Below, piece by piece: positions 1 to 64,000 of a stretch of 64,000 bases of DNA. Under the pieces are notes generated by a model, which was not told the DNA's origin, made no database searches, and saw nothing but the letters and a program-made list of their open reading frames with translations. A program made the position numbers and the translations under genes. Origin of the DNA: Cyanobacteriota bacterium (GTDB lineage Bacteria; Cyanobacteriota; Cyanobacteriia; CACIAM-69d); NCBI GenBank assembly GCA_022402445.1, contig JAKRSF010000004.1, positions 125,858 to 189,857 of the forward strand, given 5' to 3'. Within the stretch, counting starts at the first letter, position 1, and the number at the start of each line of letters is the position of its first letter.

Positions 1-327
1 CCGAAGGGCCACAGATCCCGATCCGCCAACAGTCCGCCAACCGTCCCCAAACGCCTAAAAAATTCAGTTACGCCCGATCCTATCGTGTCCCCCCCGCTTC
101 CCCCAGTTGCCGCCGCGATCGCGCCCCCACCAGCAATTGCAACCCCAGTCAGCGCGGGAAAGACAGACTGTGTTAATTTACTTGCCAAGGTTTTGGATGC
201 GATCGCGCATTCCTGGCCCGCCCTTGGCCCCCCCTGATGGTGCATCCCCCGTCCCAGCGCTCCGCATCCCAGCCCCGATCGCTGACCCCCATCAGTCCAT
301 GCCCCCAGTGCCCCACGAGGAACGATC
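1..327. other. Non-coding stretch upstream of the PBP gene
   Basis: No convincing gene is seen. The only short open frame (107-331) is Pro/Arg-rich and looks like a by-product of GC-rich sequence. A GAGGAA ribosome-binding site at about 317 belongs to the PBP gene that follows. Confidence 0.5.
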
Positions 328-2826
328 GTGACCAAGTTTGATCCCGGGTTGACGGATGTGCCGCCCGAACCCAATTCGGTCAATCCCCCCGCCCAAACCT
401 TGGCGGATGGCCAGGGTCCCGGCATGGATGGGCCTGAAGGTCGCGATCGCCTCGATATCCCCCCCCTAGAGCAGCCGACCCGTCGCCCCAGCCCCCTCGG
501 TAAGATCCTGCGATCGCGCCGCCAACCCCAGGAAGCCACCCCCCCCGGCACCCAACCATCCCCCAAACAATTTCCCCGCCTGCGCCTCGGTTACGGCTTC
601 TGGCTAGGCATCCTCTTCCTGAGCGGCACCAACATCTTCGCCTGGGCAAGCTGGAGAACCCTTCAGGGCGTCGTTGATCGCCTCCCCGACCCCAACGAAA
701 TCCCCACCTTCTCCAGGGACGGCACCATCACCATCCGCGCCGCCGACGGCACCATCCTCCAGCAGCGCGGCCCCGCCAGCCGCCAGCGCCTTTCCCTGGA
801 GGCCATGCCCGAAAACCTGCCCCAAGCCTTCATCGCCTCCGAGGATCGACGCTTCTACGACCATAACGGCATCGACTTCCAGGGCATCCTGCGGGCCAGC
901 ACCGTCAACCTCATGGCTGGCGGCGTGGTGGAAGGGGGCAGCACCATCACCCAGCAGCTCGCCCGCATCGTCTTCCTCAACCAGGAGCGCAGCGCCAGCC
1001 GCAAATTCCGCGAAGCCCTCATGTCCCTCAAGATCGAGAAAAATCTTGAAAAGGACAAAATCCTCGAACACTATCTCAACTACGTTTACCTGGGGTCCGG
1101 GGCCTACGGCGTCGCCGACGCGGCCTGGGTCTATTTCAGCAAACGCCCCAGCCAGTTAACCCTCGGGGAAATGGCCCTGCTGGCGAGCTTGGCCCCGGCC
1201 CCCAGCCAGTATTCCCCCCTGATCAATCCCGATCTGGCCATCACCCGCCGGAATCAGGTGCTCGATCGCCTCCTGCGGGATGGGGTGGCCTCCGACGGTG
1301 CGATCGCGATCGCCAAGGCCGCCCCCCTCAACCTCAAACCCCAGCAGCCCCCCCGGCTCCTGGTGCGCGCCCCCTATTTCACTTCCTTCATCCTCCAGGA
1401 ATTGCCCAAGTATGTGCCCGCCGACGCGATCGAAGCGGGGGGCCTCACCGTCGAAACCACCCTCCGGGCCGACTGGCAAGACTACGCCGACGCCGCCGTC
1501 CGGGAAGCCCTAGATACCTACGGCAAGTGGCAAAACTTCCGCCAAGCCTCCCTCGTGGCCATCGATCCGCGCAACGGCGAAATCCGCGCCATGGTCGGGG
1601 GCCTGGGGTTCCTAGAAAACCAGTTCAACCGCGTCACCCAAGCCAAGCGCCAACCGGGCTCCACCTTCAAGAGCATCGTCTACGCGGCGGCGGTGCAGGC
1701 GGGCCTCAACCCCAACGCCACCTATGTGGATGCGCCCTACAAGGTGGGGGGCTACGAGCCGAAGAACTATGGGCGCACCTACTCCGGCACCCAGACCGTG
1801 GTGGCGGCCCTGACCAAATCGATTAATGTGATCGCCCTCAAGATCCTGCTGGATACGGGTATCGAGCCGACGATTGAACTGGCCCGCAAGATGGGGGTCA
1901 CCTCCCGCCTAGAGCCCACCTATGCCCTTGCCCTGGGGGCCTATGAAATGACGCTGCTGGAGCTGGTGTCCGCCTATGGCACCTTTGCGGCGAAGGGGCA
2001 GCATTTCCCAGCGACGGGGATTCGGCGGGTGCTTGATCGCCGGGGGCAGGTGCTCTATGAGGCGAAGCCAAAGCCGGTGCGGGCGCTGACGGAGGCGGAG
2101 GCGGCGATCATGACCAACATGCTCCGCAATGTGGTGACGGAGGGGACCGGGCGTCCGGCGGCCCTCTCGCGACCGGTGGCGGGCAAGACGGGCACCTCGG
2201 ATCAGGCGCGGGATTTGTGGTTTATCGGGTTTGTGCCGCAGATGGTGGCGGGGGTGTGGCTGGGGAATGACAATAGCCGACCGACCTGGGGCAGTAGCGG
2301 GGCAGCGGCGGCCACCTGGCGCATGTTTTCGGAGAAGGCCCTAGAGGGCTTCAAGGTGGAGGCGTTCCCGTCGATGCCGGATCTGTCGAAGCGCCGCTTT
2401 AAGCCCCGCAAACGTCAGGGCCAGACGGTGGGTGAGGGAACTCGGATTCAGAAGGAGTCGGATACGCCGGAAACGACGACAACGCCAGGATCTGGGACGC
2501 CGCGATCGCGTCGTGAGTCGGCCCCGCGTCAGGAGAGCTCCCCGGCGCGATCGGAGACGCCGACCCCAGCTTCGACCCCCAAACAGCAGCGACCTCAACC
2601 AGCGGCCCCGGCCCCGGTATCTCCCCGGCCAGCGGCCCCGGCTCCGGCGGCTCCCCCACCCCCGGCGGCTCCGGTGGCCCCGGCTCCGGTGGCTCCCCCA
2701 CCCCCGGCGGCCCCGGTGGCTCCGGCCCCGCCGCCGCCCCCGCCAGCGGCCCCGGTGGCTCCTCCTCCCCCGCCGGTGGCCCCGGTGGCTCCTCCCCCAC
2801 CCCCGTCGGCTCCGGCAGAGGGCTAG
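328..2826 (+). CDS. Class A penicillin-binding protein (PBP1A-type transglycosylase/transpeptidase)
   Basis: Bifunctional peptidoglycan synthase that polymerises lipid II and cross-links stem peptides on the outer face of the inner membrane. A cytoplasmic Pro-rich segment (1-85) precedes one membrane helix (about 88-112). The GT51 domain follows, with catalytic Glu172 in EDRRFYDHNG and the GGSTITQQLA motif at 203-212. The transpeptidase domain carries the active-site STFK at 445-448, SIN at 498-500 and KTGT at 620-623, so all catalytic motifs are present. From about residue 730 the protein becomes a Ser/Thr/Arg-rich and then Pro/Ala tail of roughly 100 residues, which catalysis does not need. 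The start is GTG with GAGGAA six bases upstream. The fold assignment is secure; which of the several cyanobacterial class A paralogues this is cannot be told. Confidence 0.95.
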   Translation: MTKFDPGLTDVPPEPNSVNPPAQTLADGQGPGMDGPEGRDRLDIPPLEQPTRRPSPLGKILRSRRQPQEATPPGTQPSPKQFPRLRLGYGFWLGILFLSGTNIFAWASWRTLQGVVDRLPDPNEIPTFSRDGTITIRAADGTILQQRGPASRQRLSLEAMPENLPQAFIASEDRRFYDHNGIDFQGILRASTVNLMAGGVVEGGSTITQQLARIVFLNQERSASRKFREALMSLKIEKNLEKDKILEHYLNYVYLGSGAYGVADAAWVYFSKRPSQLTLGEMALLASLAPAPSQYSPLINPDLAITRRNQVLDRLLRDGVASDGAIAIAKAAPLNLKPQQPPRLLVRAPYFTSFILQELPKYVPADAIEAGGLTVETTLRADWQDYADAAVREALDTYGKWQNFRQASLVAIDPRNGEIRAMVGGLGFLENQFNRVTQAKRQPGSTFKSIVYAAAVQAGLNPNATYVDAPYKVGGYEPKNYGRTYSGTQTVVAALTKSINVIALKILLDTGIEPTIELARKMGVTSRLEPTYALALGAYEMTLLELVSAYGTFAAKGQHFPATGIRRVLDRRGQVLYEAKPKPVRALTEAEAAIMTNMLRNVVTEGTGRPAALSRPVAGKTGTSDQARDLWFIGFVPQMVAGVWLGNDNSRPTWGSSGAAAATWRMFSEKALEGFKVEAFPSMPDLSKRRFKPRKRQGQTVGEGTRIQKESDTPETTTTPGSGTPRSRRESAPRQESSPARSETPTPASTPKQQRPQPAAPAPVSPRPAAPAPAAPPPPAAPVAPAPVAPPPPAAPVAPAPPPPPPAAPVAPPPPPVAPVAPPPPPSAPAEG
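2590..2820 (+). repeat. Imperfect Pro/Ala codon repeats in the PBP tail
   Basis: The 3' end of the PBP gene is built from short alternating blocks such as GGCTCCGGTGGCCCC and GCTCCCCCACCCCCGGCGG. They encode runs of Pro, Ala and Val (PAPV, PPPPAAPVAP). The near-identical units suggest growth by replication slippage. Confidence 0.7.
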
Positions 2827-3014
2827 GGGGCGATCGCGGCATTCCTGGGGCGTTTTCCGGCGCAGACTAGGGGAAGCGTGGCGATCGCGGCGAACGGCGG
2901 GCGAGATCCCGCTGCCATGGGCTTTGCGGTATGGTGGATGAGCAAAATCGGCGCTAGGGTGGGGCCGGGGGTGCCCTTGGGGTCCACCGCCGGGAAACAC
3001 TGAGGATGAGGATC

Positions 3015-3230
3015 ATGACGCAACTACTGTTGGGGTTAGGGACCGGGGTGAACGGGCAATTTCCCTGGGCGTTCACGGCGGTGTATGTGGCGGGGTTTGC
3101 CGCTGCGGTGATCATTGGCTCGATCGCCTGGTACAACTCAAAACGCCCGGCGGGCTGGGAAGGGCGCGAGCGTCCGAAGGGGATCCCCAAGGTCAATGTG
3201 CCCGGAGAGGATACTGACGGGGCGGATTAG
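3015..3230 (+). CDS. psb35: Small single-span membrane protein, probable photosystem II assembly protein Psb35
   Basis: A 71-residue protein with one membrane helix (about residues 18-38, FTAVYVAGFAAAVIIGSIAW) followed by a charged tail beginning YNSKRPAGWE. The helix plus the SKRPAGWE stretch matches my recollection of the cyanobacterial Psb35 family (Synechocystis Ssl2148), which is associated with the CP47 module and high-light-inducible proteins. I cannot align it here. The start at 3015 is preferred because GAGG lies five bases upstream; an in-frame ATG at 3006 would add three residues. The gene stands alone between the PBP gene and cysC. If the family match is wrong, it is still clearly a conserved-looking small thylakoid or plasma-membrane protein. 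Confidence 0.6.
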   Translation: MTQLLLGLGTGVNGQFPWAFTAVYVAGFAAAVIIGSIAWYNSKRPAGWEGRERPKGIPKVNVPGEDTDGAD

Positions 3231-3352
3231 GGCCTTAGGAGCCATCGATGGGAGTCCGGCTGGGGAATGGTGACCGGCAGGGCGGGCTTCCGGGGTGCGG
3301 GTATGCAAAATCCCCCGATAGGGGCTGTAGCTAGGCTGGCGGGAGAGCGGAG

Positions 3353-3949
3353 ATGGCGGACTGGATTACGGCGGGCGCAGCGGGGACGGAACCGATCTGG
3401 GAGGCGGGCTGGCCCCCGTTGCCCCCCGGTGCTTGCCTATGGCTGACGGGCCTCAGTGGGGCGGGGAAGACGACCCTGGCCCAGGCCCTGATGCAGCGGC
3501 TGCGCGATCGCGGGGCACCGGTGGAGGTGCTCGATGGGGATATCATTCGCCAGAATCTGACCAAGGGCCTCGGGTTCAGTAAAGCCGATCGCGATGAAAA
3601 TATCCGCCGCATCGGTTTTGTGGCCCAACTCCTGGCCCGCAACGGCGCGATCGTGATTGTTTCCGCCATTTCCCCCTACCGGGAGATCCGGGACGAGGTG
3701 CGGGCCAAAATCGGCGATCCGTTCATTGAAATCTATGTCAATGCGCCCCTGGCCACCTGCGAATCTCGGGACGTGAAGGGGCTCTATCAGAAGGCGCGGG
3801 CCGGTGAAATTCGCGGCTTCACGGGCATTGATGATCCCTATGAAGCGCCCCTGAACCCCGAGGTGGAATGCCGCACGGACCAGGAAACCCTCGAAGAAAG
3901 CCTGGAACGGGTGCTGGGCCTGCTGCGATCGCGCGGTTTCCCCGTCTAG
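3353..3949 (+). CDS. cysC: Adenylylsulfate (APS) kinase
   Basis: Phosphorylates adenosine 5'-phosphosulfate at the 3' position to make PAPS, the second step of sulfate activation. The 198-residue protein has a Walker A motif GLSGAGKTT (33-41), the DGD segment after VEVLD (about 60-62), the active-site loop ISPYR (105-109) and the [12 protein letters not shown]...FTGIDDPYE region that closes over the substrate. Length is normal for the stand-alone kinase, with no fused ATP sulfurylase. GGAG precedes the ATG. No other sulfate-assimilation gene is adjacent, and the neighbour ndhH is convergent. Confidence 0.95.
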
Positions 3950-3969
3950 AAAAATTAGCCCAACCCACA

Positions 3970-4016
3970 AAAAAGAAAAAAGCCGGGGGTCCATGAAGCG
4001 TGACACCTCCGGCTTC
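3970..4016 (-). terminator. Rho-independent terminator of ndhH
   Basis: On the minus strand the sequence AGCCGG-A-GGT pairs with ACC-CC-CCGGCT across a loop of about 13 bases. A run TTTTTTCTTTTTT follows at once. This is a classic intrinsic terminator just downstream of the ndhH stop codon. On the plus strand the hairpin also lies after cysC, but without a T-tract on that side. Confidence 0.75.
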
Positions 4017-4128
4017 GCCGCGATCGCAGCCTCAGCTTGGCAACACTTGGCAAGCATCCAGCCCTGGGCCGTGCCCCTAAACAGCACCCCCAGGACTGGA
4101 CGAACCGGCCCCAAACCAGGGCAGCGCC

Positions 4129-5313
4129 CTAGCGATCCACCGAGCCCATAATCACATCGATACTGCCGAGGATCGCCATAATATCCGCCACCTTCATCCC
4201 CCGCAGCAGATGGGGCAGCACCTGGAGATTATTAAAATCCGGAGCGCGGATCTTAAAGCGCCAGGGGAACACATTGTCCTCCCCAACGATATAAACCCCC
4301 AGTTCACCCTTGCCGCTTTCGAGGCGCACATAGTGCTCACCCGCCGGGATCTTAAAGGTCGGGGCCAGCTTCTTGCCAATGAACTGGTACTCAAAACCAT
4401 TCCACTCGCACTTCGGCCCCCCGGCCATGCGCTGGGCCTCTAGGTTCTCGTAGGGGCCTCCCGGCAGTTGCTTGAGGCTCTGGAGAATCATCTTGGTGGA
4501 CTCGCGCATTTCGCGGATGCGGATCAGGTAGCGGGCGAGGCAGTCCCCGGCGGTTTCCCACTGCACGTCCCAGTCCAGCTCGTCATAGCATTCGTAGTGG
4601 TCCACCTTGCGCAGATCCCACTGGACGCCGGACGCCCGCAGCATCGGCCCCGACAGGCCCCAGTTAATCGCCTCTTCGCGGGTGATGATGCCGAGCCCTT
4701 CGATGCGGCGACGGAAGATGGGGTTGTTGGTGATGAGCTTTTCGTACTCATCCACCTTCGGGAGGAAGTAGTTACAAAAATCCTCGCACTTGTCCACCCA
4801 GCCGTAGGGCAGGTCCGCCGCGACGCCGCCCATGCGGAAATAGTTGTTGTTGATCAGCCGTGCGCCGGTGGCCGCTTCCCACAGGTCGTAGATCATTTCC
4901 CGTTCCCGGAAGATATAGAAGAACGGGGTTTGCGCTCCCACGTCCGCCAGGAAGGGGCCAAGCCACAGGAGGTGGTTGGCGATGCGGTTGAGCTCCAGCA
5001 TGATCATGCGGATGTAGCTGGCGCGCCTGGGCACTTCGATGCCGGCGAGTTTTTCGGGGGCGTTGACGACGATCGCCTCGTTGAACATCCCGGCCGCGTA
5101 GTCCCAGCGGCTGACGTAGGGGACGAACATGATGTTGGTTCGGCTTTCGGCGATTTTTTCGACGCCGCGATGGAGATAGCCGATGACCGGTTCGCAGTCG
5201 AGGACGTTTTCGCCGTCGAGGGTGACGATGAGCCGCAACACGCCGTGCATGGACGGGTGGTGGGGGCCCATGTTGATCACCATGGGCTCGGTTTTGGTTT
5301 CAATCCTGGTCAT
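4129..5313 (-). CDS. ndhH: NAD(P)H-quinone oxidoreductase subunit H
   Basis: Subunit of the peripheral arm of thylakoid NDH-1, homologous to the 49-kDa/NuoD subunit of complex I. It works in cyclic electron flow, respiration and CO2 uptake and helps form the plastoquinone pocket. Starting at the ATG at 5313 gives 394 residues, the usual length for this family. The open frame continues upstream to 5775 with Pro/Arg/Ser-rich sequence that does not resemble the family. The signature GPHHPSMHG lies at 16-24, and the C-terminus ends IMGSVDR as in other NdhH proteins. It is divergent from rsmH and followed by a strong terminator. As is common in cyanobacteria, it is not next to other ndh genes. Confidence 0.97.
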
Positions 5314-5542
5314 AGGTAAAGGCGCGTCTCCCGTGGTGGGACTGGATGGCCGGATCGTGGGTGGTTGCTTTCCCTGGGGGGCTAACGATTTTTCATGGTA
5401 CCGCTCTGGCCGGTGCTTGTCAGCTTGTGTTGGGGGGGGTGGGGGCGATCGCGCGGGGGGTTGATAATGGGGGCTGAAATTTGGTGTGGCAATGGCTGGG
5501 GTGATGGCTGGGGCGATGGCGGATGTGCTCGGAGGGGGTGAA

Positions 5543-6502
5543 ATGACGGATTGGGGCCAGGATTGGGGCCATGTGTCGGTGCTGCGGTCGGAGGCGATCG
5601 CCCTGCTGGCGGTGCGATCGGGGGGGGTGTATTTGGATGCGACCCTGGGGGCGGGGGGCCACGGGGCGGCGATTTTGGCGGCGGATCCGACGGTGCGTTT
5701 GGTTGGGGTCGATCGCGATGAGACGGCCCTGGAGATTGCCCGCGATCGCCTGGGGGCCTGGGGCGATCGCGTCACCTATGTCCACAGCAATTTTGCCGAC
5801 TATCAACCGGAACCGGGCCAAACCTTTGACGGCATTTTGGCGGATCTGGGAGTCAGTTCCATGCAGTTTGATCGCGGCGATCGCGGCTTCAGTTTCCGCC
5901 ACGACGCCCCCCTAGACATGCGCATGGACCAGCGGCAGCCCCTGACCGCCGCCGCCGTGGTGAACACCTGGGACGAAGTAGATCTGGCCAATTTGATCTA
6001 TCAATACGGCGAAGAGCGGCTGTCCCGGCGCATCGCCCGCCGCATCGTCGAGGGGCGACCCTTTGAAACCACGGGGGCCTTAGCGACGGCCATTTTCCAT
6101 GGGGTGCCCGCCAGCTACCGCCACGGGCGCATCCACCCGGCCACGCGCACCTTCCAGGCCCTGCGGCTGGCGGTCAATGGGGAACTCGACGCCCTCGATC
6201 GCTTCCTAGAGCAGGCCCCCACCTGGCTGGCACCGGGGGGACGCATTGCCCTGATTAGTTTCCATAGCCTGGAGGATCGGCGGGTCAAGCATGGCCTGCG
6301 CCAAAACCCCGACCTGACCCTGCTCACCAAAAAGCCCATCCTCCCCACCGAGGCGGAACAGGCGGCCAATCCGCGATCGCGCTCCGCCAAACTGCGGGGG
6401 GCCGAACGCCGTGCAATCCCAGAGGTCACTTCCGACCAAAGTCACGGATCTAAGGGCGATCGCCCCCCGTCAAAATACCGAGCCAAGCGCGATCGCCCTT
6501 GA
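5543..6502 (+). CDS. rsmH: 16S rRNA (cytosine-1402-N4)-methyltransferase
   Basis: SAM-dependent enzyme (formerly MraW) that methylates N4 of C1402 in the 16S rRNA decoding centre. The SAM-binding motif is [12 protein letters not shown] (30-41). The [11 protein letters not shown] motif follows, then [16 protein letters not shown] and the late motif [16 protein letters not shown]. The start at 5543 gives 319 residues and has GGAGGGGGTGAA directly upstream. An upstream ATG at 5486 would add an unlikely Met/Ala/Gly-rich leader. It is not linked to ftsI or mur genes here, unlike the dcw clusters of many other bacteria. Confidence 0.95.
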
Positions 6503-6794
6503 GTCTCGAATACCCAACCGTGCATACTAAAGGGGCAAAACAACCCAGCAGCATTTGCAATCGCTTCAATCGGGGGCAGCCAGACACCCATCAGCCCCCC
6601 GACGCCCGCGCGATCGCCCCCTTGCCCGTGCATCTTCGCCCCACCCGCGCGATCATCCGAGCGCCATCGCTCCTTCACCGTAATCGTCCCGCCATGACCG
6701 CCCGTCCGACCGCCCCATCCCTTAGCCCCCCACGGCCCCAGCCAGCACCGCCGCCGATCGCTCAGCCCATCGCAGGGAGCAGGGCCTAGAACCG

Positions 6795-8453
6795 ATGAAT
6801 GAATCAGACCAGCCGAAGCTCAAGCTCATGGTGGTCGATGACGAGCAGGACAACCTTGATCTGCTCTATCGCACCTTCCGCCGGGAATTCTCGGTCTACC
6901 GTGCCGACAGCGGCTTCAGCGCCCTCGATCTGCTCGATCGCGAAGGGGAGATGGCCATCATCATCTCCGACCAGCGGATGCCGGGAATGAACGGCACCGA
7001 ACTGCTCAGCAAAACCGTAGACCGGTTCCCCGACACCATCCGCATCATCCTCACCGGCTACACCGATGTGGAAGACCTCGTGGGGGCCATCAACTCCGGC
7101 AAGGTGTTTAAGTACATCACAAAACCCTGGAACCCGGACAAGCTCAAAAGCACCGTCGCCCAAGCCTCCGACACCTATCGGGTGCTCAAGCGGCGCACGG
7201 ACGAGCTCAACCGAGCCCTGCGGCGCGAATCCCTCTTCAATGACATGATGAGCGCGATCCGCAAATCCCTTGACTACGACAGCATGTTGGGGACGATCGC
7301 CAAAACCATCGGCCAAAACTTTCAGCTCAGCCGCTGCATCCTTCACCCGGTCGAGGGCGATCGCCTGCGGCCCCAATCCTTCGTCTACGACCCCACCGCC
7401 GACGGGGTCCACATCGCCACGGACAGCCCCGCCCCCGACCTGGCCAACGCCCTTGCCCAGGGCAGTCCCGTCCCCGTGTGCGACGGGCAGCTCACCCTGC
7501 CGCTGGTCTATCAGCAGGACTGCCTCGCCCTGCTGGTGGCCACCGTCCCCGGCGACGGCTGGGTCGAGGACGACACCAAACTGATGACCGAGGTGGCCGA
7601 ACAGGCGGCCCTGGCCCTGTCCCAGGCGCGGCTCTATCAGCGCAGCGAAGCCCAAACCGCCCAACTGCTCCAGGAGCTTGAACTGGCCCGTCAGGTCCAG
7701 AGCAATCTCCTGCGCCAAAGCTGGCCCCAGAGCGATCGGGCCAACGTCCAAGCCTGCTGTCAACCGGCCAGGGAAGTGGGGGGCGACTTTTTTGAAGTCT
7801 ACCTACACCCGAAGGGGGACATCTGGCTGGCGGTGGGGGATGTCTCCGGCAAGGGGGTCCCGGCGGCCCTCTTCATGGCCAGCGCCATCTCCGTTCTGCG
7901 CCAAGCCCTCGCCCAGGCGGACTCCCCCGCCCCCGATGAGGTGATGGCCCAGCTTAACAGCAGCCTGTCGGAAAACCTCATCGAAAGCAACCGCTTTATC
8001 ACCCTCGCCCTCGCCCGCTACACCCCCAGTACGGGGCGGTTAGCCTACGCCAATGCGGGCCATATCTATCCCATGGTGTGGTCCCACCGGGCCGTGGCGA
8101 ATGCCGCACCGGGGACCGTCGAGCCCACCTACCTGAAGGCGCGCGGGGTTCCTTTGGGAATCCTGCCCGTGTGGAAGGCGAAGGCGGGGGAAGTTGACTT
8201 GGCGGCGGGGGATGTGTTGCTGTTGGCTAGCGATGGCATCACGGAGGCGACGGTGGAGGGGCTAGAGGGCCTCGCGGAGCAGCCCGCCGAGGGGGAAACG
8301 GGGGTGATGCTGCGTCAGGAGGGTCTGTGGACCTTGCTGGAGCGTCAGGGGCAACCGCTGGATCTAGATGCGTTGCTGGCGGAGCTGCACCGCTATGCAC
8401 AGGAACAGGAGGACGACCAAACCATGCTTTCTCTGGAGGTTCTAGAGGTCTGA
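6795..8453 (+). CDS. Response regulator with GAF and PP2C/SpoIIE-type phosphatase domains
   Basis: A 552-residue cytoplasmic signalling protein. The receiver domain (about 8-125) has the acidic pair VVDDE (13-17), phospho-acceptor Asp59 (IIISDQRMPG) and the YITKPW lysine. A GAF-like domain spans about 150-280, and a short coiled linker (LLQELELARQVQSNLL) leads into a SpoIIE/RsbU phosphatase domain (about 300-550). Its metal-binding signatures REVGGDFFEV, VGDVSGKGVPAALFMA and LLLASDGITEA are intact. Such proteins dephosphorylate an anti-sigma-factor antagonist when the receiver is phosphorylated. The stop overlaps the start of the RsbW-like gene by one base, so the pair is very likely coupled. 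No histidine kinase or STAS-domain target lies in the window. Confidence 0.9.
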   Translation: MNESDQPKLKLMVVDDEQDNLDLLYRTFRREFSVYRADSGFSALDLLDREGEMAIIISDQRMPGMNGTELLSKTVDRFPDTIRIILTGYTDVEDLVGAINSGKVFKYITKPWNPDKLKSTVAQASDTYRVLKRRTDELNRALRRESLFNDMMSAIRKSLDYDSMLGTIAKTIGQNFQLSRCILHPVEGDRLRPQSFVYDPTADGVHIATDSPAPDLANALAQGSPVPVCDGQLTLPLVYQQDCLALLVATVPGDGWVEDDTKLMTEVAEQAALALSQARLYQRSEAQTAQLLQELELARQVQSNLLRQSWPQSDRANVQACCQPAREVGGDFFEVYLHPKGDIWLAVGDVSGKGVPAALFMASAISVLRQALAQADSPAPDEVMAQLNSSLSENLIESNRFITLALARYTPSTGRLAYANAGHIYPMVWSHRAVANAAPGTVEPTYLKARGVPLGILPVWKAKAGEVDLAAGDVLLLASDGITEATVEGLEGLAEQPAEGETGVMLRQEGLWTLLERQGQPLDLDALLAELHRYAQEQEDDQTMLSLEVLEV

Positions 8454-8896
8454 TGAGAACGGAACTTCAGGTGCCGAGCCAGTTACAGTTTTTGACGGTC
8501 GTCGAGACGTGGTTGCTCGGGTCGCTGGCGATCGAGTTTGAGGAGCAGGTGGATTGGCCCCGGCAGGCGAATCGGCTGCGGCTGGTGCTGGCGGAGGCCT
8601 ATTCCAATGTGGTGCGCCATGCCCACCGCGATCGCCCCCAGGTGCCGGTGCTGATGCGGCTGGAGACGAAGGATTTGGATATGACGCTGGAGATTTGGGA
8701 TTGCGGGCGGGGGTTCGATCTGGCGACCTATCTGCCGCCGGTGCCGGAGGCGAAGCAGGAGAGTGGCTATGGCTGGCTGATCCTGAATCGCTTGATGGAT
8801 CGGGTGGAGTATCGGGTGCAGGCGGAGGGCGATCGCAATTGCCTGTCGCTGGTGGCGTCGATGCCGCCGAAACCCAAGGCGGAGGATGTGGCCTAG
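8453..8896 (+). CDS. RsbW/SpoIIAB-like anti-sigma regulatory kinase (HATPase_c)
   Basis: A 147-residue ATP-binding Ser kinase of the GHKL fold, the type that phosphorylates STAS-domain antagonists and may bind a sigma factor. The N box reads LAEAYSNVVRHAHR (about 47-60), the G1 box DCGRGFD (about 83-89) and the G2-like segment GYGWLILNRLMDRVEY. The ATG lies within TGATG, overlapping the phosphatase stop by one base, so the two opposing enzymes of a partner switch are made from one message. The open frame extends upstream inside the phosphatase gene, but that part is only a shifted reading of it. The actual substrate is unknown. Confidence 0.88.
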   Translation: MRTELQVPSQLQFLTVVETWLLGSLAIEFEEQVDWPRQANRLRLVLAEAYSNVVRHAHRDRPQVPVLMRLETKDLDMTLEIWDCGRGFDLATYLPPVPEAKQESGYGWLILNRLMDRVEYRVQAEGDRNCLSLVASMPPKPKAEDVA

Positions 8897-8905
8897 GGCT
8901 GGGGG

Positions 8906-10819
8906 TTAGGAACCCACGTCGGCGAAGCGCCATTGTAGGCGATCTTTGTCCCAGCGCAGTTCATAGACGCTGGTGGTGGCGTTGGTGCGGCGGCCATTGC
9001 GCAGGCGGTAGGCGATGCGGGCGCGGACGAGGGCGGTGTCGCCGGTGACCGAGAGGACCCGGAGGTCTTCGATGTCCGTGCGTTCGACGCTGCTCCACCA
9101 GTCGGTGTAGCTGTCGTAGCTGTCGCGGGAGTGGTTGCGCTGGAAGTCGGGGGTTAGGAGGTTCCAGCCGGTTTCGTAGTCGCCGCGATCGACGATCGCG
9201 AAATAATCCCGCACCGCATCGGCGGGGTTGGGTAAATCATCGACGGGCTCTGGGCTCGGGCTCGGGTCGGGGGTAGGCGTTGGGCTCGGCGTTGGGCTCG
9301 GCGTTGGGCTCGGCGCGGGCAGGATGCTGCTGGCGGACAGGCGTTCCGGGTCGCGGCTCGGGTCGTTGCTGGCGTAGCTGCAATAGGCGGCGGGGACATC
9401 GCGGCCATAGGTGAGCAGGGCTTCGCGGCAGACGTTGAACCGGTCAAATTGGGCGGCGTAGACCTGGAAGTAGGGCTGGCCGGAGAGGTTGGCGTAGCCG
9501 GGAATCCAGAATTGGCCGGCCTGGTCATAGCCCTGCTGCCGCAGTTCGGCCACCCGGCGATCGGCGTTGGCGGCGTCCCCGTAGGCGGAGTCGGCCAGGA
9601 AATAAAATTCCGGCAGGTTCCGGGGGCTGGGGCTGGCAATGGGGCTCGGGCTCGGACTCGGCTCCGGCGATGGGCTGGGGCTGGGGCTGACGATGGGGCT
9701 GGAGCTGGGGTTGCTATTGCTCAGGACGCTGGTGACGCCGACGGCCACCCCCGCGATCGCCACGACGGTCGCCACCATGCCCCAGGGGAAATTGCCAGAC
9801 GATCGATCCTGGGGCGGGGCCGATCGCGGATCATAGTCATAGGCCGGGTGATGGGCCGGGTCATAGGGCGCAGGGGCATAGGCCGGAGCCGGACGACCGA
9901 TGGCCTCCGTGGGCAGGGCGGATGGGTGGGGCACCGGACGCGGGGGAGGCGTGACCGGCGCAGCGGAGGCCACCGTTGGCTTAGGCGTGTTTGTGCCCCC
10001 CTTGAGCACCGCCAGCATTTCATCGGCGCTGCTGAAGCGATCGCGCGGATGCATCCCCAGTGCCCCGGTCAGGGTCATCTCCAGTGGCGGGGGCAGCGGC
10101 GGCGCAGCGGCCATCCACAGCAATTCCCCCGTCTGCGGATCCGTGGGGATTTCCTCAGGGAACGTGCCCGTCAGGCCATAGAGCACCGTCAGGGCCAGGG
10201 AATAGAGATCGCTACTAAAGGTCGGTCGCCCCGCCGCCTGCTCCGCCGCCATGAATCCCGGCGTGCCGATCGCGATCGAACTAATGGGCGTCCCCCGCGC
10301 CGTCACCCGCGACCCCATGGTTTCCTTGACGGCCCCAAAGTCAATGGGCACGGGCCAATCATCCGGTGGCCGCAGGATCAGATTGTCGGGTTTGATATCT
10401 CGGTGGACGATGCCCCGCTGGTGGATCGCCGCGATCGTCGGTAGCAGCCGCTCCAACAGGGCGATCGCGGCCTCCGGAGCCAGTACCCCCGCCCGATTCA
10501 CCCGTTGCAGCAGCGTATCCCCCTCGATCCACTCCTGCACCAGAAAGAAGCGATCGCCCTGCTGGAAATAGGCATAGAGCCGGGGCACCGCCGGAATTTG
10601 ATCCCCCAACTGCTCCAGGACCACCGCCTCGCGCCCGAAGCGATCGCGCACCAAATCCACCGTCGCCGGATCCGTTTGCAATGGCGACAGTTCCTTAATC
10701 ACACAGCGGCGCGCCGACGGCATCTGCGTATCGCGGGCCAGATAGGTTTGCCCAAAGCCCCCCCGCCCCAAAGGCCCCTCGATGCGGTAGCGGTTATCAA
10801 ATAGGTCGCCTGGATTCAC
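8906..10819 (-). CDS. Membrane Ser/Thr protein kinase with extracytoplasmic C-terminal domain
   Basis: Eukaryote-like (Hanks-type) kinase of 637 residues. The kinase domain (1-275) has the Gly loop GRGGFGQTY, Lys42 in CVIKEL, the catalytic HRDIKPDN (139-146, Asp141) and DFG at 160-162. A Pro-rich linker leads to one membrane helix (about 344-366). A Ser/Pro linker, a SPOR-like segment (about 405-480), a second PSPTPSPT linker and a C-terminal domain (about 530-637) resembling the NTF2/IMS-like tails of cyanobacterial kinases follow. The layout suggests the outer part senses something in the periplasm while the kinase acts inside. It converges on the RsbW gene with a nine-base gap. Domain names after the membrane helix are from pattern memory. 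Confidence 0.9.
   Translation of the reverse strand: MNPGDLFDNRYRIEGPLGRGGFGQTYLARDTQMPSARRCVIKELSPLQTDPATVDLVRDRFGREAVVLEQLGDQIPAVPRLYAYFQQGDRFFLVQEWIEGDTLLQRVNRAGVLAPEAAIALLERLLPTIAAIHQRGIVHRDIKPDNLILRPPDDWPVPIDFGAVKETMGSRVTARGTPISSIAIGTPGFMAAEQAAGRPTFSSDLYSLALTVLYGLTGTFPEEIPTDPQTGELLWMAAAPPLPPPLEMTLTGALGMHPRDRFSSADEMLAVLKGGTNTPKPTVASAAPVTPPPRPVPHPSALPTEAIGRPAPAYAPAPYDPAHHPAYDYDPRSAPPQDRSSGNFPWGMVATVVAIAGVAVGVTSVLSNSNPSSSPIVSPSPSPSPEPSPSPSPIASPSPRNLPEFYFLADSAYGDAANADRRVAELRQQGYDQAGQFWIPGYANLSGQPYFQVYAAQFDRFNVCREALLTYGRDVPAAYCSYASNDPSRDPERLSASSILPAPSPTPSPTPSPTPTPDPSPSPEPVDDLPNPADAVRDYFAIVDRGDYETGWNLLTPDFQRNHSRDSYDSYTDWWSSVERTDIEDLRVLSVTGDTALVRARIAYRLRNGRRTNATTSVYELRWDKDRLQWRFADVGS
9276..9311 (-). 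repeat. Three tandem copies of a 12-bp unit in the kinase linker
   Basis: GGCGTTGGGCTC (plus strand) occurs three times head to tail at 9276, 9288 and 9300, all perfect. On the coding strand it encodes alternating Pro, Ser and Thr in the second extracytoplasmic linker. Being in frame, copy-number changes would only alter linker length. Confidence 0.85.
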
Positions 10820-10888
10820 GATCGCCCCTTATGCCTGCTGTCAATAGCGCTCTGCAATGGATACCCAGAAAAATTCAATCGATCAACC

Positions 10889-10911
10889 GTAGGGGCGGGC
10901 TTTCCCCGCCC
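10889..10911. repeat. 23-bp GC hairpin repeat, copy 1
   Basis: Begins GTAGGGGCGGG and ends TTTCCCCGCCC. It contains a seven-base stem GGGCGGG/CCCGCCC with a five-base loop. It lies between lepB and the kinase gene and matches the copy at 55408 at 22 of 23 positions. Repeats of this look are common between genes in cyanobacterial genomes. Confidence 0.7.
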
Positions 10912-10955
10912 AGCCCCACCGGTCTCTCCAACTCCGCCCTGCCCCCACCCCCGCC

Positions 10956-11579
10956 CTAGGAACGCCCCGTCAGCGGCCCGAGGCGATCGAGGGGCCAAAA
11001 GCGCAGCCACGCCCGCCCAATCACATTTTCAGTCGGCAAAAAGCCCCACACGTGGGAATCGTTGCTGTTGTTGCGATTATCCCCCATCACGAAGAGGCTC
11101 CCGGCGGGCACCTCCAGGGTCTCTAGATCATAGGCGGGCGGCTCGGCGATGTAGGGCTCATCGATCGCGGTGCCATTGACCCAGACGCGGCCATCATGAA
11201 CCGCGACCGTTTGCCCCGCCGTGGCGATGATCCGTTTAATGAACGCCCCATCCTTGCGGTAGCCCAGGGCTTGCAGTTGGATCGGCGGCTCGAAGACGAT
11301 CGCATCCCCCGGTTGATAGGGGCGCAGCCAGCGGGTCACCTTTTCGATCACCAGGCGATCGCCCACCGCCAGGGTCGGCACCATCGAATCGGACGGGATA
11401 TAGCGCGGTTCCGCCACGAACATCCGCACCAGCAGCGACAGCACCAGGGCGATCGCCACCAGTTGCACATTCTCCCGCAGGCGATGCCAGGGGGATTTAG
11501 GGGGCGTCGGCGGCTCCGGTGGCGGCAACGCCGAACGATCCTCGCGATCCTCAAGGGCGGTCATAGGGTCAACACTCAA
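10956..11579 (-). CDS. lepB: Signal peptidase I
   Basis: Membrane-bound Ser/Lys protease that removes signal peptides from proteins exported by Sec or Tat. The 207-residue form has one N-terminal membrane helix (about 38-54, VQLVAIALVLSLLVRMFVA). The catalytic Ser65 is in IPSDSMVPTL and the general-base Lys115 in GAFIKRIIA. The conserved GDNRNNSNDSHVWGFLP motif follows. Start at 11579 gives MSVDPM; an ATG at 11564 is an equally possible start and would remove five residues. Cyanobacteria usually carry two lepB paralogues, for thylakoid and plasma membrane; which one this is cannot be told from sequence alone. Confidence 0.95.
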   Translation of the reverse strand: MSVDPMTALEDREDRSALPPPEPPTPPKSPWHRLRENVQLVAIALVLSLLVRMFVAEPRYIPSDSMVPTLAVGDRLVIEKVTRWLRPYQPGDAIVFEPPIQLQALGYRKDGAFIKRIIATAGQTVAVHDGRVWVNGTAIDEPYIAEPPAYDLETLEVPAGSLFVMGDNRNNSNDSHVWGFLPTENVIGRAWLRFWPLDRLGPLTGRS

Positions 11580-11935
11580 CGGCTTGACTCAACAGTTTGA
11601 TAGGGCAGACCTGGGGGGCAGCCAACGCATTCACTACCATATCGCGCGGGGCGATCGCGCCGTGGCCCAACCCAGCGCCCCGAGCAACGGCCAGAGTAAC
11701 GGCCCGAGCGCGGGAAGAGATTGAGAAGAGCTTTAGATCTGGCCGAATGGCCCCCTTCTGCCCTTACAACGGCCCTAGGGCCACCGCGATCGCCCGGTAG
11801 CCCCTGATGCAAATCCAGGACACCGGCGTCGATGACAATTTTCGGGTCCACTTTTGGGATGCCCCCCGGTCGGGATGGTGCCACAAGCGCTTATTCTGTC
11901 GATGGGTTGGACTTCAGTTCGGAGAAATGAGCTAA
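11580..11935. other. Spacer between divergent lepB and eno
   Basis: No credible gene is seen. The spacer must hold promoters for lepB (leftward) and eno (rightward). A -10-like TATTCT at 11892-11897 lies 38 bases before the eno start but has no good -35 partner. HIP1-type sites and a GGCCCTAGGGCC palindrome near 11765 are present. Confidence 0.5.
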
Positions 11936-13222
<1,287 letters not shown>

Positions 13223-13248
13223 CGGATCCGTCGCCAAACCGGTGGGGG

Positions 13249-13268
13249 CAAGGGGCTTAAGCCCCTTG
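13249..13268. repeat. 20-bp perfect palindrome between convergent genes
   Basis: CAAGGGGCTT is followed directly by its reverse complement, giving a 20-bp perfect palindrome between the eno stop and the end of the convergent gene. It could fold as a hairpin in both transcripts and act as a shared terminator or 3' stabiliser, although no T-run follows on either side. Confidence 0.6.
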
Positions 13269-13303
13269 TCGGGCGGGCGGTCGAGACGATTTGCCGATGC
13301 CCC

Positions 13304-13876
13304 CTAGCCCCCCATCCACTCCAGAAATTCCTTGGGACTCATGTTGAGCAACTGGGCGAGGCGATCGGCTTCGGACTCGCCCCCGTCGCGAATTTCAATC
13401 AAATCCGCCAGGGGCACCCCCACGATGCGCGAGACGCTTTTGAGCTGTTCATCGTCGATCGCGCGGCCCTCGTAAATGTCCCGCAGTTCCGCCGGGGCGA
13501 GGCGATAGGAATCGCAAAACTGCACAAATTCGCGATCGCCCATGCCCAAGGCCCCCTGGCGATCGCGCAGGAGATAGGCGATCGCCCGAGGCCCCGTCTC
13601 CGGACGCACCACCGCCGCCACGTACTTTTGCATCAGCACCCCCGCCTTGGCCGGGTCATTTTTAGACTTTTTGAGCCAGTCCCGGCAGGCCACCTGGAAC
13701 GCCTTCAGCAAAATCTCATTGGCCGCCGCGATCGCCTCCTCGCGGTTCACAATTTCCGCCAGCCGCGCCGCCGCCTCCGGCGTACATTGGCCGATGGTCT
13801 GCCCCTCGAACACCAGGGGCACGTAGGTTTCCGAAAGCTTGACGTGGAGGCGGGAATTCTTCTTGGCGTCAGACAT
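13304..13876 (-). CDS. Uncharacterised protein with possible C-terminal helix-turn-helix
   Basis: A 190-residue soluble protein beginning MSDAKKNSRLHVKLS. The open frame continues upstream to 13993, but the ATG at 13876 starts the part that looks like a folded protein. I do not recognise a named family. Residues 130-165 (about LAPAELRDIYEGRAID...VPLADLIEI) have the hydrophobic spacing of an Xre-type helix-turn-helix (L..xxLxxIxxG.....xxLxxxAxxLGVxLxxLI), which suggests DNA binding or a protein-contact version of that fold. This is inference from spacing only. It converges on eno and is followed on the same strand by another uncharacterised gene upstream. Confidence 0.7.
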   Translation of the reverse strand: MSDAKKNSRLHVKLSETYVPLVFEGQTIGQCTPEAAARLAEIVNREEAIAAANEILLKAFQVACRDWLKKSKNDPAKAGVLMQKYVAAVVRPETGPRAIAYLLRDRQGALGMGDREFVQFCDSYRLAPAELRDIYEGRAIDDEQLKSVSRIVGVPLADLIEIRDGGESEADRLAQLLNMSPKEFLEWMGG

Positions 13877-14026
13877 GGGGCAAGGGAGGGGAGATGCACG
13901 CGATCGAAACTTAGCGTAGCGGGTAGCGGGGGGGCCATGGTCGATCATCCCACCAACGGCCCCTTCCAGATCAGGGGCGGCCCAACGGTTCATCCCGGCA
14001 ATGGGCGATCGGCCAATCCCGACCCA

Positions 14027-14455
14027 TCAAGCATCTAGGGAAGGGTCCGTCAGGCGCGCCTGATCGAGCGGGGCGCAGTAGGGTTCAATGCCGAGCTGGG
14101 CCACCCACAGCAGCACCGGCAACACCAGCGGCTCCGGACAGGTGAGGGGCCGCTCCTCCAGGAGATCCAGCACCGTCCCCCAGTCCCCAGTCCCCAGGGC
14201 CTCCCGCAGGGGCGCGGTGGTGCAAATGCGGCCACGGGACCGTTTCGCTAAGCCCTCTAGCCACCCTTCGCGATCGGGCAGTTGACCACAGCGGATGGCG
14301 ATCGCGATCGCCGCATCCTCTAGATCCCCCTCGCAGGCTTCAATTTCATCAAGGGCCGCCTCAAATGCCGCCGAGGGACGCGATCGCGCCGCCAGAACAG
14401 CCCGTAGCTGGTCGAGCACATCGCGCTCCAGGATGGGGAAAAAGGCATCGGTCAT
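14027..14455 (-). CDS. Uncharacterised acidic soluble protein
   Basis: A 142-residue protein starting MTDAFFPILERDVLDQLRA, acidic, mostly predicted helical, without membrane segments or a recognised domain. GC content and codon use match the neighbours, and the frame is free of stops over the whole length, which supports a real gene. It lies upstream of the HTH-like protein on the same strand with a 150-base gap. Function unknown. Confidence 0.6.
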   Translation of the reverse strand: MTDAFFPILERDVLDQLRAVLAARSRPSAAFEAALDEIEACEGDLEDAAIAIAIRCGQLPDREGWLEGLAKRSRGRICTTAPLREALGTGDWGTVLDLLEERPLTCPEPLVLPVLLWVAQLGIEPYCAPLDQARLTDPSLDA

Positions 14456-14516
14456 GGCGGAAAAGGGGCGACTAGCGGTACAAGGAGGCGCGCGGCGGCG
14501 GCGCTAGCGAGTCTAG

Positions 14517-15173
14517 CTAGTAAAGATAAACGGAACCGTCGGGGGTGATGTTGACGTAGTTCACATCCTCATCCAATTCCGTGGCGTAATCCAAGATCAA
14601 ATCAATGCCGCCGTCCTCGCTGCGGAAGGGCCGCACCAGTATGAAACGCCCATCGGGTCGATTGACCACCAGATCAAGGGGCAGGGGAAGCCCCTCAAGG
14701 CGGGTGGTGGACTGCTCCGGGCGATCAACCGTGCCCCCCAACAGGCGGCTGCCGGTCGTGCCAATGACTTCAAAATTGACGATCGCGTTGGTGTAATTAA
14801 TCAGACGGATGGGCAGGTTGCCCTCGGTGGGGGCCACGCGCAGGGCGGGCAGCGGGAATCGGGCGGGGCGCGATCGCGCATTCAGTTCGGCGCGGTTGGC
14901 GGGGGTGGCGTCGCCGGTGGCGGGGCGGCCGTTGGTCTCCGGTGCAGCTTCGGCGGGATTGGGGGCCGCAGCGGGATTGGGGGCCGCAGCGGGATTGGGG
15001 GCTCCTAGGGGTTGGGCGCTGGGGCGTTCCTGGGAAGTCGGGTCGGGCGGGGGGCCACCTGCGCGGGCCATGGAGGGACTCAAGGCGATCGCGATCGCCA
15101 GGAGCGGCGCGGCCAAAAGGACGGGGCGGCGGGGCAACGTTAGTCCGTTGGGGTGCATCGATCGGTTCTCCAT
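14517..15173 (-). CDS. Secreted or periplasmic protein of unknown function
   Basis: A 218-residue protein with a signal peptide (charged start, hydrophobic stretch LLAAPLLAIAIALS at about 20-33, then the cleavage-like ARAGG). A low-complexity Pro/Ala/Asn segment (residues 55-75) comes from 18-bp DNA repeats. The C-terminal part (about 100-218) is beta-rich with LPIRLINYTNAIVNFEVIG and ends DGSVYLY. No family is recognised. It is followed on the same strand by the uncharacterised gene at 14027 and preceded by the M23 murein hydrolase, so a cell-envelope role is plausible but only inferred from location. Confidence 0.7.
   Translation of the reverse strand: MENRSMHPNGLTLPRRPVLLAAPLLAIAIALSPSMARAGGPPPDPTSQERPSAQPLGAPNPAAAPNPAAAPNPAEAAPETNGRPATGDATPANRAELNARSRPARFPLPALRVAPTEGNLPIRLINYTNAIVNFEVIGTTGSRLLGGTVDRPEQSTTRLEGLPLPLDLVVNRPDGRFILVRPFRSEDGGIDLILDYATELDEDVNYVNITPDGSVYLY
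14953..15002 (-). repeat. Two and three-quarter tandem copies of an 18-bp unit
   Basis: GCGGGATTGGGGGCCGCA occurs perfectly at 14953-14970 and 14971-14988, followed by a partial copy from 14989 to 15002. It encodes PNPAAA-type repeats in the secreted protein, just after its signal peptide. Confidence 0.85.
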
Positions 15174-15322
15174 GGGTTACGCGGCGGATGCGGGCCCGAC
15201 GACGGCAAGCCGACGACCGGCTGGACGTTTCGATTTAAGCACGCTCCCTTGGGGGATTGCCGCTTTGTTAACGGTCCCGCAATTATCCAGCGAGCCCGGT
15301 GCGGTGACCACGCCGCGGGGGT

Positions 15323-16630
15323 CTAAAGGAAACTGGACGGATCCACCGGCTGCCCGTCCCGGCGCACCTCGAAATGCAGATGGGGACCGGTGGAGAGGCC
15401 CGTGGACCCCACCGCCGCGATCGCCTGACCCGCTTCCACCACATCGCCGTCATTGACCCAAATTTCACTGGCGTGGCCGTAGAGGGTCGAGAGGCCGTCG
15501 CCGCGATCGATCACCACGGTTTTGCCATAGCCCCCAAACCAGCCCGCCACAATGACCCGGCCCCCGTGGGCGGCGCGGATGGTGCTGCCGTGGGGTGCGC
15601 CAAAATCTAGGCCATTGTGGAACCGCCCGCGCCCGAGGATGGGATGGACCCGCCAGCCAAACCCACTGGTCAGCGGCCCCACGACGGGGATGGCCAGTTC
15701 CCCGCGACCGCTGGCGACCCATCGGCCACCGCCGCCGCGACTGATCCGACCGCCGCCGCTCCCGCGCGATCGCGCCTGGGCCAGTTGGGCAAGCCGTTCC
15801 CGCTCCAGCCGCGCGAGCCGTTCCCGTTCTGCGGCCTCTAGGGCCACCTGCTGCTTGGCCTTGGCTTGGATCAGGGCGGCCATGGTGGCGGAATCCTGGG
15901 CCAGTTGGGCGGCGTCGCTTTCGGCCTTTTGGCGCTGGGCCGTGAGGCGATCGGCTACGGCGGTTTGCTGCTGGACGGTGATCTGTAGCTGGGATTCTTC
16001 GACATTGAGCTCCCGGGCGATCGCGGCCAACTCCCGCTGCTGATCCCGCAGGCGCATCCGTTGAATTTCGAGGCCACTGGCGGCGGCATTGAGGGTGACC
16101 AACTGCTGGCGATCGGCCTCATAGACCCGCTCTAGCTGCTGACGACGATCTAAAAACTGGTTGGGGGACTTGCTCTGGAGCAGCACCGCCAACCCCCATT
16201 GGGGCGACTGGCGCTGCAAAAACCGCAACCGGGCGATCGCGGCCTGACGGCTCTGGCCATAGGTCTGCTCAGCGGCGGCTAAATCCCGCTCCAACTCCTG
16301 AAGACGGTTGGCGGCGGCCTGGATGCGATCGCGGTTTCGGTCCAGCCGCGCCTGGGTTTCCTGGAGCGATTGATCGAGGCGATCGCGCTGGGCCTTGGCC
16401 CGTTCCTCCTCCCCCGCTAGGCGATCGCCCTGCCGTTCAAGCTGCTGCCGCTGGGCCTCAATCCCCTGCCGCTGGCGCAAGAGCTGCTGCTGCTGTTGCC
16501 GTAGGGCCTCAATCTCTGGCGTCGTCTGGCCCCAGGCCCCCCCCACCGGCCCCCCCACCCAACCCAAAAGCACCAGCAGCGCGATCGCCACCATCCGCCC
16601 CAAGCCCGTTCGCCAGTCGCCCCGCCCCAT
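15323..16630 (-). CDS. Murein hydrolase activator/M23 endopeptidase (EnvC/NlpD-like)
   Basis: A 435-residue exported protein. A signal peptide (about 10-34, MVAIALLVLLGWVGGPVGGAWG) is followed by a long coiled coil (about 35-275) rich in Gln, Arg, Leu and Ala heptads. The C-terminal LytM/M23 domain has all metal-site elements: HNGLDFGAPHG, the GYGKTVVIDRG strand, LYGHAS and HLHFEVR. Since the zinc ligands are present it may be an active endopeptidase rather than a degenerate EnvC-type activator. Proteins of this layout help split septal peptidoglycan during cell division. It is probably transcribed alone or with the secreted protein gene downstream (149-base gap). Confidence 0.9.
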   Translation of the reverse strand: MGRGDWRTGLGRMVAIALLVLLGWVGGPVGGAWGQTTPEIEALRQQQQQLLRQRQGIEAQRQQLERQGDRLAGEEERAKAQRDRLDQSLQETQARLDRNRDRIQAAANRLQELERDLAAAEQTYGQSRQAAIARLRFLQRQSPQWGLAVLLQSKSPNQFLDRRQQLERVYEADRQQLVTLNAAASGLEIQRMRLRDQQRELAAIARELNVEESQLQITVQQQTAVADRLTAQRQKAESDAAQLAQDSATMAALIQAKAKQQVALEAAERERLARLERERLAQLAQARSRGSGGGRISRGGGGRWVASGRGELAIPVVGPLTSGFGWRVHPILGRGRFHNGLDFGAPHGSTIRAAHGGRVIVAGWFGGYGKTVVIDRGDGLSTLYGHASEIWVNDGDVVEAGQAIAAVGSTGLSTGPHLHFEVRRDGQPVDPSSFL

Positions 16631-16709
16631 CGCGATCGCCCCGCCACCAATCCCCCGAGTCTAAATCACCGGCCCCCTTCCCCGTGATCCATCCCCCGGA
16701 CTTCAGCCC

Positions 16710-16904
16710 CTAGGAGCCCATCACCCAGCGCAGCAGCACCGACTGACGCACCGCCTGCTGATGGGGCGATCGCAGCGGCACACTCGTCGCCCGCCGCAAA
16801 CAATAGGACTGGCCGCGATAAACCACCTCAACCTGCGTCTCCTGCAAATTCACCTCCGCCGTGCGGGGGCGGTAGGGCACCCCACGATAGTGAAGAAGCT
16901 CCAT
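16710..16904 (-). CDS. DUF4278 domain protein
   Basis: A 64-residue basic protein with the cyanobacterial DUF4278 pattern: an opening MELLHYRGVPYRP, then VEVVYRGQSYCLRR. The role of the family is unknown. The start at 16904 has AGGAG eleven bases upstream; the open frame reaches 17009 but the extra 35 residues do not fit the family. A second, shifted frame through the same DNA begins nearer AGGAG but encodes no known domain and was not chosen. Confidence 0.75.
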   Translation of the reverse strand: MELLHYRGVPYRPRTAEVNLQETQVEVVYRGQSYCLRRATSVPLRSPHQQAVRQSVLLRWVMGS

Positions 16905-17217
16905 AGCGGTCCATGCTCCTGAAGAAAGGGGAAAGCAACCACCGACAACCCCGCCAAGGGCCGAAATGCCGCACTTGGAACCACTGACCCTCCCCCGCCG
17001 CGTCGCCAAAGCGCACCCGCCGCGCCCGAAAAGTCCGTGTCAGGTACTACCGATTTTGCTTAATTAGTTTATGGAATAGATTCCCCCTCGCCCGGAAACT
17101 CTTAAGGATTGCTTATGGTTTAGAACAGGTTTTTGCATCGAACTTTCCCATTGTTTGCATCTTTAGCGCGATCCCCTCCCTGCCCTCCATCCGCCATCCG
17201 CCCGAGATCCCCCGGTC
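16905..17217. other. Spacer downstream of panB, partly AT-rich
   Basis: Holds no gene. The part at 17041-17160 is far richer in A and T than the surroundings and probably contains the promoter of the DUF4278 gene on the minus strand. It also contains a 15-base motif at 17102-17116 that recurs at 31674. Confidence 0.5.
17102..17116. repeat. 15-base motif TTAAGGATTGCTTAT, copy 1
   Basis: Exact match to 31674-31688. On the minus strand both copies sit 200-300 bases upstream of a leftward gene (DUF4278 here, uvrB there) in AT-rich DNA, and the match continues imperfectly for about ten more bases. May be a regulatory site or the remains of a repeat. Confidence 0.55.
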
Positions 17218-17997
17218 CTAGGGGCTAGGAAATTGCCGCGATCGCACCTCTTCCACATACTGGCCCACCGCCGCGATCGCGCGATCGCCCAGGGATTCAT
17301 AGCGCTTCGCAAAGGGGGGCACCTGGTCCGTGAGCCCCAGCAGGTCCGCCGTCACCAGCACCTGCCCATCGCAGGCCGCCCCCGCCCCAATGCCAATGGT
17401 CGGCACCGCGATCGCCCCCGTCACCCGCGCCGCCAGCTCCGTCGGCACATGTTCGAGCACCACCGCAAACGCCCCCGCCGCCGCCAGGGCGATCGCCTCT
17501 TGGTAAATCTTCTCGCCCGCCTCCGGCGTCGTCCCCTGCTGGCGATAGCCCACCTGATGCACCGCCTGGGGCGTCAACCCCACATGGCCCATCACCGGAA
17601 TACCCGCCCGCACCAGCCGCGCCACCGTCTCCGCCATCTCCGGGTAGCCCCCCTCCAGCTTCACCGCCGCCGCCCCCGTCTCCTTCAGGATCCGCCCCGC
17701 CGATCGCAGCGCTTGCGCCGGACTCTCCTGGTAGCTCAAAAACGGCAAATCCACCACCACCAAAGCATTTTCCACACCCCGCACCACCGCCGCCCCGTGG
17801 TGAACCATGTCATCAAGGGTCAGCGGCAGCGTCGTTCGATGCCCCAGGGCCACCATCCCCAACGAATCCCCCACCAAAATCACATCCGCCCCCGCCCGAT
17901 CAACCAGCCGCGCCCACAGCCAATCCCAGGCCGTCACCGCCGCGATCGCCCGGCCCTGCCCCTTCCACTGCCCCAACTGCCGCACACTCACCGCCAT
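17218..17997 (-). CDS. panB: 3-methyl-2-oxobutanoate hydroxymethyltransferase (ketopantoate hydroxymethyltransferase)
   Basis: First step of pantothenate synthesis: transfers a hydroxymethyl group from 5,10-methylene-tetrahydrofolate to 2-oxoisovalerate. The 259-residue TIM-barrel protein shows the metal-binding VGDSLGMV (42-49), [18 protein letters not shown] and the [14 protein letters not shown] segment. Length is normal. It is a single gene here, with no panC or panD nearby, and is divergent from the RuBisCO operon. Confidence 0.95.
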
Positions 17998-18055
17998 CGG
18001 CGCATCCCCACCCTATAAAACCTCAAACTCCCCAAACTCAAATCCCAATCACGTA

Positions 18056-18085
18056 TTCACCGGTGCAGCCCCACGGTAGTAGAAT
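18056..18085 (+). promoter_or_regulatory. Candidate sigma-70-type promoter, upstream RuBisCO region
   Basis: TTCACC (18056-18061) and TAGAAT (18080-18085) are separated by 18 bases and point toward rbcL. The message would have a leader of more than 450 bases. Only a sequence match; no start site is known. Confidence 0.3.
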
Positions 18086-18265
18086 GGGAAACTTTTCCAG
18101 GGGGCACCCCGCCGAAGGCACACAAATCGCCCCGGCCCCAGCGCAGCAAAATAAACATTTAATCTTATCAAGAAGTTTTGCGAATTCAGCGACAGCAACC
18201 CCTTGGGGATTATTAAAATTCATGGCACTCCCAAGGATTTACAAAGTAAGCGGCACACCCTTTGC

Positions 18266-18274
18266 TGATATAGT
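18266..18274 (+). promoter_or_regulatory. Candidate extended -10 promoter for rbcL
   Basis: TGATATAGT reads as an extended -10 element (TGN plus TATAGT). TTTACA at 18238-18243 is 25 bases away, too far for a normal -35, so only the extended -10 is claimed. Transcription would begin near 18281, giving a leader of about 265 bases. Confidence 0.4.
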
Positions 18275-18545
18275 GCTTGAGAGTGAGTCGGGCCCGCGAT
18301 CGGCACGGCACAGAACTGCCGGAACGCGCTAGTTCCGTCTATTCCGATCGACGCCAGCCCGTACCCCAGGCTCTCGACGCAGGGCACCTATTCTTCGATA
18401 CATTTCTCCGGTGCGGGTTTGCCCACGGTGGTGCCCGCAGGAATTTTCGTCGGGAAGAAAGTGCGAACTTAAATCGAGCACCAGCTCGGCCGAAGACGGC
18501 ATCGAGCCGCGTTTCTTCGACAAGCAGTTCTTAGGAAGGGAAACC

Positions 18546-19970
18546 ATGGCTTACGCGCAAACCAAGTCCAAGTCCGGCTATGAAGCTGGCGTAAAGGACT
18601 ACAAACTAACCTATTACACGCCGGATTACACCCCGAAGGATACGGACATCCTCGCGGCGTTCCGCATGACCCCTCAGCCGGGAGTCCCGCCGGAAGAAGC
18701 CGGTGCCGCCGTTGCCGCCGAGTCCTCCACCGGGACCTGGACCACCGTGTGGACCGACCTGCTGACGGACCTTGATCGCTACAAGGGTCGGTGCTATGAC
18801 ATCGAGCCGGTGCCCAACGAGGACAACCAGTACATCGCCTACATCGCCTACCCGCTGGATCTGTTCGAGGAAGGTTCGGTCACGAACATGCTGACCTCGA
18901 TCGTGGGTAACGTGTTTGGCTTTAAGGCCCTGCGCGCCCTGCGTTTGGAAGACCTGCGCATCCCCGTGGCTTACCTGAAGACCTTCCAGGGGCCTCCCCA
19001 CGGGATCCAGGTGGAGCGCGACAAGATTAATAAGTATGGTCGTCCCCTGCTGGGCTGCACGATCAAGCCGAAGCTCGGTCTGTCGGCGAAGAACTATGGC
19101 CGTGCGGTCTATGAGTGCCTGCGCGGCGGTCTGGACTTCACGAAGGATGACGAGAACATCAACTCGCAAACCTTCCAGCGCTGGCGCGATCGCTTCCTGT
19201 TTGTCGCCGACGCCATCCACAAGGCCCAGGCAGAAACCGGCGAAATCAAGGGTCACTACCTGAACGTGACCGCCGCCACCTGCGAAGAGATGATCAAGCG
19301 CGCCGAGTTCGCCAAGGAACTCGAAATGCCGATCATCATGCATGACTTCCTGACGGCTGGCTTCACCGCCAACACCACCTTGTCCCACTGGTGCCGCGAC
19401 AATGGCCTGTTGCTGCACATCCACCGGGCCATGCACGCGGTGATCGACCGCCAGAAGAACCACGGGATGCACTTCCGCGTGTTGGCCAAGTGCCTGCGGA
19501 TGTCCGGCGGTGACCACATCCACACCGGTACGGTGGTCGGCAAGCTGGAAGGGGAGCGCGGCATCACGATGGGCTTCGTGGATCTGCTCCGCGAAAACTA
19601 CATCGAGCGCGATCCGTCTCGCGGGATCTACTTCACCCAGGATTGGGCGTCGATGCCCGGTGTGATGGCCGTGGCTTCCGGCGGTATCCACGTGTGGCAC
19701 ATGCCTGCCCTGGTGGAAATCTTCGGCGATGATTCCGTGCTGCAATTCGGCGGTGGGACGCTGGGTCACCCCTGGGGTAATGCTCCGGGTGCGACGGCGA
19801 ACCGTGTGGCCCTGGAAGCTTGCGTTCAGGCCCGTAACGAGGGTCGTGACCTCAACCGTGAAGGTGGCGACATCATCCGTGAGGCTTGCCGCTGGAGCCC
19901 TGAACTGGCCACGGCTTGCGAACTGTGGAAGGAAATCAAGTTCGACTTCGAGGCGGTTGATACCGTTTGA
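18546..19970 (+). CDS. rbcL: RuBisCO large subunit, form IB
   Basis: Catalytic subunit of ribulose-1,5-bisphosphate carboxylase/oxygenase, housed in carboxysomes. The 474-residue sequence has the substrate and metal site [15 protein letters not shown] (with the carbamylated Lys), [21 protein letters not shown], loop 6 [12 protein letters not shown] and GGIHVWHMP. It ends with the DFEAVDTV tail. The N-terminus [21 protein letters not shown] and the presence of rbcX mark the form IB (green-type) enzyme. The ATG at 18546 has AGGAAGGG upstream; 45 further in-frame codons before it are ignored. First gene of rbcL-rbcX-rbcS. Confidence 0.98.
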
Positions 19971-20121
19971 TGAGTCGTTTGATCACGCCTTGGGGTGTGT
20001 GGCCTAGGGGCTGATGGGGGGGCCGTTTGGTAGCTGCGTTGGCAACGGCGCGCTGCTGGATCGCTGATGATGGGGTCGCTTCACGTATGCCGCTTTGATG
20101 GGGCTAAAGATGTCAGAGTCT

Positions 20122-20541
20122 ATGGATCTCAAAGCGATCGCGAAGGATACGGCCAAAACGCTGCAAAGCTACCTAACCTATCGTGCGATGGGTGTGGTGG
20201 TGGCCCAGCTCAGCGAAACGAACCCCCCTAAGGCCCTGTGGCTACAAGGGTTTTCTCCGACGGGCAAGATCCAGAGCGGAGAGACCTACCTTGAGGAGTT
20301 GATGGCTGCGGACCCGGAAATTGCGCTGCGAGTGATGACCGTGCGCGAGCATCTGGCGGCGGAGATTCTCGAATTTTTGCCGGAGATGGTGCAAACCGGG
20401 ATTCAGCAGTCCAATGGGATTCATCGCCGTTGGCATTTGGAACGCTTGACCCAGCATGTTCTGGAGCGGGAGCCGGAGTTTTCCGGTGCGCCGGAGGGGG
20501 CTGGGGACGGGGCGGACCCAATGGCGGAGGATCCTGCCTGA
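20122..20541 (+). CDS. rbcX: RuBisCO assembly chaperone RbcX
   Basis: Homodimeric chaperone that clamps the RbcL C-terminal tail and helps form the RbcL8 core before RbcS binds. The start at 20122 gives [20 protein letters not shown], matching the usual family N-terminus, and 139 residues. ATG codons at 20098 and 20110 in the same frame could add up to eight residues. Conserved features include [27 protein letters not shown] and [18 protein letters not shown]. The last 20 residues are Gly/Glu/Asp-rich and probably disordered. Lies 151 bases after rbcL and 67 before rbcS. Confidence 0.95.
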
Positions 20542-20561
20542 ACCAGTATTCGCGACGACTG

Positions 20562-20579
20562 GCCGCGCGATCGCGCGGC
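20562..20579. promoter_or_regulatory. 18-bp palindrome with HIP1 core in the rbcX-rbcS spacer
   Basis: GCCGCGCGATCGCGCGGC is a perfect palindrome around a GCGATCGC core, placed between the rbcX stop and the rbcS ribosome-binding site. In RNA it could form a small hairpin that affects processing or rbcS translation; this is inference. Confidence 0.4.
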
Positions 20580-20608
20580 GGCTAACCACGAGGAGACGTA
20601 ACCCAACC

Positions 20609-20944
20609 ATGAAAACCCTTCCTAAAGAGCAACGTTACGAAACTTTTTCGTACCTGCCCCCCCTGAGCGATCAGCAAATCGCTAAGCAAATCCAGTACAT
20701 GCTGGATCAGGGCTACATTCCTGGGGTGGAGTTCAACGAAACCTCTGACCCGACGGTCTACTACTGGACCATGTGGAAGTTGCCCCTGTTCAACGCTCGC
20801 TCGGTGCAGGAAGTGCTCAACGAAGTGCAGGCGTGCCGCTCGGAGTACAACAACTGCTACGTGCGTGTGGTGGGCTTCGACAACATCAAGCAGTGCCAAG
20901 CGGTGGGCTTCATTGTCCACAAGCCGAGCACCAGCCGCTACTAA
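20609..20944 (+). CDS. rbcS: RuBisCO small subunit
   Basis: Small subunit that caps the L8 core and completes the L8S8 holoenzyme. 111 residues, normal for cyanobacteria (no transit peptide). Family features: [19 protein letters not shown], the [15 protein letters not shown] segment, [10 protein letters not shown], and the C-terminal [27 protein letters not shown] lies 13 bases before the ATG at 20609. The open frame extends back into rbcX but those residues are not family-like. A strong terminator follows. Confidence 0.98.
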
Positions 20945-20995
20945 AACCCTCCAGGCCGCTCGTTTTTGCCCTAGGCCCTGAGCGGTAACCCGAGG

Positions 20996-21026
20996 CGGGA
21001 GTCCAGTTTTCTGGGCTCCCGTTTTT
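20996..21026 (+). terminator. Rho-independent terminator of the RuBisCO operon
   Basis: CGGGAGTCCAG and CTGGGCTCCCG form an 11-base stem (one T-G pair) closed by a TTTT loop and followed by TTTTT. A smaller inverted repeat CCGCTC/GAGCGG (20956-20985) precedes it. Placement 50 bases after the rbcS stop fits the end of the rbcLXS message. Confidence 0.9.
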
Positions 21027-21185
21027 CATGGATCGTTGGTTGAAGGCTGAACTGGGGGCGGATTTGCCGCCCTGGCCGGTGTGATCAAGGCATACTAGGT
21101 CTATCGGGACGGATGCACGGAACCGAATCGCGGACTCAATCCGGAAAATACTCCCCATTCCCCCAGGACCCTAGAGGCCAAGTCT

Positions 21186-21692
21186 ATGGTTGAGATGAAA
21201 GTTGCCGGCATTGCCTTGGATGCGGTGAACCGGACGCCGATAATTCTCCTGAAGGACACGGCTGAGCGGCGGGCGCTGCCGATTTATATCGGTCAAGATC
21301 AGGCGAAGGCGATTGTGAATGTGCTGGAAAATCAGCCGCCGCCGAGGCCCCTGACCCATGATTTGCTGGTGAATCTGCTGGAGGCGTGGGGCATGACCCT
21401 GGAGCGGGTGGTGGTCCATTCCCTCCAGGACAGTACGTTCTATGCGGTGATGGTGGTGCGTCAGGGGGAGGTGCTCAAGGAGATTGATTCGCGCCCGAGT
21501 GATGCGATCGCGATCGCCCTGCGGACGGGCAGCCCGATTTGGGTGATGGAGGAGGTGATTGCCGATGCGTCATTTCCGGTGGATCGGGAGGCGGATGAGG
21601 CGGAGCAGCGGGCCTTTCGGGAGTTTGTGGCGCGGCTGCGGCCGGAGGATTTTGAGGAGCACCGCTGCCGCAGTGATGAGGCGGAGAGCTAG
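21186..21692 (+). CDS. DUF151/bifunctional nuclease family protein
   Basis: A 168-residue protein with the bifunctional nuclease (BFN, DUF151) domain: MKVAGIALDAVNRTPIILLKD, LPIYIGQDQAKAIV, the RPLTHDLL stretch, and the DSRPSDAIAIALRTGSPIWV signature. Plant relatives have DNase/RNase activity and bacterial relatives are often called stress-response nucleases; a biochemical role in cyanobacteria is not established. The C-terminal 40 residues are acidic. It starts 240 bases after rbcS on the same strand but beyond the terminator, so it likely has its own promoter. The start two codons later (MKVAG) is also possible. Confidence 0.9.
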   Translation: MVEMKVAGIALDAVNRTPIILLKDTAERRALPIYIGQDQAKAIVNVLENQPPPRPLTHDLLVNLLEAWGMTLERVVVHSLQDSTFYAVMVVRQGEVLKEIDSRPSDAIAIALRTGSPIWVMEEVIADASFPVDREADEAEQRAFREFVARLRPEDFEEHRCRSDEAES

Positions 21693-21760
21693 GGTGCAGC
21701 GCGGGGACGCGACAGGTAGGACAATGGGGAGTAATTGTTGCGGAAGTAACCATTAGGACT

Positions 21761-24178
21761 ATGGCTAGCCCGCGCGATCGACGCCGCGATCCCTATGCAG
21801 ACTACGGACGGGAAGCGGCTAAGTTTTGGGATCTAGAGCGTCTGTATGGCGATCTGGCGGTGCAGAAGGGGCATGTGAAGTATGCCCTGGGGAAACCTGC
21901 GCCCCTGACGCCGCTGGAGTGCCGCCTGTTGCGGGGGCTGCTGTTGGGGGAGTCGCCGCAGGTGCTTGCGGTGGGCTTGGACCGGAAGCCGGGGGGGCTG
22001 GTGGTCGATCTGAGCCGGGGCCTTTATCGCTATGTGATGGGGCTGGCGGGCCAACCGGATGGGCGCATGGGGGGCTGGCGGAAGATTGCGCCCTTGCTGA
22101 AGCGTTTGGGCTATTACCGGGGCGATCGCGAGGGGAATCGCGCGGTGATGGTTGAGGCGGTGGGGATGGGGCGACTGCCGCGCCGATTTGGGCCAGGGTT
22201 GGTGGGCCGGGAGGCGGAGCTGGAACAGGTGCTGTCCCTGCTGCTGATGGAGGATGGGGGTGAGGGGTGTGTGGCCATCAGCGGGGCGGGCGGTGTGGGC
22301 AAGACGTCTTTGGCGACGGAGGCGGCCCATGAGTGGCTGAGGCGTCGGCGGGCGGCGGCTGGGGGGGCGGGGCGGTTCGCGGCGGGGCGGGTGGCGTTTG
22401 CATCGGCGAAGGCGGAACATTTGACGGGCCACGGGGCGCTGCCCCATTTGCACCGTTGCCAGGGGATGGTGCAGTTGCTCGGGGCGATCGCGCGGCAGCT
22501 TGAGGTGGCCCCGGAGGAGGTGGGGGATGGGGCGGATCTGGAGACCTTGATGGGGGCGATCAATCGGGCTTTGGTGACGGGGCCGCCTACGCTGCTGGTG
22601 TTGGATAATCTCGATCCCCTCCTGCAGGAGCCGGAGCAGCGGGAGCAGGTGCTGGCGTTTTTGATGGATTTGCCCAGGGCGGCCCGCGTGATCGCCACGG
22701 CCCGGGCGCGGCTGGTGATTGGCGGTGCGGTGCGGCTGCATCCCCTGGCGGCGGCGGCGGCGGGAAAACTGTTTGATCGGGAGTGCGATCGCCGTCGGGT
22801 TTCAGGGCTCACCCCGGTTGATCGCCGTGCCCTGCTGGACTGGGCGGGGGGAATTCCCCTGCTGCTGGTGACGGCGGCGGGGCGGCTGGGGTTGGGCCAT
22901 GGACCGGCAATGGCGATCGCGTGGCTGCGATCGCTGCGGGGACCGGCGGCACGGCTGTGTTTCCATGAACCGATGGCCGATGGGCTACCGGCGGCGGCGA
23001 TCGCCCTGGTGCAAGCCCTGAGCCTGTTTGAAGGGGCCATCCCCCCCGACGAGGTGGCCCAGGTGGCGGGGCTAGATCCAGCGGCGGCGGCCACGGCGCA
23101 AGGGTGGCAATTCCTCGTGGAGCGCTCCTGGCTGCTGGGGGATTTGGGGGAGGGGGCGGCGGTGGCCCTGGTGGGTTCCCTGCGCTCCTTTGCACGGGAC
23201 TGGCTGGTCACTGACCCGGAGCTGGAGCGGCAATTGCGCGATCGCTGGCACGCCTGGGGGCAGGCCACCGCCATGCGCTACGGCCGGGAGGATCGGCTGG
23301 AATGGTTTGATGTGCGCCCCCTCAATCCCTACTGGCCCAGCCTGCGGGCCGTGATGGACTGGTGTTTGGATCAGGGGCGATCGGCGGACTTTTTAAACCT
23401 GCTGCATCTCCTCAAGGGATACCTCCACCTGTCGGGCCATTGGGAGGATTTGTATCGCTGGGGGACGGCCCTGCTGACCCTGGCCCAGGGGCGTCAGGAT
23501 CGCGCCCTGGAGGCGATCGCCTATTTCGAGCGGGGCTGGACCGGGAGCCTCTATACCGAACCGGAGCGCCTGCGGGCGGCGGCGGCGGATCTAGAGCGGG
23601 CCTGGAATCTTCAGGAACACGGCAACTTTTACCTTGCGGCGGAAATTGCCACGAATCTGGGGCGACTATGGATCCAGCTTGGCCAGGGGCGGCGTGCCCA
23701 TCGCTACCTTGAGCGGGCGGCGGAACTGCTCGATCGCCGGGTGCTCGATTCGCCCGCCTGGGGACGCCTTCAGGTGCAGTTGCTCTATTACAACGGGGAG
23801 TTGGCCTATTCCCAGGGGGAGTATGGGCGGGCGCAGTTGTTTTACCAAGATGCCCTGGAGCGATCGCGGGCGATCGACTGGCAGCGGGGAATTTACTATT
23901 GCCAGGAGTGGCTGGGGAAGGTGGCCCTCGCCCAACAGGATGTGGTCCAGGCGCGGCAGTGTCTCCGGGATGCTTTGGCGGTGGCGCGGCGGCAGCGGGA
24001 TCAGCGCTACTGTGCCTTTTGTTTACAGACCCTTGCCCAGTTGGCGGCGGCGGACGGTGACCCTAAGGAGGCCCGACGGCTGGCGGTGCGATCGCGGTCC
24101 GTGTTCCAGGAGTTGGGGATGGAGCGGGAGCGGGCGACGATGGATGGGTGGTTACGGGAGCTGAATGGCCATGGGTAA
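21761..24178 (+). CDS. STAND-type NTPase with N-terminal HTH-like domain and C-terminal TPR-like repeats
   Basis: An 805-residue signal-transduction ATPase. The N-terminal region (about 45-97) with LTPLECRLLRGLLLGESP and VVDLSRGLYRYVMGL resembles the helix-turn-helix module found at the head of many cyanobacterial NB-ARC proteins. The NTPase core has GRE (149-151), Walker A GAGGVGKTS (175-183), Walker B LLVLDN (278-283), a TAR arginine (about 313-315) and the GGIPLLL motif (363-369), the order expected in the STAND class. From about 540 to the end are repeated helices (tandem A/L/Y/G spacing) that fit TPR units. Such proteins oligomerise on ligand binding; some act in defence. Ligand and output are unknown. 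Its end overlaps the next gene by 14 bases. Confidence 0.85.
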   Translation: MASPRDRRRDPYADYGREAAKFWDLERLYGDLAVQKGHVKYALGKPAPLTPLECRLLRGLLLGESPQVLAVGLDRKPGGLVVDLSRGLYRYVMGLAGQPDGRMGGWRKIAPLLKRLGYYRGDREGNRAVMVEAVGMGRLPRRFGPGLVGREAELEQVLSLLLMEDGGEGCVAISGAGGVGKTSLATEAAHEWLRRRRAAAGGAGRFAAGRVAFASAKAEHLTGHGALPHLHRCQGMVQLLGAIARQLEVAPEEVGDGADLETLMGAINRALVTGPPTLLVLDNLDPLLQEPEQREQVLAFLMDLPRAARVIATARARLVIGGAVRLHPLAAAAAGKLFDRECDRRRVSGLTPVDRRALLDWAGGIPLLLVTAAGRLGLGHGPAMAIAWLRSLRGPAARLCFHEPMADGLPAAAIALVQALSLFEGAIPPDEVAQVAGLDPAAAATAQGWQFLVERSWLLGDLGEGAAVALVGSLRSFARDWLVTDPELERQLRDRWHAWGQATAMRYGREDRLEWFDVRPLNPYWPSLRAVMDWCLDQGRSADFLNLLHLLKGYLHLSGHWEDLYRWGTALLTLAQGRQDRALEAIAYFERGWTGSLYTEPERLRAAAADLERAWNLQEHGNFYLAAEIATNLGRLWIQLGQGRRAHRYLERAAELLDRRVLDSPAWGRLQVQLLYYNGELAYSQGEYGRAQLFYQDALERSRAIDWQRGIYYCQEWLGKVALAQQDVVQARQCLRDALAVARRQRDQRYCAFCLQTLAQLAAADGDPKEARRLAVRSRSVFQELGMERERATMDGWLRELNGHG

Positions 24179-24728
24179 GTTTTACGGGGAAATTACGCCG
24201 ACCTTGCGGGAGTTTATTGGGCGGCAACATCTGTTTTTTACGGCGACGGCTCCGTCGGTGGGGGGGCGGGTGAACCTGTCGCCGAAGGGGGCCGATACGC
24301 TGCGGATCCTGGGCGATCGCCAGGTGGCCTATCTGGACCTGACGGGCAGCGGCAATGAGACGGCGGCCCACCTGCGGGAGAATGGCCGACTGACGGTGAT
24401 GTTTTGCAGTTTCGAGGGGCCGCCGCAGATTTTGCGCCTCTATGGGACGGGGCGGGTGGTGCGATCGCGCGATCGCGACTGGTCCGACTGGCTCCGGCAT
24501 TTTGAACCGCTGCCCGGTGCGCGCCAAATTATTGTCCTGGCGGTGGAGTCAGTTCAAACCTCCTGCGGCATGGGGGTGCCCCTGTTCGAGCATCGGGGCG
24601 ATCGCCCGGATCTCCAGCGCTGGGCGGAGGGCAAGGGGGAGGCGGGGTTGCAGGACTATTGGACCGTAAAAAATCAGGTGAGCATTGATGGCCTGCCCAC
24701 GGGCCTGTTGCAGGATGAGCCCAGCTAG
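24165..24728 (+). CDS. Pyridoxamine 5'-phosphate oxidase-fold family protein
   Basis: A 187-residue flavin-reductase-like split-barrel protein. Features: FIGRQHLFFTATA, GRVNLSPKGADT, LDLTGSGNETAAHLRENGRLTVMFCSFEG, LRLYGTGRVV. These fit the PPOX-like family that binds FMN or F420-type cofactors or haem; the members in cyanobacteria are uncharacterised. It is not the vitamin B6 enzyme itself, since the C-terminal signature of PdxH is missing. The start at 24165 lies within the STAND gene (14-base overlap); ATG at 24171 is an alternative. The overlap implies coupled expression. Confidence 0.85.
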   Translation: MAMGKFYGEITPTLREFIGRQHLFFTATAPSVGGRVNLSPKGADTLRILGDRQVAYLDLTGSGNETAAHLRENGRLTVMFCSFEGPPQILRLYGTGRVVRSRDRDWSDWLRHFEPLPGARQIIVLAVESVQTSCGMGVPLFEHRGDRPDLQRWAEGKGEAGLQDYWTVKNQVSIDGLPTGLLQDEPS

Positions 24729-24798
24729 GGGTGGGGAGGCGGCCCCCGCGATCGCGGTACACCCCCCAAATCGTCCCTAAAACCCTAAAAACAATCCC

Positions 24799-25014
24799 CT
24801 AAAAACTCAGCTTGAGGGCACTGACGGGCACCTCATCCCAGGTGCTGACGGTGCGTAGGTTCACGGTCCAGCCTTCGGCGCGCTGGGCGTCGGTGAGATC
24901 GTCTAGGAAGGATTCATTGCAGGCTTTGGCTTGCTCTTCGCTCTCGCAGGCGATGCAGGCGCGCAGCAGACCGGACGAGTCAAATTGCTCGTTCACCCAG
25001 ATGACTTTGGCCAT
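24799..25014 (-). CDS. Small uncharacterised protein
   Basis: A 71-residue soluble protein with AGGAG seven bases upstream of the ATG at 25014, which supports a real gene. The sequence MAKVIWVNEQFDSSGLLRAC, followed by a central CESEEQAKACNES and closing VPVSALKLSF, does not match a domain I know. Two cysteines at about 20 and 23 and one in KACNE could bind a metal or form disulfides; this is only a remark on composition. Confidence 0.7.
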   Translation of the reverse strand: MAKVIWVNEQFDSSGLLRACIACESEEQAKACNESFLDDLTDAQRAEGWTVNLRTVSTWDEVPVSALKLSF

Positions 25015-25113
25015 GGTTAGCTCCTCCAGGGCGTGCCGTCCTAGTGTAGCGAGCCGGGTTGGGAATGCCCTAAAACTGCCGATGAAATTTAAGGGTTTGG
25101 GCCGTGGCGCTGG

Positions 25114-25629
25114 CTACTCGGGGGTGTCGGCGGCACTGGCCATGGCGGTGAGGGCATCTCCGGTGACGCGGCAAATGCGCCAGTCGGGCAACACGTCCGC
25201 GCCCATTTTTTGATAGAAGCCGATCGCGGGGGCGTTCCAGTCCAAAACGCTCCATTCAATCCGTCCATAGCCCCGGGCGATCGCCAATTGACCGAGGTGC
25301 TGCAACAGGGCTCGGCCGATGCCGCGATCGCGCCACTGGGGCTGTACAAACAAGTCTTCGAGATACAGGCCCGGTCGTGTCAAAAAAGTGGAATAGGTGG
25401 TGAAAAAGAGGGCAAATCCCACCACCTCCGCCCCCGATTCGGATTGGTCCACTTCCGCTAAAATCACCTCCGCATAGGGCCGTTCCCCAAATAAATGCTC
25501 GTGCAACTGTTCAGGGGTGCCCGTCACCTGATCAGAGAGTTTTTCATAGGCCGCAAGGGACTTAATGAGCGAAAAGATTGTGGGAACGTCCACCGGTGTT
25601 GCGGCCCGTAATCGAAGATTTTTTAACAT
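25114..25629 (-). CDS. GNAT-family N-acetyltransferase (diamine acetyltransferase-like)
   Basis: A 171-residue acetyl-CoA-dependent transferase. It starts LRLRAATPVDVPTIFSLIKSLA and has the acetyl-CoA loop QPQWRDRGIGRALL (pattern RGxGxA/G) after LYLEDLFV. The closing motif LDWNAPAIGFYQKMGA follows, as in the spermidine/spermine acetyltransferase branch. The acceptor substrate is not known. The start at 25629 follows family length; the open frame runs to an ATG at 25683, which would add 18 residues. Neither start has a strong ribosome-binding site. Lies downstream of clpB on the opposite side from the small gene at 24799. Confidence 0.9.
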   Translation of the reverse strand: MLKNLRLRAATPVDVPTIFSLIKSLAAYEKLSDQVTGTPEQLHEHLFGERPYAEVILAEVDQSESGAEVVGFALFFTTYSTFLTRPGLYLEDLFVQPQWRDRGIGRALLQHLGQLAIARGYGRIEWSVLDWNAPAIGFYQKMGADVLPDWRICRVTGDALTAMASAADTPE

Positions 25630-25750
25630 TGGCGACGTCAACTTGATCAATTCAATAACCAGCGGTAGGGTGCGCTCGGCCATGGTTCTATCTTGCGATC
25701 ATCCTTCCATTCCGAGCGCACCGATTCCGCCGATTTAAGGCGATCTCCAA

Positions 25751-28369
25751 TTAAATGGAAGCCAGGGCGGACTGCTCGGAGCGGAACGTCAGCCGCTCGT
25801 TTTCGACATCTCCCACGATCGCGCAACCATCCATCAATTCACCCCGCAGAATGGCTTTCGCGATCGCGGTTTCCAGTTCTTTTTGGATCGCCCGCTTCAG
25901 AGGCCGCGCCCCATAGACCGGATCATAGCCCACGTCCGCGAGGAAATCGATCGCCGCATCGGAGAGCCGCAGGGTCATGTTCCGCTCCGCAAGGCGTTGA
26001 TGGAGCCGACGGATTTGCAGGGAAACAATCTCGCGGATTTGGGTCTTGTCGAGGGCATGGAAGACAATAATGTCGTCAATGCGATTGAGGAATTCCGGTC
26101 GAAATTCCGCCCGCAGCGCCGCCAAAACTCGACTTTGCATCGTGGCATATTGGCCCTCATCCCCCACCGCATCAAGGATGAGTTGAGAGCCAATATTACT
26201 CGTCAAAATGACGATCGCATTCTTGAAATCCACCGTCCGCCCCTGGGAATCCGTCACCCGGCCATCATCCAAAATTTGGAGCATGACATTAAACACATCC
26301 GGGTGGGCCTTTTCGATTTCATCAAACAGGATCACCGCATAGGGCCGACGCCGCACCGCCTCCGTCAATTGGCCCCCTTCGTCATAGCCCACATAGCCCG
26401 GAGGGGCACCGATCAACCGCGAAACGGAATGCTTTTCCATGTACTCCGACATATCAATGCGGACCATGGCTTCTTCCGTATCAAAGAGATAGGCCGCCAG
26501 GGCTTTTGCCAATTCCGTTTTGCCGACGCCCGTTGGCCCCAAAAAGATAAAACTGGCGATGGGTCGGTTCGGATCCGCCAAGCCCGCCCGCGATCGCTGG
26601 ATGGCATCGGCGACGGCGGTGACGGCTTCACTTTGGCCCACCACCCGCTGATGCAATTCCTCTTCCAGATGCAGCAGCCGCTCCATCTCTGAAGCCACCA
26701 GTTTACTAACGGGAATGCCGGTCCATTTGGCAATAATTTCGGCGATGTCCTCTTCGGTCACCTCTTCCCGCAGGAGGGATTGGGTATTGCGCTGGGACTC
26801 GGCGATTTTTTGATCGATTTCCTCCAGTTGTTTTTGCAGGCCCGTGAGCTTACCAAATTTCAGCTCAGCGGCTTTGTTGAGGTCATAGTCCCGCTCCGCC
26901 TGCTGGATTTCTACCTCGACGCGATCCATTTCATTTTTGATGGCTTGGCGCTCATCGCGGACGGTTTTTTCCGCCTGCCACTGGGCGTTGAAAGTGGACT
27001 GCCGTTCCTTGAGATCCGCCAGCTCGCGATCCAGTTTTTCTAGGCGATCTTTCGAGGCGGCGTTGCTTTCCTTCTGAAGCGATAGGCGCTCCATTTCCAA
27101 TTGAATGATTTTACGATCCACCTCATCCAATTCCTCAGGCTTTGAGGTGGCTTCCATCTTCAGTTTGGCCGCCGCTTCGTCCACCAAATCAATGGCCTTG
27201 TCCGGCAGGAAGCGATCGCTGATGTAGCGCGTCGAGAGGGTGGCGGCAGCCACGAGGGCACCGTCGGCAATTTTGACATTGTGGTGGGTTTCATAGCGAT
27301 CCTTGAGGCCCCGCAGGATCGAAATAGTGTCGGTGACCGACGGCTGATCAATAAAAACCTGCTGAAAACGCCGCTCTAGGGCCGCATCCTTTTCGATATA
27401 TTTGCGGTATTCATCGAGGGTCGTCGCGCCGATGCAGCGCAATTCCCCCCGGGCCAACATCGGTTTGAGTAAATTGCCCGCATCCATGGCCCCTTGGGTG
27501 GCACCGGCCCCGACCACCGTATGGATTTCATCAATGAAAAGGATGACTTTCCCTTCCGATTCCGTCACTTCCTTGAGGACGGCCTTGAGGCGCTCTTCAA
27601 ATTCACCGCGATATTTGGCCCCGGCGATGAGGGATCCCATATCTAGGGCAATGAGTTGGCGGTCCTGCAAGGATTCGGGCACGTCCCCTTTGACAATGCG
27701 CTGGGCGAGGCCCTCCGCGATCGCGGTTTTACCCACCCCCGGTTCGCCGATGAGGACGGGATTATTTTTGGTGCGGCGCGACAGAATTTGGATCGTGCGG
27801 CGGATTTCTTCATCGCGGCCAATGACGGGATCGAGGCGTCCTTTGCGCGCCCATTCCGTTAGGTCACGGCCATATTTTTCTAGGGCTTCGTATTTTCCTT
27901 CCGGGTCACGATCGCTCACGGTTTGGTTGCCTCGCACCTGTTGAATGGCGTCCTTGAGTTGAGATTCACTGAGCCCAAGATCCCGCAGGAGCGATCGCCC
28001 GAAACGGTCATCCTGGGCATAGGCCAAGAGTAAATGTTCAATGGAGATGTAATCATCCTTCATCTCCTTACGCGATCGCTCGGCCCGGTCGAGTAATTGG
28101 TCTAAACTTTGGCCGAGATAAATGGAACTGCTGTCCCCTTTGACCTTCGGTTGTCGCTTAATGAAATCGCCCGTGTAATCCCTGGCCCGTTCGGGGCGCG
28201 CCGCCGCCTTGGTGAGGATACTGCTGGCCATGCCGTCCTGTTCCAGCAGCGCCTGCATTAAATGTTCCGATTCAAGCTGCTGCTGCTGGTTTTGTTTGGC
28301 GATTTCCGGCGCGCGGGCGATCGCCTCCCAGGCTTTGGTGGTGAACTGATTCGGGTCGCTCGGTTGCAT
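25751..28369 (-). CDS. clpB: ATP-dependent disaggregase ClpB
   Basis: Hexameric AAA+ chaperone that threads aggregated proteins in cooperation with DnaK. The 872 residues show the N-terminal Clp repeat domain (1-145), the first ATPase module with Walker [10 protein letters not shown] and [10 protein letters not shown], a full middle coiled-coil domain (about 410-530) and the second module with GPTGVGKTE and [12 protein letters not shown]. The M-domain distinguishes ClpB from ClpC. AGGAGG precedes the ATG. Cyanobacteria often have two clpB genes (a heat-inducible one and a constitutive one); no CIRCE element is visible upstream, so this may be the non-HrcA-regulated type. Confidence 0.96.
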
Positions 28370-28495
28370 GGGGAATGTCCTCCTGGGCGGCGGTGGCGAT
28401 TTGCTCCTTGGCGGCCATTGTAAAAATTGCTGGGGCGCGGTCGGGGACGGCTCTTACGACCATCGGGCGGGGTATTGCCGCCCTTGGGGCGTTCG

Positions 28496-29227
28496 TTATC
28501 GGCCCAGTTCCTTGGTGATCGACAGCACCCACGCGCCGATCCAGGCGATCGCGATCGCCCCCTCGACCCAGCGCAGCACCAGGGGGGACCGCTGCCACAG
28601 ATCCCGCAACCCCCGCAGGGCAACGGTTCCGGGGTTGTTTCGCCAAATTTTCATGGCCGCCGGTCCCCAGTTTCGCAGCCTCGCGCGATCGCCCCCGCGC
28701 CAGGTCCACATGGTGATTAGGAGCGACTTGCCCCCCACCTTGGCCGCCATCAGGGCGTGGGCCGCGATCGCCAGCACCAGCACCAGCCAGGACGCCAAAT
28801 GGGCATAGTACCAACCGTGATCCAACTCCCCCTGGGGCAGCCAGCGCTCGTCCATCATCTTGCCGGAAAAGACGGCGAAGGTTAGGGCCAACAGCGCCGC
28901 CGTATTGACAAGCCGGTGCAGGGCAAACCAACCGCGCGGCGTGGCAAAATCCCCCAACTGTGCCACCGTAGCGTCCTGGACCAGGCGCGATCGCCCCTGG
29001 GCAAAGCAATAGAGCGCAAACACCGGCAGCAGCAGCAGCGCCCACAGGCCAAAGGTGCCGTGGAGCCCCTCAATTTCAGACCAGCGCGGCAAATGCACCC
29101 GAAACCAGCGCCCGTCATAGGTGTCATAGGTCCACAGGGCCGTCGCGATCGCGCCGAGGGTCGCCACCGCCAGGGTGCCATGGAACAGCCGGAGGGCTAG
29201 GGGTAAAAACGGAGCGGGTTTAGCCAT
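28496..29227 (-). CDS. Multi-span membrane protein, cytochrome b561/b6-like
   Basis: A 243-residue protein with about four membrane helices (near 12-34, 58-78, 98-120, 140-165) and a C-terminal anchor (about 222-240). Histidines in or next to helices (LFHGTL, GLHGTFGLWA, LHRLVNTAALL, YYAHLASW, AHALMAA) fit bis-haem ligation as in cytochrome b561 or Ni/Fe-hydrogenase cytochrome b-type proteins. Partner and electron donor are unknown. It sits between clpB and uvrB, and its upstream spacer contains a striking 13-bp inverted repeat. GC-rich compared with both neighbours. Confidence 0.7.
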   Translation of the reverse strand: MAKPAPFLPLALRLFHGTLAVATLGAIATALWTYDTYDGRWFRVHLPRWSEIEGLHGTFGLWALLLLPVFALYCFAQGRSRLVQDATVAQLGDFATPRGWFALHRLVNTAALLALTFAVFSGKMMDERWLPQGELDHGWYYAHLASWLVLVLAIAAHALMAAKVGGKSLLITMWTWRGGDRARLRNWGPAAMKIWRNNPGTVALRGLRDLWQRSPLVLRWVEGAIAIAWIGAWVLSITKELGR

Positions 29228-29260
29228 GGGTGAGTGATGGAGATGCCTCGTGAAGTTAGG

Positions 29261-29360
29261 ATGTTTGGGCTATTTTGAGAGAATTGTTTTCAGATTTTTT
29301 TCATAATTGACTATTAGGAGTATGGCCCCCAATGGCGGCCTCCAATGATAGCCCAAACAT
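29261..29360. repeat. 13-bp perfect inverted repeat spanning 100 bp
   Basis: ATGTTTGGGCTAT (29261-29273) and its exact reverse complement ATAGCCCAAACAT (29348-29360) flank a 74-base AT-rich spacer between uvrB and the cytochrome b-like gene. It could be a hairpin-based terminator or regulatory element of the leftward transcript, or a small mobile-element remnant. Confidence 0.7.
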
Positions 29361-29368
29361 TGCCCATT

Positions 29369-31387
29369 CTAGACATTAGAACCGCTAGTGCGTTTCCCGA
29401 GCAGCCGTTCTCGCAGATGTTTGATGCGATCGCGATATTTCGCCGCCTCTTCAAATTCTAGATTTTTAGCCGCCGCCTTCATCTGCTCCTCAAGCTGTTC
29501 AATTAGGGTGGGGATTTCACCCAAATCCAAATCCATGGATCGCTCATAGGCCACCTCTAATTCCTGGGCGCTGAGGCGACGGGATAAATCTAAAAATTCT
29601 AGGATCGAGTTCCGCGACTCCCGCGCGATCGGCTGGGGCGTAATGCCATGCTCCTCATTGTAGGCCGCCTGTTTCTGGCGACGGCGCTCCGTTTCCTCGA
29701 TGGTTTTGATCATGCTGTCGGTCAAATTATCCCCATACAAAATTGCCTGACCGTTCACATGGCGCGCCGCCCGCCCCACGGTTTGGATTAGCGATCGCGC
29801 CGCCCGCAAAAATCCTTCCTTATCCGCATCGAGAATGGCCACTAAAGAAACCTCTGGCAAATCTAAGCCCTCACGCAACAGATTCACCCCAATCAACACA
29901 TCAAATTCCCCCTTCCGCAGGGCCTGCAAAATTTCAATGCGCTCAATGGAATTAATGTCCGAATGGAGATAGCGGACCCGAACGCCTCGCTCCTGGAAAT
30001 AGTCCGCCAAATCCTCCGCCATGCGTTTCGTCAAGGTGGTCACCAGGGTCCGTTCCTTGCGATCCACCCGCTGCACAATTTCCGCAAGCAAATCATCCAC
30101 CTGGCCCGCCGTCGGCCGCACGGAAATCTGCGGATCCAAAATGCCCGTGGGCCGCACAATCTGCTCAATCACCCGCGTTTCAGAAATCCCGAGCTCCCAA
30201 TCCCCCGGCGTGGCGGAAACGAAAACACATTGCCCCACCTTTTGCCAAAATTCTTCCGCCTTGAGGGGCCGGTTATCCGCCGCCGACGGCAAGCGAAATC
30301 CATGCTCAATCAACACCTGCTTGCGAGCGCGATCGCCGTTATACATGGCCCGAAGCTGGGGCACCGTCACATGGGACTCATCGATCGCCAGGAGCCAATC
30401 CTTCGGGAAATAGTCAATCAAACATTCCGGCGGCTCCCCAGCCTCTCGACCGGCCAGATAGCGGGAATAGTTTTCAACCCCATTGCAATAGCCCACCTGC
30501 TCCAGCATTTCCAGGTCGTAGCGGGTGCGCTGATTAATGCGCTGGGCTTCGACCAATTTGCCATCCGTTTCTAGGGCTTCCACGCGATCGCGTAACTCCC
30601 CCCGAATTCCCGCGATCGCATCCTGCAACCGATCCTCCGGCGTCACGAAATGTCGAGCGGGATATAAATTCACCGCCTCCAGATTTTCTAAAATTTCCCC
30701 CGTCATCGGCTCCACATAGCGAATCGCATCCACCTCATCGCCAAAAAACTCAATGCGAATAATGCGATCCTCATAGGCCGGCCCAATCTCTAACACATCC
30801 CCCTTCACGCGAAACTTACCGCGCCCCACTTCAATGTCGTTGCGCTCATATTGCACCGACGCCAAATCCCGCAGCACCTGCCGTTGATTAATCTCGCCCC
30901 CCACCCGAAAGGGAATCGCCGCCTTGAGGTATTCCGACGGAATCCCCAGACCATAAATGCAGCTAATGGACGCCACCACAATCACATCGCGCCGTTCAAA
31001 GAGCGATCGCGTGGCCGAGTGGCGCAGCATATCAATTTCGTCATTGATAGACGCGGTTTTTTCGATATAGGTATCCGTCGTCGGAATATAGGCTTCCGGC
31101 TGGTAATAGTCGTAATAGGAAATAAAATATTCAACCGCATTATTGGGGAAAAACTGCCGCAGTTCATTGCACAACTGCGCCGCCAAGGTTTTGTTATGGG
31201 CCAACACCAGCGTGGGCCGCTGCACCTGGGCGATCGCATTCGCCAGCGTAAAAGTCTTGCCCGTACCCGTCGCCCCCAGCAGGGTTTGGAACCGCGCCCC
31301 CCCTTGCAAATTTTCCACCAACTGCGCGATCGCCTGGGGCTGATCCCCCATGGGTTGATAGGGTGCATGAAGCTCAAAGGGACGCAT
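29369..31387 (-). CDS. uvrB: Excinuclease ABC subunit B
   Basis: DNA-loading and damage-verifying helicase-like subunit of nucleotide excision repair. The 672-residue protein has Walker [10 protein letters not shown], the [10 protein letters not shown] motif Ia, and the beta-hairpin region with [12 protein letters not shown]. It also has DESH (motif II), the helicase motif [11 protein letters not shown] and the C-terminal UVR motif ([27 protein letters not shown]) that binds UvrA/UvrC. All are intact. Other uvr genes are not in the window. Confidence 0.97.
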
Positions 31388-31588
31388 AATTAAAACGATG
31401 AACGTGAAAAAATAACGGCCAAAGTAATCCTAAAAACCAAACCCAAAGGGCAGATCAAACGGCCCGCTAAAGGGCGAACTCCACTGATCCATACCCCTGC
31501 GAGAACCCCCGACCCTTGATCCTAAGGCCCCGCACCCCACGGAAGCCAGCGCCGAGGCCCCCATCGCCCCGCCCGCCGCCCCACCGCG

Positions 31589-31651
31589 ATTGGGGCAACG
31601 CCCCCACCCATCGGGGCAACGCCCCCACCCATCAGGGCAAAGCCCTCACCC
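31589..31651. repeat. Three tandem 21-bp units (GGGGCAACGCCCC hairpin family)
   Basis: Units at 31589-31609, 31610-31630 and 31631-31651, each ATYRGGGCAAMGCCCYCACCC in consensus, followed by ATCGCCCCC. Each contains a GGGC/GCCC inverted repeat around CAA. The same unit occurs singly at 37495 and 38051. Confidence 0.85.
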
Positions 31652-31673
31652 ATCGCCCCCACTTCGCAAAGTA

Positions 31674-31688
31674 TTAAGGATTGCTTAT
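31674..31688. repeat. 15-base motif TTAAGGATTGCTTAT, copy 2
   Basis: Exact copy of the motif at 17102-17116, located in AT-rich DNA between divergent uvrB and the RP-repeat gene. Confidence 0.55.
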
Positions 31689-31934
31689 TTCATCCATGAA
31701 GTATCAATAATCTTTTTATCGTGTCGCGTAAAATATAACTGTATTAGTCGTGGCGAGACCGGAGCGCGCGTTGCCCTGGCGGTCCGAGCGTCCCCCGCCG
31801 CCCCATAATCAACCCCATACGCCGTCAGCGCGATCCCACCCCTTGATAGGATTCATACGGGGGATCGAGCGATCGCCATTGGAGCGACAGTCAGGCAGCG
31901 AGCGATTACCGTCCAACTTTGTATCGAGGGAATC

Positions 31935-32414
31935 ATGAGCAATCGGAACGTAACGGACCACAACGGTAAAACCGAACAGGAGGGTAGCCGCGACAGCCGC
32001 GACAGCCGCGACAATCGCCCCAGTGCCAGTGTCCCCGCGACCGCTGCCCCCGCCGCCGCCCGCGAAGAACGCAGCCTGCCGGTGGTGGCCCGCAAGCGCC
32101 CCCTGGCCCCGAGCTACGGCGTGCGTCCGGTGGGTCCGAGCGAACTGCATTTGGTGGAAGGCGGCCTCCCCGGCCACAGCAAGCGCCCGGTGGCCATCAG
32201 CGACCTGAAAATGTCCGGTACCGTGTCGTCCTATGGGGTGCGGCCCATCGGTGCCAACACCATGGAAGTGACTAACACGATCATCCTGTCCGGCAAGCGT
32301 CCCGTGAGCGCGAGCCCCCTGGCCCTGGCCCAGAGCGATTCCCTCCCCGGTAAGCGCCCGGTGGCCTCCAATGACCTGGGCGAAGAGTCCAACCTGATGG
32401 GCTACCTGGACTAA
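31935..32414 (+). CDS. Repeat protein with 19-residue KRPV/VRPI units, function unknown
   Basis: A 159-residue protein without membrane segments. The first 45 residues are polar and low in complexity (SRDSRDSRD from a 9-bp repeat, then Ala/Pro). From residue 53 an Arg-Pro pair recurs at 55, 64, 84, 103, 122 and 141, with spacings 9, 20, 19, 19 and 19. The unit is roughly G-[KV]-R-P-[VI]-[AGS]-x3-L followed by about nine variable residues and a Gly. The C-terminus ends NLMGYLD. I do not recognise the family and do not assign a function. The periodicity suggests a solenoid or a multivalent binding linker. The ATG lies about ten bases after GAGG, giving a plausible start. Confidence 0.75.
   Translation: MSNRNVTDHNGKTEQEGSRDSRDSRDNRPSASVPATAAPAAAREERSLPVVARKRPLAPSYGVRPVGPSELHLVEGGLPGHSKRPVAISDLKMSGTVSSYGVRPIGANTMEVTNTIILSGKRPVSASPLALAQSDSLPGKRPVASNDLGEESNLMGYLD
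31986..32012 (+). repeat. Three tandem copies of AGCCGCGAC
   Basis: A 9-bp unit repeated three times in frame, coding SRD SRD SRD in the N-terminal polar region of the RP-repeat protein. Confidence 0.85.
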
Positions 32415-32564
32415 ACCCCAAGGCCGGTCGGTGACCGGGTTCCTAACGGAGTTTTAGAGATCGACCATTTGCACCTGCGCGATCGCCCCTCGGCCCCATT
32501 CGGTCGGGGGGCGATTGTTTTAGCTAGAAGGTGGGTGGCGGAACCGGTGACCTTCAGCAAAGCC

Positions 32565-33113
32565 CTAGTAGGACGCGGGCAACGAGGGCGGTTTCGGGGC
32601 GCTGTCCGGCGGCAGGGCGGGATTGGCAACGCCGAGCGATCGCACCTGGACCATCAAACTCGCCATCTCCAGGGCACCCATGGCATAGTTCCAGCCGAGA
32701 TTGCTCTTAATGCCCGCCCGTTCTAGGGCCTGGGGCATCGTGTCCGCCGTGACAATGCCGAAAATCACCGGCACCCCCGTCTGGAAGCCCGCCGCCGCAA
32801 TGCCCTTCGACACCTCCGCACACACGTAGTCAAAATGGGGCGTGTGGCCGCGAATCACCGCCCCCAGGCAAATAATCGCGTCATAGCGCCCCGACAGGGC
32901 CAACTGCCGCGCCAGGATCGGAATTTCAAAGCTTCCCGGCACCCACACATAATCCACCTGACTGCCCTGGGGATCCACATCCACCCCGTGGCGCTTCAGG
33001 CAATCCTGGCAGCCCCCCAGCAATTTCTCCGTCACCAGCTCGTTAAAGCGCCCGATGACGATCGCGAAGCGGGCGGACGCGGCCCGGTCAAAGGTTCCTT
33101 CAAATACGGCCAT
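32565..33113 (-). CDS. ribH: 6,7-dimethyl-8-ribityllumazine synthase
   Basis: Penultimate enzyme of riboflavin synthesis; condenses 5-amino-6-ribitylaminouracil with 3,4-dihydroxy-2-butanone 4-phosphate. The start at 33113 (AGGAG about 10 bases upstream) gives 182 residues; the frame continues upstream to 33182 with unrelated sequence. Motifs: [43 protein letters not shown] (catalytic His) and [19 protein letters not shown]. The C-terminus has about 20 extra Pro/Ser/Ala residues beyond the barrel core. It is downstream of psbZ on the same strand. Confidence 0.97.
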
Positions 33114-33309
33114 GGGAAAAATGCTCCTGCGGGGCTCGGGGCAGCGGTGAAACGCTAGATAAGGACGGGCTAGAAAACGCAAAGCGCCTTCGGGTTAGGA
33201 AAGCGCCTGCGGGGGTCATCGGAAGGGCGGGGCGATCGCCGGGGCCAAGGCCCGCCATCAAATCCTGCGTCGGCGGCGGACGGTCTCGAAGCCGACCAAA
33301 AAATCAACC

Positions 33310-33498
33310 TTAAACCACAAAGAAATTCAACACGCCGACGGCGATGACCAGCAGCGCCCACAGGCCAGAGCCCACATAGAGCAACGGTTTGGCACGATCC
33401 CAGGACTGGGGCAGGGCATAGGCCACGGGCACGCCCAGCACCATCACGAACGACAGGGCAACGAGGGCAAAAAGGCTGATTTGAAACAGAATAGACAT
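33310..33498 (-). CDS. psbZ: Photosystem II reaction centre protein Z
   Basis: A 62-residue protein with two membrane helices (about 3-25 and 38-60) typical of PsbZ (Ycf9), a peripheral PSII core subunit involved in stabilising PSII-antenna contacts. Sequence [20 protein letters not shown] and the loop [20 protein letters not shown] match the family closely. It lies upstream of ribH on the same strand (197-base gap); a psbZ-ribH neighbourhood is common in cyanobacteria as far as I recall. Confidence 0.95.
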
Positions 33499-33672
33499 AA
33501 CCGATTATTTTCCCGTTTTTCCAACACAGCGCGATAGGATGGCAGCCCGAGCCGCTGCCGAAATTGCCCGTATTTTACCAGAATGGGGCGGCCCGTGCGA
33601 TCGCGTGGGCCATGGGTCGATGGGGTGGTCAGCGGCGGTGGTCCCAGGGGGTCAGAAGGCCAGGAGGCAACG

Positions 33673-36516
33673 GTGGATCTGGTGCTGTGCCACACGACGG
33701 TGGATTTTGATGCCCTGGGGGCGGCGGTGGGGTTCGCCAAGCTGGTGCCGGGGATGCGGATTGTGCTGGCGGGGGGGGCGCATCCGACGGTGCAAGAATT
33801 CTTGGCGCTCCATCGGGATGAGTATCCGCTGATCGAGCGGCGGGCGGTGCATCCGGAGCGGATCCGATCGCTGGTGGTGGTGGATACCCAGCAGGGCGAT
33901 CGCCTGGGGCCGCTGGCTCCGTGGCTGACGCTACCCCAGGTGCAGGGGCGCATTACGGTGATTGATCACCATCCCCTGGGCGATCGCGAGGGGGCGCAAA
34001 CCCAGGGGGGCGATGGGGCGATCGCTGGGGGCGTTGCCCTGATTGCGGCGAGTGAGCTTCAGGTGGAGGCGGTGGGGGCGGCGACGACCCTGGTGGTGGA
34101 ACGGTTGCAGGGGGCCGGGTGCGATCGCCTGACGGCGGCGGAGGCGACGGTGATGGCCCTGGGGATCCATGTGGATACGGGGTCACTCACCTATGGTAGT
34201 GCGACGGCGCGGGATGCGGCGGCCCTGGCGTGGCTGATGGGCCAGGGGGCTAATGTGCGGGCGATCGCCACCTATGTGGATCCGGCCCTGTCGCCGCCGT
34301 TGCAGGAGCTATTTACCACGGCCATGGGGGCCTTGCGCGATCGCGAGGAGCTCGGCTATCGGGTCTGTTCCCTGGTGCTCGAAACGGGCCACTATGTGCC
34401 GGGGATTTCGTCGCTAGCGGCGCGGCTGATGGATACGGTGGGCTGCGATGCGCTGTTTCTGGGGGCGGCCTATCGCGTGCGGGGCAGTGGCGTGGGGCGG
34501 CTGGCGATCGTGGGGCGATCGCGGGTCGAAGGAACGGATTTGACCCCCCTGTTCACGGCCCTGGGGGGCGGCGGCCACGGACGGGCGGCGGCGGCGACGG
34601 TCCATGGGGGCGATCCGCAGCAGATTCTAGAAACTTTAGTGGAGGATTTTTGTGCGGCGATTCCCCACCCCCCCACGGCCCAGGATTTGATGTCGTCGCC
34701 GGTGCGGACGATTCGCCCGGACACCACCATTGGCGAGGCCCGCCGCATTTTGCTGCGCTACGGCCATTCGGGCCTGTCGGTGGTGGATAATCGCGATCGC
34801 CTGGTGGGCATCGTGTCGCGGCGGGATTTGGACATTGCCCTGCACCACGGGTTCCGCCACGCGCCGGTGAAGGGGTACATGAGCACGCGCCTGAAGACGA
34901 TCGCGCCGGACACGCCCCTGGCGGTGATTGAGGATTTGATGGTGACCTATGACATTGGTCGGCTGCCGGTGCTGGACGGGGCGGGCCAGTTGGTGGGCAT
35001 TGTCACCCGCACGGATGTGTTGCGGCAGTTCCAGCGCGATCGCCCCTGGGGAGCGGACGGGGCGGGGGATGGGGATCTGCTTCTCAATCGCCGATCACCC
35101 CAGAATTTTTGCCCCCTCCTGTCGCGGTTTGCGCCGCCCCTGCGATCGCTCCTGGATGCCATGGCGGAGTTGGCGCGATCGCGGGGCTGGCAGCTTTATC
35201 TAGTGGGCGGGGCCGTGCGGGATTTGCTGCTTGATCGCGGCGATCGCGACCTCATGCTCAGCGACGTGGACGTGGTGGTCGATGGCTGCCACGGGCCGGG
35301 GGAACCGGGGGATGGGGCCGCCGTCCAGCTCGCCGAAGCGCTGCAAAAACACTATCCCAACGCCCGCCTCCAGATCCATGGGCAGTTCCAAACCGCCGCC
35401 CTCCTGTGGCACAAGGATCCCACCTTCGGTTCCCTGTGGGTGGACATCGCCACGGCCCGCACGGAGTTTTATCCCTACCCCGCCGCCAACCCGGAGGTGG
35501 AAGCCAGTTCGATCCGCCAGGATTTGTACCGGCGCGATTTTACGATCAATGCCCTCGCCGCCCGCCTGACGCCCCCCCGGCGCGGTGAGCTGCTCGACTA
35601 CTTTGGCGGCTGGATGGATTTGCGCGATCGCCAGGTGCGCGTCCTCCACGCCAACAGTTTTATTGAGGATCCGACGCGGATTTTTCGGGCCGTGCGCTTT
35701 GCCACCCGCCTCGGGTTTGTGATCGAACCCCAGACCGAGCGCTATATCCGCTACGGCGTCGCCCAACTGCCCGATCGCGCGATCGCCCCCCCCAACGGCA
35801 AACCCGCCCCCCGCAAACCCGCCCTCGAAACGCGCCTCAAGGCGGAATTGAAACTGCTGCTGCAAGGGGACCATTGGCGCGCCGCCCTGGCCCTGCTGGC
35901 GGATCTGGGGGCCTTGCGGTGTCTGCATCCGGCCCTGCACCTGACGGCGGACCTGTGGCGGCAACTGCGCCTGGTGGATCATGGCTGGCGACGGCTCGAT
36001 CGCCTCACCCAGGACCGGGCCGCCTCGACGCGATCGCGCTGGGACCGGTGGGAACTGCTGCTGGAAACCCTGCTGGCGAGCCTGCCACCGGGGGAAGGAG
36101 AACAAGTTGCGCGCACCCTCCAGCTCACGGACGGCAGTATCCAGCGCCTCGCCCAACTCCACAGTACGGAAACCCAACTGCTCGATACCCTGGCCGCGAT
36201 GCCCCCTAGCACCCCCGTCGCCGACACGGTGGAATGGCTCGATCGCTACGATCGCCCCCTGCTGATCCTGGTGGCCGTGCGGCGCGATCGCCCCCTGCGC
36301 CGCCGTCTGTGGCATTACCTGGCCCACCAAAACCAGATCCAGGCCCCCCTCAACGGCCACGATCTAAAAAAATTGGGCTATCAACCGGGCCAAGCCTTCC
36401 GGGGCATTTTGCTAGCCCTGCGCCGCGCCACCCTCAACGGCGACATCCGCGATCGCGCCGACGCCCTCCAGTGGCTCACCCGGCACCATCCCCCCGAAAC
36501 CAAATCTGAACCCTAG
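33673..36516 (+). CDS. DHH-CBS-CCA nucleotidyltransferase fusion protein
   Basis: A 947-residue protein of three parts. Residues 1-320 form a DHH/DHHA1 phosphoesterase-like region (CHTTVDFDALGAA, VVVDTQQGD, VIDHHPLGD, GGGGHGRAAAATV). Two CBS domains (about 335-450) follow. The last half is a class II CCA-adding/poly(A) polymerase domain with LVGGAVRDLLLD, the metal-binding SDVDVVV pair, RRDFTINALA and IFRAVRFATRLGF. GTG at 33673 is preferred because AGGAGG stands six bases before it and the DHH domain starts right after; an ATG 90 bases upstream lacks a site. Cyanobacterial CCA enzymes of this long type are known; the exact tRNA role needs biochemical proof since a second short CCA gene may exist elsewhere. 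Confidence 0.9.
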   Translation: MDLVLCHTTVDFDALGAAVGFAKLVPGMRIVLAGGAHPTVQEFLALHRDEYPLIERRAVHPERIRSLVVVDTQQGDRLGPLAPWLTLPQVQGRITVIDHHPLGDREGAQTQGGDGAIAGGVALIAASELQVEAVGAATTLVVERLQGAGCDRLTAAEATVMALGIHVDTGSLTYGSATARDAAALAWLMGQGANVRAIATYVDPALSPPLQELFTTAMGALRDREELGYRVCSLVLETGHYVPGISSLAARLMDTVGCDALFLGAAYRVRGSGVGRLAIVGRSRVEGTDLTPLFTALGGGGHGRAAAATVHGGDPQQILETLVEDFCAAIPHPPTAQDLMSSPVRTIRPDTTIGEARRILLRYGHSGLSVVDNRDRLVGIVSRRDLDIALHHGFRHAPVKGYMSTRLKTIAPDTPLAVIEDLMVTYDIGRLPVLDGAGQLVGIVTRTDVLRQFQRDRPWGADGAGDGDLLLNRRSPQNFCPLLSRFAPPLRSLLDAMAELARSRGWQLYLVGGAVRDLLLDRGDRDLMLSDVDVVVDGCHGPGEPGDGAAVQLAEALQKHYPNARLQIHGQFQTAALLWHKDPTFGSLWVDIATARTEFYPYPAANPEVEASSIRQDLYRRDFTINALAARLTPPRRGELLDYFGGWMDLRDRQVRVLHANSFIEDPTRIFRAVRFATRLGFVIEPQTERYIRYGVAQLPDRAIAPPNGKPAPRKPALETRLKAELKLLLQGDHWRAALALLADLGALRCLHPALHLTADLWRQLRLVDHGWRRLDRLTQDRAASTRSRWDRWELLLETLLASLPPGEGEQVARTLQLTDGSIQRLAQLHSTETQLLDTLAAMPPSTPVADTVEWLDRYDRPLLILVAVRRDRPLRRRLWHYLAHQNQIQAPLNGHDLKKLGYQPGQAFRGILLALRRATLNGDIRDRADALQWLTRHHPPETKSEP

Positions 36517-36717
36517 AATCAATGGGAATCCCCACCCCGTCAGCCCCAGGATGTGGGGGTGAGGCGGGCGATCGCAGCGACCCACGGCAACTTTGTGAAA
36601 AATCGTTAAATCTATCGCACAATGTTCCCAAAACAGCTTTCAAAAAAGCCCCCGCCCGATCGCCCGCCCCCGCCGCCGCCCCCCCCGTTCCGCCCATCCC
36701 TAACCGCCTAGCCTGCT

Positions 36718-37464
36718 GTGAATCCCTCCGAACCCCAGCCCCGCCGCCCCTCCTGGGTGCCCCAACTCTTCATCATCACGGCGGCCCTCAGCGCTTCGAC
36801 CGGTGCTGGCATTGTGGCGATGCAAAGCCTGCCGCCGGTGGAAGTGTTTGGCCAGCGCTTTGAACCGCCGCGCCTGAACCTGTTCCCGTCGGAGCAATCC
36901 TTTCCCCCCCGCCAGGGCTGGCCGGTCTATAACGGTCGCGCCGTCGAGGAATCGGGGGATGGCCTGGGGGATGAGGGGGATCTAGGGCCGGTGGACGATG
37001 CCCTAGACAAGGCCCCTGAACGGATCTACAGCCCGCGCGATCGCGGCCCATCCCTGCGTTCGCTCCCCGTGGCCCCCGTCGAAGCCCCCCGCCCCCAGGA
37101 ACTGGAGATGGACCAGCGGGAGGATGCGGCCCCCAGCCTGGAGGAACGCCCCAGCTTTGAACCCGCGATCGCACCGGAAGCGGACGAGCGCCCCATCCGC
37201 CGATCCCTCGGGTCCGACGGCGATCGCCCCACCCCCTACAACAACAGCAATCCGGCAGCGGCCCCCCGTTCACCCATCGGTGGCAACGGCAGCGGCCCCA
37301 CGGCCCCCAACAACAACAGCCCAGACCCCGCCCCCGCCGAAGCCCCCCGCAGCAGCAGCCCCCCCCGCGACCTCGCCCCCGCCCCCATCGCCCCACCGCC
37401 GCCCCCCATCCCCACCGCGCCGCCGCCGCCGCCCCCCATCAGCGCCGATCCCCCCGGTGGCTAG
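36718..37464 (+). CDS. Pro-rich single-span membrane protein of unknown function
   Basis: A 248-residue protein starting at GTG. One membrane helix (about 15-36, PQLFIITAALSASTGAGIVA) acts as a signal anchor. The remainder is acidic, then Pro/Ser/Asn-rich, ending in poly-Pro runs (PPPPPI) and DPPGG. It is likely disordered outside the membrane. No domain is recognised. The DNA is even more GC-rich than the average here. A 21-bp hairpin repeat lies 31 bases after its stop. It might span peptidoglycan like other Pro-rich envelope proteins, which is only a guess. Confidence 0.6.
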   Translation: MNPSEPQPRRPSWVPQLFIITAALSASTGAGIVAMQSLPPVEVFGQRFEPPRLNLFPSEQSFPPRQGWPVYNGRAVEESGDGLGDEGDLGPVDDALDKAPERIYSPRDRGPSLRSLPVAPVEAPRPQELEMDQREDAAPSLEERPSFEPAIAPEADERPIRRSLGSDGDRPTPYNNSNPAAAPRSPIGGNGSGPTAPNNNSPDPAPAEAPRSSSPPRDLAPAPIAPPPPPIPTAPPPPPPISADPPGG

Positions 37465-37494
37465 GGCCAAGGCCCAGCGGCCATCCCCCCCGCG

Positions 37495-37515
37495 ATCAGG
37501 GCAACGCCCCCACCC
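37495..37515. repeat. 21-bp hairpin repeat, single copy
   Basis: ATCAGGGCAACGCCCCCACCC-type unit (first 20 bases ATCAGGGCAACGCCCCCACC) directly followed by a diverged second unit at 37516-37535. Same family as 31589 and 38051, lying just after the Pro-rich protein gene. Confidence 0.75.
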
Positions 37516-37578
37516 ATCGGGGCAAAGCCTCCCCGCGATCGCCCCGGCCCGGTCCGGCGCACCACCGGGCAAGCGAGC

Positions 37579-37584
37579 TATAAT
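37579..37584 (+). promoter_or_regulatory. Consensus -10 element upstream of the DUF6825-like gene
   Basis: A perfect TATAAT 57 bases upstream of the ATG at 37641. No good -35 is found 16-18 bases before it, so the promoter may rely on an activator. Confidence 0.35.
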
Positions 37585-37640
37585 CTGTTGCGACTGCGAC
37601 CGTTTACGAAACTTCAAATTAGCAGGCAAATCCCAGGTTC

Positions 37641-37958
37641 ATGAGTAACCCCCTCCTCCGCGCCTTCTTTGTCGGTCGAGCCGTCGCCGAAGTCGTCAAT
37701 GAAACCGTTGAAAAGGCGATCGCCGATGCCCTGAGCGAACTGGGCAAATTCGACGCTGAACAGCGCGACCTTCTGCGCCAGTTCACCGAAGAGGTGCTGG
37801 CCCGGGCCGAGCGGGCCGAAGCGGCCCAGGGCGGTTCCGTCGGCGGCCCCACGGACGCCAGCGGCGACGATCTGCAAACCACCCTCGATGATCTGCGCGC
37901 CGATGCCGCCCAACTGCGGGCCGACCTCAAGCGCTACCGAGCTGAACAGGGCCAGTAG
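37641..37958 (+). CDS. Small helical protein, DUF6825-like
   Basis: A 105-residue protein: MSNPLLRAFFVGRAVAEVVNE, then ALSELGKFDAEQRDLLRQFTEEVLARAER, a Gly/Ser linker and a C-terminal helix (TLDDLRADAAQLRADLKRYRAE). The N-terminal pattern matches, from memory, a cyanobacterial and plastid family labelled DUF6825, without known function. Two amphipathic helices suggest a coiled-coil or membrane-surface association. It precedes the UbiB-family gene by 170 bases on the same strand. Confidence 0.7.
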   Translation: MSNPLLRAFFVGRAVAEVVNETVEKAIADALSELGKFDAEQRDLLRQFTEEVLARAERAEAAQGGSVGGPTDASGDDLQTTLDDLRADAAQLRADLKRYRAEQGQ

Positions 37959-38050
37959 GATCAACGGCCATCCCCAGGGGCCGATCCAGGGGCCGCCCAA
38001 GGCACTCGATCTGACCCCGCCCAATGAATGGTCCAACCGCGATCGCCGCG

Positions 38051-38071
38051 ATCAGGGCAAAGCCCCTACCC
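38051..38071. repeat. 21-bp hairpin repeat, single copy
   Basis: ATCAGGGCAAAGCCCCTACC-type unit followed by CATCGCCCCC, the same continuation as in the 31589 array. It lies upstream of the chosen start of the UbiB-family gene, so it supports the shorter start. Confidence 0.75.
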
Positions 38072-38128
38072 ATCGCCCCCCGGCCAAATATGCCACCAGT
38101 CCCAGCCCTCAGGAAAACGGAGCGAAGG

Positions 38129-39811
38129 GTGAAAACGCAGACCCAAAAAGCCTATCGCTGGAACCGCGAACGATACAACCGGCACCGCCGCTTCATCGAC
38201 ATCTGGTCGTTCGTATCCCTGTGGCTCTTTTGGCTGTGGCTCGACGCCAAACCCTGGAGCTATCCCGGCGGCATGACCGATGACAAAAAAGCCGCCCGCC
38301 GCCGCGCCCAGGCCATCTGGGTGCGGGAAACCTTCCTAGAACTCGGCCCCACCTTCATTAAAGTGGGCCAACTGTTCTCCACCCGCGCCGACCTGTTCCC
38401 GGTGGAATACGTCGAAGAGCTCTCAAAACTGCAAGATCGCGTGCCCGCCTTTGACTACGGCCAGGTGGAGCGCATCGTCCAGGAGGATCTCGGCAAGCCG
38501 ATCGCGGAACTCTTCTCTAGCTTTGACCCGATTCCCCTCGCCGCCGCCAGCCTCGGCCAGGTCCACAAGGCCCAGCTCCGCTCCGGTGAAGAGGTGGTCC
38601 TCAAGGTGCAGCGACCGGGCCTCAAAAAGCTCTTCGCGATCGACCTGGGCATCCTCAAGGGCATCGCCCGCTATTTCCAAAGCCATCCCCGCTGGGGGCC
38701 GGGGCGCGACTGGCTCGGCATCTACGAAGAATGCTGCAAAATCCTCTACGAAGAGATTGACTACCTCAACGAAGGGCGCAATGCCGATCGCTTCCGCCGC
38801 AATTTTCGAGACGTGGACTGGGTGCGCGTGCCCAAGGTCTACTGGCGCTATGCGTCCCCCCGGACGATTGTTATGGAATATGTGCCGGGGATTAAAATCA
38901 GCCACTATGAGGCCCTAGAGGCGGCGGGGTTTGATCGATCGCGCCTTGCGGGCCTGGGGGCGCGGGCCTACCTGGAACAGGTGCTCGAAAGCGGCTTTTT
39001 CCATGCGGATCCCCACCCCGGCAACCTGGCGGTGAGCGCCGATGGGGCCTTGATTTTCTATGACTTCGGCATGATGGGGCAGATCGCCAGCGGCGTGCGC
39101 GAGAAGCTCCTCGATACGTTTTTTGGCATCGCCCAGAAGGATGGCGATCGCGTCATGAACTCCCTCATTGCCCTGGGGGCCTTGGCACCCACCGGCGATC
39201 CGGGGCCGGTGCGGCGATCGATCCAGTTCATGTTGGATAACTTCATGGACAAGCCCTTCGAGGAGCAGTCCGTGAGCGCCATCAGCGACGATCTGTACGA
39301 AGTCGCCTACGGGCAACCGTTCCGCTTTCCGGCGACCTTTACCTTTGTGATGCGGGCCTTTTCGACCCTGGAGGGGGTGGGCAAGGGGCTCGACCCTGAG
39401 TTTAATTTCATGGAAGTAGCTAAACCCTACGCGATGCAGCTCATGAACGGAAACGTACCCGAGACCACCAGCGATATCCTGGGCGAACTGAGCCGTCAGG
39501 CCGTGCAGGCGGGCAATACGGCCTTTAATTTGCCCCGTCGCCTCGATGACACGATCGATAAGCTGGAGCGGGGGGATGTGCGCCTGCGGGTGCGCTCCAT
39601 CGAGACCGATCGCATCCTGCGGCGGCTGAGCAATGCCCAGGTGGGGACGAATTATTCCATTCTCACCAGTGGGTTTGCCCTGTGTGGGGTGCTCCTGGCG
39701 GTCCATGGCTATGCGATTCCCGCTGCGATCGCGGCGGCGGTCACCGCCGTACCGGCCCTGGCCCTGGTGCGGTTGCTCAAGCGCATGGATCGCTATGAGA
39801 AGATGTTTTAG
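38129..39811 (+). CDS. ABC1/UbiB-family atypical kinase
   Basis: A 560-residue ABC1K/UbiB protein; relatives regulate quinone and tocopherol metabolism in plastids and cyanobacteria. The conserved KxGQ motif is in GPTFIKVGQLFSTRADLFP, the Ala-rich nucleotide loop reads LAAASLGQVHKAQL, catalytic residues are in DPHPGNL, and metal-binding in IFYDFGMMG. Two hydrophobic helices near the C-terminus (about 500-545) anchor it in the membrane. The start is set at GTG 38129 because GGAGCGAAG lies just before it and the KTQTQKAYRWNRERY start is family-like; the frame is open to 38024, but that portion contains an intergenic repeat. Confidence 0.9.
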   Translation: MKTQTQKAYRWNRERYNRHRRFIDIWSFVSLWLFWLWLDAKPWSYPGGMTDDKKAARRRAQAIWVRETFLELGPTFIKVGQLFSTRADLFPVEYVEELSKLQDRVPAFDYGQVERIVQEDLGKPIAELFSSFDPIPLAAASLGQVHKAQLRSGEEVVLKVQRPGLKKLFAIDLGILKGIARYFQSHPRWGPGRDWLGIYEECCKILYEEIDYLNEGRNADRFRRNFRDVDWVRVPKVYWRYASPRTIVMEYVPGIKISHYEALEAAGFDRSRLAGLGARAYLEQVLESGFFHADPHPGNLAVSADGALIFYDFGMMGQIASGVREKLLDTFFGIAQKDGDRVMNSLIALGALAPTGDPGPVRRSIQFMLDNFMDKPFEEQSVSAISDDLYEVAYGQPFRFPATFTFVMRAFSTLEGVGKGLDPEFNFMEVAKPYAMQLMNGNVPETTSDILGELSRQAVQAGNTAFNLPRRLDDTIDKLERGDVRLRVRSIETDRILRRLSNAQVGTNYSILTSGFALCGVLLAVHGYAIPAAIAAAVTAVPALALVRLLKRMDRYEKMF

Positions 39812-40041
39812 TGGGCTGCCCCTAGGGAGCGATGGCCAGCCGAAAGCCTCACCTGGCCTAGGTTTAATGGCCCCACCTGATTCCGCTAGCCCGCGATCGC
39901 AACGGTTATTCGATAATTGTTCATCGACGTAGCCCGCGCCCTAGCCTATCCTAGACCCGGTGGCCAGTCTCGACGCTGCTGCCGACCGGTCCTAGCCCCT
40001 TGGACCGATGCCCTGTGAACGGTAGCCTTTCCCCCTTAAGT

Positions 40042-40794
40042 ATGAAGCGTGTTTGGTCGGGACTAACGGACCCAGGATTGGTGCGAAGCGTCAATCAGGA
40101 TGCCTACTTTATCGATCCGGCGGGTCGGTTTTTCATTGTGGCGGACGGCATGGGCGGCCATGCGGGGGGCCAGGAAGCCAGCAATATGGCCGCCCAAACC
40201 ATTGCCCAATATCTCGACCAGTCCTGGGCGGAGGATCTCGATGCGGCGACGGTCCTGACGGATGCGATCGAGGCGGCTAACCGCGCCATCCTCCAGGAGC
40301 AAATGGCTAAGCCCCCCCTGGCGGACATGGGGACGACGGTGGTGGTGGTGATGCATTGGGGCGATCGCTGGTGGCGCGGCCATGTGGGCGACTCGCGGAT
40401 TTATCGCTTCCATCGGGGCCACCTCAAGCAATTGACTGAAGATCAAACCTGGGTGGCCCGGGCCGTGCTCTCGGGGGACATGACCGAAGAGCAGGCGCGG
40501 CTGCACCCCTGGCGACACGTGCTGATGCAGTGCCTCGGGCGCATGGATCTCGATCAGGTGGAGGTGTATCCCTTCGACTTTGATCCGGGGGATATGCTGC
40601 TGCTCTGTAGCGACGGTCTCACGGAGGAACTCCCCGACGATCGCATCCGCGCCTACCTCAATGAGGGGCTGCTCCTGGAGACCACCGCCACACACCTGGT
40701 CGAGGCGGCCAAAAAGGCGGGCGGGCGCGACAATATCACCGTGCTGCTGGTCCAGGCGATCGCCCAGGACGAGGGCGACTCTCCGACAGGCTGA
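40042..40794 (+). CDS. PP2C-family Ser/Thr phosphatase
   Basis: A 250-residue stand-alone PPM-type metal-dependent protein phosphatase. Metal and phosphate motifs: RSVNQDAYF, VADGMGGHAGGQEAS, TTVVVVMHWGDRWWRGHVGDSR-type region, LLCSDGLTEELPD and GGRDNITVLL. It is the bacterial class that reverses Hanks-type kinases. The start at 40042 gives MKRVWSGLTDPG; an earlier GTG at 40015 is possible but without benefit. The spacer to the previous gene is 230 bases, and it converges on thyX. It could act on the kinase coded at 8906, which is inference only. Confidence 0.93.
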   Translation: MKRVWSGLTDPGLVRSVNQDAYFIDPAGRFFIVADGMGGHAGGQEASNMAAQTIAQYLDQSWAEDLDAATVLTDAIEAANRAILQEQMAKPPLADMGTTVVVVMHWGDRWWRGHVGDSRIYRFHRGHLKQLTEDQTWVARAVLSGDMTEEQARLHPWRHVLMQCLGRMDLDQVEVYPFDFDPGDMLLLCSDGLTEELPDDRIRAYLNEGLLLETTATHLVEAAKKAGGRDNITVLLVQAIAQDEGDSPTG

Positions 40795-40836
40795 CCCCCC
40801 ACCGCCCCCAGGGCCAACGGCCAAACCCTCGCCTCC

Positions 40837-41559
40837 CTAGGGGGACAGGCGCGCCTTGCCGAGGCGGCTGGCTTCGTACCAGGCGGCCAGTTCGGGAGCC
40901 CAGGCGCGGAAGTGAACCATCAAGAGGTCACATAATTTCTGGATCTCCAGTTGGGCATCGGCCTTGGCCCGCAGATCCAGGATGTGCATCAGCGATCGCG
41001 CATTGCAGCTCATGACAAAATGCTGGCGCACATCGAAGGGAATCAGGCCCCGGGCGTGTTCCTCCGACAACCCTTCTTCGATCCTCTGCTGATAACGCTT
41101 GCAGGCGGCGAGGCACCAGTCCAGATCCTCCTGGCGCTGCTCTGGGGAATAGAAATATTTTTTGCCCTGCCGGTTGCCATAGTCCCCCACGGGCCGCAGG
41201 TAAAATACTGCTTCTACGTCCAATTCTCCCTTGGCGGCGGCAATAATTCTCTCGCCTGTGTACCGTCCGGATTGCACATCAAAGGAGATTCCAGTCCTGT
41301 GGGTCCGCAGTTGCTGCATGGTGGAGTGGGGAAAGTAGCCCACGTTAAACACAATCTGCGGGTGCTCGATGGGGCCGTAGTGGCCGCGATCGCCCTTGAG
41401 CAAATGTTTGATCATCAACTCCCCCGCCTTGCGTTCGTCGGGGAAGCGATCGCGATCGTCATAGACAAACCCCTCGGAATAATCCTGGTGCATGGCGGCC
41501 CAGATGACCTGTTGGGGGTTGGGGGTGGCGGACAGCACCTCAACGCGAAATCGATCCAT
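40837..41559 (-). CDS. thyX: Flavin-dependent thymidylate synthase
   Basis: Makes dTMP from dUMP using methylene-tetrahydrofolate, with FAD and NADPH as reductant. The 240-residue protein carries the ThyX signature as RTHRTGISFDVQSGRY (85-100), the cyanobacterial variant of RHRx7S, plus IEHPQIVFNV and the MSCNARSLMHILDLR segment with the substrate-binding Arg/His. Length is typical. It is the last gene of a leftward set after dcd, both serving dTTP supply, with an 82-base spacer. Confidence 0.96.
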   Translation of the reverse strand: MDRFRVEVLSATPNPQQVIWAAMHQDYSEGFVYDDRDRFPDERKAGELMIKHLLKGDRGHYGPIEHPQIVFNVGYFPHSTMQQLRTHRTGISFDVQSGRYTGERIIAAAKGELDVEAVFYLRPVGDYGNRQGKKYFYSPEQRQEDLDWCLAACKRYQQRIEEGLSEEHARGLIPFDVRQHFVMSCNARSLMHILDLRAKADAQLEIQKLCDLLMVHFRAWAPELAAWYEASRLGKARLSP

Positions 41560-41641
41560 AATTCGGAGAAATTTTGAGAAAAATTAGGCTGAAATCTTGG
41601 GAAAAAGGCTTTAGGAAGAGGTGGGAACCGGGCCGCAGAAT

Positions 41642-42226
41642 TTAAATGCGAGACACCACAATCTGTTCCGGCTGATCCTGATATTTGCCCTGGCGGGTTT
41701 CGTAGCTGACGGCGCAGGGTTCCCCTTCAAAAAACAGCAGTTGAACGACGCCCTCATTGGCATAGATCCGGCAGTCGGCGCTGGAGGAATTGGAGAATTC
41801 TAGGGTTAGATGCCCTCGCCAACCGGCTTCGGCGGGCGTTACGTTGGCGATGATGCCTGCGCGCGCATAGGTCGATTTTCCGATGCAAATGGTGGTGATG
41901 TTTGCGGGGATTTCGAGCCGTTCTAGGGCAACGCCGAGGCCATAGGAATGGGCGGGCAAGATGAAGAATTGACCATTGGCGTCCTCATGGAGGGCGACGC
42001 TTTCTAGGTTGTCGGAATTGAAATTTTTAGGATCAATAACGGTGCCGGGAATGTGGCGAAAAATGCGAAATTCGACGGGCGACAGGCGGATGTCGTAGCC
42101 GTAGCTGCTGAGGCCATAGGACAGGACCGGGCGATCGCCCTGGCGGCGGATGAGGTGCGGCTCGAAGGGGGCAATACCGCCATGGGCGGCCATGTGGGTG
42201 ATCCAGGTGTCGTTTTTGATGCTCAT
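41642..42226 (-). CDS. dcd: dCTP deaminase
   Basis: Deaminates dCTP to dUTP, feeding dUMP to thymidylate synthase. The 194-residue trimeric-dUTPase-fold enzyme has PVLSYGLSSYGYDIRLSP, the ARAGIIANVTPAEAGWRGHLTLEFSNSS region with the catalytic Glu, and the IYANEGVVQLLFF strand. The cytosine-specific form is indicated by the Ala-Glu-Ala-Gly-Trp segment. It lies upstream of thyX in the same direction, so enzyme and next-step enzyme are probably cotranscribed. Confidence 0.95.
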   Translation of the reverse strand: MSIKNDTWITHMAAHGGIAPFEPHLIRRQGDRPVLSYGLSSYGYDIRLSPVEFRIFRHIPGTVIDPKNFNSDNLESVALHEDANGQFFILPAHSYGLGVALERLEIPANITTICIGKSTYARAGIIANVTPAEAGWRGHLTLEFSNSSSADCRIYANEGVVQLLFFEGEPCAVSYETRQGKYQDQPEQIVVSRI

Positions 42227-42369
42227 GGGTACTTGATCGCGGCGGTCCGGCTGGGGCAGTGCGGGGTCAAAATTTGCCTGCGCAATTAGCCCTAGGGAAT
42301 CCTACGCCCTAATGGGGACCGGCTGAAATTGGGGCGGATGGGGGCCGCGATCGCCCGATTTTCGAGCCC

Positions 42370-42930
42370 CTAGAGGCAATGGAGGCGGCGCACCTCGGTG
42401 ACGCGATCGGCCACCTCCAGGATGGCGGCGGGCATACTCGGGCCGGTCAAGATCGCTTCTACGCGGGGCGGCCGCTGGGCCAACAACTCCAAAACGGCGG
42501 TCTCCGCGATCGCCCCGATCTCCACCGCCAAGCCCAATTCATCCAGCACAATCCAGTCAAACCGCTCGGCCATCACCGCCTCGCACACATACTCCCAGCA
42601 GGCCGCGATCGCCGATCGCTCCTCGTCGGTCAGCACATCCCCCGCCTCAAAATCAAAGTGGCGCTGGAGGTCCGCCCGCACCCAGGTCAGGTTCTCGCCA
42701 AACACCATCGGGCGATCGCACCCCTGGCCGATGCCCCCCTTGAGGAACTGCACCACCAGCACCGGCGTCCCCTGGCCCGCCGTCCGCATGGCCTGGGCGA
42801 TCGTCTCGGTCAAAAACACCCGCTGGCGGCAGATCACCGCCTGCACCAGCCCCTGGCTATTGAACGGGAGGGGCGTCGGCGGCGTTGTGGGGGTGGAGGG
42901 GGCGACGGAAGCGCGTGCGGTGGAGGCCAT
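42370..42930 (-). CDS. CobO/BtuR-like protein lacking the P-loop
   Basis: A 186-residue protein that lines up with cob(I)alamin adenosyltransferases of the CobA/CobO type (GLVQAV..., QAMRTAGQGTPVLVVQFLKGG, FDWIVLDELGLAVEIG, VEAILTGPSMPAAILEVADRVTEVR). However, the place of the Walker A sequence GNGKGKTT reads AVICRQRVFLTET here, so the ATP phosphate loop is missing. It is therefore unlikely to be an ordinary adenosyltransferase. I recall similar P-loop-less relatives annotated in other cyanobacteria. The start at 42930 is preferred; a TTG at 42990 would extend it by 20 residues. Same direction as dcd and thyX, 143 bases before dcd. Confidence 0.75.
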   Translation of the reverse strand: MASTARASVAPSTPTTPPTPLPFNSQGLVQAVICRQRVFLTETIAQAMRTAGQGTPVLVVQFLKGGIGQGCDRPMVFGENLTWVRADLQRHFDFEAGDVLTDEERSAIAACWEYVCEAVMAERFDWIVLDELGLAVEIGAIAETAVLELLAQRPPRVEAILTGPSMPAAILEVADRVTEVRRLHCL

Positions 42931-43326
42931 GGAAACCTGGGAACGGGGACTCAAAATATAGCGTTTTTGATAAATTTTTCCTTCAGTCAAACACTAGGGC
43001 TAGGGGAGCGTCAATGGTCCGGTGGGGGATGAGCTGAGGGGCCAAGGGACGCGATCGCGGCGCGGTCACGAGGATCTTGGGCCTCTATGGTAGCTGGCCA
43101 GGTGGGCCAAGCCGACGGACCCTGGGGGAAAATTTAGCCTTCGCCATTCTCCGCAATCTGCACCCTGGATCACAGACAAAGGTCCGCAAAATCCCTCCCC
43201 CCTGCCACCGATCCCCTAGGGCGGGCGGGGGGCGCGGTAAGATGCCACCAGTCCCCAGGGCCGCGTAGCCCTTGGACTGAAGGTGATCAGACACCAGTTG
43301 CCCCCGCGTCGGGAGTGGAGTTGACC
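42931..43326. other. Spacer between divergent cobO-like gene and rph
   Basis: No gene is seen. The left end is AT-rich (42953-42990), with a -10-like TATATT on the minus strand for the cobO-like gene. The right part is GC-rich and includes TAAGAT at about 43238 and a GGAG site just before rph. Confidence 0.5.
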
Positions 43327-44052
43327 ATGGTTTGGCAGCGTTCTGATGGCCGCGATCGCGCCGCCATCCGCCCCATTTCGTTCCAGCGCCGCTACACCCG
43401 ATTCGCGGCGGGCTCGGTCCTGGTGGCCTGGGGGGAAACCCAGGTGATTTGCACCGTTTCGCTGACGGAGGGGGTGCCGCGCTGGCTCCTCGGCAGCGGG
43501 CGGGGCTGGCTGACGGCGGAATATCGCATGTTGCCCGGAGCTACGCCGGAGCGCCAGCAGCGGGAGTCGATGCGCCTGTCGGGGCGGACCCAGGAAATTC
43601 AGCGGTTGATTGGCCGGAGTCTGCGGGCGGCGGTGGATTTTGAGGCCCTGGGGGAACGCACCCTGACGGTGGATGCGGATGTGTTGCAGGCGGACGGCGG
43701 CACGCGCACGGCGGCGATCACCGGCGGGTATGTGGCCCTGGTGGATGCGCTGCAATCGTTGGTCGATCGCGGGGAGCTGCCGAAAATTCCCCTGCGCACC
43801 GCGATCGCGGCGGTGTCGGTGGGTCTGCTGGAGGGGGAAGTTTTGGTGGATTTGGACTACCAGGAAGATGTGGCGGTGGATGTGGATTTGAATGTGGTGA
43901 TGGCGGGGGATTTGGCGTTGATTGAGGTGCAGGGCACCGCTGAGGCGAATCAATTCACGCGGGCGCAGCTCAATGCCATGCTCGATGGGGCGGAGGCGGG
44001 GGGGCGATCGCTCCTGGCGGCCCAGGCGGCGGCGTTGGCGTTGGAGGTGTAG
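43327..44052 (+). CDS. rph: Ribonuclease PH
   Basis: Phosphate-dependent 3' exoribonuclease that trims tRNA precursors. The 241-residue protein has the expected [30 protein letters not shown]-type N-terminus, [17 protein letters not shown], the [13 protein letters not shown] helix, [19 protein letters not shown] and [25 protein letters not shown] stands about ten bases before the ATG at 43327; a GTG four codons upstream is less likely. Its stop overlaps the surE GTG by one base. Confidence 0.95.
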
Positions 44053-44753
44053 TGGTGGTGCGGTTTCTGTTGACCAATGACGATGGCATTGATGCGCCGG
44101 GATTGGCGGCATTGCAGCGGGCGATCGCGCAACTGGATCTGGGTACGGCGACGGTGGTGGCCCCCCAGGTGCAGCATTCCGGCTGCGGCCATCAGGTGAC
44201 GGTGGAGCGCCCCCTAACCGTGGAGGAACGATCGGCGGCGGCGGGAATCTATGCCCTCGATGGCACCCCAGCGGACTGTACCCGCGTGGCGATCGCGCAT
44301 TTGGCCCCGGACTTTGATTGGGCGATCGCGGGCATCAATGCGGGGGGGAATTTGGGGGCCGATGCCTACATGTCCGGCACCGTCGCCGCCGTGCGGGAAG
44401 CGGCATTCCACGGACGCCCCGCCATTGCCCTGTCCCACTACATCCGCCGCCCCCTGGAGATTGACTGGGACCGCGCGATCGCCTGGACCGTGGCCCTGCT
44501 GCCGGAGCTATTAAAGCGCGATCGCCCCGACGGCTGGTTTTGGAACGTGAATTTCCCCCATTTGCTGCCCACGGAGCCCGATCCCCCCTGGGAATTTTGT
44601 GCCCCCTCCACCGATCCGCTGCCCGTGGTCTACGATCGCCAAGGTTTGACGTTTCACTACGGCGGCCGCTACGGCGATCGCGATCGCCAGCCCGGTACCG
44701 ACGTGGACGTTTGCTTCAATGGCCGCATCGCCATCACCCAAGTACACCTCTAG
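44052..44753 (+). CDS. surE: 5'-nucleotidase SurE
   Basis: Metal-dependent survival protein E, a 5'/3'-nucleotidase and exopolyphosphatase. The 233-residue protein starts with GTG within TAGTG. Metal ligands: LLTNDDGIDAPG (Asp-Asp pair), VVAPQVQHSGCGHQVT with the Ser ligand, and the Asn in IAGINAGGNLG. The stop codons and starts show tight coupling with rph upstream; gshB follows 41 bases later. Confidence 0.95.
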   Translation: MVVRFLLTNDDGIDAPGLAALQRAIAQLDLGTATVVAPQVQHSGCGHQVTVERPLTVEERSAAAGIYALDGTPADCTRVAIAHLAPDFDWAIAGINAGGNLGADAYMSGTVAAVREAAFHGRPAIALSHYIRRPLEIDWDRAIAWTVALLPELLKRDRPDGWFWNVNFPHLLPTEPDPPWEFCAPSTDPLPVVYDRQGLTFHYGGRYGDRDRQPGTDVDVCFNGRIAITQVHL

Positions 44754-44794
44754 GCTTGCCCCTTCACCGCCCCACCGACGCCCCAGCCATTCCC

Positions 44795-45796
44795 ATGAAA
44801 CTCGCCTTCATCCTCGACCCCATCGATCGCCTCGACCCCACCCACGACAGCACCGTCGCCCTGATGGAGGCGGCCCAGCAGCTCGGCCACGAAGTGTTCA
44901 TCACCCAGGCCCAACAGTTGGCCGTGGTGGCGGGCCAGACCCAAGCGCCCCTGGTGCCGGTGAATTTGGTGCCCGTGACCCTAGAGCCCAACCCGGCGGG
45001 TGGCGATCGCTGGCGCGCCGAACCCCAGTGGTACCGCTGCGGCGAGGCCCAGTGGCAGCCATTGGAGGCCATGGATGCGGTGTTCATGCGCACGGATCCG
45101 CCGGTCACGGTGCCCTACCTCTACACCACCTACCTGCTGGACTACGTGGATCCGCGCAAAACCCTGGTGATGAACGCCCCCCGTGGCATCCGGGCCGCCA
45201 ACGAAAAAATGTACGCCCTGCAATTTGGCAGCGTCATCCCCGAAACCATCGTCAGCCAAGATAAGGCCACGATTCGCGCCTTTGTGGAGCGGCAGGGGCG
45301 GGCGGTCCTAAAACCGTTGGGCGGTAAGGCGGGGGAAGGGATTTTGTTCCTGGAGGCGGGCGATCGCAACTTTAACTCGATGATCGAAATTTCCACCCAC
45401 GCGGGCCAGGTGCCGGTGATGGTGCAGGAATTTTTGCCCGAGGCGAAGGATGGCGATAAGCGGGTGATTGTCCTCAATGGGGAGGCGATCGGCGCGGTGA
45501 ATCGCATCCCGACCGGGAATGAATTTCGCGGCAATATGGCCGTCGGGGGCCGGGTGGAAAAGGTGGAGATTACGCCGCGCGATCGCGAGATTGTGGCCGC
45601 CGTTGCCCCGGCCCTGCGGCGCGATGGCCTGTATTTCGTTGGGCTTGATGTCATCGGCGGGCGGCTCACGGAGGTCAATGTCACCAGCCCCACCGGCATC
45701 CGCGAAATCGATCGCCTCGATGGGGTCAGTCTGGGGCAGCAAACGATCGCCTGGGTCGAAGCAACGGTCAGCGCCTTGGCCCACGCCGCCAGTTAG
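44795..45796 (+). CDS. gshB: Glutathione synthetase
   Basis: ATP-grasp ligase that joins gamma-glutamylcysteine and glycine. The 333-residue protein starts MKLAFILDPIDRLDPTHDST. Motifs: FMRTDPPVTVPYLYTTYLLDYV, MNAPRGIRAANEKMYAL, VLKPLGGKAGEGILFLE, VQEFLPEAKDGDKRVIVLNG and LTEVNVTSPTGIREIDRL. The ATG at 44795 begins the family-like part; the open frame extends further upstream over surE in another frame. Likely cotranscribed with rph and surE. Confidence 0.96.
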   Translation: MKLAFILDPIDRLDPTHDSTVALMEAAQQLGHEVFITQAQQLAVVAGQTQAPLVPVNLVPVTLEPNPAGGDRWRAEPQWYRCGEAQWQPLEAMDAVFMRTDPPVTVPYLYTTYLLDYVDPRKTLVMNAPRGIRAANEKMYALQFGSVIPETIVSQDKATIRAFVERQGRAVLKPLGGKAGEGILFLEAGDRNFNSMIEISTHAGQVPVMVQEFLPEAKDGDKRVIVLNGEAIGAVNRIPTGNEFRGNMAVGGRVEKVEITPRDREIVAAVAPALRRDGLYFVGLDVIGGRLTEVNVTSPTGIREIDRLDGVSLGQQTIAWVEATVSALAHAAS

Positions 45797-45899
45797 AAAA
45801 ATCTGGGGAATTAACGGGGGCGCGATCGCGTCGGTTTCGGGTATCGTCGATGGCGAGTCTTGTCTCTAAACCATCACCTCTACCCCTTTTCAGCCCCCC

Positions 45900-46706
45900 A
45901 TGGACATCCTGGACGCCTACATCATGCGGCCCCCGAGCCCCCAGAACATCCTCGACATTTTCGAGGGGGAATGGTCGTCCCGGATGCCCGCCCGCTCTGG
46001 CCTCAAAACCGTGCCCGGTCCGGCGGGATTATTTGAAGATGGCCGCGTCATCTGGGCCGAACAGCAGATGGGCGGCTTCCAGGGGCGGCATATCCTCGAA
46101 CTTGGCCCCCTCGAAGGTGCCCATTCCCACATGTTTTGCGATCGCGGGGCGGCCTCCGTCACGGCGATCGAAGCCAATAGCCGCGCCTTCCTCAAATGCC
46201 TGTGCATGAAAGAAGTGCTGGGCATGAACCGCGTCGCCTTCAAACTCGGGGATTTTCTCGCATTCCTGAAAGAAGCCATCCGCCGCCGCGATCGCTACGA
46301 CCTCATCTTCGCCAGCGGCGTCCTGTACCACATGGAAAACCCCCTGCTGTTGCTGCACCTCATGGCCCAGGTGAGCGATCGCGTCTTCCTGTGGACCCAC
46401 TACTACGACCATGCCATCCTCAGCGCCCGGGAAGACATCGGCTACAAATTCTCCCCCCTGAACTACCTGGACTACGACGGCATGTCCTACGGCTACTCCC
46501 TCCAGGACTACGACACGGCCCTGGGTTGGGCGGGCTTCTGTGGCGGAGCGGCCCCCACCAGCAAATGGCTCACCCGCGACGGCATCCTGTCCGCCCTGAC
46601 GCGCTTTGGCCTGGGCAATATTCAAATTTCCTTTGATGCGCCGGACCACGTAAACGGCCCCGCCTTTGCCCTATTTGCCCAGCGATCGCCCCAATCGATC
46701 CCCTAG
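45900..46706 (+). CDS. Class I SAM-dependent methyltransferase
   Basis: A 268-residue cytosolic methyltransferase. SAM motif I is HILELGPLEGAHSHMF (about 64-79), followed by VTAIEANSRAFLK, and DLIFASGVLYHMENP, a post-I/II region typical of Rossmann-fold methyltransferases. The C-terminus contains a long Tyr/Asp-rich section (SPLNYLDYDGMSYGYSLQDYDT) and APTSKWLTRDGILSAL, like proteins sometimes fused with or next to glycosyltransferases. The substrate is unknown; the convergent glycosyltransferase gene nearby hints at a sugar or lipid acceptor. Confidence 0.85.
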   Translation: MDILDAYIMRPPSPQNILDIFEGEWSSRMPARSGLKTVPGPAGLFEDGRVIWAEQQMGGFQGRHILELGPLEGAHSHMFCDRGAASVTAIEANSRAFLKCLCMKEVLGMNRVAFKLGDFLAFLKEAIRRRDRYDLIFASGVLYHMENPLLLLHLMAQVSDRVFLWTHYYDHAILSAREDIGYKFSPLNYLDYDGMSYGYSLQDYDTALGWAGFCGGAAPTSKWLTRDGILSALTRFGLGNIQISFDAPDHVNGPAFALFAQRSPQSIP

Positions 46707-46721
46707 GCCAAAAAACTGCCC

Positions 46722-47693
46722 TCAGAGCCGGAACGACATCCCCCGAGGATCCTCACGCCCCCCCCGGGCCTCCGCCGCGATCGCCCCCCCCGGCTCCCCC
46801 AGCCCCCCACGGACCTCCGCCGCGATTGTCGTCCCCGCCGCCGCCCGTTCCCCCAGGGCCTGTCGCTGCTCCGGCCCGTGGATCCCGTTCTGCAACTCCC
46901 ACACCTTCAGCACGATCGTGTATTCATAGAACGCCTGAAGCACACACCAGGTAAAACCCGGGCGGCCATCCCACAGGCCCCCCAGCAAGAAGTACATGTA
47001 CAAAAACCGCACCAGGGGGCGACAGGGCAACCGCAACGACAGATTTTTGAGGGCGTGGCGGCGCTCCACCTCCGTGCGGCCAAAGAACAATTGACGCCAA
47101 TCCACCCGCCCGGACTGGAGTTGGCGCACCGTTTCCTGGGCCTCGTCGCTCGAATAGCGATTGTGTTTATCCAGCCAGCGGGCAAACCCCTTTCCTTCGG
47201 TGTAGTGGGGGTAGGTGGCCTTCAAAAATCCAGCGGTGCCGTCCACCACCTCCCGCTCCGTGTGGCCGTAGTCGTCGTACCAGACGCAGCCCTTGCGCAG
47301 CAGCCGCAACTGGTAGCGGGGATATTGGGTGCAGTGGCGAATCCAGCGGCCCATGAACATGACCCGTTCGGCGGCGTAGTAGCCCACATGGGGGGTGTGC
47401 TCAATGGCGCGGCAGCATTCGTCAAACAATTCCGGCGTCATGCGCTCGTCCGCCTCGAGCAGGTAGGCCCATTCGTACTTGGTGGGAACGTGCTCCAGCA
47501 TCCAGGTGCGCTGTTTGCCGTGGCTTTCAAAGGCGTGTTGCACCACCCGCACGGGGTAGCGCTGGGCGATTTCGACCGTGCGATCGCGGCTGAAGGAGTC
47601 CACCACGATGATGTCGTCGCAGCGCAGGGCGGATTCAATGCAGGCGGCGATGTCTAGTTCTTCGTCTTTTGTGAGGATATAAATAGAAAACAC
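46722..47693 (-). CDS. Family 2 glycosyltransferase (WaaE/KdtX-like)
   Basis: A 323-residue GT2 enzyme. The N-terminus FSIYILTKDEELDIAACIESAL is the nucleotide-binding start, VVDSFSRDRTVEIAQ follows, and YLLEADERMTPEL contains the DxD-like metal site. The middle (KATYPHYTEGKGFARWLDKHNRYSSDEA) and RFLYMYFLLGGLWDGRPGF resemble lipopolysaccharide core beta-glucosyltransferases (WaaE) used in many bacteria. The final 35 residues are Gly/Ala/Glu-rich and coded by two diverged copies of a GGRCCTCCGCCGCGAT unit. It converges on the methyltransferase gene with a 15-base gap. Confidence 0.88.
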   Translation of the reverse strand: MFSIYILTKDEELDIAACIESALRCDDIIVVDSFSRDRTVEIAQRYPVRVVQHAFESHGKQRTWMLEHVPTKYEWAYLLEADERMTPELFDECCRAIEHTPHVGYYAAERVMFMGRWIRHCTQYPRYQLRLLRKGCVWYDDYGHTEREVVDGTAGFLKATYPHYTEGKGFARWLDKHNRYSSDEAQETVRQLQSGRVDWRQLFFGRTEVERRHALKNLSLRLPCRPLVRFLYMYFLLGGLWDGRPGFTWCVLQAFYEYTIVLKVWELQNGIHGPEQRQALGERAAAGTTIAAEVRGGLGEPGGAIAAEARGGREDPRGMSFRL

Positions 47694-47895
47694 GGCAAGG
47701 GTGGGCAGTGAGGTGGAGAAAAGGCAGGGGAAAGCGCCAGGGATGGGGAGTTTAGCCCTGGGTTCCCCAAGGGGAAGAACGGAAGGATCGAACGAAATGG
47801 GTCAGGGAGCGCGTCACCCTCCAATCTAGCTTTGGCGCTTTTCGATCCACAACGATCGCTTCAGGAATATTTGCCGTATCGCCCTTTACGATTTG

Positions 47896-49065
47896 TTAAT
47901 CGGTTTGGGACTGGCCGTCGGGGCCGTCGGGGGCGATCGCGAAGGGTTCAATGATGCCGCCGCCCAGGAGCAGATCGTCGTCGTACCACACGGCGGCTTG
48001 GCCGGGGGTGACGCTGAATTGGGGCTCATCGAAGGTGATTTGTACGCGATCGCCGCGATCGCCTAGGGGCACCACGGTGGCGGGGACGGCGGGCGATCGG
48101 TAGCGGATTTGCACCTGCACCCGCAGGGGGGCGCTCGGCGGATCGATAGACACCCAATTCACCCGCTCAACCGTGCAGGCCGGATTGGTGGCGCGATCGC
48201 GGGTATCCACCAGCACCTGATTGGCCATGGCATCGAGGCCCACCACATAGAGCGGCTCCGGGAAGGCGATCCCTAACCCCTTGCGCTGGCCGATGGTGTA
48301 GTGGTGGATGCCCGTGTGCTGGCCCAGAACGCGGCCATCGGGGCGAAAGACAATATCACCGGGATGGCGGTTGATGTAGCGATCCAAAAATTCCTGCATG
48401 GAGCCATGGACCTCCACAAGGCAAAGATCCTGGCTTTCGGGCTTGTCCGCCGTGTGCAGGCCGAAGCGGGCGGCAATTTGGCGCGTTTCGGTTTTTTCGT
48501 AGTCCCCCAGGGGGAAGAGGGTCGCCCCGAGGACGTCTTGATCCAGGTCGTAGAGGAAATAGGTTTGGTCCTTGTGGCGATCGCGGGGGCGGCGCAGTTG
48601 GTGGCGGCCCGTCGTTTCATCGCGCGTAATGCGGGCATAGTGGCCCGTGGCGACGTAATCGGCCCCCAGTTCATTGCGGGCATAGGCCAGCATGGGGCCG
48701 AATTTCACCGCCTGGTTGCACTGGGAGCAGGGCAGGGGGGTGGTGCCGCTGCGGTAGCCCTCCACCAGGTAGTCCACGATGTATTTTTCAAAGGTGTCGC
48801 GGCTATCGACCACATGGTAGGGAATGCCCAATTCTTCGCAGAGGCGGGCGGCGTCCACCATGCCTTCGGAGCAGCACTGGCCCTTGCCCTTCATCAGCCA
48901 GAGGGTCAGGCCAATGGTGTCGTAGCCCAAGTCGTGCAGGATCGCCAGGGACGCGGAGCTATCCACGCCGCCGGACAGGCCCACGACGACCTTGGGTTTG
49001 GGGGCGTCCGGGGCGATCGCGGGGAGGCTAGGGGATTGGACGTCGCACGGGGCTAGGTCGCGCAT
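47896..49065 (-). CDS. mnmA: tRNA 2-thiouridine(34) synthase
   Basis: Thiolates U34 of tRNA Lys, Glu and Gln. The 389-residue protein has the PP-loop [15 protein letters not shown] (about 29-43), the first catalytic Cys in [13 protein letters not shown] and the second in [11 protein letters not shown], and [19 protein letters not shown]. About 25 residues precede the usual start of the fold; the ATG at 49065 is used. C-terminal beta-barrel ends with [18 protein letters not shown]. Typical length is about 360-370, so the N-terminal extension and tail are slightly longer. Confidence 0.96.
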
Positions 49066-49313
49066 GGCTGATGGGGTGGGGACCGGCAGAGGGGTGAGGG
49101 AAACTGGGCGGGGTCGGTGGTTCAGTTTTGATTCTATCGAACCGGCGGCGGTGCGATCGCGGCCCGGTGCAGCCGGTTCTGGGGCGGACGGGGGAAAGTT
49201 TGTGGACCAAAGCCCTAGCGTCCGCGATCGCCCCGGCGGTAGATTGCTCTAGGGAATTCCGGGCGATCGCGCAGGCCGAAGGGGCAATCAACAGTTTTAG
49301 GTGGGGTTTTGCG

Positions 49314-50195
49314 GTGAAGGTAGCGGTGTTGGGCTTGGGGTTGATGGGCGCGCCGCTGGCGGGGCGGCTGCTGGAGACGGGGGCGCAGGTGGTGGTGTGG
49401 AACCGCACGGGGGCGAAGGCGCAGCAGTTGCAGGACCGGGGGGCGATCGCGGTGGATTCGGTGACCACGGCCCTGGAGCGCTCGGAGGTGGCGATCGCCA
49501 TGGTGTCCGATGGGGCGGCCCTGCGGGAGATTTTGCTGACGGATCCGGCGCGATCGGCCCTGGCGGGCAAAACCATCATTCAAATGGGCACGATCGCCCC
49601 GGACGAGAGCCGCGCGATCGCCGCCGAAGTCACCGCCGCCGGGGGAGAGTACCTCGAAGCGCCGGTCCTGGGCAGCATCCCCGAAGCGAAACAGGGCACC
49701 CTGCTCCTGATGGTGGGCTCCACGGCGGAACAGTTCGCCCGCTGGCGGCCCCTGCTCCAAACCTTTGGTCCCGAACCGCTCCATGCGGGGCCGGTGGGGG
49801 CCGGTGCCGCCCTGAAATTAGCCATGAATCAACTGATCGTCACCCTAACGACGGGATTCGCCGCCAGCCTGGGCCTGGTGCAGCGGGAGGGGGTGCCGGT
49901 GGAAGCATTTTTGAGCATCCTACGCAGCAGCGCCCTCTATGCCCCCACGTTCGACAAAAAACTCCAGCGGATGCTCGATCGCAATTTCGAGAATCCCAAC
50001 TTTCCCACCAAACACCTCCTCAAGGATGCGAACCTGTTTGCCAGTGCGGCGGAGGCGGCGGGGGTGGATGCGCGGGCGGTGGTGGCGGCGGGGCGGATCA
50101 TCGAGGGCGCGATCGCCCAGGGCCACGGCAACGGGGACTATTCCGCCATTTTTGACGTAATTTGCCCCCAGGGCTGGGAAAAGGCTGAGGGGTAA
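49314..50195 (+). CDS. NAD(P)-dependent beta-hydroxyacid dehydrogenase family protein
   Basis: A 293-residue oxidoreductase of the 3-hydroxyisobutyrate/GLYR family. The Rossmann motif GLGLMGAPLAGRL (7-19) is at the N-terminus; EAPVLGSIPEAKQGTLLLMVGS is the substrate-binding signature, and the catalytic Lys lies in GAALKLAMNQL. GTG at 49314 is selected since it directly precedes the Rossmann strand; the frame is open back to 49128 without family features. Reduction of glyoxylate or succinic semialdehyde is known for relatives, but the substrate here cannot be stated. Confidence 0.9.
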   Translation: MKVAVLGLGLMGAPLAGRLLETGAQVVVWNRTGAKAQQLQDRGAIAVDSVTTALERSEVAIAMVSDGAALREILLTDPARSALAGKTIIQMGTIAPDESRAIAAEVTAAGGEYLEAPVLGSIPEAKQGTLLLMVGSTAEQFARWRPLLQTFGPEPLHAGPVGAGAALKLAMNQLIVTLTTGFAASLGLVQREGVPVEAFLSILRSSALYAPTFDKKLQRMLDRNFENPNFPTKHLLKDANLFASAAEAAGVDARAVVAAGRIIEGAIAQGHGNGDYSAIFDVICPQGWEKAEG

Positions 50196-50301
50196 TTTAT
50201 TAGCTGTATGGCTCAAGTCTGCCTAAATATGTCGTCACTTTGCCGCAGGGCGTTCACCCATGCTGAAGGCAGTCTAGAGGTGAAGTTGTTAGCCTATGCC
50301 G

Positions 50302-50649
50302 CTACGATGATGCAACTGCAAAATCCGTGTACTGTCGCATCTTTGGCTCATGAAAGGCCAGCACAATATCCTCCCTAGGAACCCCTGCATTCATTAAATC
50401 CGTGGCGATGCCGTTTTCAGTCCAATCCTCTTCAATCCAGAATTTACCATCCCTAATCCGCACATAGACGGTCATTCCAGTAACCCGTTCTCCATTCTGC
50501 CAACCCAGATTCATCCACATATAGTGGGCCTTTGCTTCATCTACAATCAAAAAAGTCTCGATCTCTGGGTTGGGGTGACGGTTACTCAGTTCCACATATC
50601 CAGTCAAAATGCGCTTAATTAGATTTGAATACTCGATTAGTTTATCCAT
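50302..50649 (-). CDS. xisI: XisI-family protein
   Basis: A 115-residue protein of the XisI family, first described as a factor for excision of the fdxN element in Anabaena together with XisH. Typical features: MDKLIEYSNLIKRILTGYVEL, ETFLIVDEAKAHYMWMNLGW, VYVRIRDGKFWIEEDWTENG and VLAFHEPKMRQYTDFAVA. No fdxN gene or recombinase is nearby. Its ATG lies within the end of xisH (13-base overlap). Codon use is richer in A/T than in neighbours. It appears intact although xisH is frameshifted. Confidence 0.93.
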   Translation of the reverse strand: MDKLIEYSNLIKRILTGYVELSNRHPNPEIETFLIVDEAKAHYMWMNLGWQNGERVTGMTVYVRIRDGKFWIEEDWTENGIATDLMNAGVPREDIVLAFHEPKMRQYTDFAVASS

Positions 50650-51052
50650 TGCACGATCTCCTCGATGTCAATGTCTACGATAATGATTGGAAGTTGATGT
50701 TTTTTGAGAATTAGCTGGGTTACGTCCTGGGTAAAAAAGGTGTTGTAGATGGCTTTGCTGATGGCGATATATAACTTACGATCTGGGGCTATTTCTTCTA
50801 GAAGGTAGCGGTAGATGTCGTATGGCCGAGGGTCTCTTTTAAGTCTTGTATTTTTGATGGACCAATAAAGCTTTTTACTTCCACAACCAACTTCTGCCCA
50901 TTCCGTTCAGTCGCGATCGGACGTTCGGCACCCAGATCGGCATATAGGACGGTTTTTCGATATTGGATGATGTAAGGATCATCTGTAATCGACCAGCCAT
51001 CTTTGATCAATGCGCTTTTTACCGCATTGTGGATCAGGTCTAACTTGGGCAT
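50637..51052 (-). pseudogene. xisH: xisH with a single-base frameshift
   Basis: The first 76 codons from ATG 51052 read as XisH (MPKLDLIHNAVKSALIKDGW, then the nuclease-like VVEVKSFIGPSKIQDLKETLG with Asp39 and Glu58-x-Lys60). At about 50822 the frame breaks and stops at 50798. Moving one base restores a family-like C-terminus (YDIYRYLLEEIAPDRKLYIA, AIYNTFFTQDV, QLPIIIVDIDIEEIVQWIN) up to a stop at 50637-50639. The total of 416 bases is one less than needed for a 138-residue protein, so a one-base deletion near codon 77 (a CATAC where a six-base codon pair is expected) explains it. Either a recent mutation or a sequencing error. Confidence 0.88.
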
Positions 51053-51103
51053 GGTTCAAGTATAAATCAGCCGGTTTTTTCTCTTCCCATGGCACTGCAA
51101 CGG

Positions 51104-52645
51104 TCATTCAATGCGATCGCCGTCGGAGTCGGGGTTTTGTAGCTGCTGGAGCCGCGCGATCGCGGAGCCCCCCCGAGAAGCCAGCCGCGCCTTACCGGAC
51201 GCCGCCCACTGTTGCAGCGCCTCGATCTGCTCGCGGGCCGTGCGGGCCAGGGGCACCAGATCGCTGACGGCCCGGAGGATATCGTCCGTGGTGAAATCGC
51301 GATTTTCACTAAAGCCCAGGTGCATCGCCTCCACGATCGCCTGTTCAATCTCCGCCCCAGAAAAATCGGGGGTTTCATAGGCGAGGCGATCGAGGTCATA
51401 GGCTTTGAGGGTTTGGGGCCGCAGACGGCTCAGATGCACCTCAAAAATTGCCCGTCGCTCCGGCTGGCTGGGCAATCCCACAAAAAAGATTTCATCAAAA
51501 CGACCCTTCCGCACCAGCTCCGGCGGCAGGGCTTGGATATCGTTGGCCGTGGCGACGACGAACACGGGGGATTGCTTTTCCGCCAGCCAGGTCACAAAGG
51601 TGCCAAACACCCGCGACGCGGTGCCGGAATCCCCCTTCGAGCCGAGGCCGGCAAAGGCTTTGTCAATTTCGTCGATCCAGAGAATACAGGGGGCCATGGC
51701 CTCTGCCAGTTGGACCGCTTGGCGGGTGCGGGATTCCGATTCCCCCACGAGGCCGCCGAACAGTCGCCCCGCATCGAGCCGCAGCAGGGGCAGGTGCCAG
51801 TGGTGGGCGATCGCCTTGGCGGTGAGGGATTTGCCGGTGCCCTGGATGCCCACGAGCAGCAGACCCTTGGGGTAGGGCAGGCCGTACTGGCGAGCGCGAT
51901 CGGAAAAGGCCCCGCCCCGCCGCAGGAGCCATTCCTTGAGGGCATCGAGGCCGCCGATGTCGTCCATGCGCTCGATCGCGGGGCAAAAGTCCAGGATTTG
52001 GGTTTGGCGGATAGTTTGCCGCTTTTCTTCGAGGATGAGATCGAGGGTGGTGTCATCAAACCGGCTGCCCGCCGCGATCGCCCGCCCCAGCACCCGCCGC
52101 ACCCGTTCGAGGGACAGCCCCTGACAGGACCGCGCCAATTCATCCAGGTCGCGATCGCCCAAGGGTGTCCCCATGGCGGCGGCGAGCCGTTCGATTTCCG
52201 CCCGCAGGTCCGGGCCGCTGGGCAACGGAAATTCCGCCACGGCAATGACTTCCCGCAGGTCCGCCGGTACCGTCAGTTCCGGCGAAATCAGCACCACATT
52301 TTTCGGCTGGGATTTGAGCGATCGCGCCAGGTTCCGCAGCTTCCGGGCGACGGCCACATCCTCTAAAAATCGATGGAAATCCCGCAGAATGAACACCGAC
52401 GGGCTGTTATCGGGGATCCGCTCGACAAATTCCAGGGCCTGCAACGGATTTCGCTTACCAAAGCCGCGATCATTCGGCGCATCTTGGTACCCATCCACAA
52501 AATCCCAACCGTAGGTATTGCGGCCCCCGGCCTCCTTAGCGACGGCGGCGATCGCCCGTTCGAGCCGTTCCTCCTCGGCGGTGGGGATGTAGATCAGGGG
52601 ATAGCGGGCGCGCAGGAGCAGGGCAAATTCGTCGGCAAAGGTCAT
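51104..52645 (-). CDS. Ycf46-like AAA+ ATPase
   Basis: A 513-residue AAA+ protein. The N-terminal half (1-230) has [18 protein letters not shown] and a degenerate ATPase-like fold. The C-terminal half has Walker [10 protein letters not shown], Walker [15 protein letters not shown], sensor 1 VVATAN and the Arg-finger segment [16 protein letters not shown]. This matches the plastid/cyanobacterial Ycf46 family, implicated in photosynthesis regulation and carbon uptake. The ATG at 52645 begins the conserved [20 protein letters not shown]; the open frame continues to 52756. It is divergent from the membrane glycosyltransferase. The last 25 residues are variable. Confidence 0.9.
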
Positions 52646-52844
52646 GGCGATCGCGGCGATGGGATCTAGGGCGGCGGACGGCGGCGGGGGGCGATCGCGT
52701 CCGAACGCGGTTTTAACGCTGTTTTGGATGATAGCAGCCGCCAAATCGAGAACCATTGAGCAGAAAAATTACCGAAAAAGTGCCCCTACCGACCGCCGAT
52801 CAAGGTTGCCTAGAATGGGCGGCCATAGGCATTGGGGAATGGGC

Positions 52845-54587
52845 ATGGGGCGACGATGGTGGGGGGCGGCAGTCCAGGACCTGTGTTTGAAACCGGCGCT
52901 GGCGGTGTGGGGCGGATTGGCGGCGATCGCGGCGGTCCTGGCTTTTTGGGGATCGGTGCGCTGGGCGGCGGCCCACCCCCACGGCGGCCTGGGTTGGGAT
53001 GAGGCGAGCTATGTCAACATCGCCCTGCGGGATCTGTACCGCTGGCGGCATGAGGGGCCGCTGTCCTGGGCGCGGGGAATGATTGGCGACGATCGAATCC
53101 GTCCCCCGGCCTATCGAATCTTGGGGGCTCCCTTTGCGATCGCGTCGGGGGGCGATCCCTTTTGGATGAGGTTTTCGTCGATTTTGACCTTTGCGATCGC
53201 CGTGGTGCTCCTGGGGCTGACGGCGTGGCAACTGGTGCGGCGGGCGGCGGGCAGTACGGCCATATCAGCGGCGGCGACCGTTGCGGCAACTGTGGCGATC
53301 GCGGCGATCGTGCCGGGGCTGCTGCATCCCATCCACCATTTCTATACGGAAGCTCCCCTTTTCCTGGGGACGGTGCTGGTGCTGCTGGGGCTGTTCTGGG
53401 GCTGGGGCGATCGCGATCGGCGATCGCGGTGGGCCTGGGGGGTGTGGGGCGTTGGGCTGGCGCTAGGGCTGCTGTCGAAGGCGAGTTTTGCCCTGATGGC
53501 GGGCGGCATGATGGCCGTCGCGTTCCTGGTGATTTGGCGGCGCTGGGCGACGGGACCGGCCCTGTGGGAGTTTGTGGCGGCCAGTGCCCTCGGCGGCGCG
53601 ATCGCGGCCCCCTGGTGGTGGCGCAACTGGGGGGCGGCCCTGGGCTATGCCAAATTTTCAGCGGATTTCGCTATTCACAATATCGGCCCCCCCGGTGCGC
53701 CGGTGACGGCGGGGCGCTGGCTGGCGGTGGCCCTCCAGTTGGGCCTGGGGGTGGGGGTGACGGTGCTGCTGCTGATCCTGGCGATCGCGGCCCTGGGGCG
53801 GCTGGTGACCGGTGGCGGGCGGCGGTGGTGGCGATCGCCCCCGGTACTGGCGATGGGCATTTGTTTGGCGGGCGTGCCCTGGCTGCCCCTGGCGTCGATT
53901 TTTAGCCTGAACCAAAATCCGCGCCTCGTTGCGCCCATCTGGATTCCCCTGGTGCTGGCCGCCGCGATCGCCCTCGATCGCCTCGGTTGGACCCGCCGTA
54001 TGGGATGGGCCGCGATCGCGATCGTGCCCCTGGTCCCCCAGGCGATCGTGATTTTTGAGCCCCTGATCCACCGGGCCGCCAGCCACCGACGGCCCCCCTG
54101 GGCGCAGCTCACCCCGTTTCATTCACCGGCCCTAGACCCCGTGTGGTTCAACAAACCGATCGATGTGATGACCCTTCAGGACCAGTGGGATTGGACGCCC
54201 CTGATGCGGTTGGCGGTGGCGCGGGGGGTGAAGCGCCCGACGATCGCCTATTTCCTCTGGCATTGGCAGCTTGAACCGCCCGCCATTCAATACCCCTGGC
54301 GGCGCGATCGCAGCGCTGAACCGCCGGTGGAGCAACTGTTGCAGGAGGGGTCCGAACGGGGAGAGTTGAACTGGGACGAGATTCTTGATCGCGCAGCCCG
54401 CCACGAAATCGTCCTAGCTCTCCAATTCCCCGATGACGGGGCGGGGGATAATGCCCAAAGCCAGCGCAATCGGGAGTTTATTCGCCGTTTTAGCGATCGT
54501 CCGGGCTACGACAAGCCCATCGCCCTGCCCACTTCCGCTGATCCGCCCGATCGCGCGCCGCAAATCATCGTCTTTTTCAAGCAGTGA
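52845..54587 (+). CDS. Multi-span membrane glycosyltransferase-like protein (GT39/ArnT type)
   Basis: A protein of about 580 residues with roughly ten membrane helices. The early loop GLGWDEASYVNIALRDL contains the Asp-Glu pair typical of GT-C enzymes such as ArnT and PMT that use lipid-linked sugars. The HPIHHFYTEAPLFLG segment is the second conserved outer loop. The last 170 residues are soluble (LTPFHSPALDPVWFNKP ... PQIIVFFKQ). Several ATGs (52815, 52839, 52845) are possible; 52845 has GGGGA at the best distance. The stop overlaps the next gene start. The acceptor is unknown. Confidence 0.75.
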   Translation: MGRRWWGAAVQDLCLKPALAVWGGLAAIAAVLAFWGSVRWAAAHPHGGLGWDEASYVNIALRDLYRWRHEGPLSWARGMIGDDRIRPPAYRILGAPFAIASGGDPFWMRFSSILTFAIAVVLLGLTAWQLVRRAAGSTAISAAATVAATVAIAAIVPGLLHPIHHFYTEAPLFLGTVLVLLGLFWGWGDRDRRSRWAWGVWGVGLALGLLSKASFALMAGGMMAVAFLVIWRRWATGPALWEFVAASALGGAIAAPWWWRNWGAALGYAKFSADFAIHNIGPPGAPVTAGRWLAVALQLGLGVGVTVLLLILAIAALGRLVTGGGRRWWRSPPVLAMGICLAGVPWLPLASIFSLNQNPRLVAPIWIPLVLAAAIALDRLGWTRRMGWAAIAIVPLVPQAIVIFEPLIHRAASHRRPPWAQLTPFHSPALDPVWFNKPIDVMTLQDQWDWTPLMRLAVARGVKRPTIAYFLWHWQLEPPAIQYPWRRDRSAEPPVEQLLQEGSERGELNWDEILDRAARHEIVLALQFPDDGAGDNAQSQRNREFIRRFSDRPGYDKPIALPTSADPPDRAPQIIVFFKQ

Positions 54588-55411
54588 TGATCGCCCCCTC
54601 GTCTAACCGCATCGATCCGAGCCTCGCCATGGTGTTGAGTAATGAGCCCTTTTTCCTGCGGGGCGATCGCCGCGATCGCGTGGTCCTGTGTCTGCACGGC
54701 CTCGGGGGCGGCCCCTACGAAATGCAGCCGATCGCCCAGGATCTGTTTGAACAGGGGTGGGATGTGCAGGCGATCGCCTATCCCGGCCACGATCGCCCCG
54801 TGAAGTGGATGCCCGCGTCCCGGTGGGAAGCCTGGTACGCCCACGCGGAAGGCACCTACCGCGCCCTGGTGGAACAGTACGATCGCGTCGTCCTCCTGGG
54901 CTTTTCCACCGGCTGTCCGCTGGCCCTGCATCTGGCGGCCCAGAATCCTAGCCCCAAGCTCGATCGCCTGATCCTCCTGGCCCCCTTCCTGGCGATCAAG
55001 CGGCAACTGGGTTTTATGCAGCCGGAATGGCTCGTGAACAGCTTGGGATATTTGCTGCCCGCCGTGCCGCGCACCCAACTGGCCATCCGCGATCGCCCCA
55101 TGCGCGAAGCCGCCGAAGCCGCCTGCTATTTCAAAAGCTTTAATTTGAGCGCCGTCCGCAGCGCCCTCGCCCTGATCGATCAAGTGCGCGGCGAACTCGG
55201 ATCCATCACCCGCCCCACCCTGATCCTCCAATCCAAAGGCGATACGGTCGTGGATCCCAGCGGCGCGATCGCGCTCTACAACGCCCTAGGTAGCGCTGAT
55301 AAACAACTCCATTGGCTGACGCGATCGGACCACATCATCACCCTCGACGTGGAACGGGAAGCAGTCCGCGATCGCATCCACCAATTCCTCAAGGATCCCC
55401 AAACCCCGTAG
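54587..55411 (+). CDS. Alpha/beta hydrolase, carboxylesterase/monoacylglycerol lipase-like
   Basis: A 274-residue hydrolase. Oxyanion loop VVLCLHGLGGGPYEM, nucleophile elbow LLGFSTGCPLAL (Ser in GFSTG), acid in LILQSKGDTVVDPSG and the His in WLTRSDHIITLD complete the triad. Resembles the Est30/thermostable carboxylesterase group. The ATG overlaps the previous stop as TGATG; GTG at 54584 is an alternative. Coupling to the membrane glycosyltransferase suggests a joint task in envelope lipids or glycans. Its stop codon TAG lies inside a 23-bp intergenic hairpin repeat. Confidence 0.9.
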   Translation: MIAPSSNRIDPSLAMVLSNEPFFLRGDRRDRVVLCLHGLGGGPYEMQPIAQDLFEQGWDVQAIAYPGHDRPVKWMPASRWEAWYAHAEGTYRALVEQYDRVVLLGFSTGCPLALHLAAQNPSPKLDRLILLAPFLAIKRQLGFMQPEWLVNSLGYLLPAVPRTQLAIRDRPMREAAEAACYFKSFNLSAVRSALALIDQVRGELGSITRPTLILQSKGDTVVDPSGAIALYNALGSADKQLHWLTRSDHIITLDVEREAVRDRIHQFLKDPQTP

Positions 55412-55430
55412 GGGCGGGGTTTCCCCGCCC
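55408..55430. repeat. 23-bp GC hairpin repeat, copy 2
   Basis: Begins GTAGGGGCGGGG and ends TTTCCCCGCCC; matches 10889-10911 at 22 of 23 positions. The TAG at its start is the stop codon of the hydrolase gene, suggesting the repeat arrived at the 3' end and reset the stop. Confidence 0.7.
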
Positions 55431-55472
55431 GCCCCCCGCGATCAATCCCGGCGGTTACTTCCCCGTGATCGC

Positions 55473-56732
55473 CTATCGCAAATCCAACGCCTTCGCCACC
55501 GTCTGCACATCCTTATCGCCCCGCCCCGAGCAATTGATCACAATGCGCGGGCTCCCCTCCAGCGTCGGGCACAGGGTATCGAGATAGGCAAACGCATGGG
55601 ACGTTTCCAGCGCCGGAATAATCCCCTCCAGGCGCGACACCCACTGGAACGCATCCAGGGCCTGGGCATCCGTCACGCTGTAATATTCCGCCCGTCCCGT
55701 GTCCTTCAGGTAGGCATGTTCCGGCCCCACGCCGGGATAATCCAACCCCGCGCTGATGGAATGGGCCTCAATCACCTGGCCGTCGCGATCCTGCAACAGA
55801 TAGCTCATGGCCCCGTGCAGCACCCCCACTTCCCCCTTCGTCAGGGTAGCGGCGTGCTTATCCGTGTCCGCCCCTTCGCCCGCCGCCTCGACGCCGATCA
55901 GCCGCACGGACGCCTCCCCCACAAACTCGTGGAACAGGCCCATGGCATTGGAGCCGCCCCCCACGCAGGCCATCAAAATATCCGGCAGGCCGCCCCAGAT
56001 CGCTTGGCACTGTTCGCGGGTTTCCTGGCCGATGATGGCGTGGAAGTCGCGCACCATCATGGGATAGGGGTGCGGCCCCGCGACGGACCCGAGGATGTAG
56101 TGGGTGGTTTCCACATTGGTGACCCAATCGCGGATCGCTTCGGAGGTGGCGTCCTTGAGGGTGCCGGTACCGGCGGAAACGGGGCGCACTTCGGCCCCCA
56201 TCAGCCGCATCCGAAAGACGTTCAGGGCCTGCCGTTCCATGTCGTGGACGCCCATATAAATCACGCAGTCGAGGCCAAAGCGGGCGCAGACGGTGGCGGT
56301 GGCGACGCCGTGCTGACCGGCTCCGGTTTCGGCGATGATGCGCTGTTTGCCCATGCGTTTGGCGAGGAGGGCCTGGGCGATCGCGTTATTAATTTTGTGG
56401 GCTCCGGTGTGGTTGAGATCTTCGCGTTTGAGGTAGATCTGGGGGCCGGTGCCGTCGGGGCGGGCGTAGCGATCGCTGAGGCGTTCTGCGCAATACAGGG
56501 GGCTGGGGCGACCGACGTAATCCTTGAGCAGGTGATCAAGCTCCCCCTGGAAGTCCGCGTCATTCCGATATTGCCAAAAGGCCGCCTCCAGTTCCGCCAG
56601 GGCGGGCATGAGGGTTTCGGGCACATATTTGCCACCGAAGCGACCGAAGCGACCGAGGGCGTCGGGCACGGCACTGGGGGCGTTGGCGGTGGTCGAAGCG
56701 GCGGAATTTTGGGGCAGGGGAGTCGTGGTCAC
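55473..56732 (-). CDS. trpB: Tryptophan synthase beta chain
   Basis: PLP enzyme that condenses indole with serine. The 419-residue protein starts at GTG, with about 20 variable residues before the fold. Features: [33 protein letters not shown] (PLP-binding Lys), [24 protein letters not shown] and the closing [11 protein letters not shown]. All are the standard TrpB1-type motifs. trpA and other trp genes are not adjacent, as usual in cyanobacteria. Confidence 0.97.
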
Positions 56733-56833
56733 GGCGCTGTTGCTTAAGGGTTAGGTTGAAGTGGCGACGGGATCTATTATCGCACCGATGCTATTTTCGG
56801 GATTTTTGCGGCTTGTCTGGACTGGGTTTGGCC

Positions 56834-57796
56834 CTAGCGATACTGCACGCGGGGATCGAGCCAGCCATAGACTAAATCCGCCAGCAGGTTAAATAGCACG
56901 ATCGCGATCGCATAGATGAACGCGATCGCCATAACCACCGGCGTATCACTGCGCTGGATCGAATCAATCAGCAGCGAGCCAATCCCCGGCACCCGAAACA
57001 CCTGCTCCGTCACCAGGGCTCCCGTCAGGACCGTCGGCACATCCAACGCCACCAGGGTCACCACGGGGATCAGGGCATTGCGGAGAATGTGGCGATTGAC
57101 GATCGTCCAGGGCAGCAGCCCCTTGGCGCGGGCGGTGCGGACATAATCCCGGGAGAGTTGCTCCAGCACCGCCGCCCGGGTGAACCGCAGCAGGGACGCG
57201 CATTGGAACGCCGTCAGGACACCAATGGGCAAAATCGACTGGCGAATCTGCGCCCACAAACTGCCCAGATCCCGCACCTCCAGGGTGCTGTCGTAGATGA
57301 AGGGCAGCCAGCGCAATTTGACGCTGAAGAGCAAAATCGCCAGGATTCCGGTGAAAAAGGTGGGCAGGGAAAAGCCAATGAAGGAAATGGTCGTGATGGC
57401 GCGATCAATCCAGGTGTGGCGCTTGAGGGCCGAGAGGGTTCCCAGGGGCACCGCGATCGCGACGCTCAAACCATAGGCAATGCCCACCACGGCGAGGGTG
57501 GCCGGGAGCCGCTGGGCAATCAATTCCGCCACGGGCACCCGACTGACAAAGGAATAGCCCATGTCGCCGCGCAAAAAGGCCGTCGCCCATTTCAGGTAGC
57601 GCACGGGCAGGGGATCATTGAGCCCCAACGACTCCCGCAGGCGATCGCGCACCTCCGGACTCAAGGCCCCATTGGTGGCAAATTCCCCGAACGGATCGCC
57701 GGGGGCCAGGGCCAAAATGGCAAAAATCACCACGCTGATGGCCACCAGGGTCGGCAGGGCAGCCCCCAGGCGGCGCAGGAAATAGGCTACGTTCAC
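56834..57796 (-). CDS. ABC transporter permease, DppB/GsiC type
   Basis: A 320-residue inner-membrane permease with six membrane helices (near 9-29, 100-122, 133-155, 180-200, 240-262, 285-308). The EAA-type loop reads YVRTARAKGLLPWTIVNRHILRNALIP. The N-terminal FLRRLGAALPTLVAISVVIF is typical for the first permease of dipeptide, oligopeptide or nickel importers. Starts at GTG. Neither a second permease, ATPases nor a binding protein is nearby, so the transported solute cannot be given. Follows the GGDEF-EAL gene after 39 bases in the same direction. Confidence 0.92.
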   Translation of the reverse strand: MNVAYFLRRLGAALPTLVAISVVIFAILALAPGDPFGEFATNGALSPEVRDRLRESLGLNDPLPVRYLKWATAFLRGDMGYSFVSRVPVAELIAQRLPATLAVVGIAYGLSVAIAVPLGTLSALKRHTWIDRAITTISFIGFSLPTFFTGILAILLFSVKLRWLPFIYDSTLEVRDLGSLWAQIRQSILPIGVLTAFQCASLLRFTRAAVLEQLSRDYVRTARAKGLLPWTIVNRHILRNALIPVVTLVALDVPTVLTGALVTEQVFRVPGIGSLLIDSIQRSDTPVVMAIAFIYAIAIVLFNLLADLVYGWLDPRVQYR

Positions 57797-57835
57797 GGGG
57801 CTAAAATCACGGGGTTGCGGTCACGGGACAGGGCA

Positions 57836-60058
57836 TTAGGGAGACGGGGGCGCGATCGCGGTCAGGTCGCTGCGCATAGGATACTCCGAGCGCAGCAGTT
57901 GCAACGCCGCCTCCGCCCGCACCGGCTTAGAAAATAAATAGCCCTGAATATAGGTGCAGCCCATCCGCCGCAGGGTTTGCAACTGGTCCGGCGTTTCCAC
58001 CCCCTCGGCGATGACGCTCAGGCGCAGGGTGTCCGCCAGGGTCAAAATCGCCTGCACAATGTCCTGGTTCTTGGGGCCGCGATCAAGGGCTTCAATGAAG
58101 GCGCGATCGATTTTGATTGTGTCCAGGGGCAACTGGTGCAAATAGCTCAGGGACGAGTAGCCCGTGCCGAAGTCGTCCAAACAGAGCTGAATGCCCATAT
58201 TCTGCAAGGTTTGCAGCGTGGATTTCGCGAGGTCCGCATTGCCGACGATCGTACTTTCGGTGATCTCCAGCTTCAGGGCGCTCGGGTCGATCGCGGTGGT
58301 TTCGATCACCCGCTTAATGCTATCGAGCAAATCCAACCGGGCAAACTGCCGACATGACAGGTTCACGGACATTTGCAGCGGCGGCAGGTTGGGATGGATG
58401 GCGTGCAATTGATCCTGCCACTGGCGCAACTGCTGACAGGCGCGATACAGGGTCCACAGGCCCAAGGACGCGATCGCGTCGGTCTCTTCGGCAATGGGGA
58501 TAAAGCGACCGGGGGACACCAGCCCCAGCACCGGATGCTGCCAGCGGATCAGGGCCTCGAAGGCACAGATGCGATGCTGCGTAATGTCAACAATCGGTTG
58601 ATAGCACAGGTAAAACTGGGAATCCTCCGGCTGGCTGATGTAGTCCGCCCGGTCAAAGTCCCAGGCATTGAGGGTGCTGACGGCCTTGCGTAGGTCCGTC
58701 TCCAGGCGCATGGCGGCCAGCAGTTGGTCATGTTCGGCGCGATCGCTGATGGTGTGGTGCGATCGCCCGAGCTTCCGCGCCTGCCGCATGGACAGATCCG
58801 CATCCCGCAGCAGCCGTTCCGGTTCCTGGAGATAGCCCCCCGGCCCGAGGGCAATGCCAATGCTGACGCTGGTGTAGATTTCCTGGCCCGCCAGGGCGAT
58901 CGGTTCGCGCAAACAGTGGTCAATGGCCTGCACCACCTGTTCCGCCCCCTGGCGATCGCGGGCCTGGGGCAACAAAATGGCAAATTCATCCCCCCCCAGC
59001 CGCGCCAGCACATCCGCCTCCCCCAGGCACCGCCGCAGGCGATGGGCCACCGCCACCAGCAGTTCATCCCCCAGATCGTGGCCGAGGCTGTCGTTGATCA
59101 CCTGGAAGCGATCAATATCCACAAACAGCACCGCAAAGGGCGGCACCGGGGCGGATGGTTGTGGCGCGGGCCGCGCGATCGATGGCCCAGGAGCTTCCGA
59201 AGGGGGGCCGTCGGGCGGGGAATGGTTGGCGGGGGCGATCATCTCCCCCATCAGTTCCATCCAATAGGTGCGGTTGGGCAGGCCCGTGAGGCGATCGTGC
59301 AGGGCGCTATGGCGCAGTTCCGACTGGGCTTGGCGACGGTCGGCCATTTCCCGCTGGAGCTGGGCGATCGCCGCCTGTAGTTTCACCGTTCGCTGCTGAA
59401 GCTCCGCCTCGAACCGCTGCTGCAACGATTCCAGCCGTGCGGCGGTGCGCTGGCAGGTCATGGCGAGGCCCAGGGCGCTGGCGGCAATGCCCAACAATTC
59501 CTGATTTTGGGGGATGCAAACGCCCCCCTCCCCGTACCAGTCAAACCCCAAAAATCCCCACAGCCCGTCCTCCAATAGGATCGGGTTCACCAGGCGCGAT
59601 CGCAGGGGCCGCCGCCCCCCCAACTGCACCAATCCCCCCAGGGCAATGCCATTGACGAGCCCTTCCCCGGCGGCGAGCCGCTCGTACCACTGGGCCATGG
59701 TGCTGTGGTAGTCGAGGTTTTGTAGCTCCAGGTTTTGCAGTTGCGATCGCGTCCCCCGCCGACACCATTCCGCCCGCAAACTGGCCAGGGGGGCGTCGGT
59801 GACGGGGTGGGGGTGATTGCGGAAGAGATACACGCGATCGGCGGCGATCGCCAACCCCAACTGTTGCAGCGCCGCACTGATGGCGGCGGGGGTTTGGGCC
59901 TGGGCCAAAATCCGGTGCATCGTCGCGATCGCCTGGGGCAAGGCAATCTCCTGCATCGGAGACAGGGCGGCACACCGGGGCGGCATCCCCGGTTCCCCAT
60001 CCCCCGCGATCGGTCCCAATCTTCCGGTGGCTTCGGTCAAGGCAAACGGCTCTGGCAT
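57836..60058 (-). CDS. GAF-GGDEF-EAL protein (cyclic di-GMP turnover)
   Basis: A 740-residue cytoplasmic protein. A GAF sensor region (about 35-205) is followed by a coiled coil (about 210-255) and a GGDEF domain with GGDEF intact at 355-359. The EAL domain has EAL at 501-503, the DDFGTGYSSLSYLHQ loop and AEGVETPDQL. Both domains may be active: the first makes and the second breaks cyclic di-GMP. The inhibitory RxxD site before GGDEF reads GEAD, so product inhibition at that site is absent. A Pro-rich insertion of about 30 residues (275-307) interrupts the GGDEF domain. ATG at 60058 is used; an upstream TTG adds nine residues. Confidence 0.93.
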   Translation of the reverse strand: MPEPFALTEATGRLGPIAGDGEPGMPPRCAALSPMQEIALPQAIATMHRILAQAQTPAAISAALQQLGLAIAADRVYLFRNHPHPVTDAPLASLRAEWCRRGTRSQLQNLELQNLDYHSTMAQWYERLAAGEGLVNGIALGGLVQLGGRRPLRSRLVNPILLEDGLWGFLGFDWYGEGGVCIPQNQELLGIAASALGLAMTCQRTAARLESLQQRFEAELQQRTVKLQAAIAQLQREMADRRQAQSELRHSALHDRLTGLPNRTYWMELMGEMIAPANHSPPDGPPSEAPGPSIARPAPQPSAPVPPFAVLFVDIDRFQVINDSLGHDLGDELLVAVAHRLRRCLGEADVLARLGGDEFAILLPQARDRQGAEQVVQAIDHCLREPIALAGQEIYTSVSIGIALGPGGYLQEPERLLRDADLSMRQARKLGRSHHTISDRAEHDQLLAAMRLETDLRKAVSTLNAWDFDRADYISQPEDSQFYLCYQPIVDITQHRICAFEALIRWQHPVLGLVSPGRFIPIAEETDAIASLGLWTLYRACQQLRQWQDQLHAIHPNLPPLQMSVNLSCRQFARLDLLDSIKRVIETTAIDPSALKLEITESTIVGNADLAKSTLQTLQNMGIQLCLDDFGTGYSSLSYLHQLPLDTIKIDRAFIEALDRGPKNQDIVQAILTLADTLRLSVIAEGVETPDQLQTLRRMGCTYIQGYLFSKPVRAEAALQLLRSEYPMRSDLTAIAPPSP

Positions 60059-60833
60059 GGCGACATATGGCAGCGATGGCAGCAACGGGATCCCACAGCC
60101 CCATACGCTAATGGGCGCAAGGCGACAGGAGCGGTCAACAAAGAGCAGACAAGATCACCCATAGCGGCGGTGTGGCAAGGCCGCGATCGCGGTCTCCCCC
60201 GAAATGGCCCGTCCTCCGGCTGCGTTCCGTATCCCCAGCGGTTTCCCCACCGCCGCAGCCGCCCCCAGGCCGGAGGCCAAACTTGCCGATGCGCCCCAAC
60301 TCCCAAAAACAAGTCAACGGCCCGTGCCTGTTCCCCTCAAATGCCCCTGGACTTGGGAACAAACACCGCCCATTTGTTCTAACACGGGTGCCCCGAAAGC
60401 ACCGCCCTGGGGGACGTGATTGGGGCCAGCCGTGACGGCAGGGGGCCAACTTGAAACAGCGCTAGGCCCCTGGGCGATCGCCCCTCCACTCTAGCCTTTC
60501 CGTTTGCCGAGATCCCCAAGGCCCCCCGGCTCAACCCGTCCGCCAGCCCCGTGCGCCAGCCCCCTAGGGGGGATTTTTTATAATGGTCGCGATCGCGGGG
60601 GGACACCCATCCTCCCCGCGCCCCATGGGTTGAGGGAAGTTTGAAACGTGCCCTAAACCCGCCCAGGTGCCCCCTTGGTCAGCCCTTGGGGGGCCATCGG
60701 AAACGTAACAATTGCCTTGACGCGGATCCCCGGCTGGGCCAGCGGGCGGGGGCGACCCACAGAACCACGGCCCTTTCCCGACGGCCCCTGCCGGATGGAC
60801 CCCATGACCTATCTGCATTAGAGGACTTTCGTT
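60059..60833. other. Long spacer between divergent GGDEF-EAL and mscS genes
   Basis: 775 bases without a gene I can support; the short frames present are Arg/Pro-rich and lack ribosome-binding sites. It includes a CCCCTAGGGG palindrome followed by a T-run and TATAAT (60560-60584), which may be a terminator/promoter remnant. A TTGACG at about 60718 has no matching -10. HIP1 sites occur as elsewhere. Confidence 0.5.
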
Positions 60834-62024
60834 TTGCCCATCGATCAAATTTTCGCCAAGGTCATCCTCGGCAACCCCCTCCAGAGCTACGCGATCGCCG
60901 GAGGCAGCATCCTCGTCGGCCTCATCGGCATCCGGCTGGTGCAGGGCATCGTGCTCCAGCGCCTCAAGCACCGGGCCGCCCAGAACCGCATCGAGCTCGA
61001 TGATGTCCTGATCCGCATCCTGGAGCGATCCGCCCTGCCGGTGCTCTACTTCGGTGTGTTCTACGCCGCCCTCCAAAGCCTCCAGCTCAATACCACCCTC
61101 GCCACCAGCCTCAACGCGATCGGGGCAACGATCCTCACCATCAGCGGCGTGCGGGGCATCGGAGCCCTGGCGGAATATGGCCTGCGGGTCTATTGGCTCT
61201 CGAACCGCTGGGCCAGCGAGGAGGAACGCACCGAAATCCAACTCAAGCTCAACCTGGTGATGCCAGCGGTGCGGGTGGTGCTCTGGAGCCTGGGGCTGAT
61301 CTTCCTGCTGCAAAACCTGGGCTTTAACCTGTCCGCCGTCCTGGCCAGCTTGGGCATTGGGGGGGTGGCGGTGGCCCTGGCCTCCCAGGGGGTGCTCCAG
61401 GATTTGTTTAGCTACTTCGCGATCGCGATCGACGCCCCCTTCCGCCTGGGGGACACCATCCTCGTCGATGGCATGGTAGGGACCGTGGACCGCATCGGCA
61501 TCAAAACCACCCGCCTGGTGAGCATCACCGGCGAAGAACTGGTCTTTTCTAACTCCTTCCTCACCAGCGCCCGCATCCAGAACTATCGCAAGATGGCCCA
61601 GCGGCGCATCGTCTTTAGAATTGGCGTCACCTATGACACCCCCCCGGCGGCCCTGCGGGACATTCCGCCCCTGATCGAGGGCATCATCCGGGGGCTCGAC
61701 TATGCCACCTTCGATCGCTGCCACTTCGCCAGTTGCGGGGCATCGAGCCTCGACATCGAAACGGTCTACTACGTTGACGGCAACGACTACGCCACCTACC
61801 TCGACATCCAGCAGCAGATCAACCTAGCGCTCCTGGAGGAATTTGCCGTCCGGGGCATCGAGTTTGCCTATCCCACCCAAACCCTGTTCATTCAGCCCAA
61901 TGCCGCCCAGGTCAGCGCGCCCCAGCCCAATCCGGAGGCTAGGGAAGCTGGAGATTCTGGCCCTGGGCCTGGTCCTGGGGTGCAGTCTGGCCCTGCACAA
62001 GGGGCTGAAGCCTGGGGTGGGTAA
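60834..62024 (+). CDS. MscS-family mechanosensitive ion channel
   Basis: A 396-residue membrane channel protein. Four membrane helices (near 16-36, 60-82, 90-112, 145-168) lead to the pore-lining helix NLSAVLASLGIGGVAVALAS, then the MscS signature QDLFSYFAIAIDAPFRLGDTILVDGMVGTVDRIG and the beta domain ending in YPTQTLFIQ. Such channels release solutes on osmotic downshift. Translation starts at TTG 60834 with GAGGA about ten bases upstream; no ATG is available nearby. The last 35 residues are Gly/Pro-rich and overlap the tail of the convergent TPR gene by 86 bases. Confidence 0.88.
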   Translation: MPIDQIFAKVILGNPLQSYAIAGGSILVGLIGIRLVQGIVLQRLKHRAAQNRIELDDVLIRILERSALPVLYFGVFYAALQSLQLNTTLATSLNAIGATILTISGVRGIGALAEYGLRVYWLSNRWASEEERTEIQLKLNLVMPAVRVVLWSLGLIFLLQNLGFNLSAVLASLGIGGVAVALASQGVLQDLFSYFAIAIDAPFRLGDTILVDGMVGTVDRIGIKTTRLVSITGEELVFSNSFLTSARIQNYRKMAQRRIVFRIGVTYDTPPAALRDIPPLIEGIIRGLDYATFDRCHFASCGASSLDIETVYYVDGNDYATYLDIQQQINLALLEEFAVRGIEFAYPTQTLFIQPNAAQVSAPQPNPEAREAGDSGPGPGPGVQSGPAQGAEAWGG

Positions 62025-62886
62025 AAAAGGTGGCGGTGGCGGCCACGAGGCGATCGCCCCAGAGGTTAGCCCGTAGATAGTCCAGACGACCATATTGCGG
62101 ATCGGCGAGCAAGGCCCGCTCCCCCAGGGCGATCGCGGCGGCGCAGGTGTTCAGGTCGCGGCTTGATCCACCGGTGGTTTCACCGCAGCGCCCCTGGCCG
62201 TACCGGGCCACCGCGATCGCCAGCATCGGCTCCGCCGCCGTCCCATCAATGGCGAGCGATCGCTCCCACAGCTCCACCGCCGCCGACACCTTCCCCTGCT
62301 CGTAGCGCACCAGACCAATATTATTGAGGGCCGGCCAGAAGGACGCATCCAGCGCCAACGCCCGCTCAAACTCCCGTACCGCCGCCTCCCAGCGCTCCAG
62401 CTTAATCAAGGCATTGCCCAGATCAAACCAGCCCGTCAGGGCCTCCGGCTCCAGGGCCAGCCCCATCCGCAGGGTCGATTCCGCCGCCTCGGGCCGTCCC
62501 CCCTGTAGATAGGCCGCCCCGAGGGCCAGCAGCAGCGCGCCATCTTGATCCCCCCCGTGCTGCCTTGCCGCCTCCAGGGCGATCGTCGCCTGCTCCAGAT
62601 TGCCCGCCTGGAGATAGAGCCCCCCCAACAGCCGCAAGACCTGGGGATTCTCCGGCGCAAGCCATGCCGCCACCTTCGCCTGCCCTAGGGCCGTCGGCAA
62701 CTGAAACTCCTGGGACGCCTCATCCGCAATGCGCACCCCCTGGCGCTCGAGCTGCTGGGGATCCGGCAGGGGCACATGGGGCAACAGCCCCTGCGATCGC
62801 GCCGCGATCGCGCCAACCCCCACCCCCACCAGCGCCAACGCCAGCGAACCTGCAAATGACACCAACGGACGGAGGGACACAGTCAT
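61939..62886 (-). CDS. Membrane-anchored TPR protein
   Basis: A 315-residue protein with an N-terminal membrane anchor or signal (about 6-26, PLVSFAGSLALALVGVGVGA) followed by about five TPR-like repeats (about 60-260), e.g. LLGGLYLQAGNLEQATIALEAARQHG and WFDLGNALIKLERWEAAVREFERALALDASFWPA. The start at 62886 is chosen (MTVSLRPL); the frame is open to 62916. The C-terminal GQTAPQDQAQGQNLQLP is low complexity and shares DNA with the mscS 3' end. TPR proteins act as scaffolds; partners unknown. Confidence 0.85.
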   Translation of the reverse strand: MTVSLRPLVSFAGSLALALVGVGVGAIAARSQGLLPHVPLPDPQQLERQGVRIADEASQEFQLPTALGQAKVAAWLAPENPQVLRLLGGLYLQAGNLEQATIALEAARQHGGDQDGALLLALGAAYLQGGRPEAAESTLRMGLALEPEALTGWFDLGNALIKLERWEAAVREFERALALDASFWPALNNIGLVRYEQGKVSAAVELWERSLAIDGTAAEPMLAIAVARYGQGRCGETTGGSSRDLNTCAAAIALGERALLADPQYGRLDYLRANLWGDRLVAATATFFTHPRLQPLVQGQTAPQDQAQGQNLQLP

Positions 62887-62942
62887 AAACCTCAGGGTAA
62901 ACGCAGCTAGGACCACACCCGGCGATCGCCCTCGCCCACGGC

Positions 62943-63305
62943 CTACTTCAGCAACTGCCGCACCGTATCGAGCAATTCCGCCGTCTTAAAAGGCTTAGCA
63001 ATGTAGGCATCCGCCCCCTGCTTCATGCCCCAATAGCGGTCAAACTCTTCCCCCTTGCTCGTGCAAAGCACCACCGGGATATGTTTAATACTGGCATCCG
63101 CCTTCAGCCAACGGCAAAGCTCATAGCCATTCATGCGCGGCATCACAATATCCGTGATCACCAGATCCGGAGGCGCGGACTTGCAATGGGCCTGGGCCTC
63201 GATCCCATCCCCCGCCATTTCCACCGTTAGGCCGTTCTCCTTCAGCAACTTGCCGATCATCTCGCGCATCGTTGCGCTGTCATCCACTACCAAGACCTTA
63301 CTCAC
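62943..63305 (-). CDS. CheY/PilH-like single-domain response regulator
   Basis: A 120-residue receiver domain without output module. Acidic pair DDS (8-10), phospho-acceptor Asp52 (LVITDIVMPRMNG), Thr in VVLCTSKG and Lys in YIAKPFKTAEL. The sequence MSKVLVVDDSATMREMIGKLL resembles PilH/TaxP2-type regulators of type IV pilus motility and phototaxis. Their usual neighbours (pilG, pilJ, hik) are not seen, so the pathway is uncertain. Same strand as the TPR gene, 56 bases before it. Confidence 0.92.
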   Translation of the reverse strand: MSKVLVVDDSATMREMIGKLLKENGLTVEMAGDGIEAQAHCKSAPPDLVITDIVMPRMNGYELCRWLKADASIKHIPVVLCTSKGEEFDRYWGMKQGADAYIAKPFKTAELLDTVRQLLK

Positions 63306-63366
63306 GGTGCCCTCCTTCGCGATCGACGACAGCGCTGCTTGACATCAACTCCAGGTTCATTGACGA

Positions 63367-63831
63367 CTAGCGACTCGACCGGCCACCCATGATATGTACC
63401 ACAACTTCGCGCGCGTGGCTGCGCTGGCGGTGCTCCCACAGGTAAATCCCCTGCCAGGTGCCCAGCGCGAGCCGACCCCCCGTAATGGGCACCTGTTCGG
63501 AGGTGTGGGTCAAGGCCGTCCGGAGGTGGGCGGGCATGTCGTCTGGCCCTTCGGCACTGTGGCGATAGCGGTCATCCTCGGGCACCAGGCGCTGAAACTG
63601 GGCTTCGAGATCCCAGAGCACATCGGGGTCGGCGTTCTCTTGAATCACCAGGCTGGCGGAGGTGTGGCGCACAAACAGGGTGCAAAGCCCCACGTCAACC
63701 CCAGAGTCGATCACCAAATCCTGGACCGGCTGGGTGATGTTGTGGAGGGTTTTGCCGTGGGTCGAGATGCGCAGCGATCGCTGGAGATGAATCGTGCTGG
63801 CGACGGGGGAACGGAATTCGGCGCGGGTCAT
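63367..63831 (-). CDS. YjbQ-family (UPF0047) protein
   Basis: A 154-residue single-domain protein of the YjbQ/UPF0047 family. Family signatures: SLRISTHGKTLHNITQPV, GLCTLFVRHTSASLVIQENADPDV and the C-terminal LGTWQGIYLWEHR with REVVVHIMG. Members have weak thiamine-phosphate synthase activity that rescues thiE mutants, but their main cellular role is unsettled. Length and motifs are complete. Lies upstream of the receiver-domain gene on the same strand (61 bases). Confidence 0.93.
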   Translation of the reverse strand: MTRAEFRSPVASTIHLQRSLRISTHGKTLHNITQPVQDLVIDSGVDVGLCTLFVRHTSASLVIQENADPDVLWDLEAQFQRLVPEDDRYRHSAEGPDDMPAHLRTALTHTSEQVPITGGRLALGTWQGIYLWEHRQRSHAREVVVHIMGGRSSR

Positions 63832-63929
63832 GCAGTAGAGACGCTCAAAGCCCTAGGGGACGGTCAGCCAACGACAGGAAAATGGCGGCAACCGATATCG
63901 ACGGCCCCGCCCCTGAATCATAACCCCTA

Positions 63930-63997
63930 ATCTGAATTGACGGGATTGCCGCGATCGCGGAGCCTTGGGGCACCACGGGGGCTCAATCAATTCAGAT
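63930..63997. repeat. 11-bp perfect inverted repeat near the window end
   Basis: ATCTGAATTGA (63930-63940) and TCAATTCAGAT (63987-63997) are exact reverse complements around a 46-base GC-rich spacer. With one base skipped the match extends to CTA/TAG on the outside. May be a terminator stem, a small MITE or the edge of an element continuing past the window. Confidence 0.6.
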
Positions 63998-64000
63998 AGC

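Follow-up and report, generated by a model that had tools for sequence, protein, structure and literature searches.

A family of cyanobacterial Arg-Pro repeat proteins with a conserved C-terminal end and a possible role as multivalent adaptors

Introduction

The window analysed here, a 64,000-nucleotide stretch of a cyanobacterial genome, contains a gene for a 159-residue protein in which Arg-Pro (RP) pairs recur at regular distances and which lies next to a divergent uvrB gene. What might such a protein do, and does its neighbour reveal anything about its job? An original prediction, made from the letters of the sequence, had read the repeats as either a multivalent binder or a solenoid. We find that the gene represents an annotation gap: the family is kept in most cyanobacterial families under purifying selection, with a rigid 19-residue period and a near-invariant C-terminus, and is absent from Pfam and NCBIfam. 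The reading that we favour, to which we would give a probability of roughly one half, is that of a largely disordered multivalent adaptor, confined to cyanobacteria, which combines linear-motif units with a C-terminal docking tail. The protein is conserved enough to matter, and the repeat motif and the tail are ready peptide baits; a partner caught with them in a laboratory strain would directly reveal the protein's job.

Results

The gene (31935..32414, + strand, stop included) is supported by its translation, by relatives that share its start, its repeats and its end, and by the dN/dS values given below. Its start codon is further supported by a GAGGGA just 5′ of the ATG, a probable ribosome-binding site (31924..31934, + strand), and by relatives that begin with MSNRNVTD or MSSRNTTE. 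On the same strand, the product is divided into a variable N-terminal segment of low complexity and mixed charge (residues 1-53; 31935..32093), an array of RP units defined by translation and by the consensus of 61 loci (32097..32375), and a conserved C-terminal end (residues 148-159, LGEESNLMGYLD; 32376..32411) which is acidic at first and then finishes with LMGYLD at the free C-terminus. Translation bears out the pairs placed by the original prediction at residues 55, 64, 84, 103, 122 and 141 and the consecutive spacings of 20, 19, 19 and 19, but a further RP at residue 28 had been omitted and the distance from 55 to 64 is only 9. The proposed unit form, G-[KV]-R-P-[VI]-[AGS], holds at 64, 103, 122 and 141 but fails at 55 (ARKRPLA) and 84 (GHSKRPVA), and the most constant part of the protein, the C-terminal LMGYLD, had been missed. 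That the repetition exceeds chance was rightly supposed: among 20,000 shuffles of the residues, at least six RP pairs arose in 7 and at least two spacings of 18-20 in 3.

The 19-residue period of the window gene exists at the level of the protein, not of the DNA; the only tandem DNA arrays nearby are a 21-bp array in the intergenic region and a 9-bp array in the N-terminal codons. The former (unit CCCCACCCATCGGGGCAACGC, 3.6 copies, window 31579-31655) is a short tandemly repeated repetitive sequence, and the 18-bp core of CCCCACCCATCGGGGCAACGC is present in 37 copies in the genome with at most one mismatch, often in tandem (a reversed control gave 1). The region that separates the divergent uvrB and repeat genes (31388..31934, no strand assigned) yielded no match in Rfam and no consensus sigma-70 promoter, and HLR1, NtcA, CRP, Fur and Zur motifs were not enriched upstream.

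Of 96 genomes in the window's class, 69 contain a relative, and a profile search scored 125 of 386 genomes of the phylum as positive, all of them in that class; the window protein itself matches the family profile with an E-value of 9.9e-34. A narrower profile recovered 174 relatives from a wider collection of contigs, in which a scan with a single protein found none. Eighty of the 174 were kept. All but one have cyanobacterial titles; the odd one (L100) is a metagenome bin that bears the label Gracilibacteria, probably wrongly: a cyanobacterial uvrB adjoins its repeat gene. All searches together place RP-repeat relatives in nearly 40 cyanobacterial families, and some families that were first scored as negative proved to have weak or shortened members. 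The gene was absent from nine re-tested genomes of a small-genome family (f2). Genomes that lack it while their photosystem I genes are intact include G306 (of f2), G136 and G234. Seven genomes that were searched have one or two loci each, with no use of the module as a tag on other proteins, and viral contigs and phage records contained no relative. Six copies are on plasmids of Nostoc, Calothrix and Aulosira, where they are annotated only as hypothetical protein and the neighbours read were uninformative. Synechocystis slr0442, and then sll1472, sll1475 and sll1476, were entertained as names for the gene, but these were guesses and were not confirmed. As the original prediction had it, no named domain accounts for the protein, and Pfam, NCBIfam and PDB hold no convincing relative: the window protein matched none of their families at E-values up to 10, and 62 relatives gave scattered weak matches only. 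Peptide strings of the family are also absent from the open papers searched. The family is real and old, and it is not described in these libraries and papers, although its general kind, that of multivalent motif proteins, is known.

Across 61 loci the core consensus is G-x-R-P-[IV]-x-x-S-x-[LF]-x-[VI]-x-x-[TS], with regular hydrophobic positions at +2, +7 and +9 within the unit. Of 239 distances from one RP to the next, 179 are exactly 19; spacers can be 16-20 long, and the number of repeats ranges from 2 to 11 (mostly 4-6). The C-terminus consists of a hydrophobic residue followed by Asp in 60 of the 61 loci (GYLD in 33 and GFLD in 15; usually LMG[YF]LD), the sole exception being L171, one of the decaying genes treated below, and 49 of the 61 proteins stop 18 residues past the R of the last RP. 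The window protein conforms to this pattern: it has at least three units of the form R-P-[IV]-x-x-[SN]-x-[LFM], spaced by about 19 residues, and its LMGYLD, which fits [LM]MG[YF][LI]D, follows the last RP by about 18 residues. Short proteins consisting of the tail only are found in families f17, f29 and f3, and repeat-only proteins in f5 and f29. Relatives across the phylum keep both the spacing and the RP pairs, on which the original prediction had made the functional status of the repeat depend. The alternation of KRPV and YGVRP units, which had been taken for design, is peculiar to the window lineage; other families use G-[NHI]-R-P-[IV] throughout, and we dropped the idea of alternating units because the family consensus contradicts it.

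Identity among moderately diverged relatives is 87% in the motif core, the positions of which were chosen from overlapping data, 63% in the spacers, about 51% in the N-terminus and 82% in the last six residues. The median pairwise dN/dS is 0.22 (133 non-independent pairs of relatives), which implies that the frame is under selection as a protein and indicates that this selection is purifying.

Neither the window protein nor a consensus-like relative was given a fold by AlphaFold2 (mean pLDDT 48.8 and 48.7, respectively), but the alignments were shallow (62 and 27 sequences) and a missing fold is not proof of disorder. Hydropathy and charge place the N-terminus on the disordered side and the repeat array slightly on the folded side. 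The latter result, together with the strict period and the regular hydrophobic positions, is what would be expected if the repeats folded as a solenoid or another beta-rich array, either alone or on oligomerisation. We nevertheless regard this as unlikely: neither model, built on these shallow alignments, contains the stacked secondary-structure elements of a solenoid, repeat number and spacer length vary, tail-only relatives exist, and cysteine is nearly absent from the family (9 in 10,087 residues). Of the two options in the original prediction the binder is the better reading, and the solenoid finds no regular structure in the models to support it. The units may instead be flexible docking motifs, which perhaps fold on binding.

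In the window, uvrB lies upstream of the repeat gene on the opposite strand (29369..31387, - strand; identified by its Pfam UvrB domains), and the same divergent layout, always in this orientation, recurs in 22 of 61 loci, which represent 13 of 36 families (a tally in which the window is listed separately from f1, the family to which it belongs). The next commonest neighbours are two unnamed genes downstream, the first of them lipoprotein-like, each found in 9 loci from 5 families. Two genomes that lack the repeat gene have uvrB next to the lipoprotein-like gene (L205) or next to the second unnamed gene (L204). The older arrangement thus appears to have been uvrB, repeat gene, lipoprotein gene and second gene, with later loss of the repeat gene. 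Representatives at one locus (L145) of an unnamed lipoprotein-like family (8755-9195) and of an unnamed 172-residue family (9273-9791), both cyanobacterial and recurrent downstream of the repeat gene and next to uvrB, have no match in Pfam.

A conserved divergent pair invites the idea that the protein acts with UvrB in nucleotide excision repair, as an accessory or a regulator. It would also suit the loss of both genes from G136, a member of family f32 assembled as a 99%-complete single contig, in which no uvrB match was found at an E-value of 1e-100; the loss is unusual, and G300, of the same genus, has the two genes side by side. In some Nostocales (for example L062, L092 and L145), LexA-like boxes close to the start of uvrB point the same way (RGTACNNNDGTWCB is exact in 7 of 56 regions, against 0.1 in shuffles), but the box is limited to these lineages and sits at uvrB. 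Furthermore, in 23 of the 36 families the repeat gene is not within 7 kb of uvrB, and two f2 genomes that were tested (G306 and G057) have uvrB and no repeat gene. In three genomes of one genus (G222, G333 and G253), PsaA/PsaB are missing or riddled with stops; from this loss and from genome size they are probably diatom endosymbionts. All three have an intact uvrB of 670 aa, whereas the adjacent repeat gene is interrupted by stops or frameshifts, or shows loss of RP pairs and of the tail; these genomes are related and do not represent three fully independent losses. A repeat gene that breaks beside an intact uvrB argues that UvrB can work without the protein. Since some genomes have uvrB but no intact repeat gene, the protein is probably not an accessory of UvrB, a role that we consider quite improbable. 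The same decay argues that selection on the protein can end when phototrophy ends, and its use seems tied to a phototrophic, free-living life. The absence of the gene from G136 and G234 despite intact photosystem I means, however, that it is dispensable in some phototrophs.

Another alternative is a scaffold tied to proteins of the Calvin cycle or the beta-carboxysome, a functional counterpart of CsoS2 in lineages that lack alpha-carboxysomes. CsoS2 is the scaffold of the alpha-carboxysome, in which linear-motif repeats are set in a flexible chain with a conserved C-terminal segment, and the RP-repeat protein, as we model it, would share short motif repeats, a flexible chain and such a segment. 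It is much shorter, however, its units are different, it has no match to CsoS2 in Pfam or NCBIfam, and carboxysome genes are absent from the recurrent neighbours of RP-repeat loci; the window offers uvrB and, further on, ribH (DMRL synthase) and psbZ (Ycf9). In favour of such a scaffold, the gene is missing from all nine re-tested genomes of f2, presumably a carrier of alpha-carboxysomes, whereas almost every other family has it; it decays where photosystem I genes are lost, and a phosphoribulokinase-like gene adjoins it in a few loci. The absence from f2 is a single evolutionary event, though, and G136 and G234 keep photosystem I without the repeat gene, and we consider this scaffold to be as improbable as the UvrB accessory. 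A multi-core precursor peptide from which units are cut out and modified would explain repeated cassettes with a fixed C-terminal end, but is highly improbable for a near-universal single gene with conserved rather than variable units and no maturation genes recurring beside it.

Discussion

In the multivalent adaptor that we favour, each 19-residue unit, G-x-R-P-[IV]-x-x-S-x-L-x-[VI]-x-x-[TS], would dock on one conserved partner, and four to six units in a row would give avidity and could hold several copies of the partner together. The acidic end, ...LMG[YF]LD-COOH, would provide another place to dock, at which the free carboxylate is probably part of what is recognised. We infer the binding itself, its avidity, the presence of two sites and the disordered state of the chain in vivo. 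Several observations speak for such an adaptor, namely the spacing of 19, the fixed tail, the higher identity of the core than of the spacers and N-terminus, the missing predicted fold, the separable modules and the dN/dS values, as do the one or two loci per genome, the lack of use as a tag and the decay beside an intact uvrB. A repeat number that varies from 2 to 11 is likewise as expected of a string of motifs. Against it stand the position of the array slightly on the folded side and the gene-less genomes with intact photosystem I. The way in which the gene decays points to a partner that works in a phototrophic or free-living existence and not in nucleotide excision repair. A bolder version, which we hold only tentatively and think somewhat doubtful, is that of a phylum-wide cyanobacterial hub inherited from an early ancestor, in which near-identical docking motifs and a docking tail would organise a central machine of phototrophy (for example Rubisco and the carboxysome, the antenna, or transcription).

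The tail resembles the C-terminal tip of bacterial SSB, which has an acidic run, hydrophobic residues and a fixed free C-terminus, and ends in -PF. The RP-repeat tail is similarly acidic and then hydrophobic, a resemblance that is suggestive of a docking tail; the protein differs from SSB in that it has no OB domain and ends in -[LI]D rather than -PF.

The N-termini of the family vary in length and charge, and most, including that of the window protein, are short and near neutral. Three members of family f11 (L017, L020 and L028) differ from these in that a Lys/Ala/Ser/Thr-rich N-terminus of about 300 residues, which resembles the histone H1-like, Lys/Ala-rich proteins of the AlgP type, is fused to the RP array.
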